From a virus, in IMG/VR virus record IMGVR_UViG_3300007555_000011, positions 1 to 45,104 of that record: a stretch of DNA of 45,104 nucleotides; one strand, written 5' to 3'. The number at the start of each line of letters is the position of its first letter. The stretch's first letter is position 1. The notes beneath the pieces are model-generated. The model had not been told where the DNA came from and did no database searches. It saw nothing but the letters and a program-made list of their open reading frames with translations. Made by a program: the position numbers and the translations under genes. Of this stretch, positions 1 through 45,104 are shown one piece after another.

Positions 1-15
1 CCCTTGATTGTGCCG

Positions 16-21
16 TATAAT
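16..21 (+). promoter_or_regulatory. -10 box of an early-type promoter (cut by window start)
   Basis: TATAAT preceded by GCCG, as in the promoters at 2381 and 13943. The -35 should lie just outside the window. The leader contains GAGAGACC, the same ribosome-binding type seen before the genes at 2429 and 18139. Confidence 0.6.
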
Positions 22-50
22 GGGCGTCTAATTTGATGAGAGACCAATAT

Positions 51-2273
51 ATGAATATCGCTTCTAAAGACATCCTAGCTCGCCTGTTGGCTTCCGAGAA
101 TATTACGGTTGTTCACAAGTCAGCTCCGACTGCTTCCTTTAATGTTCGTGATCGCGTCCTTACTCTCCCTATGTGGGATAACATGCAAGCTGACACTTAT
201 GATCACCTTGTAGGTCATGAAGTTGGTCATGCCTTATATACTCCTGAAGCTGGTTGGCATGAGTCTGCCTCTTCAAAGGGTAAAATCTATCGCCAGTATC
301 TGAACATCGTTGAAGACGCTCGCATTGAGAAGATGGTTCAGACACGATATCCTGGATTGCGCCGCTCGTTTATATCTTCTTATAAGCGCATGCTTGCTGA
401 TGGTTTCTTTGGTGGTGACATTGCAGAGATTAATCGCTTCAGCTTCATTGACCGAATCAATACTTACTTCAAAGCAGGACGCTCTGCTGGTGTTCGTATT
501 GAGCGTGATGAAATGGTCTGGATCAAAAAGATCGAGCAGCTTCAAACATGGGAAGAAGTTGTTGCCCTTACTGATGAGTTGTTTGATTTTTGTAAAGCTC
601 GAAACGAAGATGATCGCGCTGCTGCCAATCAGGCTGCTGATGAAGAAGATTATGCTGATGCTGAGGATGACTCGCCTGAGTCTGAGACTGACGGTGCTGG
701 TGAGCAGGCTGGTGATGAAGAATCAGATGATGATTCTGATGCTGAGACTGAGAGTGATGAGAAAGGCACTGGTGATGAAGAATCAGATGAAGAAGAAGAT
801 GAAGACGGTGATGAAGATTATGACGGTGATGAATCGGCTGGCTCTGGCTATGACCGTGATGACTCGGGTGACCCAGAAGAATCAATCGCTTCAAAGACTG
901 ACCAAGCTCTTCGTCAAGCTATCAGCGCTGAACATGGTGATGATCCTAATGTTGAAGTGACTAGTATTAATATCCCGACCAACCCTGTTGATGAACTTGT
1001 TGTTCGTGCTGACGATATCTTTGAGATGTTTAACACTAGTGAGTTTGCGGGCAGGATGAGAGCGACTGGTGTCGCGCTCTACAAACAATTTCTTGTGAAC
1101 AATAAGCCAGCTGTTAAGTATATGGCAAAAGAGTTTGAGATGAAAAAGTCTGCGGCAGAATATGCTCGCCAGTCTGTGTCAAAGACTGGTGTTATTGATC
1201 CTGTCAAGATGAACAGCTATCGTTACAATGACGATATCTTCCGAAAGGTTAGCATAACGCCTGACGGAAAAAATCATGGTATGATCATGTATATTGATTG
1301 GTCTGGTTCTATGGCTCCAGACATGAAGCCCACTATTGATCAAATGCTGAACCTTGTTTTGTTCTGTCGCCAAGTCAATATCCCATTCCGCGTGTATGCC
1401 TTTAGTGATAGATTCCAAGAATTAGAAAAAGATAATGTCAACCACATTAGTAATGCGGATGATAGACAGATGACATATGATTCAAGATTCCGCTTGATTG
1501 AATTTTTCTCTAGCGATATGAACCGCAAGAAGTTTACTGAGATGGCTGAAAATATGTTGGTTCTTGGTAATTATTATAATCAATATTCTGGAAGATCGCA
1601 TGGATATGTTAATTATCACATCCCGCATCGCTTGACGCTCGGTTCGACTCCATTGAACGAAGCAATCATGGCTGCGTTTAAACTACATGATGACTTCAAG
1701 AAAAAGACTCGCGTTGATATTGTCAACACTATGTTCTTGACTGATGGAGAGAGCAACACTAGTTTCTACCATAATGTTGACATGTATGGTGATGATGGTA
1801 GAGATTATCAAAAGCGTGTTGGTGGAGCGTTCAATTGGACGGGAAGTAAAGTCCTTTATATTACTGATCCAGTAACCAAGAAGCGCAAGCGTGTTGCTGG
1901 TCAGAGAGATGCTATCACCAAGACCTTACTTGAATTTTATCGAGAGCAAACTGGCTCTACCACTATCGGCTATCGAATTATGCCGCTGAACAGACGCCAG
2001 TTCACCAATTCGCTTCCATCGTCAGTTAGTTGGGAAGATGGCCAAAGTCTGTATTCTGGAGTCCGCAAGGAAAAGTTTGCGGTGGTTCCAAACTCTGGAT
2101 ATGATCACCTTTATCTTATTGGTGGTGGCAAGAATCTTCAGACTGCTAATGGCGCTATTGAAGTGGAGCGTGGTGAGTCGAAGCGTTCGGTGCGGACTGC
2201 GTTTAAGAAAGCAAACAATGATAAGAAAACTTCCAGAAAGATGTTGTCCGACCTGATCTCGGCTATCGCTTAA
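51..2273 (+). CDS. CobT-like VWA protein with zinc metallopeptidase motif
   Basis: A 740-residue protein of the CobT-like type found in T4-like phages, paired with the CobS-like ATPase downstream. The N-terminal part has a zincin-like motif HEVGH (residues 56-60) and a downstream Glu (about 88) in an EDARIEK context. A long Asp/Glu-rich linker lies at about residues 190-290. The C-terminal half is a von Willebrand A domain with a MIDAS motif: DWSGS at 416-420, a later Thr in GSTPLN, and TDG around 565. I place the start at 51, not at in-frame codons from 33, because GAGAGACC then acts as the ribosome-binding site. Cellular CobT works with CobS in cobalt insertion, but no other B12 gene is visible here. 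A remodelling or proteolysis role with the AAA+ partner is equally possible. Confidence 0.8.
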   Translation: MNIASKDILARLLASENITVVHKSAPTASFNVRDRVLTLPMWDNMQADTYDHLVGHEVGHALYTPEAGWHESASSKGKIYRQYLNIVEDARIEKMVQTRYPGLRRSFISSYKRMLADGFFGGDIAEINRFSFIDRINTYFKAGRSAGVRIERDEMVWIKKIEQLQTWEEVVALTDELFDFCKARNEDDRAAANQAADEEDYADAEDDSPESETDGAGEQAGDEESDDDSDAETESDEKGTGDEESDEEEDEDGDEDYDGDESAGSGYDRDDSGDPEESIASKTDQALRQAISAEHGDDPNVEVTSINIPTNPVDELVVRADDIFEMFNTSEFAGRMRATGVALYKQFLVNNKPAVKYMAKEFEMKKSAAEYARQSVSKTGVIDPVKMNSYRYNDDIFRKVSITPDGKNHGMIMYIDWSGSMAPDMKPTIDQMLNLVLFCRQVNIPFRVYAFSDRFQELEKDNVNHISNADDRQMTYDSRFRLIEFFSSDMNRKKFTEMAENMLVLGNYYNQYSGRSHGYVNYHIPHRLTLGSTPLNEAIMAAFKLHDDFKKKTRVDIVNTMFLTDGESNTSFYHNVDMYGDDGRDYQKRVGGAFNWTGSKVLYITDPVTKKRKRVAGQRDAITKTLLEFYREQTGSTTIGYRIMPLNRRQFTNSLPSSVSWEDGQSLYSGVRKEKFAVVPNSGYDHLYLIGGGKNLQTANGAIEVERGESKRSVRTAFKKANNDKKTSRKMLSDLISAIA

Positions 2274-2274
2274 A

Positions 2275-2300
2275 ATAGGTTGTTATTTAACCTATATTTT
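2275..2300 (+). terminator. AT-rich intrinsic terminator after the CobT-like gene
   Basis: The arms ATAGGTT (2275-2281) and AACCTAT (2289-2295) form a 7-bp stem with a 7-nt loop, followed by ATTTT. It starts right after the stop codon. Confidence 0.6.
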
Positions 2301-2319
2301 GGTTATAAGGAAAGGATTC

Positions 2320-2340
2320 TTTATTCCAAAACGATATAAA
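2320..2340. promoter_or_regulatory. Dyad element, copy 1 (possible operator)
   Basis: Arms TTTATTCC and GATATAAA around a 5-bp spacer; 6 of 8 positions can pair. It resembles the elements at 13429 and 13882. Its centre is 28 bp upstream of the -35 box at 2358. Confidence 0.5.
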
Positions 2341-2357
2341 AAAACTGAAAATAGTTG

Positions 2358-2386
2358 TTGTCTTATACCGAATTATGCCGTATAAT
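2358..2386 (+). promoter_or_regulatory. Sigma70-like early promoter for the CobS-like gene
   Basis: TTGTCT, 17 bp, TATAAT. The AAAATAGTTGTTG stretch over the -35 recurs at 13911 and 17786. Confidence 0.75.
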
Positions 2387-2428
2387 GGCTACTTAAATGA
2401 TTGATTATAACTTGTGAGAGAGACCTAT

Positions 2429-3592
2429 ATGACAAATTTGTTTGATACTTTGAAGAGCCTATATCCCGATGCGCCTGTTCCCAGCCTTGAGACGAAGCGA
2501 GTAGCACGTGAGCTTGGGGTGAAAGTTCCGAGTTCATACTTCCACAAATCCTTGCGCGTTGATCGTGGGTTGTACAACCTCCCTGATATAGCGCCGACAA
2601 CCGTCCCTGCACCTGCTCCAGCTTCGGCTCCAGCTCCTGCGCCTGCGCTACAGCCAAACGCCTTAGTCGCTGACTTGAATGTCGTTTCTACAGGCTTTAC
2701 TCAAAACTTAGTGCCTGCCAAGGATCCGCTGTTTGTTCCGTTTGGTAATTTCACTACTCTGAAGAATGTCATCAAGTCTAACATGTTCTATCCTGTATTC
2801 ATTACTGGTATGTCTGGTAATGGTAAGACGTTTTCGGTTGATCAGGCTTGTGCTCAATTGAAGCGTGAATCAATCCGTGTGAACTTTACTGTTGAGACAG
2901 ATGAAGATGACTTGATTGGTGGCTTCCGTCTTGTTGATGGTGAGACTCGCTTCTTCAAAGGTCCAGTCATCAAAGCTATGGAGCGTGGTGCGGTATTGCT
3001 TCTGGATGAGATTGACTTGGGCAACCCTGCCAAGATCATGTGTCTCCAGTCTATCCTTGAGGGCAAAGGATACTTCATCAAGAAGACTGGTGAGTTTATC
3101 TCTCCTGCTGCTGGCTTCACTGTTGTTGCTACTGGTAACACCAAAGGTAAAGGATCTGATGATGGTCGTTTTATCGGGACTAACGTCTTGAATGAAGCGT
3201 TCCTTGAGCGTTTCCCTGTCACCTTTGAGCAAGAATATCCTAGTGCTGCTGTTGAGAAGAAAATACTCTCGGCTGTGTTTGAAGACCTTGCTGTCCAAGA
3301 TGATGAGTTTGTTTCTAAACTGGTTGACTGGGCTGACATCATCCGCAAGACTTTCTATGATGGTGGTATTGATGAGATAATTTCTACTCGTCGCCTTGTC
3401 CACATCGCCAAAGCGTTCAAGATATTTGATGACCGTATGAAGTCTATTGACATGTGTATTAATCGCTTTGATGAGGACACCAAAGCCTCGTTTCGTGACT
3501 TGTACGCCAAGCTGGACGCTGATGTAAACTTGGGCGGTGATGTGGGTGATCCTCTTGCGGATGCTGACACTACTCAAGACGCTCCATTCTAG
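2429..3592 (+). CDS. CobS-like MoxR-family AAA+ ATPase
   Basis: A 387-residue AAA+ ATPase of the CobS/MoxR type. The N-terminal part is followed by a Pro/Ala-rich linker (about residues 57-76). Walker A is GMSGNGKT at 127-134 and Walker B is VLLLDE ending at D193-E194; a TGNTKGKG segment follows in the sensor region. MoxR ATPases usually act on a VWA-domain partner, and the CobT-like gene just upstream supplies one. The start at 2429 is preceded by GAGAGAGACC; the in-frame GTG at 2414 lies within that ribosome-binding site. The gene has its own promoter, so the pair can be expressed separately although adjacent. The exact substrate is unknown. Confidence 0.85.
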   Translation: MTNLFDTLKSLYPDAPVPSLETKRVARELGVKVPSSYFHKSLRVDRGLYNLPDIAPTTVPAPAPASAPAPAPALQPNALVADLNVVSTGFTQNLVPAKDPLFVPFGNFTTLKNVIKSNMFYPVFITGMSGNGKTFSVDQACAQLKRESIRVNFTVETDEDDLIGGFRLVDGETRFFKGPVIKAMERGAVLLLDEIDLGNPAKIMCLQSILEGKGYFIKKTGEFISPAAGFTVVATGNTKGKGSDDGRFIGTNVLNEAFLERFPVTFEQEYPSAAVEKKILSAVFEDLAVQDDEFVSKLVDWADIIRKTFYDGGIDEIISTRRLVHIAKAFKIFDDRMKSIDMCINRFDEDTKASFRDLYAKLDADVNLGGDVGDPLADADTTQDAPF

Positions 3593-3604
3593 CGGTAATG
3601 GGAG

Positions 3605-3630
3605 AGTCAACTTTCGGGTTGACTTTTCTC
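3605..3630 (+). terminator. Terminator hairpin overlapping the next promoter
   Basis: AGTCAAC (3605-3611), loop TTTCGG, GTTGACT (3618-3624), then TTTCTC. The stem can be extended outward with GGGAG and CTCCC. The right arm contains the -35 hexamer of the promoter at 3619. Confidence 0.65.
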
Positions 3631-3647
3631 CCTTTCTATTGTATAAT
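3619..3647 (+). promoter_or_regulatory. Sigma70-like promoter for the 3684 operon
   Basis: TTGACT, 17 bp, TATAAT. The -35 sits inside the right arm of the upstream terminator. The first gene starts 36 bp after the -10. Confidence 0.75.
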
Positions 3648-3683
3648 CTACACATAACTTAATTTATAATCAAAGAGGTACTG

Positions 3684-4544
3684 ATGGAAATACCAGTTGA
3701 AGAGTTGCGGAAACGCAAAATTATGCTCGCCACTCCAATGTATGGGGGACAGTGTCACGGGATGTACTCTAAATCCTGTTCTGACTTGTCTAGACTATGC
3801 CAAGCATATGGTGTGGATCTAACATTCTTTTATTTGTTCAATGAATCGCTAATCACTCGCGCCAGAAACTATTGCGTTGATGAGTTTATGAGAAGTGAAT
3901 GCACACACTTGATGTTCATTGATTCGGATATCGGGTTTGATCCTCATGACGTTTTGTCTCTGGCTGCCTTTATGGATCCAGAAGAAAAGGGTGAAGACCG
4001 CAAAGAAGTGATGTGTGGTGCGTATCCCAAGAAAACGATTGCTTGGGAAAAGATTAAGATGGCTGTCGATAAAGGTTTTGCTGACGACAACCCTAATGAT
4101 CTTGAGAGGTATGTTGGTGATTATGTATTCAACCCCAAAGAATCAGGAAATATCTTACTCAATAAGCCGTGTAAGGTTCTTGAGGGTGGCACTGGGTTCA
4201 TGATGATTCAACGATCTGCGTTTGAGAAGTTCCAAGAAGCATATCCAGATTATACATACTTGCCTGACCACGCAAGAACTGAGTCGTTTGATGGTTCACG
4301 CGAGATCATGATGTACTTCCAAGCATTGATTGATCCAGACTCAAAGCGATACTTGTCAGAAGATTATATGTTCTGTCAGTGGATGCAAAAGATTGGTGTT
4401 GAGACTTGGTTGTGTCCTTGGATGAGATTGCTTCATACTGGTTCGTACACATTTGGTGGTTCATTGGCAGACCTTTCTGAGGTGGGTGCTTCACCCACTG
4501 CTGGGGCTGACGTAAAGAGAAACAAGAAAAAGGCGAAAAAGTAA
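3684..4544 (+). CDS. Glycosyltransferase-like protein (GT-A fold)
   Basis: A 286-residue protein resembling phage GT-A glycosyltransferases. The opening strand IMLATPMYGG, the helix with SLITRARNYC, and the DxD-type motif DSDIGF (D80, D82) for the metal-bound sugar nucleotide are visible. A GGTGFMMI segment lies near the middle. The tail is Lys-rich (KRNKKKAKK). It opens an operon that continues into the sliding clamp. Sugar donor and acceptor cannot be told; modification of phage DNA, virion protein or host glycan are all open. Confidence 0.65.
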   Translation: MEIPVEELRKRKIMLATPMYGGQCHGMYSKSCSDLSRLCQAYGVDLTFFYLFNESLITRARNYCVDEFMRSECTHLMFIDSDIGFDPHDVLSLAAFMDPEEKGEDRKEVMCGAYPKKTIAWEKIKMAVDKGFADDNPNDLERYVGDYVFNPKESGNILLNKPCKVLEGGTGFMMIQRSAFEKFQEAYPDYTYLPDHARTESFDGSREIMMYFQALIDPDSKRYLSEDYMFCQWMQKIGVETWLCPWMRLLHTGSYTFGGSLADLSEVGASPTAGADVKRNKKKAKK

Positions 4545-4981
4545 TGGAAAAGAATTGGGCAACTTATGGAAAGGAATGGACAACCACAAATGAAGAGGGA
4601 AGTGTCGAAGATAGCTATACCCACACCGACGAGTATTATGCTGATATTGACCGTAACCAAGCAATGTGTGGTGACTCTGGGGTTGACGGACGCAATGATT
4701 TCGACTATAATCTCTATAAGTTTAATGAAGCTGAGTTAATTAATGAATTTCAAGAGTATGTCGACTCGACTTACTCAGCCCATTACTCGAAGAATAAATT
4801 CCAGTCAACTGAGTTTATTATTGACTGCGGACATGGTGAGGGTTTTGCCCTTGGAAATGTTCTTAAATATGTCCAACGATATGGCAACAAGAATGGCTAT
4901 AATCGTGCGGACTTAATGAAAGTATTACATTATGCGTTGATCGCATTACACAATCACGACTTACAAGAACTGGAGAGATAG
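4544..4981 (+). CDS. DUF3310-like protein
   Basis: A 145-residue protein. The C-terminal 50 residues resemble DUF3310 (SaV-like), a small helical phage domain, with the pattern GNVLKYVQRYG, then DLMKVLHYAL. The N-terminal half is acidic and unrecognised. The start codon shares one base with the upstream stop, so translation is probably coupled. No biochemical function is established for this domain. Confidence 0.6.
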   Translation: MEKNWATYGKEWTTTNEEGSVEDSYTHTDEYYADIDRNQAMCGDSGVDGRNDFDYNLYKFNEAELINEFQEYVDSTYSAHYSKNKFQSTEFIIDCGHGEGFALGNVLKYVQRYGNKNGYNRADLMKVLHYALIALHNHDLQELER

Positions 4982-4984
4982 ATT

Positions 4985-5653
4985 ATGAAAATTAGTGAAA
5001 GCACCTTTGAAGTTTTAAAGAACTTCTCAACGATAAATCCATCGTTATCATTTAAGACTGGCAACGTGTTACGAACTGTATCACCCCAGAAGAACATCCT
5101 TGCGTCTGCTGTTGTAAGTGAATCATTCCCACAAGACTTTGCCATCTATGAGATGAATCAGTTTCTTGGGTTGACTAGTTTGTTTGAGGATGCTGTCTTT
5201 GACTTCGGCTCATCGGCACTAACTGTCAGTGAAGCGTCACAACCAAGTAGTCAATGTCGCTACACATACACTGATCCGTCAATGATAACTTCTCCACCCG
5301 AGAAGAATCTTGAGCTGCCTGATCCTGAAGTTCAATTTGATATGACCGCTGCCAACTATAAGAAAGTTGTCAACGCTGCGAATCAACTGTCATTGCCTGA
5401 AGTTGTTGTTCGTGGTTCGGACGGCACTGTCTCTTTGGTTGCTACTGATACAAAGAATCCAACTTCTAATGAGTTTGGTCTGTCGGTTGGTAACACTGAA
5501 GCTGAGTTTGAGTTCATCTTCAAGACCGAGAATCTGAAGTTTATGTCTGATGATTATAAGGTTAGTGTATCGTCTAAAGGCATCTCCCACTTCCTCGGCT
5601 CTGTTATTGAGTATTGGGTTGCTACTGAGGCTGGAAGCAAATACAATGGGTAA
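4985..5653 (+). CDS. 45: Sliding clamp (gp45-like)
   Basis: A 222-residue homologue of the T4 gp45 trimeric DNA sliding clamp, close to the T4 length of 228. The N-terminus MKISESTFEVLKNFSTIN matches the T4 pattern, followed by FAIYEMNQFLG, the TDPSMI segment and a C-terminal YWVATEA strand. The clamp gives the gp43 polymerase processivity and in T4 also activates late transcription. That fits the TATAAATA boxes found elsewhere here. It overlaps the next gene by 8 bp. Confidence 0.93.
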   Translation: MKISESTFEVLKNFSTINPSLSFKTGNVLRTVSPQKNILASAVVSESFPQDFAIYEMNQFLGLTSLFEDAVFDFGSSALTVSEASQPSSQCRYTYTDPSMITSPPEKNLELPDPEVQFDMTAANYKKVVNAANQLSLPEVVVRGSDGTVSLVATDTKNPTSNEFGLSVGNTEAEFEFIFKTENLKFMSDDYKVSVSSKGISHFLGSVIEYWVATEAGSKYNG

Positions 5654-6206
5654 TGGGAAAGTCTTCCTAGAGATAGGCACGTGTGATTTTGACACGTGTC
5701 TTCCTCTCGCTGAAGCAGGTTGGTCTGGATATATGATTGAGGCTGATCCACGTTATGCTGAAATTATGGCTAACAAGACAGCCCAATATGATGTCAAAGT
5801 TGATAACATGGCTGTATCGAATAAGAATGGTACAGTTGCGTTCAACCGAAGCATTCAAACCGATGACTGGGCGCGTGGGATTGGTGTTGTGGACGATGCG
5901 GATCATTTAGGTGGGCGCATGTTCAGTCGCCCAGATAACGCCCATCTTCTGTTGGATAGGATTGAAGTGCCATGTTGTAGACTGGACACTTATCTCATAG
6001 AAAACGAGATTGGTCATATTGACTTCATGAAGATCGACGTTGAGGGGCATGAGTTAAATATCCTCGGCGTGTACAGCTGGAAAGTTAAACCCACATTTGT
6101 TAAGATTGAGCATGCGCACATAGATGATAGCCTTATCACAAACATCTTGCATAAGCAAGGTTATATGACATGGGTTGAGTCTGAAGATATTTATGGTGTG
6201 ATATAA
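5646..6206 (+). CDS. FkbM-family methyltransferase
   Basis: A 186-residue SAM-dependent methyltransferase of the FkbM type. The SAM-binding start FLEIGTCDFDT, the acidic IEADPRYA strand end, the RLDTYL segment and the DFMKIDVEGHE motif are all present. FkbM enzymes commonly O-methylate sugars or small molecules. I chose the ATG at 5646, overlapping the clamp stop, because the upstream in-frame extension runs through clamp coding sequence and adds nothing to the fold. With nearby glycosyltransferases and a sulfotransferase it suggests glycan decoration. Confidence 0.8.
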   Translation: MGNGKVFLEIGTCDFDTCLPLAEAGWSGYMIEADPRYAEIMANKTAQYDVKVDNMAVSNKNGTVAFNRSIQTDDWARGIGVVDDADHLGGRMFSRPDNAHLLLDRIEVPCCRLDTYLIENEIGHIDFMKIDVEGHELNILGVYSWKVKPTFVKIEHAHIDDSLITNILHKQGYMTWVESEDIYGVI

Positions 6207-6242
6207 TTAAATTGAAATATAACTTTACAATGGAGAAACACA

Positions 6243-6503
6243 ATGAGCAATATTATTTTACCGTCTAGCGATTCAGACAAAGAACGAATCAAAGGTTGTA
6301 TGGAAGAGATCAGCAACTCATACACACGGATGGAAGCAGAGCGTGAATTCATCAAAGAAGCGATTGAAGCTCTTGCTGATGACGTTGATGTGCCAAAGAA
6401 GTACCTGAACAAATTGGCTAAAATCTTCCACAAACAGAATCTAAGCGAGACTGTTGGTGAGATGGAAGATGTTGAGGCATTGTACGAAACGGTGTTGAAG
6501 TAA
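6243..6503 (+). CDS. dsbA: DsbA-like double-stranded DNA-binding protein
   Basis: An 86-residue acidic helical protein resembling T4 DsbA, which binds double-stranded DNA near late promoters. The signature stretch is NSYTRMEAEREFIKEAI, followed by KKYLNKLAKIFHKQN and a final ALYETVL. A GGAG sequence lies 7 bp before the ATG. The upstream ATATAAT with a TG extension at 6199 might be a weak promoter. It is unrelated to the thiol oxidase of the same name. Confidence 0.75.
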   Translation: MSNIILPSSDSDKERIKGCMEEISNSYTRMEAEREFIKEAIEALADDVDVPKKYLNKLAKIFHKQNLSETVGEMEDVEALYETVLK

Positions 6504-6769
6504 TGTTGACGTCTGTGGTTAATGACTTGATCAAACACCTCAAAGAGGGTGTGGTCGAAGTTACTTTTGAGAAGATCAATGATGGGGGTACAAGGGTGAT
6601 GCCTTGTACTCTCAACCCTGAGATAATCTTAGAGGAGTCTGGCTCTGCTATCACCGTGAGTTCTGTTTCTGGTGGCTCTGCTGACATCCCTGTTTGGGGA
6701 ATTGATGTTAAGGCGTGGAGATCATTCCGCACCAATACTGTGACTGGATGGAGACCGATCAGTGACTAA
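6503..6769 (+). CDS. SH3-barrel-like small protein (DUF2693-type)
   Basis: An 88-residue protein with the pattern common in T4-like phages: VEVTFEKINDGGTRVMPCTL, then IPVWGIDVKAWRSFR, ending in a Trp-Arg stretch. It is predicted to be a small beta barrel. The function is not established. It starts one base inside the dsbA stop codon. Confidence 0.6.
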   Translation: MLTSVVNDLIKHLKEGVVEVTFEKINDGGTRVMPCTLNPEIILEESGSAITVSSVSGGSADIPVWGIDVKAWRSFRTNTVTGWRPISD

Positions 6770-7526
6770 ATGGATATTTGTCCATAACCCAAAAGCTGCT
6801 GGAACCAGTATGCTTGATTGGCTTAGACCGACTGACATGACTGTCTGTGATACAGAGGGTGGTTCGTCTACATATGACGCTCTCTGTGATCATAGCGGTG
6901 TTGTTCCTCAACACGGAATAGCATATGAAGCCTCTCGCGTATTGCCAAAGGAAACATTCGACACACGCTATAAGTTTGGCTTTGTCAGAAATCCGTTTGA
7001 TCGTGAGGTGAGTATATACGCTTCTCAGTGTATCGCTGAATGTAAGTGGGATGTGTCTTTCGCCGACTGGGTTAAGTGGAGATACGATGAAGCTGTAGTG
7101 CTGGACGTTGAATCATCAGACTACGACTACCAATGGAACAGAGGCTTTTGCATCAGACCGCAGATCGGCAACTTCATTGATCCTGATGGTAATAGTCTCA
7201 TGAACTTCATTGGTCGTTATGAGTCTATAAAACAAGACTGGAAAATAGTCGCGGATGCAATTGGTCTGCCCAGTTTCTCCAAACTCGCATATTGGAACTC
7301 ATCGATGAGGGAGTATGACTATCGGAGTTACTACACTGATGATGTGGTTGATATAGTCACTGAAGCTCATCATCTAGATCTAGTGACATTTAACTATGAG
7401 TTTGAGAGAGGCATGGTATCAAGGGACATCAACATCCCCGAAGACCTCAAATTAGACCTGCCAGACACATACAACTTCTACTATCAGTCAGGCGGTAGAG
7501 GTGCGGTTGTACCATTTTCCGCTTGA
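6762..7526 (+). CDS. Sulfotransferase-family protein
   Basis: A 254-residue protein of the Golgi-type sulfotransferase family. The 5'-phosphosulfate loop VHNPKAAGTS lies near the N-terminus and the 3'-phosphate-binding FVRNPFDREVS around residue 75. Such enzymes move sulfate from PAPS to sugars. It starts at a GTG inside the end of the preceding gene; the next ATG would remove the PAPS loop. A phage sulfotransferase implies that the host supplies PAPS. Confidence 0.75.
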   Translation: MTKWIFVHNPKAAGTSMLDWLRPTDMTVCDTEGGSSTYDALCDHSGVVPQHGIAYEASRVLPKETFDTRYKFGFVRNPFDREVSIYASQCIAECKWDVSFADWVKWRYDEAVVLDVESSDYDYQWNRGFCIRPQIGNFIDPDGNSLMNFIGRYESIKQDWKIVADAIGLPSFSKLAYWNSSMREYDYRSYYTDDVVDIVTEAHHLDLVTFNYEFERGMVSRDINIPEDLKLDLPDTYNFYYQSGGRGAVVPFSA

Positions 7527-7551
7527 CATACCACCTATCTTGTAGTATAAT
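7523..7551 (+). promoter_or_regulatory. Consensus sigma70 promoter for gene 44
   Basis: TTGACA, 17 bp, TATAAT, a perfect match to the bacterial consensus. It overlaps the end of the sulfotransferase gene. AGGAG precedes the ATG at 7580. Confidence 0.85.
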
Positions 7552-7579
7552 AGATGTATATTGAGGAGAAAACTATATT

Positions 7580-8521
7580 ATGTTGAATGAATTTTTGTAT
7601 GTTGAGAAGTATCGTCCACAGACCGTGGCTGACACAATCCTACCTGATGCTCTGAAAGAAACATTCCAGACATTTGTTGATAATAAAAATGTTCCAAACT
7701 TACTACTCACTGGCACCGCAGGTGTTGGCAAAACGACTATCGCCAAAGCAATGCTTGAAGAGCTGGGTTGTGACTATATCGTAATCAACGGATCCGATGA
7801 GGGACGTTTGATTGATACGCTACGCACTAAGATAAAAGGATTCGCCTCGTCTATGTCTTTGGCGGGTGGCAGAAAGTATGTCATCCTAGACGAAGCGGAC
7901 TATCTTAATGCTGAGACAGTCCAACCAGCTCTTCGCAACTTTATGGAAGAGTATAGCGCCAACTGTGGGTTTATCCTGACATGTAACTTTGTGAACAAGA
8001 TCATTGCTCCGCTACACTCACGATGTTCTGTCGTTGAGTTCAAGATGGCTGCTTCTGATAAACCTAAACTTGCGGCTCAATTATTCAAGCGTGTCTCTAG
8101 TATTCTTGACACTGAGAATGTGGAGTATGATAAGCAGGTGGTCGCTGAGGTTGTGAAGCGCCACTTCCCCGATAACCGCAGAGTCTTGAATGAATTACAG
8201 CGTTATGCTGGCACTGGTAAGATTGATTCTGGCATCCTAGTAAACTATGCAGACTTAAACCTGAAAGACTTGATGGCTTCAATGAAAGCAAAAGAGTTCA
8301 CCAAGGTTCGTAAGTGGGTTGCTCAGAATGTGGATGGCGATACGTCTCAAACATTCCGTAAAATCTACGATACTGCTGGTGAGTATGTTGCGCCGAACAG
8401 TGTTCCTCAAGTGGTTGTTACTCTAGCCGACTATCAGTACAAAGCTGCGTTTGCGGCTGATGCTGAGATCAACATGATGGCTATGTTGACTGAGATGATG
8501 ATTGATTGTGAGTGGAAGTAA
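7580..8521 (+). CDS. 44: Clamp loader ATPase (gp44-like)
   Basis: A 313-residue AAA+ ATPase matching T4 gp44 (319 aa). Start YVEKYRPQTVAD, Walker A GTAGVGKT at 45-52, Walker B DEAD at 104-107, and the SRC arginine-finger motif. With gp62 it opens the sliding clamp and places it on primed DNA. Unlike in T4, gene 62 does not follow directly; it lies about 3 kb downstream. Confidence 0.93.
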   Translation: MLNEFLYVEKYRPQTVADTILPDALKETFQTFVDNKNVPNLLLTGTAGVGKTTIAKAMLEELGCDYIVINGSDEGRLIDTLRTKIKGFASSMSLAGGRKYVILDEADYLNAETVQPALRNFMEEYSANCGFILTCNFVNKIIAPLHSRCSVVEFKMAASDKPKLAAQLFKRVSSILDTENVEYDKQVVAEVVKRHFPDNRRVLNELQRYAGTGKIDSGILVNYADLNLKDLMASMKAKEFTKVRKWVAQNVDGDTSQTFRKIYDTAGEYVAPNSVPQVVVTLADYQYKAAFAADAEINMMAMLTEMMIDCEWK

Positions 8522-9202
8522 ATGTTCTCTCCAATCAAACCTACTGCAGCGTTCTTTGATACACTAGGTGATTATGTCTACATGTATCGCAGTCGTACCT
8601 TGGGTGCTAGTCCAGCATATGTTGGTAAAGGCACTGGTGGAAGATGTTTAGCCCACCTGAAAGACAAGGGTTATAGTATTGACGATTGCGTCATTGTAGC
8701 AAGAAACCTTGAGAAATTTAAACTGGATGAAAAGGATGCTTCGTTTGTCCTTGAGTCTTACTTGATAGCACATTGGTTGCCAGAAGACAACTCCGTCTCT
8801 GGTCATTATAAGGATTGTTTTGTTATGGCAGATTTATCTAAATTGTTTGGTTCGTATGTTGACAGCCAGCGTAATATGTTCTCTGAGATCTCGGATCTCG
8901 TTCTATCTAACACTGAAGTTTTTACCAATATTGGCTACACCGAGACTCGTGCATCGTCTTACATTATTGAGACTCCTGCGAAAGATAATATATACTTTGG
9001 CATTAAGGTTCAAACCAAAGACCCGCAGATCATTTGTTATGTGAAAGCAAATGGTGATAAGTATTTCAAAGCACTTGTTGCTAAGTGTAATGAAGTGCTC
9101 AGCGAGTACACGCTTGATTCAAAGTCTAACAAGAATCAAATAAACTTCCAAGTTGAATCGCTTGAAGAAGCGATGGAACTCTGGACATCATTCGCAGGGT
9201 AA
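8522..9202 (+). CDS. GIY-YIG nuclease domain protein (LEM3-like)
   Basis: A 226-residue protein with a GIY-YIG-type N-terminal domain. YVY (18-20) and YVG (33-35) replace the canonical triplets, with KGTGGR ending at R41, H45, and the metal-binding Glu at about 78 in VLESYL. This arrangement is like the LEM-3 subgroup. The C-terminal half is unrecognised. It begins directly after the gene 44 stop, where T4 has gene 62, as expected for a mobile homing-type nuclease. A repair or host-DNA degradation role is also possible. Confidence 0.7.
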   Translation: MFSPIKPTAAFFDTLGDYVYMYRSRTLGASPAYVGKGTGGRCLAHLKDKGYSIDDCVIVARNLEKFKLDEKDASFVLESYLIAHWLPEDNSVSGHYKDCFVMADLSKLFGSYVDSQRNMFSEISDLVLSNTEVFTNIGYTETRASSYIIETPAKDNIYFGIKVQTKDPQIICYVKANGDKYFKALVAKCNEVLSEYTLDSKSNKNQINFQVESLEEAMELWTSFAG

Positions 9203-9206
9203 TGTA

Positions 9207-9734
9207 ATGAAAGTTAAAATCGGTAAATATCCTACTTGGCGTTGGTATCATAACTATTTGCATGATTGGTTTGGTTATGCTCCTACTCCAAAGGTTAAAG
9301 TGAAGATCCATAACTACGATACGTGGAGCATGGACACTACACTAGCTCATATTATTATCCCTATGCTGAAACAGCTTAAAGACACAAAGCATGGTGTCCC
9401 ATTGGTCGACGACGAAGATATGGCTGAGGGTGTATATGAGGCTGCATGGAGAAAAGATGCTGATATGGAAAGACGATGGGAGTATGTCATTGGTGAGATG
9501 ATCTTTGCTTTCGAGTCTAAACTAAATGATTGGGAAGATAAGTATTCTACTGGCGAGATCGATTATGATAGCATTCCAGTTATAGGTAAAGATGGAACCG
9601 AGATTGGATACACTTGGGAAAAGGGTGAAGGTCATACTTACAAGTTAGATCTTGAAGGTTTAAAATTAGAACAAGATCGTATTGCAAATGGCTTCATGTT
9701 GTTCGGCAAATACTATCAAAGTTTATGGGATTGA
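9207..9734 (+). CDS. Conserved phage protein of unknown function
   Basis: 175 residues, starting MKVKIGKYPTWRW. The segments IHNYDTWSMDTTLAHIIIPM and KHGVPLVDDEDM are very like a protein family seen in many T4-like and other phages. No enzyme motif is recognised. An in-frame start at 9153 exists but would lie inside the GIY-YIG gene. Confidence 0.6.
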   Translation: MKVKIGKYPTWRWYHNYLHDWFGYAPTPKVKVKIHNYDTWSMDTTLAHIIIPMLKQLKDTKHGVPLVDDEDMAEGVYEAAWRKDADMERRWEYVIGEMIFAFESKLNDWEDKYSTGEIDYDSIPVIGKDGTEIGYTWEKGEGHTYKLDLEGLKLEQDRIANGFMLFGKYYQSLWD

Positions 9735-9735
9735 A

Positions 9736-10164
9736 ATGAGAATAGAAATTGGTAAAACATATAAGTTAAGCCCTAAAGAGAATGGGTGCTTCTGCACAAC
9801 AGAGACATATGCTCGTGATGCTGAGATTGTTGTTCTAGAGAGTGTATGGCAAACTGGCTCGATTGAAGTTACTCCGCAGACCGAAGATGAGATTGCTTTG
9901 ATGAATCTTATAAGTAATGGTGGCGGTGATTGTGATTTAGATCCAGATGCGGTGTTTGAGGAATGGGAAAATATGTCTTGCTTTGAGAGCGTTTCAGAGG
10001 TGTTCCTTACTGAAGGATGGTGGGAAGAAGATAATCGAAAGCATATCACCAGTCTATATGAAGCGTCTGGTAATATGGTTATGTTTGACCTTGAAGAGAA
10101 TGGATATGAATTGTCTGGCAATGAATGCCTTTTGACTGGGACTCTTAATGTGGTGGAAGTATGA
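9736..10164 (+). CDS. Unknown protein, paralogue of the gene at 21845
   Basis: 142 residues, acidic. The N-terminus MRIEIGKTYKLSPK followed by CFCTTETY matches the gene at 21845 (VGKTYSVSP, then CFVETETF). Both continue with a beta-rich segment containing TGSIEVTPQ or NGTVNVIPQ. It overlaps the next gene by 4 bp (ATGA). Function unknown. Confidence 0.6.
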   Translation: MRIEIGKTYKLSPKENGCFCTTETYARDAEIVVLESVWQTGSIEVTPQTEDEIALMNLISNGGGDCDLDPDAVFEEWENMSCFESVSEVFLTEGWWEEDNRKHITSLYEASGNMVMFDLEENGYELSGNECLLTGTLNVVEV

Positions 10165-10874
10165 TACCCAAAATAATACACCAAATATGGTTGGGTGGTG
10201 GAAGATTAAGCGCAGAGCAAAAGTATTGGCAATCAACATGGAAGAAGCATAATCCAGAATGGGAATTTATTGTCTGGGATGAGAATGCTCTACGTGTAGC
10301 TAGGCTTGATGGGTTTTTGTTCAAGAACTCATATATAGCTGAATATGCGACATCTTTGGCTGAAGTGTCTGATTTGTTGAGATATGAGATACTGTTTAGA
10401 TATGGTGGAGTTTATACTGATATTGATTATGAATGTCTGAAGCCTATTGATGATCTTATGAGTGGAAAGAGTTTTGTTGCTGGGGCTGAGAGCGATCAAT
10501 ATATGTGTAATGCGTTCATAGCCTCGGCAAAGGGTGGTGTCGAGATGCACGACCTTGTTGAGAGTTGTTATGCCCGACACCAGTACATCAAAGAAACCCA
10601 AGCCCAAGCTGACATTGATGATGAAGGATTTGTGTACCCTGCGCAAAAGAAATATGGTACAGTATTTTTCAGCGACATTGCAGGATATGAAAAGGCTGTT
10701 CCGCGTGAACTGTTATATCCATATCTCTGGGATGAGATGGATAGAAGGAATGAAGACTTTGCTGAAACATGCCCTGACGCATATGCAGTCCACCATTGGG
10801 CATCATCATGGCATCAGGAAGAAGATTATAACGACCACTGCAACAAAACCCCTATAGGATGGAAATATGAATAG
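10161..10874 (+). CDS. Glycosyltransferase with DXD motif (GT32/OCH1-like)
   Basis: A 237-residue protein. The start IPKIIHQIWLGGG, the segment SDLLRYEILFRYGGVYTDID with DxD at D87-D89, and a C-terminal HHWASSW are typical of the family Gly_transf_sug, which transfers sugars from nucleotide sugars in capsule and mannan synthesis. No signal peptide or membrane segment, so it should act in the cytoplasm. Acceptor unknown. Confidence 0.85.
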   Translation: MIPKIIHQIWLGGGRLSAEQKYWQSTWKKHNPEWEFIVWDENALRVARLDGFLFKNSYIAEYATSLAEVSDLLRYEILFRYGGVYTDIDYECLKPIDDLMSGKSFVAGAESDQYMCNAFIASAKGGVEMHDLVESCYARHQYIKETQAQADIDDEGFVYPAQKKYGTVFFSDIAGYEKAVPRELLYPYLWDEMDRRNEDFAETCPDAYAVHHWASSWHQEEDYNDHCNKTPIGWKYE

Positions 10875-11460
10875 TGTGATATATGACTTTGAAACATTAA
10901 GTCAAGATATGGTGAATGGTGTTGCTGTTAGCTTGGCTGTTCTCCAGTATGACGATAAGAGATTCCTGAAGAATCCATACACCTATGAAGAGCTACTTGA
11001 TGACACTCATATGATTAAGTTTGATGTTGCTGAGCAGGTTAAACTTGGACGCAACATCCAGAAGAGCACTTTGGCTTGGTGGAAGAATCAGCCCAAAGAA
11101 GCGCAAGCGTTACTAGCTCCATCGCCGCTTGACAAATCAGTCAAAGAGTTGTATAATTGGTTCTGTGCTAAACTTGATGTAGCGCCAGTAAGAAAGGTCT
11201 GGACACGAGGCAACTCATTTGATCCTATCTTTCTGCGGACATTACTTGCGCACTCTGGCGAGAAAGATCCGTTTGACTGGTGGTTGATTCGAGATACTCG
11301 ATCATTCATTGAGGGTTTATCATATGGCTCGCCTCTGAAGAATTCGTTTATACCTGAAGAGTTAGCCGACAAATTCGTGGGTCACGATCCACGCCATGAT
11401 ATTGTTATGGATGTTATGCGCATGCAAAAGCTCATTGACATCGTTGCAGGAGACGAATAA
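10867..11460 (+). CDS. dexA: DexA-like 3'-5' exonuclease
   Basis: A 197-residue DnaQ-fold exonuclease resembling T4 DexA. The acidic residues sit in DFET (D7, E9), GNSFDP (D119) and HDPRHD (H173-D178), matching the DEDD pattern. T4 DexA degrades DNA from 3' ends. It overlaps the upstream glycosyltransferase by 8 bp and shares one base with the next gene. Confidence 0.8.
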   Translation: MNSVIYDFETLSQDMVNGVAVSLAVLQYDDKRFLKNPYTYEELLDDTHMIKFDVAEQVKLGRNIQKSTLAWWKNQPKEAQALLAPSPLDKSVKELYNWFCAKLDVAPVRKVWTRGNSFDPIFLRTLLAHSGEKDPFDWWLIRDTRSFIEGLSYGSPLKNSFIPEELADKFVGHDPRHDIVMDVMRMQKLIDIVAGDE

Positions 11461-11693
11461 TGAAAGACCGTTTTGATTTGGAAGCTGCTATAATGAATTG
11501 TTGGAATGTAGTTGATGACACTAAACTCATGGCAGAAATGATTGTCGACACTGATATGTATAAGGGACTTGATCCTAAACACCAAGACCAATTGAGCAAT
11601 CAATTGACAGGTATAGGCGACTTATATGAGTTGAGGTTCCAGAAATTATGGAACACATTCTTACAGTTCAACAAATTGGATGATTACTCATAA
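11460..11693 (+). CDS. Small conserved phage protein
   Basis: A 77-residue helical protein with FDLEAAIMNCWNVVDD near the start, a pattern repeated in many large phages. No function is known. It is tightly coupled to dexA and gene 62 by one-base overlaps. Confidence 0.6.
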   Translation: MKDRFDLEAAIMNCWNVVDDTKLMAEMIVDTDMYKGLDPKHQDQLSNQLTGIGDLYELRFQKLWNTFLQFNKLDDYS

Positions 11694-12097
11694 TGGCAAA
11701 AGCAAATCCGTTCGACTACATCAATGCTATCAACAGTTCCAAGGTCGACTTGATGACTGGTACTGCTAACGACCAACTTGCTGAGAAAGGTTATGATCCA
11801 TTCTTAACAAACCGTGCGTTGTCATATCATACGGACACAATCGCTCTTGCTAATGAAATGAACACACGCCACTATCTAGATAAGAAGCCGCAGTTTCAGT
11901 TTTTTATAAATACTGTTAGACCCAAAAAGCGTTATGCTAAATGGGAAAAGAAGCAGAAAGATAGTGACGTGGCGTGTGTCAAAGAATATTATGGATACAG
12001 CGATATTAAAGCCCACCAAGCCCTCACCATTCTTACTGCTGACCAAATCAGTGATATAAAAACAAGAATGGATAAGGGTGGGAAACATGCTGGATAG
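11693..12097 (+). CDS. 62: Clamp loader small subunit (gp62-like)
   Basis: A 134-residue protein of the short gp62 type seen in cyanophage-like T4 relatives (T4 gp62 is 187 aa). NPFDYINAINSSK near the start, then YDPFLTNRALSYHTDT, ANEMNTRHYLDKK, RPKKRYAKW and EYYGYSDIKA. It forms the clamp loader with gp44. It precedes regA as in T4, but is separated from gene 44 by six genes. Confidence 0.85.
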   Translation: MAKANPFDYINAINSSKVDLMTGTANDQLAEKGYDPFLTNRALSYHTDTIALANEMNTRHYLDKKPQFQFFINTVRPKKRYAKWEKKQKDSDVACVKEYYGYSDIKAHQALTILTADQISDIKTRMDKGGKHAG

Positions 12098-12476
12098 TCT
12101 GGTGGAAGTAGTATTAAAGGATGATGACGATTTTCTGAAGATCCGCGAAACACTCACACGCATTGGCGTGGCTTCACATAAAAACAAAACACTGTATCAA
12201 TCATGTCATATCTTGCATAAGCAGGGTAAGTATTACATCGTACACTTTAAAGAGCTGTTCGCATTAGACGGCAAGCCAAGTAACTTTGGCATTGAAGATA
12301 TCGGCAGACGTAATACAATCGCAAATTTACTAGCTGAATGGGGTTTGATTAAGTTAGTGGATGCGGAGAAGAGCAAAGAGCCAATCGCCCCATTAAACCA
12401 AATTAAAGTCCTTCCATATAAAGAGAAAGACGAGTGGGCATTGGAAACTAAGTATAACATCGGCAAGAAATTCTAA
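12087..12476 (+). CDS. regA: RegA translational repressor
   Basis: A 129-residue homologue of T4 RegA (122 aa), which binds start regions of early mRNAs. Matching blocks: FLKIRETLTRIGVASHK, LYQSCHILHKQGKYYIVHFKE, and the C-terminal KYNIG. I use the ATG at 12087, overlapping gene 62 by 11 bp, because this start aligns with the T4 N-terminus. Confidence 0.92.
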   Translation: MLDSLVEVVLKDDDDFLKIRETLTRIGVASHKNKTLYQSCHILHKQGKYYIVHFKELFALDGKPSNFGIEDIGRRNTIANLLAEWGLIKLVDAEKSKEPIAPLNQIKVLPYKEKDEWALETKYNIGKKF

Positions 12477-12495
12477 ACACACAAAAGAGTATATT

Positions 12496-12864
12496 ATGAG
12501 TAATTATGAAAAAGTTAAAGATTTTATGAACACGTTTGGACAAGAAGTGAAGTCTGATCCCGATTGGGCTGGGGACGATATTGCGGATCTTCGTATTGAG
12601 TTGATTGCTGAAGAGCTACAAGAATTGTGTGAGGCTGTTGATCAAAAAGACATGGCTGAGATAGCTGATGCTCTTACTGACCTGTTGTATGTTGTCTATG
12701 GTGCTGGCGCTGCATATGGCATTGATCTAGACGCAACATTCAGTGAAGTTCATGAATCAAATATGAGCAAGCTGGGTGAAGATGGCAGTCCTATCTATCG
12801 TGAAGACGGTAAAGTATTAAAAGGTCCAAATTACTGGGCACCAAACATGAACAAATTTGTATAG
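12496..12864 (+). CDS. MazG-like nucleotide pyrophosphohydrolase
   Basis: A 122-residue all-alpha NTP pyrophosphohydrolase. Metal-binding acidic residues follow the family pattern: E39, E40 and E43 in EELQE, then E55 and D58 in EIADAL, with D62 after. The SNMSKL segment near the end is typical of the family. Phage MazG-like enzymes are thought to trim non-canonical nucleotides or affect alarmone pools. Confidence 0.8.
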   Translation: MSNYEKVKDFMNTFGQEVKSDPDWAGDDIADLRIELIAEELQELCEAVDQKDMAEIADALTDLLYVVYGAGAAYGIDLDATFSEVHESNMSKLGEDGSPIYREDGKVLKGPNYWAPNMNKFV

Positions 12865-12872
12865 GTTGACGT

Positions 12873-13337
12873 ATGAAACTAAGTAAAAATTTCTCATTGG
12901 CTGAATTCACAAAGAGCCAGACAGCAGAACGTAAAGGCATTGACAACACACCAAGCGGTGAACACTTAGAAGCAGCCGTGACATTGTTTGAAAATGTAGT
13001 GCAAAAGGTTCGCGATCATTTTGGTCCAACTGTATTGAATAGTGGTTATCGTGGTGAAGAGCTGAACGAAGCAGTTGGCGGCAGTTCAAAGTCACAACAC
13101 TGTAAAGGTCAGGCAGCAGACATTGAAGTTCCAGGAGTTCCGAACTATGAGCTCGCCACGTGGATTGAAGACAACTGCGACTTTGATCAGCTGATCCTTG
13201 AGTTCTATACATCAGGTATCCCCGACTCAGGATGGGTTCATGTATCATATGTGAGTTCAGAAGATAACCGCAAGAGCGTCTTAACAGCCGCTCGCGTAGA
13301 CGGCAAGACCCACTACAGCGTTGGTCTGACCGAATAA
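12873..13337 (+). CDS. M15-family peptidase (possible endolysin)
   Basis: A 154-residue protein of the M15A type (D-Ala-D-Ala carboxypeptidase or endopeptidase fold). Zinc ligands are visible: H76 in SQHCKG, D83 in AADIEVPG, H123 in GWVHVSY. No signal peptide, as in holin-dependent endolysins. It could cut host peptidoglycan at lysis, though spanins and other lysis candidates lie 27 kb away. Confidence 0.8.
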   Translation: MKLSKNFSLAEFTKSQTAERKGIDNTPSGEHLEAAVTLFENVVQKVRDHFGPTVLNSGYRGEELNEAVGGSSKSQHCKGQAADIEVPGVPNYELATWIEDNCDFDQLILEFYTSGIPDSGWVHVSYVSSEDNRKSVLTAARVDGKTHYSVGLTE

Positions 13338-13347
13338 CCTGTCCCCT

Positions 13348-13374
13348 CCTGCTCGCTCTACTCGGGCGAGCAGG
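13348..13374 (+). terminator. GC-rich terminator hairpin
   Basis: CCTGCTCGC (13348-13356) pairs perfectly with GCGAGCAGG (13366-13374) around a 9-nt loop. The following tract CTCTCTAAGTTG is only weakly T-rich. Confidence 0.6.
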
Positions 13375-13428
13375 CTCTCTAAGTTGTTGATTTTACAGCA
13401 TATACAAAAAAGTTCTTAAAACTCTCCT

Positions 13429-13449
13429 CTTATTCCAAATCGGTATAAG
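13429..13449. promoter_or_regulatory. Dyad element, copy 2 (possible operator)
   Basis: Arms CTTATTCC and GGTATAAG around AAATC; 7 of 8 positions pair. Its centre is 18 bp upstream of the -35 box at 13457, one helical turn closer than copies 1 and 3. Confidence 0.55.
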
Positions 13450-13456
13450 AAAGTGG

Positions 13457-13485
13457 TTGTCGCCAGCCCAAAATAGCGGTATAAT
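13457..13485 (+). promoter_or_regulatory. Early-type promoter for the 13516 gene
   Basis: TTGTCG, 17 bp, TATAAT. The leader has TGATGAGAGAG before the ATG. Confidence 0.7.
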
Positions 13486-13515
13486 GGCTTCCTAAATTGA
13501 TGAGAGAGAAACCCT

Positions 13516-13731
13516 ATGACTGTTATGAATATCACGCCTGAAGTAATGATTCTTAAAAATGACGATGCTAAGTTCGAAACTGTCGTTGCTATTAAGTTTG
13601 GAAACAAGCTGATTCAGCAGTCGTTTATCTCTGATACGGTTGATGGAATGGTCAGTATTCTAACTGATCTTGTTCCAGATATAGCCGAGCATTTTAACCT
13701 AAAGTTAGTGGTAGAGGAGAATTTACTATGA
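13516..13731 (+). CDS. Small unknown protein
   Basis: 71 residues, mixed alpha/beta, no recognised motif. It has a strong promoter and a GAGAGAG ribosome-binding site, and its stop overlaps the next start (ATGA), so it is very likely translated. A second ATG three codons in is possible. Confidence 0.55.
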   Translation: MTVMNITPEVMILKNDDAKFETVVAIKFGNKLIQQSFISDTVDGMVSILTDLVPDIAEHFNLKLVVEENLL

Positions 13732-13901
13732 ATACAAGACCAGTCACTGCCGCCAAAGCTCCTGAACTGGAGGCTCGTATAGCGAAAGCTATTCAAGAAA
13801 ACACCTGCCCTCACACAACTGATGCTGACATCAGATACTTTGAAACCGAAGAATACAACGAAAGAACTAAAAGTTATAACGATTATTCCAAATCGGTATA
13901 A
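13728..13901 (+). CDS. Small unknown protein
   Basis: 57 residues, MNTRPVTAAKAPELEARIAK at the start. It begins at an ATGA overlap and has GGTAGAGGAG upstream. Its last codons and stop lie inside dyad copy 3. No family recognised. Confidence 0.45.
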   Translation: MNTRPVTAAKAPELEARIAKAIQENTCPHTTDADIRYFETEEYNERTKSYNDYSKSV

Positions 13902-13902
13902 G
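13882..13902. promoter_or_regulatory. Dyad element, copy 3 (possible operator)
   Basis: Arms ATTATTCC and GGTATAAG around AAATC. The last 20 of its 21 bases are identical to copy 2. Its centre is 28 bp upstream of the -35 at 13920. Confidence 0.5.
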
Positions 13903-13919
13903 AAACCTCAAAATAGTTG

Positions 13920-13948
13920 TTGTCTTCCCCTGACATATGCCGTATAAT
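13920..13948 (+). promoter_or_regulatory. Early-type promoter
   Basis: TTGTCT, 17 bp, TATAAT, with AAAATAGTTG upstream as at 2349. It drives the very short gene at 13980 and those after it. Confidence 0.7.
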
Positions 13949-13979
13949 GGGTTCTTAAATAAATGAATGAGAGAATATT

Positions 13980-14054
13980 ATGCCTGTTTTAAGATTTCTG
14001 TTTCAATTTGCCATTATCATCGCTGTTGCTGTATTATCACTACAATACCTATAG
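13980..14054 (+). CDS. 24-residue hydrophobic peptide
   Basis: MPVLRFLFQFAIIIAVAVLS and four more residues: a single predicted membrane helix with one Arg near the start. It is the first start codon after a strong promoter and GAGAGAA sequence. It could be a membrane microprotein or a leader that sets translation of the next gene. Confidence 0.5.
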   Translation: MPVLRFLFQFAIIIAVAVLSLQYL

Positions 14055-14063
14055 GATTATATT

Positions 14064-14339
14064 ATGAGTAAAGTTACTTCTGCTATCGCGTCTATTATGA
14101 CTATTGATAATACATCTGACTTGAATGCTATTATTGATGCTGTCAAATTAAAGCAAAAATCTCTTCGTAAAGCCAAATCTGTAGTCATCAAGTCTGCGCT
14201 CGGTGAGGGTTCTAAAGTCTTCATCCCTAGTGAGAGTATGAACGCTGTTGTTGTTAAAGTTAATAGAACCAAAGCCATCGTTGAGACTGCTGCTGGTCAG
14301 CGCTGGAACGTCCCTTTGACTATGCTTGCAAAAGCGTAG
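14064..14339 (+). CDS. Small protein with KOW/SH3-like C-terminus
   Basis: A 91-residue protein. The N-terminal half is helical. The C-terminal half has GSKVFIPSESMNAVVVKVNR, then RWNVPLTML, a pattern shared by small phage proteins with a KOW- or SH3-like barrel that may bind nucleic acid. AGGAT precedes the ATG. Function unknown. Confidence 0.55.
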   Translation: MSKVTSAIASIMTIDNTSDLNAIIDAVKLKQKSLRKAKSVVIKSALGEGSKVFIPSESMNAVVVKVNRTKAIVETAAGQRWNVPLTMLAKA

Positions 14340-14374
14340 TCTCCATCCCCTTTCTTTTATTATTGAGGTCTACT

Positions 14375-14602
14375 ATGAATATTAATATCCCCACTACTGA
14401 AGAAAAAGCAATTGCCCGAAATGCCGTGGAAGCTCTGTATGCTGAGTTGAAAGAAGATGACAGTCCCGCTTATGCTGCTGGCTACTTGGTGGGTATGCTG
14501 ATCAGCATTGCTGCCGATTATCCTGATGTCGTTGAGACTGTTATCCGCCACACTGAGCATGCCCGTGATTTAAATGAGGCTAAACTGAGTGAAGCTGTAT
14601 GA
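14375..14602 (+). CDS. Small helical unknown protein
   Basis: 75 residues, helical and acidic. The ATG at 14375 follows TTGAGG; an in-frame TTG at 14363 is less likely. Its stop overlaps the next start (ATGATG). Confidence 0.5.
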   Translation: MNINIPTTEEKAIARNAVEALYAELKEDDSPAYAAGYLVGMLISIAADYPDVVETVIRHTEHARDLNEAKLSEAV

Positions 14603-15051
14603 TGTATGTTGAAACTGTAGGATGTCACAGGAACAAAGATCACGTCGAGTTGTATCTATATCTTATGGCTAGGAAGCTGAAGATCAATCGCCTGAGTCGA
14701 CCTGTGACTGTGCACTTCAAAGGCACTTTAGATAATGATGCTCAAGGACTCTGTGTCGGCGATAAGAAAGAAGTTGACATCAGTATCGCCACAAAGGATC
14801 AACCATTTATGATGCAGATGCAAGCACTGGCTCATGAGATGGTTCACGCTAAACAGTTTCTTCGTGGGGAGTTATCCTCGACTGGCGTGTGGAAGTGGAA
14901 AGGTCGAAACGCTAACAACTTCCAGTATAAAAATCAGCCATGGGAAAAGGAAGCATATCGCTTGGAGCGAGAATTGTTTCTTGATTGCTGGCCATGGGCG
15001 CTGGAACTTAATGAACTTAATCGGTATAAGAAAATAGCTGAGGTAGAATAG
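14599..15051 (+). CDS. SprT-like zinc metallopeptidase fold protein
   Basis: A 150-residue protein with HEMVH at 79-83 and a later WEKEAYRLE stretch offering a third ligand, as in SprT-like or related zincins. No signal peptide, so cytoplasmic. SprT/Spartan proteins clear DNA-protein crosslinks; a similar role for this phage protein is a guess. Confidence 0.65.
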   Translation: MMYVETVGCHRNKDHVELYLYLMARKLKINRLSRPVTVHFKGTLDNDAQGLCVGDKKEVDISIATKDQPFMMQMQALAHEMVHAKQFLRGELSSTGVWKWKGRNANNFQYKNQPWEKEAYRLERELFLDCWPWALELNELNRYKKIAEVE

Positions 15052-15216
15052 ATGAATGCTCTTCAATTAGGTTTAGGTTTGTTCATAATGTATGGTGCTG
15101 TCGGTTCGTTGGAAACTGGAGAGATAAGTTTCGGACATGGTGCGATACTAGGAATGCTAGGATGTGTGTTAGCTCTGGACGCTGCTTTAAAGGTTAATTT
15201 CGCCCAGAGGGATTAA
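15052..15216 (+). CDS. Small membrane protein
   Basis: 54 residues, starting MNALQLGLGLFIMYGAVGSL, with a second hydrophobic Gly/Leu-rich segment, so perhaps two membrane helices. It begins directly after the preceding stop codon with GAGGTAGA upstream. No family recognised. Confidence 0.5.
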   Translation: MNALQLGLGLFIMYGAVGSLETGEISFGHGAILGMLGCVLALDAALKVNFAQRD

Positions 15217-15263
15217 AATGCATATGATGTAGTGTGTTAACGTGTCGATTGAGATTCCCATAT

Positions 15264-15271
15264 TATAAATA
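15264..15271 (+). promoter_or_regulatory. T4-type late promoter box
   Basis: TATAAATA, the T4 late consensus, in a non-coding gap 57 bp before the exported protein gene at 15328. Late transcription in T4-like phages uses a phage sigma factor and the sliding clamp. Confidence 0.65.
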
Positions 15272-15327
15272 TAATTCGATAAAGGTAAAATATCGTAAAA
15301 TAATAAAAAAAAATGGGATTCAATATC

Positions 15328-15999
15328 ATGCGCAAGGCTGCACTTATATTGTTGTGTCTGACATTCTTCTCATCGGCTTATGCCCAAGACGACGAGACTA
15401 ACGACCAAAACGGAGACCTGAATACAAATACTCAGGACTCAACTGTCAACTCAAATAATACAACAACATCAAATAGCCAGACTACGCAAAACGTTGGCGC
15501 TGGCGCTGGTTCGCCTACTCCACCACCAACCGCAATATCCCCATCATTGATGTCGTCAGGTAATGACACCTGCCTCAAGAGCAAAAGCGTTGCGCTCCAG
15601 ATGGATATTCTCGGTCTTAGTGGTGGTGGATACAAACAAGATGAAGAATGTAATAGACGAAAAGATGCGAAAGTATTAAAGGATCTGGGTATGTCGATCG
15701 CCGCAGTTGCGCGAATGTGTCAGAATCTAGAGAACTGGAAAGCAATGTTTTCAGCAGGGACACCATGTCCTGTCTTGGTGAACGGAAAGATGATCTTCGG
15801 TAAGAATGCACTGATCGCTATGAAAAGGCGACCAGAACTATACATTCCTGACTATAATGAAAAGACTAAGTTTGGTAAATTAAAAAACCAAGAAACATAT
15901 AACTCTTTACTCGGGATAGGAGTAACAATAGATGAAGAAGAAACTATTGATGGTGGCGGTCTTAGCGTGTCTGAGCGTTTCCGCACAAAGTCAGATTGA
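15328..15999 (+). CDS. Exported protein of unknown function
   Basis: A 223-residue protein with a clear Sec signal peptide (MRKAALILLCLTFFSSAYAQ), then an Asn/Thr/Gln/Ser-rich low-complexity stretch (about residues 21-60). The cysteine-containing domain has DTCLKSKSV, DEECNRRKD, RMCQN and GTPCPV. It should be periplasmic or secreted. I use the second ATG; the one at 15313 has no ribosome-binding site and would bury the signal peptide. It overlaps the next gene by 68 bp. Possibly a host-envelope or virion accessory protein. Confidence 0.6.
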   Translation: MRKAALILLCLTFFSSAYAQDDETNDQNGDLNTNTQDSTVNSNNTTTSNSQTTQNVGAGAGSPTPPPTAISPSLMSSGNDTCLKSKSVALQMDILGLSGGGYKQDEECNRRKDAKVLKDLGMSIAAVARMCQNLENWKAMFSAGTPCPVLVNGKMIFGKNALIAMKRRPELYIPDYNEKTKFGKLKNQETYNSLLGIGVTIDEEETIDGGGLSVSERFRTKSD

Positions 16000-16804
16000 T
16001 TTAGACCAACTGGTTACTGCCAGTGGTAGTATCGTAACAACATTTGATCAGGGTATTCAGTATGTGGGTGGTGTCACTACTGCCACAGTCAATGGACAGA
16101 TTGTAGGAGTAGGTACTGCTTCTGAATCGCATTTAACATATGGACAAGCAGATGCGTATAATGCTGCCTTGGACGCCACACAGCAAGCAGTATACACTAT
16201 GTCAGTTCAGGAGTATGTGGACGTTGCTCGCCAAGACGCGGCAGCGGATTTCGGTGTTGCTGTTGATTCATATATTGGGGCATCTAGTGTATTGATTCAA
16301 GCTGTTACGGTAAATGAGATGGCAAACGATGCTGAACAAAGCGGTGATGCTGTACAGGCTCAAAATGTACAATCATACATTGCAACAAACAATGTAACAA
16401 TAACTGACACTCATGTTGATGTATATAACGACTCACTTGATGCTGTTGAAGAATCTGGTCAGAAATTCGCTGCGTTTGTTGCGGTTGCCAATAACGGTGA
16501 GATTATGTCACAGATGGAAAGTGAAGTGGCGGCTGCTGGCGAAGACTTCCTGAATGCTGATTCTCTCATGTTCGTAGCGGCAGCTGAAGGTCCAACTGCA
16601 GTAACACTCTTCAACACAACTTCGATGTTTATCTCATTCGATCTTGGAATGGGATATATCGACTCTGCTCAAATATATGGCGATGGTGTGAATTCTGAGT
16701 TTTATCAGACTGGACCAACTGGCGGTGATCCTTGCTTCTTCGATCCGATGGGTATGGAGTGTAATGGTGGGATGGATGCTCCGTTGGTAAACCCAGAACC
16801 ATGA
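15932..16804 (+). CDS. Exported protein of unknown function
   Basis: A 290-residue protein starting MKKKLLMVAVLACLSVSAQS, a Sec signal peptide. The mature part is Ala/Val/Gly/Asp-rich and acidic, with two Cys near the C-terminus (DPCFFDPMGMECNGG). The signal peptide is encoded entirely within the end of the previous gene, in another frame. No family recognised. Confidence 0.6.
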   Translation: MKKKLLMVAVLACLSVSAQSQIDLDQLVTASGSIVTTFDQGIQYVGGVTTATVNGQIVGVGTASESHLTYGQADAYNAALDATQQAVYTMSVQEYVDVARQDAAADFGVAVDSYIGASSVLIQAVTVNEMANDAEQSGDAVQAQNVQSYIATNNVTITDTHVDVYNDSLDAVEESGQKFAAFVAVANNGEIMSQMESEVAAAGEDFLNADSLMFVAAAEGPTAVTLFNTTSMFISFDLGMGYIDSAQIYGDGVNSEFYQTGPTGGDPCFFDPMGMECNGGMDAPLVNPEP

Positions 16805-16822
16805 TAATAGGAAAGTAGAGCT

Positions 16823-17335
16823 ATGGAAAATATGGAGTTAGATGTAGGTGGCACTAAGATAAAAGGTGTCTGGATTGCTGTTCTTATGAGTTTCGCAACA
16901 ACAATCGGTGGTGGTATTTGGACAGCATCTGAGTTCTTCTCCCGCATTGAAGCGGTTGAAGACCTTGGAGTAACTGTTCCGCTATTCATCGAAAACACTG
17001 GTAATGACCTTTCTGATTTCAAATCCAGAGTGGCTGTCATTGAGGAAGAACTCAAAGTAAGCGACATTGATAATCTACAAGGTAAGTTAGTCGAGTTGGG
17101 CACAAACCTTAAAACGATTATGGATCGTCAACAAGAGTTGGTTGCTCTCCAAGAGCGAGTGGTTGAGGTTGAGAAGCTGGTTAAGGACATGCAAGTGACC
17201 GTGACCAAAGCCGAGATAGCCACAGAAAAGAGTGATGAAGTCAATAAGAAGTTAGATCGGATTCAAAAGGAAGTCGATAACCTTTGGGACGGCATGGACT
17301 ACTTAGCCAACCCTATGGGTGGGTCGATTAAATAG
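16823..17335 (+). CDS. Membrane-anchored coiled-coil protein
   Basis: 170 residues. One membrane helix at about residues 14-36 (GVWIAVLMSFATTIGGGIW), followed by a long predicted coiled coil with heptad-like Leu/Val spacing. It ends the cassette of exported proteins before a strong terminator. The form resembles phage spanin or holin-associated proteins, but no family is recognised. Confidence 0.55.
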   Translation: MENMELDVGGTKIKGVWIAVLMSFATTIGGGIWTASEFFSRIEAVEDLGVTVPLFIENTGNDLSDFKSRVAVIEEELKVSDIDNLQGKLVELGTNLKTIMDRQQELVALQERVVEVEKLVKDMQVTVTKAEIATEKSDEVNKKLDRIQKEVDNLWDGMDYLANPMGGSIK

Positions 17336-17354
17336 GTTACTTTTTAACCGAATC

Positions 17355-17379
17355 AAGGGACTTTCGAGTCCCTTTTTTT
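17355..17379 (+). terminator. Strong intrinsic terminator
   Basis: AAGGGACT, loop TTCG, AGTCCC followed by seven T. This is a textbook stem with a stable tetraloop. It closes the 15328-17335 cassette. Confidence 0.9.
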
Positions 17380-17424
17380 ATGCCTGAAATACCAATTATT
17401 ACCTAAAATTAATCAAAATAATGC

Positions 17425-17453
17425 TTGCCTTCGGCGTTCGGATATGGTATAAT
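17425..17453 (+). promoter_or_regulatory. Early-type promoter
   Basis: TTGCCT, 17 bp, TATAAT, with AATAATGC just before the -35, as at 25540. Confidence 0.75.
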
Positions 17454-17479
17454 GTCTGTTCTGAAATTGAGGAGTTCCT

Positions 17480-17791
17480 ATGTCATTTGCCCCGATAACC
17501 ACTTACTTCGACCAAGACGCTACCATCCTCGGAGCGTTTGTTGAGAAAGACTTCGATAACCTGTTCGAGTTCACTGTGAATGATGAAGAGATCAGCGCAT
17601 TCAACCCTGAAGAATATCCTCATAAGGTTTATGTAACGAGCAATCCGCTCGCTGGTATGCACGCTTGGAGATACGCTCGCGTGTTGAAGACTGTCGCCTA
17701 TATCGTCACTGACGAGGACGAGAACGGCGATCCCGTTGTTGAGAAGTGGGACATTAAAAGACACCAACTTTATGTAAATAATTCAAAATAG
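17480..17791 (+). CDS. Unknown small acidic protein
   Basis: 103 residues, beta-rich, with AWRYARVLKTVAYIVTDEDE in the second half. Single-gene unit: own promoter, TTGAGGAG ribosome-binding site, and another promoter right after. No family recognised. Confidence 0.55.
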   Translation: MSFAPITTYFDQDATILGAFVEKDFDNLFEFTVNDEEISAFNPEEYPHKVYVTSNPLAGMHAWRYARVLKTVAYIVTDEDENGDPVVEKWDIKRHQLYVNNSK

Positions 17792-17794
17792 TTG

Positions 17795-17823
17795 TTGACT
17801 TTAGGTTGTCAATAGTGTATAAT
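17795..17823 (+). promoter_or_regulatory. Early-type promoter
   Basis: TTGACT, 17 bp, TATAAT, with AAAATAGTTG upstream. The -35 starts 4 bp after the preceding stop codon. Confidence 0.8.
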
Positions 17824-17847
17824 GTGTTTTTGAGATAGGAGTTTGAC

Positions 17848-18072
17848 ATGAGTATTGAGAATAAGACTACCGCTGAATTGGCTGAGTTGTTGGGTTTTGA
17901 GGTTGATGCCTTGACGCTGAAGCCGTTTGCTGATACTGAAGTTCCTAGTGTTGGTAAAGAGATCCTCTTCAGCGGTTATGAGATATACACCCACTCTGAG
18001 CTGGTGAATATCTATAATGAAAACATGCGCGTCCTTGAGATGGCATATAAGGCTGAAGCCAGTATGGTATAA
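17848..18072 (+). CDS. Unknown small acidic protein
   Basis: 74 residues, mostly helical and acidic. GATAGGAG lies before the ATG. Own promoter, followed by another at 18078. No family recognised. Confidence 0.5.
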   Translation: MSIENKTTAELAELLGFEVDALTLKPFADTEVPSVGKEILFSGYEIYTHSELVNIYNENMRVLEMAYKAEASMV

Positions 18073-18077
18073 ATCCC

Positions 18078-18106
18078 TTGCCTTTTGTCTTCCGTTGATG
18101 TATAAT
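18078..18106 (+). promoter_or_regulatory. Early-type promoter
   Basis: TTGCCT, 17 bp, TATAAT. The leader ends in TTGAGAGAGACC, close to the leader of the CobS-like gene. Confidence 0.75.
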
Positions 18107-18138
18107 TATATTTGAATTGATTGAGAGAGACCTATATT

Positions 18139-18387
18139 ATGAATAAATTATTAGAAGAATTCCTTATCCGTGAAAATGCCTTTCGCTCACTCTGGGGCGA
18201 AGCACCTATTGAACTCCCTCTTACAGAAGATGCTGCGGCTGAGTTGATGAATATCATCACTTCTAAACTTGAGCCTGAAGTCCTGCATATGGACGGTGAA
18301 CGCTCTCGCTCTGAAGCTGCTGCGGTAGCGAAAGACCTGAAAGAAGTGTATGCCATAATCGCTAATCGAAACGCGACAGCACTTTGA
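18139..18387 (+). CDS. Unknown small helical protein
   Basis: 82 residues, helical, acidic. Start ATG at 18139 after GAGAGAGACC; an in-frame TTG at 18121 overlaps that site and is rejected. It overlaps the next gene by 4 bp. Confidence 0.5.
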   Translation: MNKLLEEFLIRENAFRSLWGEAPIELPLTEDAAAELMNIITSKLEPEVLHMDGERSRSEAAAVAKDLKEVYAIIANRNATAL

Positions 18388-18668
18388 TCGACTATACCAA
18401 AAAGAAGAACTGGGACAGCCTGACTAGCCTGAACACTAGAATCGTCAATGATTATAACTCTAAGAAGACGAAAGAAAAGGTTGTGTTATTTGACGGTATT
18501 CAAGTTGTGACAAATAAGTTTGTGTATGGGTTGGTTGACGGTGAGTTGTCGAAGAGCGAAGTCAATGTGGTCAAAGAGGTTGTAGTCAAGAAGCCTAAAC
18601 CTAAAGTGAAAGCCAAGCCTAAAGCCAAGCCTAAAGCCAAACCTAAATCTAAGAGGATCTCCAAATGA
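18384..18668 (+). CDS. Basic protein with Lys-Pro-Ala repeat tail
   Basis: 94 residues. The first 65 are unrecognised; the tail is a KPKAK-type repeat that should be disordered, positively charged and may bind nucleic acid. It appears to start with TTG in a TTGA overlap with the previous stop; no earlier ATG exists in frame. It overlaps the next gene by 4 bp. Confidence 0.45.
   Translation: MIDYTKKKNWDSLTSLNTRIVNDYNSKKTKEKVVLFDGIQVVTNKFVYGLVDGELSKSEVNVVKEVVVKKPKPKVKAKPKAKPKAKPKSKRISK
18592..18650 (+). repeat. Tandem 12-bp coding repeat
   Basis: Units close to AAAGCCAAGCCT, with variants, encode the Lys-Pro-Lys-Ala tail of the gene at 18384. Copy number may vary between relatives. Confidence 0.6.
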
Positions 18669-19150
18669 AAATGATTATTGATACTCAGCATACAGAAAAC
18701 TACGGTGCTCACGATTGGGATGGTACAGGTGAATGTCCGCAGTACTGGAAGAATAAGGGTGGTGCTGTCTATGTGGTAGAGAATCTGAGTTCGGCTCAAG
18801 TTTCTAAAATCCGCAAGGATGGTATTCCTACGTTATCGAAATTGATCGAGCGTAGTGATGAGTTCTCTGAGGAGTTCATTCTCGACTTTACTTTTGTCGA
18901 TGATGTTGCTACGCCTTGGGACGACTATGATCAACCTTGGATTCTCAAGTACGAGAATGGCAACTGGATTGCTACTCGTACAGCTCACTACTGGGCAAAG
19001 CCATCAGTGGAAAGCTACACTATGACTGCTGAGGGTGGTCGTGCAAATTATAGTTCTTTTGTATTAGGAGAAGACGCAGAATGTTTAAACACGTATGAAC
19101 CTCCAAGATATGACCAATCTCAATATACACTTGTCGCGAAAGGATACTAA
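18665..19150 (+). CDS. Conserved phage protein of unknown function
   Basis: 161 residues with the N-terminal pattern TENYGAHDWDGTGECPQYWK followed by GGAVYVVENL, which recurs in unrelated large phages. Rich in aromatic residues. No catalytic motif is clear. Translation is coupled to the previous gene by an ATGA overlap. Confidence 0.55.
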   Translation: MKMIIDTQHTENYGAHDWDGTGECPQYWKNKGGAVYVVENLSSAQVSKIRKDGIPTLSKLIERSDEFSEEFILDFTFVDDVATPWDDYDQPWILKYENGNWIATRTAHYWAKPSVESYTMTAEGGRANYSSFVLGEDAECLNTYEPPRYDQSQYTLVAKGY

Positions 19151-19151
19151 T

Positions 19152-19922
19152 ATGACTCCCAAAACGATTGTATTGGTTACTGGTGGATTTGACCCGCTAC
19201 ATTCTGGACATATCAAATATCTGGAGAGTGCTGGTGAGGATAACTATCTTGTTGTCGGTCTGAACTCTGATGATTGGTTGGCTCGCAAGAAAGGCAAGGC
19301 GTTCATGCCGTTCGAGGAGAGAGCTTCTGTGTTAGCTGCTCTTCGCTGCGTTGATAATGTTATCTCGTTTGACGATTCTGACGGCACTGCCAATGATGCT
19401 ATCGCACATCTTCTTGATGACGGCGCAATTGCGGTTCATTATGTTAATGGGGGTGATCGTGACAAACATGAAACACCTGAGTGGACAAGATACAGCCACG
19501 ACCCAAAGGTTACGTTTCAATGGGGCGTGGGAGGTTCTGATAAAAAGAACTCCAGCAGCTGGATTCTTAATGATTGGGATGCGCAGAAAGCTACTGAGCG
19601 ACCTTGGGGATCTTGGCGAGTGTATTCTGACAAACAAACAATCAAGGTCAAAGAACTTATCATTGAGCCATTCAAGAGCTTGAGTGACCAACGCCATGAA
19701 TTTCGGTCTGAGCATTGGTACGTTTTGAGCGGCAAGATATATATGGAGACACAGGACGCTACGAAGAAAGATGGTGTAGTGCTTCTTCCAAACGACAGAT
19801 ACATTATTAATCGGAATGTATGGCATAAAGCAACAAACATTGATTCTGAACCCGCACATGTACTAGAAGTTCAATATGGAACTCGCTGTGTAGAAGAAGA
19901 TATTGAGCGGAGAAATACATGA
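19152..19922 (+). CDS. Cytidylyltransferase-like / cupin fusion
   Basis: 256 residues. Residues 1-140 are a nucleotidyltransferase domain of the cytidylyltransferase or HldE type: GGFDPLHSGH with H17 and H20, then FMPFEERASVL. From about residue 149 a cupin of the type II mannose-6-phosphate isomerase/ManC C-terminal family follows: ERPWGSWRVY, then EHWYVLSGKIYM. One domain would load a phosphorylated sugar or alcohol onto CMP, the other would isomerise or bind a sugar. I start at 19152, since earlier in-frame codons lie inside the previous gene. Substrate unknown. Confidence 0.75.
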   Translation: MTPKTIVLVTGGFDPLHSGHIKYLESAGEDNYLVVGLNSDDWLARKKGKAFMPFEERASVLAALRCVDNVISFDDSDGTANDAIAHLLDDGAIAVHYVNGGDRDKHETPEWTRYSHDPKVTFQWGVGGSDKKNSSSWILNDWDAQKATERPWGSWRVYSDKQTIKVKELIIEPFKSLSDQRHEFRSEHWYVLSGKIYMETQDATKKDGVVLLPNDRYIINRNVWHKATNIDSEPAHVLEVQYGTRCVEEDIERRNT

Positions 19923-19950
19923 TCACATCAACAGTTAAGAGGTATTGAGT

Positions 19951-20148
19951 ATGGAAACATTAGTGACTAGCTTACTGATCATAACAGTGTGTGTGTTGTG
20001 TGTAGGGTTTTTGTATTGTTTGTATCTTCTCGAGAAAGAAAAGACCGCCGCACGACTGGCTGGACAAGCCCGTGCTAGAAAACGCGATGCTGAATTGATG
20101 GCTAAGTTTAAAGCAAGCATTAAGGAGCCAAACCGCGATGAGCAATAA
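19951..20148 (+). CDS. Small membrane protein
   Basis: 65 residues: an N-terminal membrane helix (METLVTSLLIITVCVLCVGF) followed by a basic, Ala/Arg/Lys-rich cytoplasmic tail. AGAGGT lies about 9 bp before the ATG. No family recognised. Confidence 0.5.
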   Translation: METLVTSLLIITVCVLCVGFLYCLYLLEKEKTAARLAGQARARKRDAELMAKFKASIKEPNRDEQ

Positions 20149-20566
20149 ATTAGAAAAGTTGTTTGACCGACTCCGTGAAGACGGTTGGTATTGTGGATGG
20201 GCAGAGCCTTGTTGTCAATCTTGTGCTTGGGACTGTTTACCGTTCGAGCATGAGGTTGGTCCATTCAAAGGTGAAGATGTTGATTTCAGCAAGTGCTTAT
20301 TCAATCACGAGCAAGACTGTGAGAATGAAGAGTGGTGTGAAGGTTTGTCTGAGGACGAGATTGACGAGTATGAGTATGAGGGTAAAGGTACAATGGAAAC
20401 ATATTCTTCTGATGAGATGAACAACTCATCATTCTGTTTTGGTGCTGATAAGAAAGGCATTAAGAACTTGAAAGAGATTCTTCCTATCATTGAAGAGATG
20501 GGATGTACTTATCGTTGGAATAAAAAGGGTGATCAAAGAATCAGTATAGACTGGGGTGATGAATGA
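20138..20566 (+). CDS. Cysteine-rich acidic unknown protein
   Basis: 142 residues. The first half has CGWAEPCCQSCAWDC and further Cys (KCLF, DCENEEWC), suggesting a metal site. The second half has an EILPIIEEMGCTYRW segment, as seen in some small bacterial DUF families; the assignment is uncertain. It overlaps both neighbours. Confidence 0.5.
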   Translation: MSNKLEKLFDRLREDGWYCGWAEPCCQSCAWDCLPFEHEVGPFKGEDVDFSKCLFNHEQDCENEEWCEGLSEDEIDEYEYEGKGTMETYSSDEMNNSSFCFGADKKGIKNLKEILPIIEEMGCTYRWNKKGDQRISIDWGDE

Positions 20567-20985
20567 GTGAAGAAAAAGTTGCGAAATTAGTAAAGAATTG
20601 TATCGAAACACCAGACGGTACTGTGTTATACTCTCGTAGTCGCCATGATTATAAGACGCATTTAGATGCTAATGGTAAAACATATATGATCGATGGTGGT
20701 CTTGACTATGTGAGATGTTCTGCTCATGGCGATGAGATTCATCATTGCGTCTGGGATGACGAGCCGTTTGACAAGGTGCGTAAAGCAGTCGAATGGGGCA
20801 CTTATGGAATCAATGGTGATCAGCCTTTGAAGTGGGTGAAACTGTGTGATATGGAAACTGCTCATATCAACGCTGTGTTGAAGGAATGCAATTTGATAGG
20901 GAAATCTTATGCTAGAGCATTTAGATTAGAACTTGAACAAAGAGCAATTAGAGAAGAAGTCTCTTTTGTTACATCAAATAATTGA
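20563..20985 (+). CDS. Conserved phage protein of unknown function
   Basis: 140 residues with TPDGTVLYSRSRHDYKTH, YMIDGGLDYVR and KAVEWGTYGINGDQPLKWV. This pattern is widespread among large phages, without assigned function. ATGA overlap with the upstream gene. Confidence 0.55.
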   Translation: MSEEKVAKLVKNCIETPDGTVLYSRSRHDYKTHLDANGKTYMIDGGLDYVRCSAHGDEIHHCVWDDEPFDKVRKAVEWGTYGINGDQPLKWVKLCDMETAHINAVLKECNLIGKSYARAFRLELEQRAIREEVSFVTSNN

Positions 20986-20997
20986 TCAGGAGATATA

Positions 20998-21195
20998 ATG
21001 TTTAAACTTGAAAGTAAGAAAAACTTCGTAACAGGTATCCTCGGCTTAATCGGCGCTAGTATCTTTTATCATTGCATGACCAACCCTGCTGATCCTGATA
21101 TTGTGGAGAGGCTTCACTTCGGACAAACATTGATCTTAGTGTTCATCTCTCTGTACTTTGTCCGCGACGGAATTGGAGATGCTTGGAGAAAGTAG
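20998..21195 (+). CDS. Small membrane protein
   Basis: 65 residues with two predicted membrane helices (GILGLIGASIFYHCM and TLILVFISLYFV). CAGGAG lies before the ATG. The stop codon touches the next promoter. No family recognised. Confidence 0.5.
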   Translation: MFKLESKKNFVTGILGLIGASIFYHCMTNPADPDIVERLHFGQTLILVFISLYFVRDGIGDAWRK

Positions 21196-21224
21196 TTGAC
21201 AGTCGGTGTTGCATGTAGTATAAT
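21196..21224 (+). promoter_or_regulatory. Consensus sigma70 promoter upstream of the polymerase operon
   Basis: TTGACA, 17 bp, TATAAT. It can drive the HAD gene, the 21845 gene and the split polymerase. Confidence 0.85.
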
Positions 21225-21255
21225 AACAACTCAATAACGATAAGGTAATAATGTA

Positions 21256-21843
21256 ATGCACGCTACTAACGATAAGGTCATTTTAACTGACTGTGATGGA
21301 GTGCTCCTTGATTGGGAATATTCATTCAGCTCTTGGATGGATTCAAAAGGATATGAGCCTGTAGACGGATATAGAGATATCTATAATGTCAATGAGCGAT
21401 ACATGCTGACACGTGCTGAGTCTAAGCCGATGGTCAGACACTTCAATGAGAGTGCTTGGATGGAAGACATCCCGCCTCTCAGAGACGCAGTTAAGTATGT
21501 CCGCAAGCTACATGAAGAACACGGCTATGTGTTTCACTGTATCACTTCTATGACATCGGATCATAAAGCCCAAATGCTGAGGCAGAAGAATCTTGACGAT
21601 GTTTTTGGTAAAGGCATCTTTGTTGTCTTGAACTGTCTCGACTGCGGCGCTGATAAGGATGAAGCGTTGTTACAGTACAGAGACTCTGAGTGTTGGTGGA
21701 TCGAAGATAAGCCTGCCAATGCTGAGCTAGGTGATCGGTTTGGGTTGAAGAGTATTTTGGTTGACCACAGGTACAATAAAGAGTATAATGGAACCAGAGC
21801 CAAGAACTGGCGTGATATTTACTATATGATAATAGGAGAGTGA
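21256..21843 (+). CDS. HAD-superfamily phosphatase-like protein
   Basis: 195 residues. Motif I is DCDGVLLDW (D12, D14), motif II is HCITSMTS, and the last motif is WWIEDKPANAE. This pattern is common in phage HAD proteins annotated as nucleotidase or 5'-phosphatase-like. The substrate may be a nucleotide; this is inference. Confidence 0.7.
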   Translation: MHATNDKVILTDCDGVLLDWEYSFSSWMDSKGYEPVDGYRDIYNVNERYMLTRAESKPMVRHFNESAWMEDIPPLRDAVKYVRKLHEEHGYVFHCITSMTSDHKAQMLRQKNLDDVFGKGIFVVLNCLDCGADKDEALLQYRDSECWWIEDKPANAELGDRFGLKSILVDHRYNKEYNGTRAKNWRDIYYMIIGE

Positions 21844-21844
21844 G

Positions 21845-22288
21845 ATGGAATTTAAGGTTGGTAAGACATACAGTGTTTCCCCGATGTATAAAAAATGTTT
21901 TGTTGAGACTGAGACATTCGTCCACTGCGATGATCCTGAGCAAAAAATGATCGTGAGTATATTGTGGCGCAACGGAACAGTCAATGTTATCCCGCAAAAT
22001 GCGGATGAAGTTGATGCGTTGGAATCAGCACTATATGCTGAAGATGATGATGAGTTTGAGCCATATTCCTTTGAGGAATTTGAATTCGGTTCTACTTGGG
22101 ATGGGGTTTCAGTGGACATTGATTTTGTCGGCGGTGATCTTACTAAGGAACAGCAGGAAACTCTTGAAGAGGGCTATAATGATGAAGGGTTTTTCTTCCT
22201 TGAGGGAGAGGGTTATGATAGCGAGGAATCAAATGTTATTATGATTGGCGAACTTGAAATTACAGAAGTCGAGGCTATTGACGCTTAA
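21845..22288 (+). CDS. Unknown acidic protein, paralogue of the gene at 9736
   Basis: 147 residues. FKVGKTYSVSP and CFVETETF match the N-terminus of the gene at 9736; the C-terminal ESNVIMIGELEITEVEA matches its last strand. It lies directly before the polymerase gene and shares one base with it. Function unknown. Confidence 0.6.
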   Translation: MEFKVGKTYSVSPMYKKCFVETETFVHCDDPEQKMIVSILWRNGTVNVIPQNADEVDALESALYAEDDDEFEPYSFEEFEFGSTWDGVSVDIDFVGGDLTKEQQETLEEGYNDEGFFFLEGEGYDSEESNVIMIGELEITEVEAIDA

Positions 22289-23739
22289 TGTATTTCTATA
22301 CCCATGCCCATGTGAGAGGCAACAATGTCAACATCCGTGGCTATCAGGACGGCAGACGCTTTGTCCACAAAGTTGAGTACAACCCAAAGTTGTATGTGCC
22401 GTCACCCAACCCCACTAAGTGGACAACACTAGAGGGCGACTATGTAGACGAGGTTGCGCTTGGTGACATCCGCGAGGCTGCACAGTTTGTCCAGAAATAC
22501 GAGGGTGTTTCTAACTTCAAGACATATGGTTCCACTAAGTGGGCGCATGTCTGCATCAACGAGCGGTTCGGTAATGATTATGATACGGACACTATCCGTG
22601 TCGCCAACATTGATATTGAGGTTGCTTCTGAAGATGGCTTCCCGCTTCCTGAGTTAGCAAACCAAGAAGTGACTGCAATCACCGTCTCTTTGACGAGGAA
22701 CGGCAAGCGTCAATACTATGTTATGGGTGTTGGCGAGTATGATGACAGTGAGCGTGATGATGTGAAGTATGTTAATTGCATCAACGAGAAACGTTTGTTA
22801 TCTGCGTTTGTCGCTTTGTGGCAGAGACTCGATCCAGATATCGTAACTGGTTGGAACATTGAAGGGTTTGATATTCCATATCTTGTGAATCGTATTGGTA
22901 AGCTGTTTGATGATAAGTTTGTTAAGCGGCTCTCTCCATATGGCTGGATCAAAGAGCGTACCATCAAGAACTTTAATCGTGAAGATACGATCTATGAGCT
23001 GACTGGTATAGCCACGCTGGATTATCTCCAACTCTACAAAAAGTTTACATACTCGCAACAGGAGTCTTATCGACTTGATCACATTGCTTCTGTAGAGCTT
23101 GGTGAGCGCAAGATTGATTACTCCGAGTTTGATAACCTCAATCAACTACATAAGCAAGATTATAAAAAGTTTATTGATTATAATATCAAAGATGTTGAGA
23201 TTGTTGATAGGCTCGAAGATAAGATGAAGCTGATCGAGGGTGCTCTGGCTATTGCTTATGACGCCAAGGTAAACTACAATGATGTGTTCACTCAAGTAAC
23301 AATGTGGGATACGTTGATCCACAACTACTTGATGAGCAAGAATATTGTCATTCCTCCAAAGGAACAGACATTTAAGAACGAACAATTTGCAGGAGCTTAT
23401 GTTAAGGATCCGCAGGTTGGTATGCATAACTGGGTTATGAGTTTCGATTTGAACTCACTATATCCTCACTTGATCATGCAATACAACATCTCTCCCGAGA
23501 CGTTTGTTGAAGATGATTGGTTGACTGATGTGTCAATAGAGGATATAATTGATCGTAAGGTTGAGACCCATGAAGAGTATTCGATGGCTGGTAATGGTCG
23601 CTACTTCCGAAAGGATAAGCAGGGGTTTCTGCCTGAGATGATGGAAAAGATGTATAATGAGCGCAAAGGCTACAAGAAGAAAATGCTTGAAGCCGAAGCG
23701 GAACTTGAATTAGTAAACAAAAGGTTGTTACAATTATGA
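22288..23739 (+). CDS. 43A: DNA polymerase gp43, N-terminal part (exonuclease and palm motif A)
   Basis: A 483-residue family B polymerase fragment. Exonuclease motifs: D109 and E111 in DIEVASEDGF, D195 in IEGFDIPYLVNR, D302 in YNIKDVEIV. Polymerase motif A is D387 in SFDLNSLYPHLI. It ends in the first half of the fingers (YNERKGYKKKMLEAE), before motif B. The rest is in the gene at 24008. Together they give 850 residues, about the length of an intact marine gp43, so nothing seems to be lost. The stop overlaps the start of the inserted small gene. Confidence 0.93.
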   Translation: MYFYTHAHVRGNNVNIRGYQDGRRFVHKVEYNPKLYVPSPNPTKWTTLEGDYVDEVALGDIREAAQFVQKYEGVSNFKTYGSTKWAHVCINERFGNDYDTDTIRVANIDIEVASEDGFPLPELANQEVTAITVSLTRNGKRQYYVMGVGEYDDSERDDVKYVNCINEKRLLSAFVALWQRLDPDIVTGWNIEGFDIPYLVNRIGKLFDDKFVKRLSPYGWIKERTIKNFNREDTIYELTGIATLDYLQLYKKFTYSQQESYRLDHIASVELGERKIDYSEFDNLNQLHKQDYKKFIDYNIKDVEIVDRLEDKMKLIEGALAIAYDAKVNYNDVFTQVTMWDTLIHNYLMSKNIVIPPKEQTFKNEQFAGAYVKDPQVGMHNWVMSFDLNSLYPHLIMQYNISPETFVEDDWLTDVSIEDIIDRKVETHEEYSMAGNGRYFRKDKQGFLPEMMEKMYNERKGYKKKMLEAEAELELVNKRLLQL

Positions 23740-24008
23740 AGAAAGGTGATGTAGTATCTCTAGTAACTTTGACTGGAGAGTTTGTGGGTAAGTATGAAGA
23801 TCGAAGCCCAACAGGTGTTAAGATCAAAGACCCACGCATGTTAATCCACGGTGAGCAAGGTATGGGATTTGCCCATGGTGTCTGCGCTACTGGTCAGAAA
23901 GACGTGAAAGAAGTTGAATTCTTCAGCGGTGGTGTGGTGTTCATGACTCCAAGTAATGCTGATATTGAGAAAGCGTATCTTAGCGCCACAAGTGGAATTA
24001 TCCTTTAA
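23736..24008 (+). CDS. LSm-like small protein inside the polymerase split
   Basis: 90 residues, beta-rich. GDVVSLVTLTGEFVGKYEDR is like an Sm fold, followed by KDPRMLIHGEQGMGFAHGV and ADIEKAYLSATSGIIL. The same pattern is known to me from marine T4-like phages as an uncharacterised small protein. It overlaps the upstream stop by 4 bp and the downstream start by 1 bp, so it is coupled to both polymerase halves. It has no nuclease motif. Confidence 0.65.
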   Translation: MKKGDVVSLVTLTGEFVGKYEDRSPTGVKIKDPRMLIHGEQGMGFAHGVCATGQKDVKEVEFFSGGVVFMTPSNADIEKAYLSATSGIIL

Positions 24009-25111
24009 TGATCGATACTATGAGTAAGGCTGATCTCCTTGATCGAAAGAAGCAACTTGTCAAAGATATAAGTAAGTACAAGAACCTGCAGCTTGCGAAA
24101 AAGGTTCAGCTGAACTCAGCGTATGGTGCAGTTGGTAATAAATACTTCCGCTTCTTCGATGTGAGGAAAGCGGAAGCTATTACGCTGTCAGGGCAACTAT
24201 CCATTAAATGGATCGAAAGGAGAGTTAATGAGTATCTCAACACTATCTTGGATACAAGCGAAGTTGACTATGTTATTGCATCGGACACAGATTCAATTTA
24301 TGTCAATCTCGATGCACTTGTACGCAAATGCTTTAAAGAGGGAAGTGACCCTGTCAAAGTTGTCAATTTCTTGGACAAGGTTGCAACTGAGAAGCTGGAA
24401 CCTTTTATTGATAAGAGTTATGAGGAACTGGCACAGCTAATGAATGCCCACTCGCAGAAGATGTTTATGAAGCGAGAGGCGATAGCTGATAAAGGTATCT
24501 GGACTGCCAAGAAGCGTTATATGCTCAATGTGTATGACAATGAGGGTGTTCGGTATGCCGAGCCAAAGCTGAAGATGATGGGTATCGAGACTGTTAAGTC
24601 TTCGACTCCAGCTGTTTGCCGTGATGCTCTGAAGAAAGCAATCAATATTATCATGAACAAAAGTGAGCAGGATGCCCAAGATTATATTGCTGAATTCCGC
24701 AAACAGTTCAACAACTTCTCTTTCGAGGAGATTGCGTTTCCGCGTGGAATATCTGATCTAAATAAATATGTCGTCGAGGGTACTAGTCTAACAATCCCTA
24801 AAGGGTGTCCGATCCATGTTCGCGGTGGGTTGGTGTATAACCATGCGTTGCGTGCTGAGAAACTCACCAAAAAGTATGAGCTGGTTAAGGATGGCGAGAA
24901 GATCAAATTTTGTTATCTCAAGATGCCTAATCCGATGCAGCAAAATGTATTTAGTGTGATGACTACACTGCCAAGCGAGTTTAACTTGGATTCCTACATA
25001 GACCGTGATACCCAGTTCCAGAAAGCGTTTCTAGATCCGCTGATTGCGATACTTGATTCTGTTAACTGGAGCACAGAAAAGAAGAGTTCATTAGAAAGTT
25101 TTTTTGGATAG
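24008..25111 (+). CDS. 43B: DNA polymerase gp43, C-terminal part (fingers, palm, thumb)
   Basis: A 367-residue fragment. Motif B lies at K31-G40 (KKVQLNSAYG) and motif C is DTD at 93-95 in ASDTDSIYV. The C-terminus SLESFFG resembles the clamp-binding tail of T4 gp43. Its first 30 residues form the second finger helix. With the gene at 22288 it should assemble into an active polymerase. The start at 24008 overlaps the LSm-like stop; an ATG four codons in is also possible. Confidence 0.93.
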   Translation: MIDTMSKADLLDRKKQLVKDISKYKNLQLAKKVQLNSAYGAVGNKYFRFFDVRKAEAITLSGQLSIKWIERRVNEYLNTILDTSEVDYVIASDTDSIYVNLDALVRKCFKEGSDPVKVVNFLDKVATEKLEPFIDKSYEELAQLMNAHSQKMFMKREAIADKGIWTAKKRYMLNVYDNEGVRYAEPKLKMMGIETVKSSTPAVCRDALKKAINIIMNKSEQDAQDYIAEFRKQFNNFSFEEIAFPRGISDLNKYVVEGTSLTIPKGCPIHVRGGLVYNHALRAEKLTKKYELVKDGEKIKFCYLKMPNPMQQNVFSVMTTLPSEFNLDSYIDRDTQFQKAFLDPLIAILDSVNWSTEKKSSLESFFG

Positions 25112-25121
25112 GAGAGTAACG

Positions 25122-25286
25122 TTGAATTTAGATGACTTTGATACATTCGCGCACAGGCTATACGCTGATGCTATGGCAGAACGGTTTGATTGGGGTGAGG
25201 AGAAAGTTCCATTCTCGGAATGGTATAGTCAAAATGTAGACTTCCTGATGACAGAATATAAAGACACAAGAGGTACATCCAAATGA
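25122..25286 (+). CDS. Small conserved protein with TTG start
   Basis: 54 residues containing FSEWYSQNVDFLMTEYKD. GGAGAG at 25111-25116 sits 5 bp before the TTG at 25122; the in-frame TTG at 25104 lies inside the polymerase gene. Function unknown. Confidence 0.5.
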   Translation: MNLDDFDTFAHRLYADAMAERFDWGEEKVPFSEWYSQNVDFLMTEYKDTRGTSK

Positions 25287-25540
25287 GTGATTTCGATTTT
25301 GGCTTCACAGCCGTCTCCGAAGATGAGTTAGACGCTGTCCAAAAAGCACAGTCCGATTTAACTGATCTGAATCATACCGCAGAAGATGCTCAAGAGAAAT
25401 TAAACAAGCTATACAATCACTTCAAACCTCTACTGAATAATCTTCAGAAGAACCCAGAGAAAGATTATATATATTGGCCAAACAGAACCGCCAAGCTGGA
25501 AGAGTTTAGCGACCTGATAGACAAGATATATAATAGCTAA
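25283..25540 (+). CDS. Small helical protein
   Basis: 85 residues, starting MSDFDFGFTAVSEDELD, helical with a coiled-coil tendency. I associate this start with small proteins near uvsX in marine T4-like phages. ATGA overlap with the previous gene. Function unknown. Confidence 0.55.
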   Translation: MSDFDFGFTAVSEDELDAVQKAQSDLTDLNHTAEDAQEKLNKLYNHFKPLLNNLQKNPEKDYIYWPNRTAKLEEFSDLIDKIYNS

Positions 25541-25546
25541 TAATGC

Positions 25547-25575
25547 TTGTCTTTTGATCTACTTTGATATATAAT
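25547..25575 (+). promoter_or_regulatory. Early-type promoter placed at the start codon
   Basis: TTGTCT, 17 bp, TATAAT. The next start codon is only 7 bp beyond the -10, so the mRNA may be leaderless. Confidence 0.7.
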
Positions 25576-25582
25576 ATACATT

Positions 25583-26125
25583 ATGATTATAATTGATAAC
25601 TTCATTAAAGACCCACGTCTCTTGGCTGAGATCCAAAGCGACTCGAACTGGCAAGGTACATTACCTTATAGCTGGTTTGATAGTTGCGGATCTCCGCCAA
25701 GTAATGTCTGGGAAAGAGTAACAGCAATGATATGGTCTACTGTCGGTAAGGACTTCGGTGAAGTCCCTGATAGTTTCGACGGTGTCGAGTACTGGAGCAA
25801 CATAATGTCCGTGGGCGGAAGACAGCAAGATCTCCCATGGCATTTTGATAAGGACGAAGCGCATTGTGCTGCCACTGGTGAGTTAATATCGCCATATGTC
25901 GGCTCTGTGTATTATGCGCACACTGGATTGCCAGATGAAGGATATCTGGAAATGAAGAGAGGAGATGGTGAGGGTGATGTTGAGCGTATTCAACCAGTCT
26001 CTAACCGTCTCGTTATATTTGATTCAGCAAAGGTACATCGTGTGACACCTGTAACTGGTGGTATGCGTAGATGCTTTGCTACGAATATTTGGATAACTAA
26101 ACCGAGTGAGGAAAATTTTAGATGA
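25583..26125 (+). CDS. 2OG-Fe(II) oxygenase-like protein
   Basis: 180 residues. Iron ligands are visible: H87 and D89 in WHFDKD, H152 in KVHRV; R162/R163 could bind 2-oxoglutarate. The start IIIDNFIKDP is typical of phage members of this family. Substrate unknown. No Shine-Dalgarno sequence precedes the ATG. ATGA overlap with uvsX. Confidence 0.75.
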   Translation: MIIIDNFIKDPRLLAEIQSDSNWQGTLPYSWFDSCGSPPSNVWERVTAMIWSTVGKDFGEVPDSFDGVEYWSNIMSVGGRQQDLPWHFDKDEAHCAATGELISPYVGSVYYAHTGLPDEGYLEMKRGDGEGDVERIQPVSNRLVIFDSAKVHRVTPVTGGMRRCFATNIWITKPSEENFR

Positions 26126-27174
26126 GTTTTTTAACTGATATGGTAAAAGGGATTGACAATACGTCTCTCCTTAATGATGGAGCAAATAGCTCCGAGTTCT
26201 CAGGTTCTATTGATACAGGTTCATATATTCTGAACGCTGCTATCTCTGGGAGTCTGTATGGCGGTGTGCCCAATAATAAGATCAGCGCATTTGCTGGTGA
26301 GTCTGCTACAGGTAAAACATTCTTTGTTTTGGGTGTACTCAAGCAGTTTCTCACAGACAATCCAGAGGGTGGTGTTATTTACTTTGACACTGAGGCTGCT
26401 GTAACTAAACAGATGATGGAAGAACGTGGTATTGACACTAAGCGTGTTATTATCTCTGAGCCATGTTCTATTGAAGAGTTCCGCACAAACGCAACTCGTA
26501 TTCTAACCACATACATTGAGAAAGGTAAAGATGCTCCCCCAATGATGATGGTTCTTGATTCGCTTGGTATGTTATCCTCTAACAAAGAGTTGGCTGATAC
26601 TGAAGCTGGTAGCGACAAGCGTGATATGACTAAAGCGCAGTTGTTGCGTGGTACATTCCGAGTATTGTCTCTGAAGTTGGCTAAAGCTAATGTTCCATTG
26701 CTTGTAACTAACCACGTCTATGATGTTGTTGGCGCTTATGTTCCTACCAAAGAGATCTCTGGTGGTTCTGGTCTAAAGTATGCTGCGTCTTCTATTGTTA
26801 TGTTAGGCAAGAAGAAAGATAAAGAGGGTACTGATGTAGTTGGTAACATTATCAGAGCTACAATGCATAAGTCTCGCTTCACTAAAGAGCAGAAAAAGAT
26901 TGAAGTTAAGTTATCGTATGATAAAGGTCTTGATCGGTATTATGGTTTGCTTGATCTAGCTGAGAAGTATGACATCATTAAGAAAGTTTCTACTCGTTAT
27001 GAGTTACCTGATGGTCGTAAGGTGTTTGGTAAGGCAATAAATTCTAATCCTACTGAGTATTACACTCCTGAGATTATGGAACAGCTTGAAGTCGCTGCCG
27101 CCAAAGAGTTTAAATATGGACAGGTCGGTGTTGAAGAAGCTGCTGCATTAGAGGAGCTAGAAAATGACAGTTAA
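26122..27174 (+). CDS. uvsX: UvsX RecA-like recombinase
   Basis: 350 residues. Walker A GESATGKT at 59-66, then VIYFDTEAAV, MMMVLDSLGML as Walker B, and VTNHVYD in the RecA L2 region. T4 UvsX is 391 aa. It carries out strand exchange in recombination-dependent replication with gp41. It lies between polymerase and helicase genes. Confidence 0.92.
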   Translation: MSFLTDMVKGIDNTSLLNDGANSSEFSGSIDTGSYILNAAISGSLYGGVPNNKISAFAGESATGKTFFVLGVLKQFLTDNPEGGVIYFDTEAAVTKQMMEERGIDTKRVIISEPCSIEEFRTNATRILTTYIEKGKDAPPMMMVLDSLGMLSSNKELADTEAGSDKRDMTKAQLLRGTFRVLSLKLAKANVPLLVTNHVYDVVGAYVPTKEISGGSGLKYAASSIVMLGKKKDKEGTDVVGNIIRATMHKSRFTKEQKKIEVKLSYDKGLDRYYGLLDLAEKYDIIKKVSTRYELPDGRKVFGKAINSNPTEYYTPEIMEQLEVAAAKEFKYGQVGVEEAAALEELENDS

Positions 27175-27454
27175 GTATAAGCTGCTCGAATCAGGTCAGT
27201 TTGCGGTAGAAATTCTGGAGGGTGAGTTAGAAGGACTCACCTACCAGTATGATTCGGTCAAGATTAATGAAGATGGAGCCGAGGTCGGTCTTGACTACAA
27301 CATCTTAGACGTGACAGGTGAAAAAGTCGATGGTGACGTGTTGGAACTTGACCTCTACAGCGAGTCGAATGAAGAAATATTGGGCGATATTCTTGTAGAT
27401 ATTATCGAGACCAAATTGAAAGAGATGAATAAGGAGGTCGACAATGGCAGTTAA
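27164..27454 (+). CDS. Unknown small acidic protein, tandem duplicate copy 1
   Basis: 96 residues. EGLTYQYDSVKINE and GDILVDIIETKLKEM are repeated in the next gene. The pair overlap by 11 bp. Function unknown; the position between uvsX and gp41 suggests a replication or recombination accessory. Confidence 0.6.
   Translation: MTVKYKLLESGQFAVEILEGELEGLTYQYDSVKINEDGAEVGLDYNILDVTGEKVDGDVLELDLYSESNEEILGDILVDIIETKLKEMNKEVDNGS
27221..27241 (+). repeat. Inverted repeat in duplicate copy 1
   Basis: GGTGAGT, 7-nt loop, ACTCACC. It forms a perfect 7-bp hairpin within the coding region. Confidence 0.6.
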
Positions 27455-27755
27455 TTATAAGTTAGTCGAAAGCGAGGGTGAAGGATATCACTCAGATCAT
27501 TGGGCTATCCAGATATTGGAGGGTGAGTGTGAGGGACTCACCTACCAGTATGATACTGTCCAATTCAATGAAGTAGATGGACAAGGTGTGTTAGACTTCC
27601 AAACTATTTCTATTGAAAACCCCAAAGAAAATGACTTGACTTCTGAGTCGGTTGTTGGTATAATGGGTGATATACTAATAGATATTATCGAAACGCAATT
27701 GAGAGAGATAGAGAATGGCGACGGAAACACTGATACTGAGACATCTGCTGAATGA
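27444..27755 (+). CDS. Unknown small acidic protein, tandem duplicate copy 2
   Basis: 103 residues, clearly related to the preceding gene (EGLTYQYDTVQFNE, GDILIDIIETQLREI), with an extra insertion near residue 10. The end overlaps the helicase gene by 41 bp. Confidence 0.6.
   Translation: MAVNYKLVESEGEGYHSDHWAIQILEGECEGLTYQYDTVQFNEVDGQGVLDFQTISIENPKENDLTSESVVGIMGDILIDIIETQLREIENGDGNTDTETSAE
27522..27542 (+). repeat. Inverted repeat in duplicate copy 2
   Basis: The same arms GGTGAGT and ACTCACC around a different 7-nt loop (GTGAGGG). Confidence 0.6.
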
Positions 27756-29142
27756 TGAAATATATGCTAGGAGAACACTCCCCTATCTAAAGCCCGAGTA
27801 TTTTGCCAGCCGTGTTGAGAAAACGGTATATGAGCAAATTGATAATTTTATTAATAAATACAATTCGCTTCCCACCAAAGAAGCATTGGTGATTGAGCTT
27901 GATACAAAGAACAATCTTTCAGACAGCGAGTTCGCAGAGTGTGGTGAGTTAGTTTCATCACTCTCTGTTGAACAAGCCGAAGATTCAGACTGGCTTATTG
28001 CGACAACCGAGAAGTTTTGTCAAGAGAAAGCAGTCTACAATGCTATCATGGAGTCTATCAATATACTCGATGAAGACGGGACTAGTAAAGATGTTCGTGA
28101 TAAGGGAGCAATACCAGACTTATTATCAACGGCTCTGAGTGTTTCGTTTGATCCTAACATCGGTCACGACTTTGTTGAAGATGCTGATGAGCGGTTTGAT
28201 TTCTATCATCGCAAGGAAGAACGTGTTCCTTTTGATCTAGAGTATATGAACAAGATTACTGGGGGCGGTTTGCCTCGCAAGTCTTTGAATATATTGATGG
28301 CTGGTACTGGCGCTGGTAAGTCTTTGGCTATGTGTCACATGGGTGCGGCTAACCTTATGGATGGCAAGAACGTTTTGTATATCACTATGGAGATGGCTGA
28401 GGAAAAGATCGCAGAACGTATTGATGCGAATCTACTCAATGTTACACTCGATAATCTCAAGTCCTTGTCTAAGGATATGTACAAGAAGAAGATCGAGCGT
28501 GTTAAAGGTAAGACGGCAGGCAAGTTAATCATTAAAGAATATCCTACTGCATCGGGTGGTGTTGGTCACTTCCGTCACCTACTGAATGAGATGAAGCTGA
28601 AGAAGTCATTTATTCCTGACATCATCTATATTGATTATCTGAATATCTGTTCATCTTCAAGGATGAAAGCTGGGTCTAATGTCAATTCATATACATTGAT
28701 CAAGGCTATTGCCGAAGAGCTGCGTGGGTTGGCTGTAGAACAGAACGTGCCGATTGTATCTGCTACACAGGTAACACGAAGCGGTTATGGCAGCAGCGAC
28801 ATTGAGCTGACCGATACATCTGAATCGTTTGGTCTACCTGCTACAGCTGACTTCATGGCGGCATTGATTGTGACCGAAGAGCTTGACGAGATGAATCAGA
28901 TAATGATCAAGCAGTTGAAGAATCGTTATGGTGATCCGAGTACCAATAAGAGGTTCATGGTTGGTATTGATAGAGCTAAGATGCGGTTGTATGATGTTGA
29001 GCAGACAGCGCAAGAAGACGTTACTGATACTGGTCCAACCTTTGACAAGACAGGCTTCGGCTCTCGCGCCAAGGAAGATGACCAAATGAAATGGGCTACT
29101 AAGACCCAAGGTCGTAAGAACTTCAGCGGCTTTAATATGTAA
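27715..29142 (+). CDS. 41: Replicative DNA helicase (gp41, DnaB-like)
   Basis: 475 residues, the length of T4 gp41. An N-terminal helical domain, then the RecA-like motor: Walker A GTGAGKS at 197-203, VLYITMEMAEEKI, the Walker B region DIIYIDYLNIC, and the QLKNRYGD loop. It unwinds the lagging-strand template with primase gp61. The start lies inside the previous gene. Confidence 0.92.
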   Translation: MATETLILRHLLNDEIYARRTLPYLKPEYFASRVEKTVYEQIDNFINKYNSLPTKEALVIELDTKNNLSDSEFAECGELVSSLSVEQAEDSDWLIATTEKFCQEKAVYNAIMESINILDEDGTSKDVRDKGAIPDLLSTALSVSFDPNIGHDFVEDADERFDFYHRKEERVPFDLEYMNKITGGGLPRKSLNILMAGTGAGKSLAMCHMGAANLMDGKNVLYITMEMAEEKIAERIDANLLNVTLDNLKSLSKDMYKKKIERVKGKTAGKLIIKEYPTASGGVGHFRHLLNEMKLKKSFIPDIIYIDYLNICSSSRMKAGSNVNSYTLIKAIAEELRGLAVEQNVPIVSATQVTRSGYGSSDIELTDTSESFGLPATADFMAALIVTEELDEMNQIMIKQLKNRYGDPSTNKRFMVGIDRAKMRLYDVEQTAQEDVTDTGPTFDKTGFGSRAKEDDQMKWATKTQGRKNFSGFNM

Positions 29143-29144
29143 TT

Positions 29145-29195
29145 GGTGATGTGCGGGAGACTCTCTCTCTCTCACTCTCACTCGCGCACACCACC
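29145..29195 (+). other. Imperfect hairpin with CT-repeat loop
   Basis: Arms of 15 nt at 29145-29159 and 29181-29195 differ from perfect pairing at two positions. The loop is a run of CT repeats. It starts right after the gp41 stop codon. Confidence 0.5.
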
Positions 29196-29201
29196 ATGAC
29201 C

Positions 29202-29230
29202 TGAGCATGTCATTAAAATGCTCATTTTTA
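29202..29230 (+). terminator. Intrinsic terminator after gp41
   Basis: TGAGCAT, 9-nt loop, ATGCTCA, then TTTTTA. It separates the replication block from the head block. Confidence 0.7.
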
Positions 29231-29232
29231 CA

Positions 29233-29261
29233 TTGCCTTTGGATTATAAATAGGTTATAAT
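29233..29261 (+). promoter_or_regulatory. Early-type promoter containing a late box
   Basis: TTGCCT, 17 bp, TATAAT. A TATAAATA box lies inside the spacer (29245-29252). Confidence 0.55.
29245..29252 (+). promoter_or_regulatory. T4-type late promoter box
   Basis: TATAAATA, 40 bp before the ATG at 29292. It suits late expression of head-associated genes. Confidence 0.6.
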
Positions 29262-29291
29262 ATCCATTATTGTATCCATTAAAGGCTGGCT

Positions 29292-30623
29292 ATGTACAAG
29301 TTTAACGAATACCTTATCGAATCAACCAAACTTTGGTTAGGGTTTGAGCACCTACCAACAGCAATGAACCCTGAGCTGAAGAGATTCATTACTCGTCTTA
29401 AGAAACATGCTGACGACGATGTTATCTACATTGAACCAAAGTATGACTTCAAGAAAGCGAGCACACAGCTCGTCATCAAGGTTACAGACAAGCAGCTTAT
29501 CCCTAAACTTGCTGTGAACAAAGACTTGGTTGGTTATGGGTTTATTAAAAAGGGTGAAAAGTTTGTTTCCTCTAAGCTCGTTAATATCGCTCTTGTTCCA
29601 TCTGGTGGTATGCGTGGCAGTGGTCGTCTCCCCAAGAAAGGTGAGAAAGTAGCTAACCCATCAACTGCTGAGCAAGAGGCAGGAACGATTGCTTATTTTG
29701 AGACCGCATTTAAAGGTAAGAAGCTGACACTGAAGCAGGTGTCTGAAAAGGTTGGATTTGATTTCAGTCCAGAGTGGATGCATAACTTCGAGCAACAGTA
29801 CATCGCATTCTCCAAGAACTTCGGCAACTTCCCTAAACACAAGATATACTTAGACTCTGAAAAGAATGATTCTAATGTATTATTTAATCTAGCGAAACGA
29901 TTTGGTTTAAAAGACTTAAAAGATAACTGGAACCCTGCTGACATCTGGATTATGTCAATCAACAAAGCGCAGGTAATTAAGCAGACCAAAGACGTTACAT
30001 CACTACATGAATTCAATGCTTGGCTCGCTGATAAGTACGAGAGCAAAGAGATTCTTGGAGTATCGCTCAAGAAGATCTCAAAGAACAAGACAGCTAAAGT
30101 CGAAACTGTTTCTACATCTGACATACCAGATGTTGACTTGACACCAATGCGTGTCTTGTTTGACCCATTCCAAAAGAACTTCATCTTCGAGACCCAAGGC
30201 AATATAAGCAATTTCCAGTTGCGTGTTGGGTATAAAGCAGGTACAATCTCTAAGGTCGGAGATATCCGTGTGTATCTTGAGGGCAGACAAAAGGGTGCTG
30301 ATGTTCAATTGGGTTCTGTATCTGCGCAACTATTCCCTGAACTGGCTGCTCAGAATGGATTTGATCTAAAGTCTGATAAGACTAAGATTATGAACAATCC
30401 TATGAAATACCTAAATACAACGTTGCCTAAACTATTGAAGAAGTCATTTGTAATTGATAAGGTTTCCCCTTTCCCGACATCTGAAGTGCAATTGAAGGCT
30501 GGTGCTTGGTTAACATACTATCTCGAGATCCTAGCAGAAAGCGATCCAGATATACTGAAGAGTTGTTATTACTCGGCTATAAAGAAAAACGACTTTTCGT
30601 CAATACACTGTAAGGTTTATTAA
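29292..30623 (+). CDS. Probable capsid-packaged protein with targeting peptide
   Basis: 443 residues, no domain recognised. It begins MYKFNEYLIES, which aligns residue by residue with the T4 internal-protein capsid-targeting peptide pattern: aromatic at 4, Glu at 6, aromatic at 7, aliphatic at 8, Glu at 10. A prohead protease cut after Glu10 would fit. The body is basic in parts, with PSGGMRGSGRLPKKGEK around residue 100. AAAGG precedes the ATG. The packaged role is inference. Confidence 0.6.
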   Translation: MYKFNEYLIESTKLWLGFEHLPTAMNPELKRFITRLKKHADDDVIYIEPKYDFKKASTQLVIKVTDKQLIPKLAVNKDLVGYGFIKKGEKFVSSKLVNIALVPSGGMRGSGRLPKKGEKVANPSTAEQEAGTIAYFETAFKGKKLTLKQVSEKVGFDFSPEWMHNFEQQYIAFSKNFGNFPKHKIYLDSEKNDSNVLFNLAKRFGLKDLKDNWNPADIWIMSINKAQVIKQTKDVTSLHEFNAWLADKYESKEILGVSLKKISKNKTAKVETVSTSDIPDVDLTPMRVLFDPFQKNFIFETQGNISNFQLRVGYKAGTISKVGDIRVYLEGRQKGADVQLGSVSAQLFPELAAQNGFDLKSDKTKIMNNPMKYLNTTLPKLLKKSFVIDKVSPFPTSEVQLKAGAWLTYYLEILAESDPDILKSCYYSAIKKNDFSSIHCKVY

Positions 30624-30626
30624 TAG

Positions 30627-30938
30627 ATGAAATCTTTTATACAGTTTAATGAGTCAGCAAGTATCAAATGGAAGAAAGTTCCAGATGGATATGGTGCAGG
30701 CAACAAGAAAGTATTCAAACACGTTTCCCCAGATGGTAAGTATGAGATCCGTCTATCTGGTATGGATTCTATGAGAAAGAACAAAGATGGTAGTCAGAAA
30801 GTAATGCCTACATTGTTCGATAATACTAAAGTAGGAGGCGATAAGCCTCGGCATCCAGTTACGGCATATAAAAATGTTGGCGTGGCTAAGAAAGAAGCCC
30901 AGCGATGGCACGATGAGCACTATAATGAAAAAATTTAA
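30627..30938 (+). CDS. Small basic protein with targeting-like N-terminus
   Basis: 103 residues. It begins MKSFIQFNES, a shortened form of the same N-terminal pattern. The rest has KVFKHVSPDGKYEIRLSG and KKEAQRWHDEHY, a domain seen as small phage proteins. It overlaps the next gene by 14 bp. Confidence 0.55.
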   Translation: MKSFIQFNESASIKWKKVPDGYGAGNKKVFKHVSPDGKYEIRLSGMDSMRKNKDGSQKVMPTLFDNTKVGGDKPRHPVTAYKNVGVAKKEAQRWHDEHYNEKI

Positions 30939-32148
30939 TTCATTCTTAATTGAACAAAAAAATACACATATGACGCATCTTGAGGATGCTGTACTTTATG
31001 GGGGTGTGAAAGGTGCAAGACAAGCTATCAATCTTCTACGCAGCATGCGTGATATGCTTTCGGGTAGTTCTTCTCGTGGTGTTTCTACTACTGTTAAGTG
31101 GGATGGCGCTCCTGCTATTTTTGCTGGACAAGATCCTCGTGACGGCAAGTTCTTTGTGGCAAAAAAGGGAGTCTTTAATAAAAACCCTAAAATCTACAAG
31201 AGCGCTGAAGAGGTAGATGAAGACACTAGCGGTGACTTGGCAGTTAAACTGAAGCTCGCTCTGAAACATTTACCCGACCTTGGAATCACTGGTGTGTTAC
31301 AGGGTGACTTTCTATTCAGTAAAAGCGATTTAAAGAACGAAACAATAGACGGTGAAAAGGTTACAACATTCCACCCAAACACAATTGTATACTCTGTTCC
31401 TAGTAAATCAGAAATGGGTAATGCAATCCGATCAGCTAAGATTGGTATTGTTTGGCATACTGTATACAGTGGCTCGTCATTTGAGACAATGAAAGCATCA
31501 TTCGGTCAGAAGATATCTGAAAAGCTAAGACCATCTAAAGACGTTTGGTATGTTGACCCTGAGTTCACAGATGTATCTGGTAAAGCTACATTCACAGACA
31601 AAGAAAATAAAGCAGTAACCAAGTATATTAGTGATGCAGGCAAGGTGTTTAGCAAACTAGATTCCAAGACTATGAATGCGATCTCCGAGAACCCAGAGTT
31701 GATTCGTCAGATTACAGTACACTTCAACACTAAGGTAAGAGCAGGACAAAAGGTTACAAACGTTAAGTCTCATGTGAAGGATCTTGTCAACCACATTACT
31801 GGCTTCTATGCTAAGGAAGCTGATAAGCGCAAGACACCAAAGGGTAAGAAAGTCCAGACCGATAGGCGTGACGAGATACTAAAGTTCTTTTCTAATGCTA
31901 ATGTTAAGAACCTTGAAAATATCTTCTTGCTGATGAATGCGCTAATCGATGCTAAAGAAATGATTATAAATAAAATGGATCAGGCAAGTAACATTGATAC
32001 ATTACTCAGAACCAAAGATGGATTCCAAGTAACTGCTCCAGAAGGTTATGTTGCTATCGACAATGATGGCAGTGCGCTGAAGCTAGTGAATAGAATGCAG
32101 TTCAGTCATGCTAACTTCTCTGACAACTACATTAAAGGTTGGAGTTAA
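30925..32148 (+). CDS. Ligase-like protein with capsid-targeting-type N-terminus (DUF6267-like)
   Basis: 407 residues. MKKFNSFLIEQ matches the targeting pattern, with Glu at 10. The body has KWDGAP at 58-63, like motif I (KxDG) of covalent nucleotidyltransferases such as DNA/RNA ligases. GVLQGDFLFS around 123-132 could be a later ligase motif, and IGIVWHTVY at 173-181 follows. The protein resembles the uncharacterised DUF6267 group of marine T4-like phages. Start at 30925; an upstream in-frame ATG at 30874 lies within the previous gene. Ligase activity is not established. Confidence 0.6.
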   Translation: MKKFNSFLIEQKNTHMTHLEDAVLYGGVKGARQAINLLRSMRDMLSGSSSRGVSTTVKWDGAPAIFAGQDPRDGKFFVAKKGVFNKNPKIYKSAEEVDEDTSGDLAVKLKLALKHLPDLGITGVLQGDFLFSKSDLKNETIDGEKVTTFHPNTIVYSVPSKSEMGNAIRSAKIGIVWHTVYSGSSFETMKASFGQKISEKLRPSKDVWYVDPEFTDVSGKATFTDKENKAVTKYISDAGKVFSKLDSKTMNAISENPELIRQITVHFNTKVRAGQKVTNVKSHVKDLVNHITGFYAKEADKRKTPKGKKVQTDRRDEILKFFSNANVKNLENIFLLMNALIDAKEMIINKMDQASNIDTLLRTKDGFQVTAPEGYVAIDNDGSALKLVNRMQFSHANFSDNYIKGWS

Positions 32149-32154
32149 AGATAT

Positions 32155-32162
32155 TATAAATA
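32155..32162 (+). promoter_or_regulatory. T4-type late promoter box
   Basis: TATAAATA just after the previous stop codon and 90 bp before the ATG at 32252. Confidence 0.65.
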
Positions 32163-32251
32163 CACTTATAAAAGCGACATCTCTATTATACCTCTAATCT
32201 GAGATAAGTCAACCACTAATTTAACACGTTAAGCCCAAGGGAAACACGTAC

Positions 32252-34390
32252 ATGTCGAAAGTAGTATTCACATTCGGAAGGATGAATCCGCCAACTATCG
32301 GTCACCAAAAGCTGGTTGACAAGGTTGAGGCGATTGCTAAGAAAGAAAAAGCGCCCGCAAGGATTTATCTTTCCCATACCCAGAATAATAAGAAAGATCC
32401 TCTCAACTACGCTGAGAAGATTAGTTTCGCCCGCAAAGCATTCGGTAAAACAGCATTCCAATCAAAGTCTAAGACAATCTTCCAGATAATGGCTGAATTG
32501 GATAAAGAGTTTGATGAAGTCATCATGGTTGTTGGATCTGATCGAGTTACCGAATTCAATGGTCTGCTCCAGAAGTATAATGGTAAGAACTACGACTTCG
32601 ACTCAATCAAAGTAGTCTCTGCTGGCGCACGTGATCCTGACGCAACTGGCGTTGAAGGAATGTCTGCATCTAAGCTAAGAGCAATTGCAGTTGAGGGCGA
32701 CTTCGATACATTCAAGTCTGGTCTAGCAAAGAAATTAAGTGATCGTGATGCTAAAGATATCTATGACACTATCCGCTCTGTACTTACAGAAGACATGGAC
32801 GAAGATAGAAAGCCATTAAGTATCTCTCAGCGTAAAGCTATTGGTCGTAGAATGAAGCGTCTTGCTCCAAAGATGCAGCGTCTTAAGAAGATCAAAGCCA
32901 AGAAGATGGCTAACACTGATGTGATTAAGAAGCGTGCCAACAAGGCTGCTATCGCTGTTATCCGCAAGAAAGTTGCGGGTGATCGTGGTAAGAACTATGC
33001 TAGTCTAGCGCCTACAGATAAGATCCAAGTCGACAAGCTAGTACAGAAGAAGTCATCACTCATTCCTAAAATTGCCAAGAAGCTATTACCTAAAATCCGT
33101 AAAGCTGAGATCGAAAGATTGAAGAAAGCTCGTGGCGGTGTCAAGGAAGAGTTAGATTATGATGCGTTGTTTGAAGCTGTTGCTCAAGACAAAGACATCA
33201 AAGACCGCGAAGGAACACAGCCAAAGAAATATCATAGTGGATTGTCTAAGTCTACCAAAGCAAAGCGTGACGCAGAATTCAAGAAAGGCGCTGAGAAAGA
33301 TTCAGACGACCCGACAGCATATCCAGATAAGCATGCTGGCGATACTGGCGCTAAGACTAAACTCTCCAAACACACTAAGAAGTATCGTGATATGTTTGGT
33401 GAGGGTGAAGTTGACTCTGCTAAAGAAAAGATAGACAGAGAAAAGGCTTCTGATAAGAAAAAACATGACCGTATGTTGGATCGTGCCCGCACTTCAGACA
33501 CTAAAGCTAAGAACCAAGAAGAATCTTTTGAGATCACCGAAGACTCAGCCACTGCGCTAAAGAAAAAGTCTGAGAAGTCTGGCATATCTCTTGGTATCCT
33601 GAAGAAAGTTTATAATCGTGGTATGGCTGCGTGGAAGACTGGACATCGTCCAGGAGCAAACCAACAGCAATGGGCATATGCTCGTGTAAACTCTTTCATT
33701 ACTGGTGGTAAGACAAGAACTACTGGCGATGCTGACTTGTGGAAACAACACAAGGGTAATGTGAGCGAGTCTGTTGAGATGTTGGACGAGGTTCCTACGG
33801 GACAGCTGATCGCCAAGCTGAAGTCTAAGACTATCTCAAAGAATAAGTATCAAGCCGCATTGAGTGTTCTGAAGCAGGTTGTAGACCGCAAGAAGAAAGA
33901 AGCTGGTAAAGACCCCATGAAGCACGGTGTTGTTTATTATGCTGGTGTTGTGGCGCGACAATATAATGGTGTTAATCCGCGTGTTCTTGCGAATATGTAT
34001 ACAGACCTTAAAGAAGCTGCTGGTGAGTTTGGTACTGATGCACTGACCAAGAAGTATAAGAAAGACACTCCGTGTCAAGAAGATTGCGCTGGCATGTATG
34101 AAGATTTAGTGGTTGAAGCTGCTGAGTATAAAGGAAGAAAGGTTGAGTTGAACAATCCTTTCAGACTACCGTCAGGATCGAAAAAGAAATTTGGCGTGTA
34201 TGTTAAGAATGACAAAGGTAATGTGATTAAGGTTACGTTTGGTGATCCAAATATGGAAATCAAACGAGACGACCCGAAACGTAGAGCAGCATTCAGATCA
34301 AGACACGATTGCGAAAACAAAAAAGACAAAACAACAGCTGGGTATTGGTCATGTTACCAATGGCGTGCTGGCGAAAAAGTTGATAACTAA
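32252..34390 (+). CDS. Multidomain protein: nucleotidyltransferase plus head-type domains
   Basis: 712 residues. Residues 1-170 are a nucleotidyltransferase domain: FGRMNPPTIGH with the T/HxGH motif ending at H18, and GMSASKLR near 140. A Lys/Arg-rich helical stretch follows (190-300). Residues about 435-500 resemble DUF5824 (SGISLGILKKVYNRGMAAWK), and the last 85 resemble DUF5872 (TFGDPNMEIKRDDPKRR). L/I-x-E sites precede several segments: LTE180, LFE308, ITE430, LDE513, LKE588. This layout suggests processing by the prohead protease. Substrate of the enzyme domain unknown. Confidence 0.65.
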   Translation: MSKVVFTFGRMNPPTIGHQKLVDKVEAIAKKEKAPARIYLSHTQNNKKDPLNYAEKISFARKAFGKTAFQSKSKTIFQIMAELDKEFDEVIMVVGSDRVTEFNGLLQKYNGKNYDFDSIKVVSAGARDPDATGVEGMSASKLRAIAVEGDFDTFKSGLAKKLSDRDAKDIYDTIRSVLTEDMDEDRKPLSISQRKAIGRRMKRLAPKMQRLKKIKAKKMANTDVIKKRANKAAIAVIRKKVAGDRGKNYASLAPTDKIQVDKLVQKKSSLIPKIAKKLLPKIRKAEIERLKKARGGVKEELDYDALFEAVAQDKDIKDREGTQPKKYHSGLSKSTKAKRDAEFKKGAEKDSDDPTAYPDKHAGDTGAKTKLSKHTKKYRDMFGEGEVDSAKEKIDREKASDKKKHDRMLDRARTSDTKAKNQEESFEITEDSATALKKKSEKSGISLGILKKVYNRGMAAWKTGHRPGANQQQWAYARVNSFITGGKTRTTGDADLWKQHKGNVSESVEMLDEVPTGQLIAKLKSKTISKNKYQAALSVLKQVVDRKKKEAGKDPMKHGVVYYAGVVARQYNGVNPRVLANMYTDLKEAAGEFGTDALTKKYKKDTPCQEDCAGMYEDLVVEAAEYKGRKVELNNPFRLPSGSKKKFGVYVKNDKGNVIKVTFGDPNMEIKRDDPKRRAAFRSRHDCENKKDKTTAGYWSCYQWRAGEKVDN

Positions 34391-34402
34391 GGAATCTAAG
34401 AA

Positions 34403-37195
34403 ATGAACCTAGCGAACACAATAAAAGTAATGCAGCTCAGACAGCTTCAGGAAGCAGAAGAAGCTGCTAAGTATCCGCACGATATGTATGATCCAGAAAC
34501 TGGCGAGAAAGAAGTTGCTAATAGCGAAGCAGAGCACAAAGCCCTTGCTGCTAAAGGCTACACTCACGAGAAGCCTGAAGATGATCTTAATGAATCATTC
34601 GAAGAAGCAATGGTCGATCTTGAAGAAGCAAGGATCAAAGCGTCTGACTATGAAGCTACTTCTGAGAAATCAAAGTTTGGCGGACATAGAGCTAAGGTCG
34701 TACATAAGACTAAGGGGCATACGATGTGGCTAGGTGCTGCGGGATTTAAGACACCTAAAGCTGCTAAAGCTGCTGCTGATGCGTATCTTTCAGGATATGC
34801 AATAGGTAGTGAGAAAGGTGCTCAGAGAATGCTGGATGCACATATTAGGAATAACAAAAAGAATTTAGTTGATCCTAGTGTTTTAGATGAAGCTGTTGCT
34901 CTTTCTGAAGAGATTCGATTTAAAGCTGGTGATATGCCTAATAGCGATCTACTCAATGCCATAGAAAAATTGAAAGGTCTAAAAGCAAAGGCTGAGGGCG
35001 AAAAGAAAAAGTTCAGTGATCCCACTTTAATCGATTCAGTTGAACAACTGATCATTGGGTTAGAAATGGGAGTTAAGGCTGGCGAAAAGGCAGAAAAACA
35101 GGCATCTAAATTTATCGCACAAGCTGCTTCTGTTATGAATAAAGCATTTGCTCTTGCAAAAAGAAAGCAGCATTTGTTGAACTCTTTTGAAGCAGAAGGT
35201 GATCAACTTGACGAAGCCTTTAATATTGAAAAAGGCACTAATGTTAAAATGAAAGCTGGTAGTGATAAAGATCTATATGGTACAGTGATCAAACAAGTTA
35301 AAGTGAACGGTAAGCCTGCAGTAACAGTTCAATGGAAAAATGGTGTAAAGGGTAATTTTAGAATGGACCAATTTGCAGCTGTAAGTATGGATAGAAAAGC
35401 AGACTATCAAGTTAAAGATGACGGTGTTCGTTTTGAACAGAAAGAGTCTGTTGAACTTGACGAAGCATACCAACAGTTCACAGATAAGACTCCTAATTGG
35501 GGTGAAGATCAAGCAATAACATTCGGTCGTAAGAAAGGTTATAAAGAAGTTGCTGTAATGAGCGATAACAATAGTAAACACCCAATGGTACTATTTGCTC
35601 TAGATTCTGGTGATAAGAATTACATCAAAGGTTCTAATGTAAAGTCTGGTGAAACTGTATTCAGATATGCCACAAAGATTAGCATTGCTGGTGACATCTT
35701 TCCACTTGTGAAAGTTAATATCGCCAAAGGAATCTACTATAATCTAACTCAAGAGTCTTCAGAGGGTACTATTGAAGATGCTAAGTTCGAGAATAAAGGC
35801 GTTAAGCTAAAGTTCTTCCGTTCTCTTGAAGGCGCGATCAAAGAGTCTGTTGAATTAGATGAAGCTAAATTTGGCGATAACGATCTTGTTCATATTGCTA
35901 AAGCAAATGTGCGTGGAAATAATAATCCAAAGACTGATAAAATTGTTGGCTATAGTAAAGCACCTAAAAATCCAAACAAGTTTCCTGATCCAAAATCGGG
36001 CGCAAACTCTATAATGCGTATCGCTGATGCGAAGAAAAAAGGATTTAAGATCGAAAGTGCAGAACTCAATGAAGATTACTTCATAGTTCAATACTACGAT
36101 AAGAAAGGTAAAGCCGACACAACTAAGTTCTCTAAGTTTGATGATGCATCAAAAGCTAAGAAGTATCTTGATCGTGCAAATAAAACAAGCAAAGAGGGTG
36201 AATATAAGATGTTAAAAGTTAAAGGTGCAATGGAAGGTCTTGAAGAAGCAAACGTCTTCGGAACGCAAGACAATTATGGTTCTAGTGACTCATTGCTTGC
36301 TGCTGTAAACGCTGTTGTTTCTGGACAAGCTGAAACTGTTGAAACAACAGTTGAAGATCAGAACGAAATCATCGAGAATGGCTCAGATGAAATTGTTGAG
36401 TCGGCTGATCTTGAAGAAGCATTCGCTAGTTTTTCTGTACCAATCCCTGCGCAAACACTAAGCGGTAAGAAGATTGGTGGTGGTAAAACTCCTATTGTCG
36501 TGAAAGCTAGAACAGCAAGAGAAGCAATCCAAAAAGCTGCTAAGCAATTAGGTGTTGATTTCAAAATGCTGAAGACTGGCAAGGTGATGAAAGAAGATAA
36601 CACTAATGACGACTCTGATGACGGTGAAGGTCTTGATAAAGTCCAACCTAAAGCTGTGAAGAAGAAGTTTAAGGATCGTAAAGACCAAGACATCGACAAC
36701 GATGGTGATGTAGACGATTCAGACAAGTTCTTACACAAGAAGCGCAAGGCAATTTCTAAGGCTATTTCTAAAGATGAGTCTAAAGAAGAAGATAAGAAAG
36801 ATGTTAAGTCTGGTAAGAAAGAAAAGGTTGACATTAAACCTAAACTAGATGAAGCTGCCTTCAAGAGCAAGTATGGCTCGCGTTGGGAAGCTGTAATGGA
36901 AGCAACTATCAAACGTTTGGTAGAGCAACAAGAGCTTAATGAAAAGTTCACATTACTGAAAGATAAAGATATCGCTCCATTAGTATTGGCATTAAAGGAT
37001 AACATCTCTGTAGAGTTGAAAGATCCTAAAAATAACAACTTGCTTGTTACAATGCAGACAACTGATGATGGTGTTCAGGTTAAGTATAAGACAGGTCGCA
37101 ATACCAAAGTCGGTACTGAGAGAAGTCCTATGCCTGCCATTAGGAGCGCAGTTAAGTTCTTGAAAGCTAAAGAGTTGGCGTTCAGAGAACTATAA
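34403..37195 (+). CDS. Giant multi-segment protein, possible prohead-protease polyprotein
   Basis: 930 residues. Eleven L-x-E sites, nine followed by Ala, divide it into pieces of 30-145 residues. They end at E17, E75, E163, E271, E354, E487, E557, E615, E672, E817 and E847. Typical forms are ELDEA, DLEEA and KLDEA. T4 gp21 cuts after (L/I)-x-E, often before Ala or Gly. Pieces include an SH3/KOW-like segment (about 272-350), an acidic calcium-loop-like D-x-D-x-DG at 763-772 followed by a basic helix, and coiled-coil regions. It has no known enzyme motif. The polyprotein idea is inference. Confidence 0.6.
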   Translation: MNLANTIKVMQLRQLQEAEEAAKYPHDMYDPETGEKEVANSEAEHKALAAKGYTHEKPEDDLNESFEEAMVDLEEARIKASDYEATSEKSKFGGHRAKVVHKTKGHTMWLGAAGFKTPKAAKAAADAYLSGYAIGSEKGAQRMLDAHIRNNKKNLVDPSVLDEAVALSEEIRFKAGDMPNSDLLNAIEKLKGLKAKAEGEKKKFSDPTLIDSVEQLIIGLEMGVKAGEKAEKQASKFIAQAASVMNKAFALAKRKQHLLNSFEAEGDQLDEAFNIEKGTNVKMKAGSDKDLYGTVIKQVKVNGKPAVTVQWKNGVKGNFRMDQFAAVSMDRKADYQVKDDGVRFEQKESVELDEAYQQFTDKTPNWGEDQAITFGRKKGYKEVAVMSDNNSKHPMVLFALDSGDKNYIKGSNVKSGETVFRYATKISIAGDIFPLVKVNIAKGIYYNLTQESSEGTIEDAKFENKGVKLKFFRSLEGAIKESVELDEAKFGDNDLVHIAKANVRGNNNPKTDKIVGYSKAPKNPNKFPDPKSGANSIMRIADAKKKGFKIESAELNEDYFIVQYYDKKGKADTTKFSKFDDASKAKKYLDRANKTSKEGEYKMLKVKGAMEGLEEANVFGTQDNYGSSDSLLAAVNAVVSGQAETVETTVEDQNEIIENGSDEIVESADLEEAFASFSVPIPAQTLSGKKIGGGKTPIVVKARTAREAIQKAAKQLGVDFKMLKTGKVMKEDNTNDDSDDGEGLDKVQPKAVKKKFKDRKDQDIDNDGDVDDSDKFLHKKRKAISKAISKDESKEEDKKDVKSGKKEKVDIKPKLDEAAFKSKYGSRWEAVMEATIKRLVEQQELNEKFTLLKDKDIAPLVLALKDNISVELKDPKNNNLLVTMQTTDDGVQVKYKTGRNTKVGTERSPMPAIRSAVKFLKAKELAFREL

Positions 37196-37201
37196 AGAAT
37201 A

Positions 37202-37230
37202 TGGCAGCTATAAAATTGGTGTAGCTGCCA
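37202..37230 (+). terminator. Hairpin after the 930-residue gene
   Basis: TGGCAGCTA and TAGCTGCCA pair perfectly over 9 bp around an 11-nt loop. There is no T-run, so it may be a weak terminator or an RNA-stabilising stem. Confidence 0.5.
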
Positions 37231-37250
37231 CCAAGTTGATTATGAAAACT

Positions 37251-37258
37251 ACTAAATA
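37251..37258 (+). promoter_or_regulatory. Possible variant late promoter box
   Basis: ACTAAATA, 6 of 8 matches to TATAAATA, 34 bp before a structural-type gene. Confidence 0.3.
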
Positions 37259-37292
37259 GAAGTAATAACAAATATATCTTAGGAGAAATAAG

Positions 37293-37769
37293 ATGAGTTT
37301 ATGGGGAAATAAAGACAGCAAAACCACAGTAGGCACATGTGCTGTTACTACTGCTGGTGCTGTAACTGGTGCGTCAAGCGCAGTTTTAACCGACTATAAA
37401 GTTGGTGACTTCTTGCGTGTTGGTGCTAACGATTATGTATTCACTGCTATCGCCGATGCGTCAAACGCAACTGTTCGTTCAGCAACTGGTTCTACAACTA
37501 TTCCAGCATCTTCTGCTGCTGCATACGAAGTATCTGAGAAGCCATTGTCTACTGTTTATTCAGAAAACATTGATGCTGCTTCGATCTACGGTGCTGACAC
37601 TACTGAAGTTGGTATTACTGGCGAAGGTAAGAGCGTTGCTCATGCTGGTTGGGTTAAGCGTACACCTGGAACTGGTGGTCGTAATGGTCGTGTTCAGTAT
37701 GAAACGTTAGTTGCTATGGGTTCTATCTCTGGCGATGCTGCCGATGATACTCAATTAGCTGATTCATAA
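37293..37769 (+). CDS. Virion structural-type protein
   Basis: 158 residues, Ala/Thr/Ser/Gly-rich and beta-rich. The start MSLWGNKDSKTTVGT and the C-terminal AHAGWVKRTPGTGGRNGRVQ followed by YETLVAMGSISGDAADD match a conserved presumed structural protein of marine T4-like phages. Strong AGGAG ribosome-binding site. Its exact place in the virion is not known. Confidence 0.65.
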   Translation: MSLWGNKDSKTTVGTCAVTTAGAVTGASSAVLTDYKVGDFLRVGANDYVFTAIADASNATVRSATGSTTIPASSAAAYEVSEKPLSTVYSENIDAASIYGADTTEVGITGEGKSVAHAGWVKRTPGTGGRNGRVQYETLVAMGSISGDAADDTQLADS

Positions 37770-37781
37770 GGATTATAGATA

Positions 37782-38102
37782 ATGGCTGATAAAAAGGTTA
37801 CAGCACTTACTGCTGCCACTTCGGTGTCGAGCGACGACCTTTTTATGGTTGTTGATAATCCTGGATCTACGCCCTCTAGTAAGAAAGTCACGGTACAAAA
37901 CCTTTTTGGTGCTGTACCGTCTGACTTAGCTATTGTTGCGGGTAAAAATTTACGCCTAACAAGTTCAACACCATCCACAAATAATCCAACAACAACATCT
38001 CCAACGGTTGGTGCTGGATCTATTTGGTTTGATGCTGACTATATATATGTGGCTGTAAGCGCGACTGTCATCAAGAGAGCGGCACTGAGCGATATTACTT
38101 AA
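37782..38102 (+). CDS. Structural-type protein with tail-fibre-like repeat
   Basis: 106 residues. KKVTALTAATSVSSDDLFMV followed by KKVTVQNLFG is a segment common at the N-termini of phage fibre or other virion proteins. The rest is a Ser/Thr/Pro-rich linker and a short beta segment (GSIWFDADYIYVAVS). Confidence 0.55.
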   Translation: MADKKVTALTAATSVSSDDLFMVVDNPGSTPSSKKVTVQNLFGAVPSDLAIVAGKNLRLTSSTPSTNNPTTTSPTVGAGSIWFDADYIYVAVSATVIKRAALSDIT

Positions 38103-38119
38103 TTAATTGATGGAATTAT

Positions 38120-38506
38120 ATGTTTGACGATTTGACGGAAGATAACTTCCAAATGTTCGCTATGAAGTCATATACGAATCCCCACTGTACGGATTTGTTA
38201 GAGTTTTATGACGACCTGAAGAGGATACGCTACATTAAAAGATTGTTCAGAAAGTATGAGCAATCAGGAGATCTTAAAGAAAGGTTGATCATCAATCATA
38301 TGGTTGTAATTTATAACATGTTTGAGAGTAGAGCTGCTACCAGAATGTTATTCTTGAAGCTGGAAGGGTATCTACATTACCTGAAGCCATTCTTGCTCAT
38401 GATGAATTACTACCCGACTGAACTTGGTTTGGTTGCAGGTAAAAGAATCATAGATAGTGAGATTGGGTTAGACGCACACATAGTAGAAACGCTTAGGAAG
38501 ATTTAA
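38120..38506 (+). CDS. Conserved T4-like phage protein, unknown
   Basis: 128 residues, helical, rich in Leu, Tyr and Met; contains LLEFYDDLKRIRYIKRLFRK and VVIYNMFESRAATRML. The pattern occurs in marine T4-like phages near virion genes. It shares one base with the next gene. No function known. Confidence 0.55.
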   Translation: MFDDLTEDNFQMFAMKSYTNPHCTDLLEFYDDLKRIRYIKRLFRKYEQSGDLKERLIINHMVVIYNMFESRAATRMLFLKLEGYLHYLKPFLLMMNYYPTELGLVAGKRIIDSEIGLDAHIVETLRKI

Positions 38507-39063
38507 TGGGCAAGATTACAGATTTACTCCTCGCGTACCAGTTCATCAAAAGGCTTACAACACCTTTTGAAAAGACTGATGCATTTAAGTTGGGGATTAT
38601 AGACAAGAGCGGCAAGAAGATAAAGTCGCCTGAGACTACTGAAGAGAATAATGCTTATGGGTATTATGATCGGATGGTCTTCAATCTCAAAAAACTGCTT
38701 GAGAAAATTCCAGGAGGCAAAACTAAGTTTGCTTCCTATGCTGCTGCTTTGTTTCTCATTAAAGAAAGCCACACACAAACTGAATTCTCCGAAGAAGAAA
38801 TGGTACAAGGGTTATACGAAGCTATGGATAAGATAGAAGAAAGCACAACAGAGCAAAAGGACTTCAATACACTATTCGAAGATGTTGCTGCCAATGCTAC
38901 TGGTGCAGCTGTTGCTGGTACTGGTAATGATGTTGCTGACTTTAAAAAGCCAGACGCTCGCAAGAAAGACATGAAAGCGTTTTTGAAACGTTATCTTGAA
39001 CAGAAACAAAAGCGTGTTAAGATTAAAGAACGCAAAGACTTCATGAAGAAATTTGGACTATGA
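38506..39063 (+). CDS. Conserved T4-like phage protein, unknown
   Basis: 185 residues. FIKRLTTPFEKTDAFKLGII and NLKKLLEKIPGGKTKFAS form a conserved helical N-terminal part. An LFED site precedes ANATGAAVAGTG, and the C-terminus is strongly basic. The L-x-E site again fits possible prohead processing. It overlaps the next gene by 4 bp. Confidence 0.55.
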   Translation: MGKITDLLLAYQFIKRLTTPFEKTDAFKLGIIDKSGKKIKSPETTEENNAYGYYDRMVFNLKKLLEKIPGGKTKFASYAAALFLIKESHTQTEFSEEEMVQGLYEAMDKIEESTTEQKDFNTLFEDVAANATGAAVAGTGNDVADFKKPDARKKDMKAFLKRYLEQKQKRVKIKERKDFMKKFGL

Positions 39064-39929
39064 TAACTCAATCTGATTTAGATGCCGTTGAAAAATATGC
39101 CGATAGAATCTTCGCTAAAGTGGGGATTGATGTTGAGTTCACTCGACATTTTCTAGATCGTGCCAATGATGCTCGCAATAAAAAGGATATCAGTTCAGCC
39201 GAACTAATACGTCTATTCAAGAAAACATTTAAGAAACACGGCAAAGCTATACCAAAACTTGGTCCAGACGCTGAAGCTGTATTGAAAGATATGCGAACGG
39301 ACATCAACGTGCCGTTCGTACTGAACCTACGAAGAGGAGAGTTAGAGTTGGTGGCTAAGACAGTAATGCGTAAAAAGAATTTCAAGACCCCTGATCCTGA
39401 GTTGGCTGTTGAGATGGCAAAGAATAACACTCCCGCTAAAGCTGGAAAGGACTTCAAGAAACTGTTCGAGACTAAAGCTCCAGTTCGAGGCACTCGCCCA
39501 ACATCAGTATTGGCCAAGACTAGAGAAACATTAAATAAAGTCAATGAATTAAAATTCACTATACCGAATAAAGGCGATATTCCTCGCAACAAGATGCCTC
39601 AGATCGAATCTGAAGATTACAAAGCCTATCTCCAGCATATGAAAAGAAAGGGTATAGTTGGAAAGGAAATCAAAGTTGACCCGAAGAAGCTAAAGGCAAT
39701 ACAATCAGAGTTCTCTGACAAGGGTGTTGTTATTTCCATCAGGAAGAATGACGACAAACCTATCCTCATCAGCAACGATAAATATGTGATTGATGGTAAT
39801 CATCGATGGTTGGCTGCTATAGCTACACGAAAAGATGCGATTAATGCGATACAATTTAACGCAAGCAAAGATCAAGTGTTAAGGGCAACACTAGCATTCC
39901 CTAAAGTGGTATTTAAACAGCACGGATAA
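39060..39929 (+). CDS. Two-domain protein with ParB/sulfiredoxin-like C-terminus
   Basis: 289 residues. The N-terminal 130 (VEFTRHFLDRANDARNKKDI, then KKHGKAIPKLG) match a domain in marine T4-like phages. The C-terminal domain has VIDGNHRWLAAIA, the signature of ParB/sulfiredoxin-like folds, which can bind nucleotides or act as nucleases. Whether it is active is unknown. Confidence 0.6.
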   Translation: MITQSDLDAVEKYADRIFAKVGIDVEFTRHFLDRANDARNKKDISSAELIRLFKKTFKKHGKAIPKLGPDAEAVLKDMRTDINVPFVLNLRRGELELVAKTVMRKKNFKTPDPELAVEMAKNNTPAKAGKDFKKLFETKAPVRGTRPTSVLAKTRETLNKVNELKFTIPNKGDIPRNKMPQIESEDYKAYLQHMKRKGIVGKEIKVDPKKLKAIQSEFSDKGVVISIRKNDDKPILISNDKYVIDGNHRWLAAIATRKDAINAIQFNASKDQVLRATLAFPKVVFKQHG

Positions 39930-39932
39930 ATT

Positions 39933-40310
39933 ATGATTAAATTGTATGCATGTATCGCATTGATAGTGATACTTGGTGGTGTTGGTTATGCCGCTAAGAG
40001 CTACTACAATGACACTCAGGATCGTATTCAACAGCTCGCAGAGAACAACGCGACATTGAAAGCTGCGGCTGAAGAGCAGCAAGCCACAATAAACACTATG
40101 CAAGAAACTGCAGAAGTACAAGCCGCTCTGACCAAAGACCTAATGAAAAACCTTCAGAAAGCAGAAGCATACTCGGATGGATTGCTGAAGAAATTTAAGA
40201 AACACAACCTGACGTTGTTGAGTTTGAGAAAACCTGGATTAATTGAAAAGAGAATAAATGATGGTACAGTTAAGATATTTGCTGATCTCGAGTCTGATAC
40301 TGCTAAGTAG
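39933..40310 (+). CDS. Inner-membrane spanin-like protein
   Basis: 125 residues. N-terminal membrane anchor (LYACIALIVILGGVGYAA), then a long coiled coil facing the periplasm (about residues 25-85), and LRKPGLIEKRIND. The layout and the overlapping lipoprotein gene match Rz/Rz1-type i-spanins, which fuse inner and outer membranes at lysis. Confidence 0.75.
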   Translation: MIKLYACIALIVILGGVGYAAKSYYNDTQDRIQQLAENNATLKAAAEEQQATINTMQETAEVQAALTKDLMKNLQKAEAYSDGLLKKFKKHNLTLLSLRKPGLIEKRINDGTVKIFADLESDTAK

Positions 40311-40641
40311 TGGTTGCAGTTTTTTAAACAGACAACCAGAACCAGAGATCATCACAGTAACAAAGATTGTTAAGCCAATAATCCCTATTGCGGAACGACC
40401 GAAGCAATTAGACCTATCGGACGTTGATTGGTATGTTGTTACTGAAAGAAACATGGAAGAGTTTCTTGAAAAGTTTGAGAAAGATAATGGTGACATAGTA
40501 TTCATGGCAATATCTGTTAGAGGCTATGAGAACATCAGCTTAAACCTTGCTGATCTAAGACGCTATATACTACAACAGAAAGAAATTATTATTTACTATG
40601 AAGATTCGGTAAAGCCAAAAGAGGAAGAACCGACACAATAA
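40258..40641 (+). CDS. Outer-membrane spanin-like lipoprotein
   Basis: 127 residues. A signal sequence ends in the lipobox LSSGC, with the lipidated Cys at residue 20. A short Pro-rich stretch follows (NRQPEPE). Its start is embedded in the i-spanin gene in another frame with a 53-bp overlap, the classic arrangement. It is longer than most o-spanins. The second ATG (40261) may be the start. Confidence 0.75.
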   Translation: MMVQLRYLLISSLILLSSGCSFLNRQPEPEIITVTKIVKPIIPIAERPKQLDLSDVDWYVVTERNMEEFLEKFEKDNGDIVFMAISVRGYENISLNLADLRRYILQQKEIIIYYEDSVKPKEEEPTQ

Positions 40642-40657
40642 CATTGAGAATTATATT

Positions 40658-41383
40658 ATGATACCAAAGATTTTATTGCAAGTTTCGAGAGAGCCTTTCC
40701 TTGATGAAGTTAATGCTGGATGGGCTGAACGAAATGGTTGTGGATGGAAGATAGACTGGTATGACGACGAAAGAATACTGGAGTATTTTGACGAAAATCC
40801 ACTACCAGAATTCCCGAACATAGTAGATGTTTTTAATAGTTTCACAGGTGCGCATAAATCTGACCTGTTTAGATACTATTACTTGTATTTGAATGGTGGC
40901 GTCTTTTGCGACTCTGATCTAATGCTAACAGGGGATTTATCTGAGCTGGATATAGATGGACACGATCATCTATTCACTGTGTGTGACTTGGATATGAATG
41001 TGAATGCTGAAGTTTCTCTTAATGGAGAGAACTTTCTTCTAGGTACGACAGTATTTAACGGGTTTATAGGTGCGAAGCCAAATAGTGAAATCATTTATGA
41101 TGCTTTGGTGAATGCTTATACTACGACACCCGAAACATTGGATCAACATTATCTCTATTTTTGTCAAGAGATGTATCATATTATGGTCAAACATAAAGAC
41201 AAATATGATATTAAGTTGTTTGAAGAGTATATGATCGGAGGAATCGATAATGTTTCTCACGTTATAGAGAGTGGTGTTGATGGTGCCCAAAACGTTATCG
41301 CAGTACACTTCTTTGAAGAAGATAAATATATACCATTCGATTACATTGAATATATAAAGAACATAAAAATAAATAAAGGATAA
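40658..41383 (+). CDS. Glycosyltransferase with DXD motif (GT32-like)
   Basis: 241 residues. IPKILLQVSREPFLDE at the start, then KSDLFRYYYLYLNGGVFCDS with DxD at D85-D87, and HFFEE near the end. The same family as the gene at 10161 but distantly related. It sits between spanins and lipase, unlike the glycosyltransferases in the replication region. Acceptor unknown. Confidence 0.8.
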   Translation: MIPKILLQVSREPFLDEVNAGWAERNGCGWKIDWYDDERILEYFDENPLPEFPNIVDVFNSFTGAHKSDLFRYYYLYLNGGVFCDSDLMLTGDLSELDIDGHDHLFTVCDLDMNVNAEVSLNGENFLLGTTVFNGFIGAKPNSEIIYDALVNAYTTTPETLDQHYLYFCQEMYHIMVKHKDKYDIKLFEEYMIGGIDNVSHVIESGVDGAQNVIAVHFFEEDKYIPFDYIEYIKNIKINKG

Positions 41384-41391
41384 CTAAGTAG

Positions 41392-42132
41392 ATGACCAAT
41401 AAAACAGAAGCTGCAGCGTATCTTGCGCAGTCAGCATACCTTGACGCAGAAGCATTGAAGAGTCTCGACGGCTACAAGGGCAAGTTGATTGACAGAAATG
41501 GTGCACAGGTATTGGTCGCTAAGAGTAAAAAAGAATTGTGGTTTGCGTTTCGGGGTACTGAACCAACAAAGCTGAATGACATAGCTGCGGATCTGAAAGT
41601 GACAAAGAATTCCGCTCTTGCTGGAGGTAAGGTACACTCAGGGTTTCAGGATGAACTCGATGAATTATGGGCTGATTGCTTAAAAGAGATAGAAGCAAAC
41701 AGTAAGTTAAAAACACCCAGAACAATCTATCTCACTGGTCATAGTCTCGGTGCTGCAATGGCAACAATCGCTGCGACACGTATTGAAGCTGAGTGTTTGT
41801 TTACTTTCGGTTCACCACGTGTTGGCGGTAAGCGATTTGTTCAAGAGCTTAAATGTCCACATCAACGATTTGTTAATAACAATGACATAGTAACAAAAGT
41901 TCCACCACAAATACTCGGCTATGTGCATTGCGGCGAAGAGCGTTACTTCAATGCTTATGGTTGTGAGCGCAACCCAACATACTGGCAGAGATGGAAAGAC
42001 TTCTTCCGTGGTACGTGGTCTGGATGGAAGCAAGGTAAGTTCTTTGATGCGCTTACTGATCATGGCATGCAGAACTATGTTGTTTTGTCTGTTGAAGCCT
42101 CGTTGAACGACATTGAAAAGGTTGACAAATAA
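41392..42132 (+). CDS. Class 3 lipase-like alpha/beta hydrolase
   Basis: 246 residues. The oxyanion-type strand WFAFRGTEP, the nucleophile elbow GHSLG with S118, FGSPRVGGKRF, D165 in NNNDIVTKVPP and H224 in TDHGMQNYV give a complete Ser-Asp-His set of the fungal-lipase (class 3) family. No signal peptide, so release across the membrane would need a holin or lysis. Next to the spanins it may attack host lipids late in infection. A virion role is an alternative. Confidence 0.8.
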   Translation: MTNKTEAAAYLAQSAYLDAEALKSLDGYKGKLIDRNGAQVLVAKSKKELWFAFRGTEPTKLNDIAADLKVTKNSALAGGKVHSGFQDELDELWADCLKEIEANSKLKTPRTIYLTGHSLGAAMATIAATRIEAECLFTFGSPRVGGKRFVQELKCPHQRFVNNNDIVTKVPPQILGYVHCGEERYFNAYGCERNPTYWQRWKDFFRGTWSGWKQGKFFDALTDHGMQNYVVLSVEASLNDIEKVDK

Positions 42133-42133
42133 T

Positions 42134-42442
42134 ATGTATTGGTTTATACTAAAGTCTATTCTCGGATCTGTTGTCGGCAGTTCATTTTATAATTGGTTTC
42201 AAGGCACAACTATGGGCATTTGGTTCCAGAAGCATGTTGATGCCTTTATGCAATATCTCGCTGTTAAGTATGATATTTCGCTCGCCAAAAAAGACGCCAA
42301 GTTTCGTAAGCAATACCCACTAATAGCTGATCGTTTAGAGGCTTTAGAAGAAGACTTAGAAACATTATATTCGATGCAAGCCAAAGAAATTGCCGAATAC
42401 TTGCGGAAACAGTCGGACAAACATTCTAAAGATAATAAATAG
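42134..42442 (+). CDS. Small protein, hydrophobic N-terminus and helical C-terminus
   Basis: 102 residues. MYWFILKSILGSVVGSSFYN is hydrophobic and may insert in a membrane; the C-terminal half is a charged helix (LEALEEDLETLYS). Start taken at the ATG one base after the lipase stop. No family recognised; holin-like function is possible but unsupported. Confidence 0.45.
   Translation: MYWFILKSILGSVVGSSFYNWFQGTTMGIWFQKHVDAFMQYLAVKYDISLAKKDAKFRKQYPLIADRLEALEEDLETLYSMQAKEIAEYLRKQSDKHSKDNK
42434..42441 (+). promoter_or_regulatory. Possible late promoter box
   Basis: AATAAATA, 7 of 8 matches to the late consensus, at the end of the previous gene and 43-50 bp before the next start. Confidence 0.35.
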
Positions 42443-42478
42443 AAGAAACAAATAAAAGACAAACTCACCAAAGCGATA

Positions 42479-42856
42479 GTGATTATGAGACAACGAGCAA
42501 AGAAAGCAGAACAGATTATTCTCGAGTCGGATGAGATCGTATCAGCAAAGATCGGATTAGACATGGACTTATTCACATTGCTCGAAGAGCGCAGAAAGGA
42601 AGCAAGAGATCAACAAGACATCTTGCATAAAAGGATCGGAAGTTTGCGCGAAGAATTACAGAAAGGTCTTGGCAACTCTCACAAAGAGATTATGTCCGAG
42701 ATCAAAGAGCTGAAGCAAGATCAGCGAGACCACGCTAGTGAAATGTCCGACCGAGTCGGTAAGCTAGAACAGTGGAAATGGCAAGCAGCTGGTGGCTTCA
42801 GCTTACTAGCATTCTTAATCACAGTAGTCGTCCCATATATTAAAGATCATATGTAA
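42479..42856 (+). CDS. Coiled-coil protein with C-terminal membrane anchor (XhlA-like)
   Basis: 125 residues. A coiled coil spans about residues 35-98, then a C-terminal membrane helix (GGFSLLAFLITVVVPYI). This tail-anchored form resembles XhlA-type lysis-associated proteins. The start is either GTG at 42479 or ATG at 42485; neither has a clear ribosome-binding site. Confidence 0.5.
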   Translation: MIMRQRAKKAEQIILESDEIVSAKIGLDMDLFTLLEERRKEARDQQDILHKRIGSLREELQKGLGNSHKEIMSEIKELKQDQRDHASEMSDRVGKLEQWKWQAAGGFSLLAFLITVVVPYIKDHM

Positions 42857-42863
42857 AAACTCC

Positions 42864-42892
42864 TTGTCTTATTGAGCTTTTTGTTGTATAAT
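42864..42892 (+). promoter_or_regulatory. Early-type promoter placed at the primase start codon
   Basis: TTGTCT, 17 bp, TATAAT. The primase ATG lies 6 bp beyond the -10, so a transcript would be leaderless. Confidence 0.7.
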
Positions 42893-42898
42893 GAGTAC

Positions 42899-43927
42899 AT
42901 GAGTAATTATATTGAATCAAAATACCTTCATCTTCTCTCTTCTCAGCTAGAGCAATTCAAGCGGAAGAACGATAACCTATACAACTTTCGGTGCCCATAT
43001 TGTATGGATTCTCAAACGAATCTAAACAAGGCGCGTGGTTATGTGTTTGTTAAAGAGAGTTCCTATATATTTAAGTGTCATAACTGCGGCATGGGCGCAA
43101 GCGTCAGCAACCTTATAAAACACGTCAGTCCTCATCTCTATAAAGAATATACTATGGAGAAATTCAAGGATGGGGGTGGTCACAGAGCAGCTAATACTAC
43201 TCCCCTGCCAAAGAAAACTAAGACAGAGTTCCACTTCAAGAAGAAAGCGAACTATCTCAAAACACCGCTGGGTAAGCTGAAAAAGGTCTCTCAACTGCCT
43301 CCAACACACCGAGCCAAACAATATATTTTAAGTCGTGCTATCCCTACTAAGTGCCACTACAAACTTTTTTATGCTCCTAAATTCTACGAGTTCGTTAATG
43401 CTTGTGTGAAAGATAAGGTTCCCAACATCACTAAAGATGAGCCAAGAATCATCATTCCTTTTATAGATAAGAATGACAACTTGATTGGGTTTCAGGGCAG
43501 AGCAATAGGCAAGTCCGATCTGAAGTATGTAACCATAATGATTGATCCTGATGCGCCGAAGATATTTGGGCTAGATACTGTAGACTACCGCAAGCCAGTC
43601 TATGTTGTTGAAGGACCAATTGATAGTATGTTCGTTGATAACGCAATTGCGATGGCTGGAGCTGATGTGAGTGGCATTAATGCTGCAGCTGAGTATGTCT
43701 TTGTGTATGATAATGAACCAAGAAGCAAGGAAATAGTAAGACGTATTGAAAAGACGATACTTGAGAATCATTCGATTGCGTTGTTCCCAAATAGTGTGAA
43801 AGAAAAAGACATTAATGACATGATACTGTCTGGTAAGTGTGTCGATGAGATTCAAAGTATTATAAGTAATAACACCTTCAAAGGATTGTCCGCGAAGGCT
43901 AAACTGAGTGAGTGGAGAAAGATTTAA
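42899..43927 (+). CDS. 61: DNA primase (gp61-like)
   Basis: 342 residues, the length of T4 gp61. Zinc-binding Cys pairs C32/C35 (CPYC) and C60/C63 (CHNC), and a TOPRIM-type VEGPIDSMF with E238, then FVYDNEP. It makes RNA primers with gp41. I use the ATG at 42899 rather than the in-frame TTG at 42872, which overlaps the promoter. Confidence 0.9.
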   Translation: MSNYIESKYLHLLSSQLEQFKRKNDNLYNFRCPYCMDSQTNLNKARGYVFVKESSYIFKCHNCGMGASVSNLIKHVSPHLYKEYTMEKFKDGGGHRAANTTPLPKKTKTEFHFKKKANYLKTPLGKLKKVSQLPPTHRAKQYILSRAIPTKCHYKLFYAPKFYEFVNACVKDKVPNITKDEPRIIIPFIDKNDNLIGFQGRAIGKSDLKYVTIMIDPDAPKIFGLDTVDYRKPVYVVEGPIDSMFVDNAIAMAGADVSGINAAAEYVFVYDNEPRSKEIVRRIEKTILENHSIALFPNSVKEKDINDMILSGKCVDEIQSIISNNTFKGLSAKAKLSEWRKI

Positions 43928-44608
43928 ATGCATGTAAAATTAGTGTCGTATTCGGCAGCAGTGGATGGTTTATTTGGTGAGAATGAGAATCCTGATTTAT
44001 TAGAAATGATCGCGTACTGTGCGAGGGTTTCTAATCCTGCCAATCAGTTCAACAATGAGACTTCAGAGAAGTTGGTAAAGTATCTAATCAAACACCAACA
44101 TTGGTCTCCTTTAGAGATGGTCAGTGCGTGTATGATGATCGACACGACAAGAGATATTGCACATCAGATTGTGCGTCATCGTTCTTTCTCTTTCCAAGAA
44201 TTCAGCCAGCGTTATGCTACGCCTGATGAAATGGGATATCCTTATGTTCTGCGTGAAGCGCGACTACAGGATGATAAGAACCGTCAGAACAGTGTTGACA
44301 CTAATGATGAGTCATTAAGGCGCGATTGGGTCGCTGCTCAGAAAACCGTTATCGCTGCATCTCAGAGAGCATATGACTGGGCAATAAAAGCGGGCATCGC
44401 GAAAGAGCAGGCGAGAGCAGTACTCCCAGAGGGACTTACTAAAACTCGACTATATATGAATGGCACTTTGAGAAGTTGGATTCATTATATTAATCTGCGT
44501 GCTGCTAACGGTACACAAAAAGAACACATGGAAATTGCTCGTGAGTGCGCATGCGCTATTGCTGAGATATTCCCCATGGCAAATTCATTACTACAAGAAC
44601 AAGAATAA
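43928..44608 (+). CDS. thyX: Flavin-dependent thymidylate synthase ThyX
   Basis: 226 residues. The ThyX motif RHRSFSFQEFSQRY (83-96) is intact, with HQHWSPLEM upstream and LRSWIHYINLRA near the end. It makes dTMP from dUMP with FAD and folate. It follows the primase stop directly and is followed by nrdA, giving a small dNTP-supply group. Confidence 0.93.
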   Translation: MHVKLVSYSAAVDGLFGENENPDLLEMIAYCARVSNPANQFNNETSEKLVKYLIKHQHWSPLEMVSACMMIDTTRDIAHQIVRHRSFSFQEFSQRYATPDEMGYPYVLREARLQDDKNRQNSVDTNDESLRRDWVAAQKTVIAASQRAYDWAIKAGIAKEQARAVLPEGLTKTRLYMNGTLRSWIHYINLRAANGTQKEHMEIARECACAIAEIFPMANSLLQEQE

Positions 44609-44619
44609 AAGGATATAAT

Positions 44620-45104
44620 ATGTTTGGGCTTCCTCGTCAGCATTTGGGTGTGAAAATTGATCCCAGCAAAGACAAAACAATGACAGAGCAAGCTGTCAAA
44701 CTTCTAAAAGATTATTATTGCAGAGAAGACGAAAGCACGCCGCAAGAAGCGTTTGCTCGTGCTGCAGTAGCATTCTCGGCAGGAGATAAGAAACTTGCGC
44801 AAAGAATCTATGACGCTGCATCGAACGGTTGGTTTATGTTCTCATCACCAATTCTTTCTAATGCTCCGCTCAAGGGTGAAAAGGTTAAGTCATTACCTAT
44901 CTCGTGTTTCCTAACATACGTCCCTGATACTCTAGAAGGATTAATTGATCACAGCGCAGAGTTGCGTTGGTTGTCAGTAAAGGGTGGTGGTGTTGGTGGT
45001 CATTGGTCAGACGTGCGTTCTGTTTCAGACGTAGCTCCTGGACCAATGCCGTTTTTACACACTGTAGATAGTGATATGACTGCGTATCGTCAAGGAAAGA
45101 CCCG
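44620..45104 (+). CDS. nrdA: Ribonucleotide reductase large subunit (partial, runs off the window)
   Basis: The first 161 residues are present. MFGLPRQHLGV, then FMFSSPILSNAP, LPISCFLTYVPDTLEGL and RWLSVKGGGVGGHWSD match NrdA of marine T4-like phages, including the conserved Cys in ISCF. No stop codon within the window. AAAGGAT precedes the ATG. Confidence 0.92.
   Translation, partial: MFGLPRQHLGVKIDPSKDKTMTEQAVKLLKDYYCREDESTPQEAFARAAVAFSAGDKKLAQRIYDAASNGWFMFSSPILSNAPLKGEKVKSLPISCFLTYVPDTLEGLIDHSAELRWLSVKGGGVGGHWSDVRSVSDVAPGPMPFLHTVDSDMTAYRQGKT

Follow-up and report, generated by a model that had tools for sequence, protein, structure and literature searches.

The window, by which we mean the whole stretch of DNA that was analysed, comprises positions 1 to 45,104 (45,104 nt) of IMG/VR virus record IMGVR_UViG_3300007555_000011, and in it an ORF at 34403-37195 (+) encodes the 930-aa modular protein that is the subject of this report (Table 1). 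The UvsX protein of the window is nearest to those of T4-like cyanophages (59% to S-CAM8), and the gene order gp43 - uvsX - 2OG oxygenase - gp41 - ... - DUF6267 - NMNAT-like - modular proteins is that of the Melnitz phage, with cyanophages P-SSM4, S-ShM2 and S-SM1 showing the same order except for the position of mazG. The gp43 family B DNA polymerase is split in the window into ORFs 22288-23739 and 24008-25111, which abut in the Pfam profile (the one running to 145, the other from 148) and have between them, within 22288-25111, a 90-aa ORF of Sm-like appearance. The 930-aa protein sits among genes of packaged type, since three ORFs with starts resembling a capsid-targeting (CTS) leader lie upstream together with an NMNAT-like protein that has virion homologues. 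Modularity extends to that NMNAT-like protein, in which NMNAT, DUF5824 and phrog_7595 are fused at the joints MLDE|V, LKE|A and VVE|A, and it is possibly a second polyprotein. On the other side, a ParB-like domain is joined to a 'VEKYADRIFAKVGIDVEF' module (39060-39929), a relative of which follows a CTS leader and a joint resembling L-x-E (DINE|) in another contig (L013); two overlapping small ORFs (39933-40641) resemble an inner-membrane and lipoprotein spanin pair, the second beginning ..LLSSGCSF..; and a DXD glycosyltransferase is followed by a class 3 lipase (40658-42132).

Table 1. Coordinates, in the window, of the candidate polyprotein, its segments (S0 to S12) and its neighbours.
Feature	Position	Strand	Remarks
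443-aa protein, CTS-like start MYKFNEYLIE	29292..30623	+	
103-aa protein, CTS-like start MKSFIQFNE	30627..30938	+	
DUF6267 protein, CTS-like start MKKFNSFLIE	30916..32148	+	
NMNAT/cytidylyltransferase-like protein	32252..34390	+	Cyanophage homologues are virion proteins
Whole modular (candidate) polyprotein, 930 aa	34403..37195	+	Used for motif counts, segment searches and genome ranking
S0, leader, aa 1-17, MNLANTIKVMQLRQLQE, putatively capsid-targeting, ends in L-x-E	34403..34453	+	
S1, aa 18-75, 'YPHDMYDPETG..GYTHEKP' module	34454..34627	+	In more than 503 viral contigs
S2, aa 76-163	34628..34891	+	Elsewhere directly behind CTS leaders, e.g. MKKFKSLRE; tandem pair in L073
S3, aa 164-271, helical 'FKAGDMPNSD' module, after minor linker AVALSE	34892..35215	+	
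S4, aa 272-354	35216..35464	+	L008 and L130 have it, the L004 relative does not
DNA repeat D1, reference copy (AAAGAGTCTGTTGAACTTGACGAAGC)	35441..35466	+	Codes KESVELDEA; possible recombination site
S5, aa 355-487	35465..35863	+	
S6, aa 488-557	35864..36073	+	Adjoins S9 in a separate CTS-led ORF of L081
S7, aa 558-615, compact beta-beta-alpha-beta module	36074..36247	+	pLDDT about 90
S8, aa 616-672, acidic, low-confidence	36248..36418	+	
S9, aa 673-731	36419..36595	+	Near the N-terminus in the L004 relative
S10, aa 732-817, DIDNDGDVD module (phrog_22379)	36596..36853	+	Moves among several proteins
S11, aa 818-847, short helix	36854..36943	+	
S12, aa 848-930, C-terminal alpha/beta module and stop	36944..37195	+	
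185-aa protein	38506..39063	+	Second in the window, third in the relative for [LI]xE[AS] excess; further predicted protease substrate

Strict L-x-E motifs occur 14 times in the 930-aa protein, nine of them as L-x-E-A, with three further I-x-E motifs. Shuffling the residues of the protein gave expectations of 5.1 +/- 2.1 for L-x-E (p 2e-4), 0.53 for L-x-E-A (p < 5e-5) and 0.12 for L[DEN]EA, which was observed eight times, while the control motifs L-x-D, L-x-K, L-x-x-E and E-x-L displayed no excess in the same shuffles of this protein. A sequence-only reading of the locus had counted about eleven L-x-E sites, which held in part, and nine sites followed by Ala, which held exactly; its segment lengths of 30-145 residues compare with the 17-133 aa given by the main sites. 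V-M-E and L-V-E within S11 probably do not mark cut sites of their own. As a test, bare counts of [LIM]xE were rejected, being only mildly raised in acidic proteins (z 1.9 for the relative's copy), and we therefore relied on tests that keep composition and on tests of breakpoints. When all ORFs of >= 100 aa were ranked by their excess of [LI]xE[AS], in the window as well as in a 133 kb contig that is its closest long relative, the polyprotein came first in the window (12 versus 1.4 expected) and its homologue first in the relative (11 versus 1.7), followed there by the gp22 scaffold homologue (6 versus 1.7), the homologue of ORF 38506 (3 versus 0.3) and the gp21-homologous protease itself (3 versus 0.4). 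This unbiased scan returned gp22 beside the polyprotein because gp22 is a known gp21 substrate, and the motif excess itself is established. At the DNA level, the strongest direct repeats within the gene coincide with the stretches encoding the cut sites, from which we tentatively infer that such repeats could help recombination.

Searches of viral contigs, for which the complete protein as well as individual modules served as queries, retrieved two identical copies (L001, L002), three close relatives (L003, L004, L008) and many partial matches. When the protein was cut at its main sites and the segments were searched singly, relatives were matched almost end to end with the order changed: S0 to S12 run consecutively in the window, the order in L004/L035 is S0 S1 S9 (new) S3 S5 S6 S7 S8 S10 (new) S11 S12, that in L008/L038 is S1 (new) S3 (new) S4 S7 (new) S8 S10 S11, and L130 carries a leader followed by S2 (new) S3 (new) S4. 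S6 and S9 stand in a separate CTS-led ORF in L081, and L073 has a leader followed by S2 S2, such that segments are reordered, moved to other ORFs or missing in relatives, with S0 remaining N-terminal (MNLANTIKSMYE, MNLINTIKNLHNINE). No relative was found in GTDB genomes, and tblastn of single modules against a phage collection returned Melnitz phages only, at E 0.1. In the polyprotein of one relative (L133, 3167-5323), a whole segment of about 30 aa between L-x-E sites resembles a LuxR/GerE-like helix-turn-helix, as judged from a sub-threshold Pfam match.

The sequence-only reading had further predicted that, in an alignment of relatives, whole segments delimited by L-x-E would come and go as units; we put this to the test, and the prediction held strongly. 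With a homology breakpoint defined as an alignment end at which both proteins run on, 70 of 152 breakpoints from HSPs of >= 80% identity fell within 5 aa of [LIM]xE (19.9 expected), as did 35 of 55 in the four closest full-length proteins (10.2 expected) and, after homologous junctions had been collapsed into independent contexts, 77 of 203 (26.2 expected, p 2e-19). The ends of low-identity full-length HSPs were noisy, with a ratio of about 1.6-1.7, and sharper cut-offs raised the signal. At the 203 independent contexts L-x-D (15 versus 22.6) and L-x-K (40 versus 47.6) were below expectation, whereas E-x-L and L-x-x-E were also enriched in position, more weakly, because the junctions are acidic. 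Shuffling residues within each 16-aa window around 381 breakpoints preserved local composition, and in this test [LIM]xE was present in 163 breakpoint windows versus 83 in the shuffles (z 11.7) and [LIM]xE[AS] in 68 versus 13 (z 16.9); the off-register motifs [LIM]E, [LIM]xxE and E-x-[LIM] (z <= 0.8), as well as [LIM]xD, gave no signal once local composition was kept. Only the exact spacing is enriched, and it is therefore the spacing of the protease motif itself that marks the joints. Thus, we conclude that the modules move as units bounded by cut sites.

The gp21 protease of T4 recognizes L/I-x-E and cleaves after the E, and T4 internal proteins carry a capsid-targeting leader of 10-20 residues that ends in L/I-x-E (PMC9026906, PMC5694885). 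A search for an S77 protease in the 45 kb window found none, and as the window is a genome fragment without a protease gene, the protease of its phage is inferred from relatives. The two longest relatives and the Melnitz phage each carry an S77 protease that clears the Pfam cut-off by a wide margin and adjoins gp22 and gp23 in the T4 order; the 133 kb contig encodes this S77 (gp21-type) prohead protease, and the SLLGE|AA of its major capsid protein aligns onto the T4 gp23 cut SFLTE|AE. The presence of the protease and the use of its motif are thus shown for the phage group, which supports the identification of the L-x-E sites with the T4 gp21 consensus made by the sequence-only reading. In the leader of T4 IPIII, positions 4 and 7 are the main determinants of targeting, and positions 8 and 10 those of processing (PMC9026906), and the internal sites of the polyprotein retain just the processing part of the CTS. 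The leader of the 930-aa protein, which has L-x-E at its end, is retained among relatives; it differs from leaders of the MKTYQEFIAE type and resembles the T4 CTS only loosely. Leaders of the canonical type precede the same modules in other phages (S2; S6 with S9), so that the association of modules with CTS leaders is likewise shown.

Direct evidence for presence in virions exists for related and neighbouring proteins, and in cyanophages only. Cyanophage T4-GC190, which is homologous to the upstream NMNAT-like gene, was found in S-SM1 virions (PMC3037559), and NMNAT-like proteins are reported from the virions of several other cyanophages (PMC10665884). The published mass-spectrometry proteome of S-CREM2 virions (its Table 3) lists gp154, a cytidylyltransferase, and gp160, both of them syntenic; on inspection of the sequences gp154 starts with the CTS-like MKNFSSFLTE| and gp160 is modular and L-x-E-joined. 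The gp160 peptides cannot separate a cut from an uncut protein.

Another cyanophage module, SFCARM, occurs fused into L-x-E proteins where the phage bears S77, and as a standalone protein in other phages. Fused copies have GGL-N-E in 84 of 84 cases, whereas at the equivalent position the standalone copies have GGL-N-A in 37, N-Q in two and N-E in two, one of the latter having a CTS-like leader; two apparent exceptions in this comparison turned out to be wrong start codons. An S77 protease turned up in 10 of the 12 fused-class contigs that were tested, versus 0 of 21 for the standalone class. The contigs may be fragments, and kinship may reduce the E versus A pattern to a few evolutionary events; the contrast supports the cleavage reading without proving it. 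Standalone SFCARM, of about 83 aa, is present in pelagiphages and in a Prochlorococcus autographivirus (L139 2528-2779, L142 2426-2680), and in some phages (P-SCSP1b, HTVC103P) it lies near capsid genes.

An AlphaFold2 model of the 930-aa protein had a mean pLDDT of 56 and a pTM of 0.29, with about half of the residues at pLDDT < 50, and consisted of confident units at about 1-60, 178-240, 559-606, 675-716 and 856-929 joined by low-confidence stretches. This beads-on-a-string arrangement supports the notion, already put forward from sequence alone, that the segments are unrelated small domains. Most sites lie at unit edges or in low-confidence stretches, and those after residues 17, 64, 75, 163, 169, 841 and 847 lie in predicted helices. 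The outcome that would have refuted the sequence-only reading, sites buried within single folds, was not met in any confident part of the model, with the reservations that several sites are in helices and that half of the model is of low confidence. A better-covered relative (L083, residues 1-416) gave pLDDT 75 and pTM 0.31 and is predicted to be a set of folded units without a fixed arrangement; its sites at 25, 67, 70, 99 and 113 fall in low-confidence stretches, those at 244 and 249 in a dip, and that at 180 in a confident region. Fold searches with both models returned nothing significant, only weak KH-like hints. The polyprotein had zero matches to Pfam and PDB sequence families, and its matches in PHROGs were solely to families of unknown function.

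Three alternative explanations were weighed against cleavage of a packaged polyprotein. The protein might belong to the prohead core or scaffold, like gp22, gp67 and gp68, in which case cutting at L-x-E would mainly dismantle it, the fragments would leave and the segments would be functionless after assembly. In favor of this explanation, cutting at several L-x-E sites is likewise the fate of the T4 core proteins, most of whose fragments exit the head (PMC9026906), gp22 ranks second in cut-site excess, and the protein at the gp67 position has a stretch in common with the polyprotein family. We nevertheless consider it unlikely, as the relative has a separate gp22 homologue and a gene at the gp67 position, with the polyprotein about 50 kb from the gp20-gp23 block; the segments are diverse, often folded units of 30-133 aa with fast turnover and reordering, in contrast to the conserved core scaffold genes; and the modules are also found as single CTS-led proteins.

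The protein might instead be an uncut multidomain virion or injected protein in which L-x-E is merely a linker or a core-docking motif. No direct cleavage data exist for the 930-aa protein, and since the T4 CTS serves in targeting besides being cut, a targeting role could be what preserves L-x-E. Against this, the internal sites have kept the processing residues of the CTS (8 and 10) without the targeting residues (4 and 7) (PMC9026906), L/I-x-E is the exact motif kept at the cleavage position of the major capsid protein of the group, and the E is absent from most standalone SFCARM copies, which come from phages where no S77 protease was detected; we regard the uncut explanation as very improbable. 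A polyvalent protein in the sense of Iyer et al. (2017), whose effector domains are injected as one chain and freed by a built-in metallopeptidase, would have the same overall logic of many domains delivered on one chain with the DNA (PMC5512222). This possibility can be set aside almost entirely, given that the 930-aa protein contains neither an HExxH metallopeptidase motif nor a Pfam domain and that its junctions bear the motif of a separate head protease.

We therefore favor, with a probability of roughly 0.8, the interpretation that the 930-aa protein is a polyprotein of T4-style internal head proteins which is cut by a gp21-type protease and shuffled at its cut sites; cleavage, packaging and ejection are inferred. 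In the putative mechanism the N-terminal leader would carry the polyprotein into the prohead core, where the S77 prohead protease, homologous to T4 gp21, would cut C-terminal to the E of [L/I/M]-x-E, mostly at x-L-D/E/N-E|A. This would free about 12-13 small domains (30-133 aa) alongside maturation of the capsid protein, an inference that rests on the motif, the protease, synteny and the breakpoints. Most domains would remain in the head with the DNA and would probably enter the host on ejection, as small factors that act early, which is the least certain step. Because each junction is a cut site, recombination could insert, remove or rearrange domains while leaving their neighbours intact, and the repeated cut-site DNA may help. 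Prohead entry, cutting by S77 into about 12-13 pieces, retention and ejection all remain inferences in the absence of cleavage, virion or ejection data for the 930-aa protein, so that the packaged polyprotein releasing about a dozen peptides into the head, as proposed by the sequence-only reading, is supported with its cutting, number of products and retention still inferred. The fast turnover of modules recalls, by analogy, the restriction-inhibitor role of T4 IPI, no module function being known.

A bolder reading, which we hold with slightly more belief than disbelief, is that the heads of marine T4-like phages are loaded with a library of small effector domains that reshuffles rapidly and is made as protease-cut polyproteins, in which the cut-site DNA repeats serve as recombination joints and a new cargo needs no new targeting leader. 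If this is true, the head-maturation protease plays the role that viral proteases have in the polyproteins of eukaryotic viruses, and tailed phages possess a polyprotein strategy run by the head protease. It would account for a large group of 'hypothetical' proteins encoded by marine T4-like viruses, which are abundant, provide a source of small domains that possibly counter host defences, and predict mature peptides that virion proteomics could find directly. Existing cyanophage virion mass-spectrometry data would then lend themselves at once to re-analysis for semi-tryptic peptides that start after L-x-E. The arrangement had also been suggested to be possibly undescribed, and we found no contrary report: full-text searches covering polyproteins of phages, their prohead proteases and modular internal proteins, with subscription journals missing, turned up no description of it, which is weak evidence of novelty.

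Among known systems, polyvalent proteins likewise carry many unrelated domains per chain, with host entry alongside the DNA and splitting proposed (PMC5512222), but their splitting is assigned to an embedded zincin-like metallopeptidase, in place of which the 930-aa protein has sites for a trans-acting head protease. In the giant phages phiKZ and SPN3US (S/A-x-E, A-x-E), a large number of head and ejection proteins are processed after Glu by an S77-type prohead protease (PMC5694885), with the loss of long N-terminal propeptides; no multi-cargo polyprotein was found in the text consulted. The T4 core proteins gp22, gp67 and gp68 are likewise cut by gp21 into peptides but are scaffold, whereas the polyprotein segments are varied domains with high turnover. 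Cyanophage T4-GC190 (the cytidylyltransferase, in a syntenic block between gp41 and gp61) and T4-GC119 likewise consist of L-x-E-joined modules, with virion detection or annotation; they carry other sets of modules, and their annotation so far is solely that of single proteins, structural or hypothetical. Closest are T4 IPI, IPII, IPIII and Alt with gp21, which have in common with the polyprotein the L/I-x-E motif, the S77 protease family and the T4-like order of head genes, along with a short leader ending in L-x-E, only putatively capsid-targeting in the polyprotein, and a diverse, fast-evolving set of small proteins. T4 has one cargo per gene, whereas the polyprotein joins about twelve cargo domains with a site at every joint and is shuffled at those sites, and what is probably new relative to the CTS/gp21 biology of T4 is the placing of several internal-protein cargoes on one chain, inferred to be cut, in a tailed phage.
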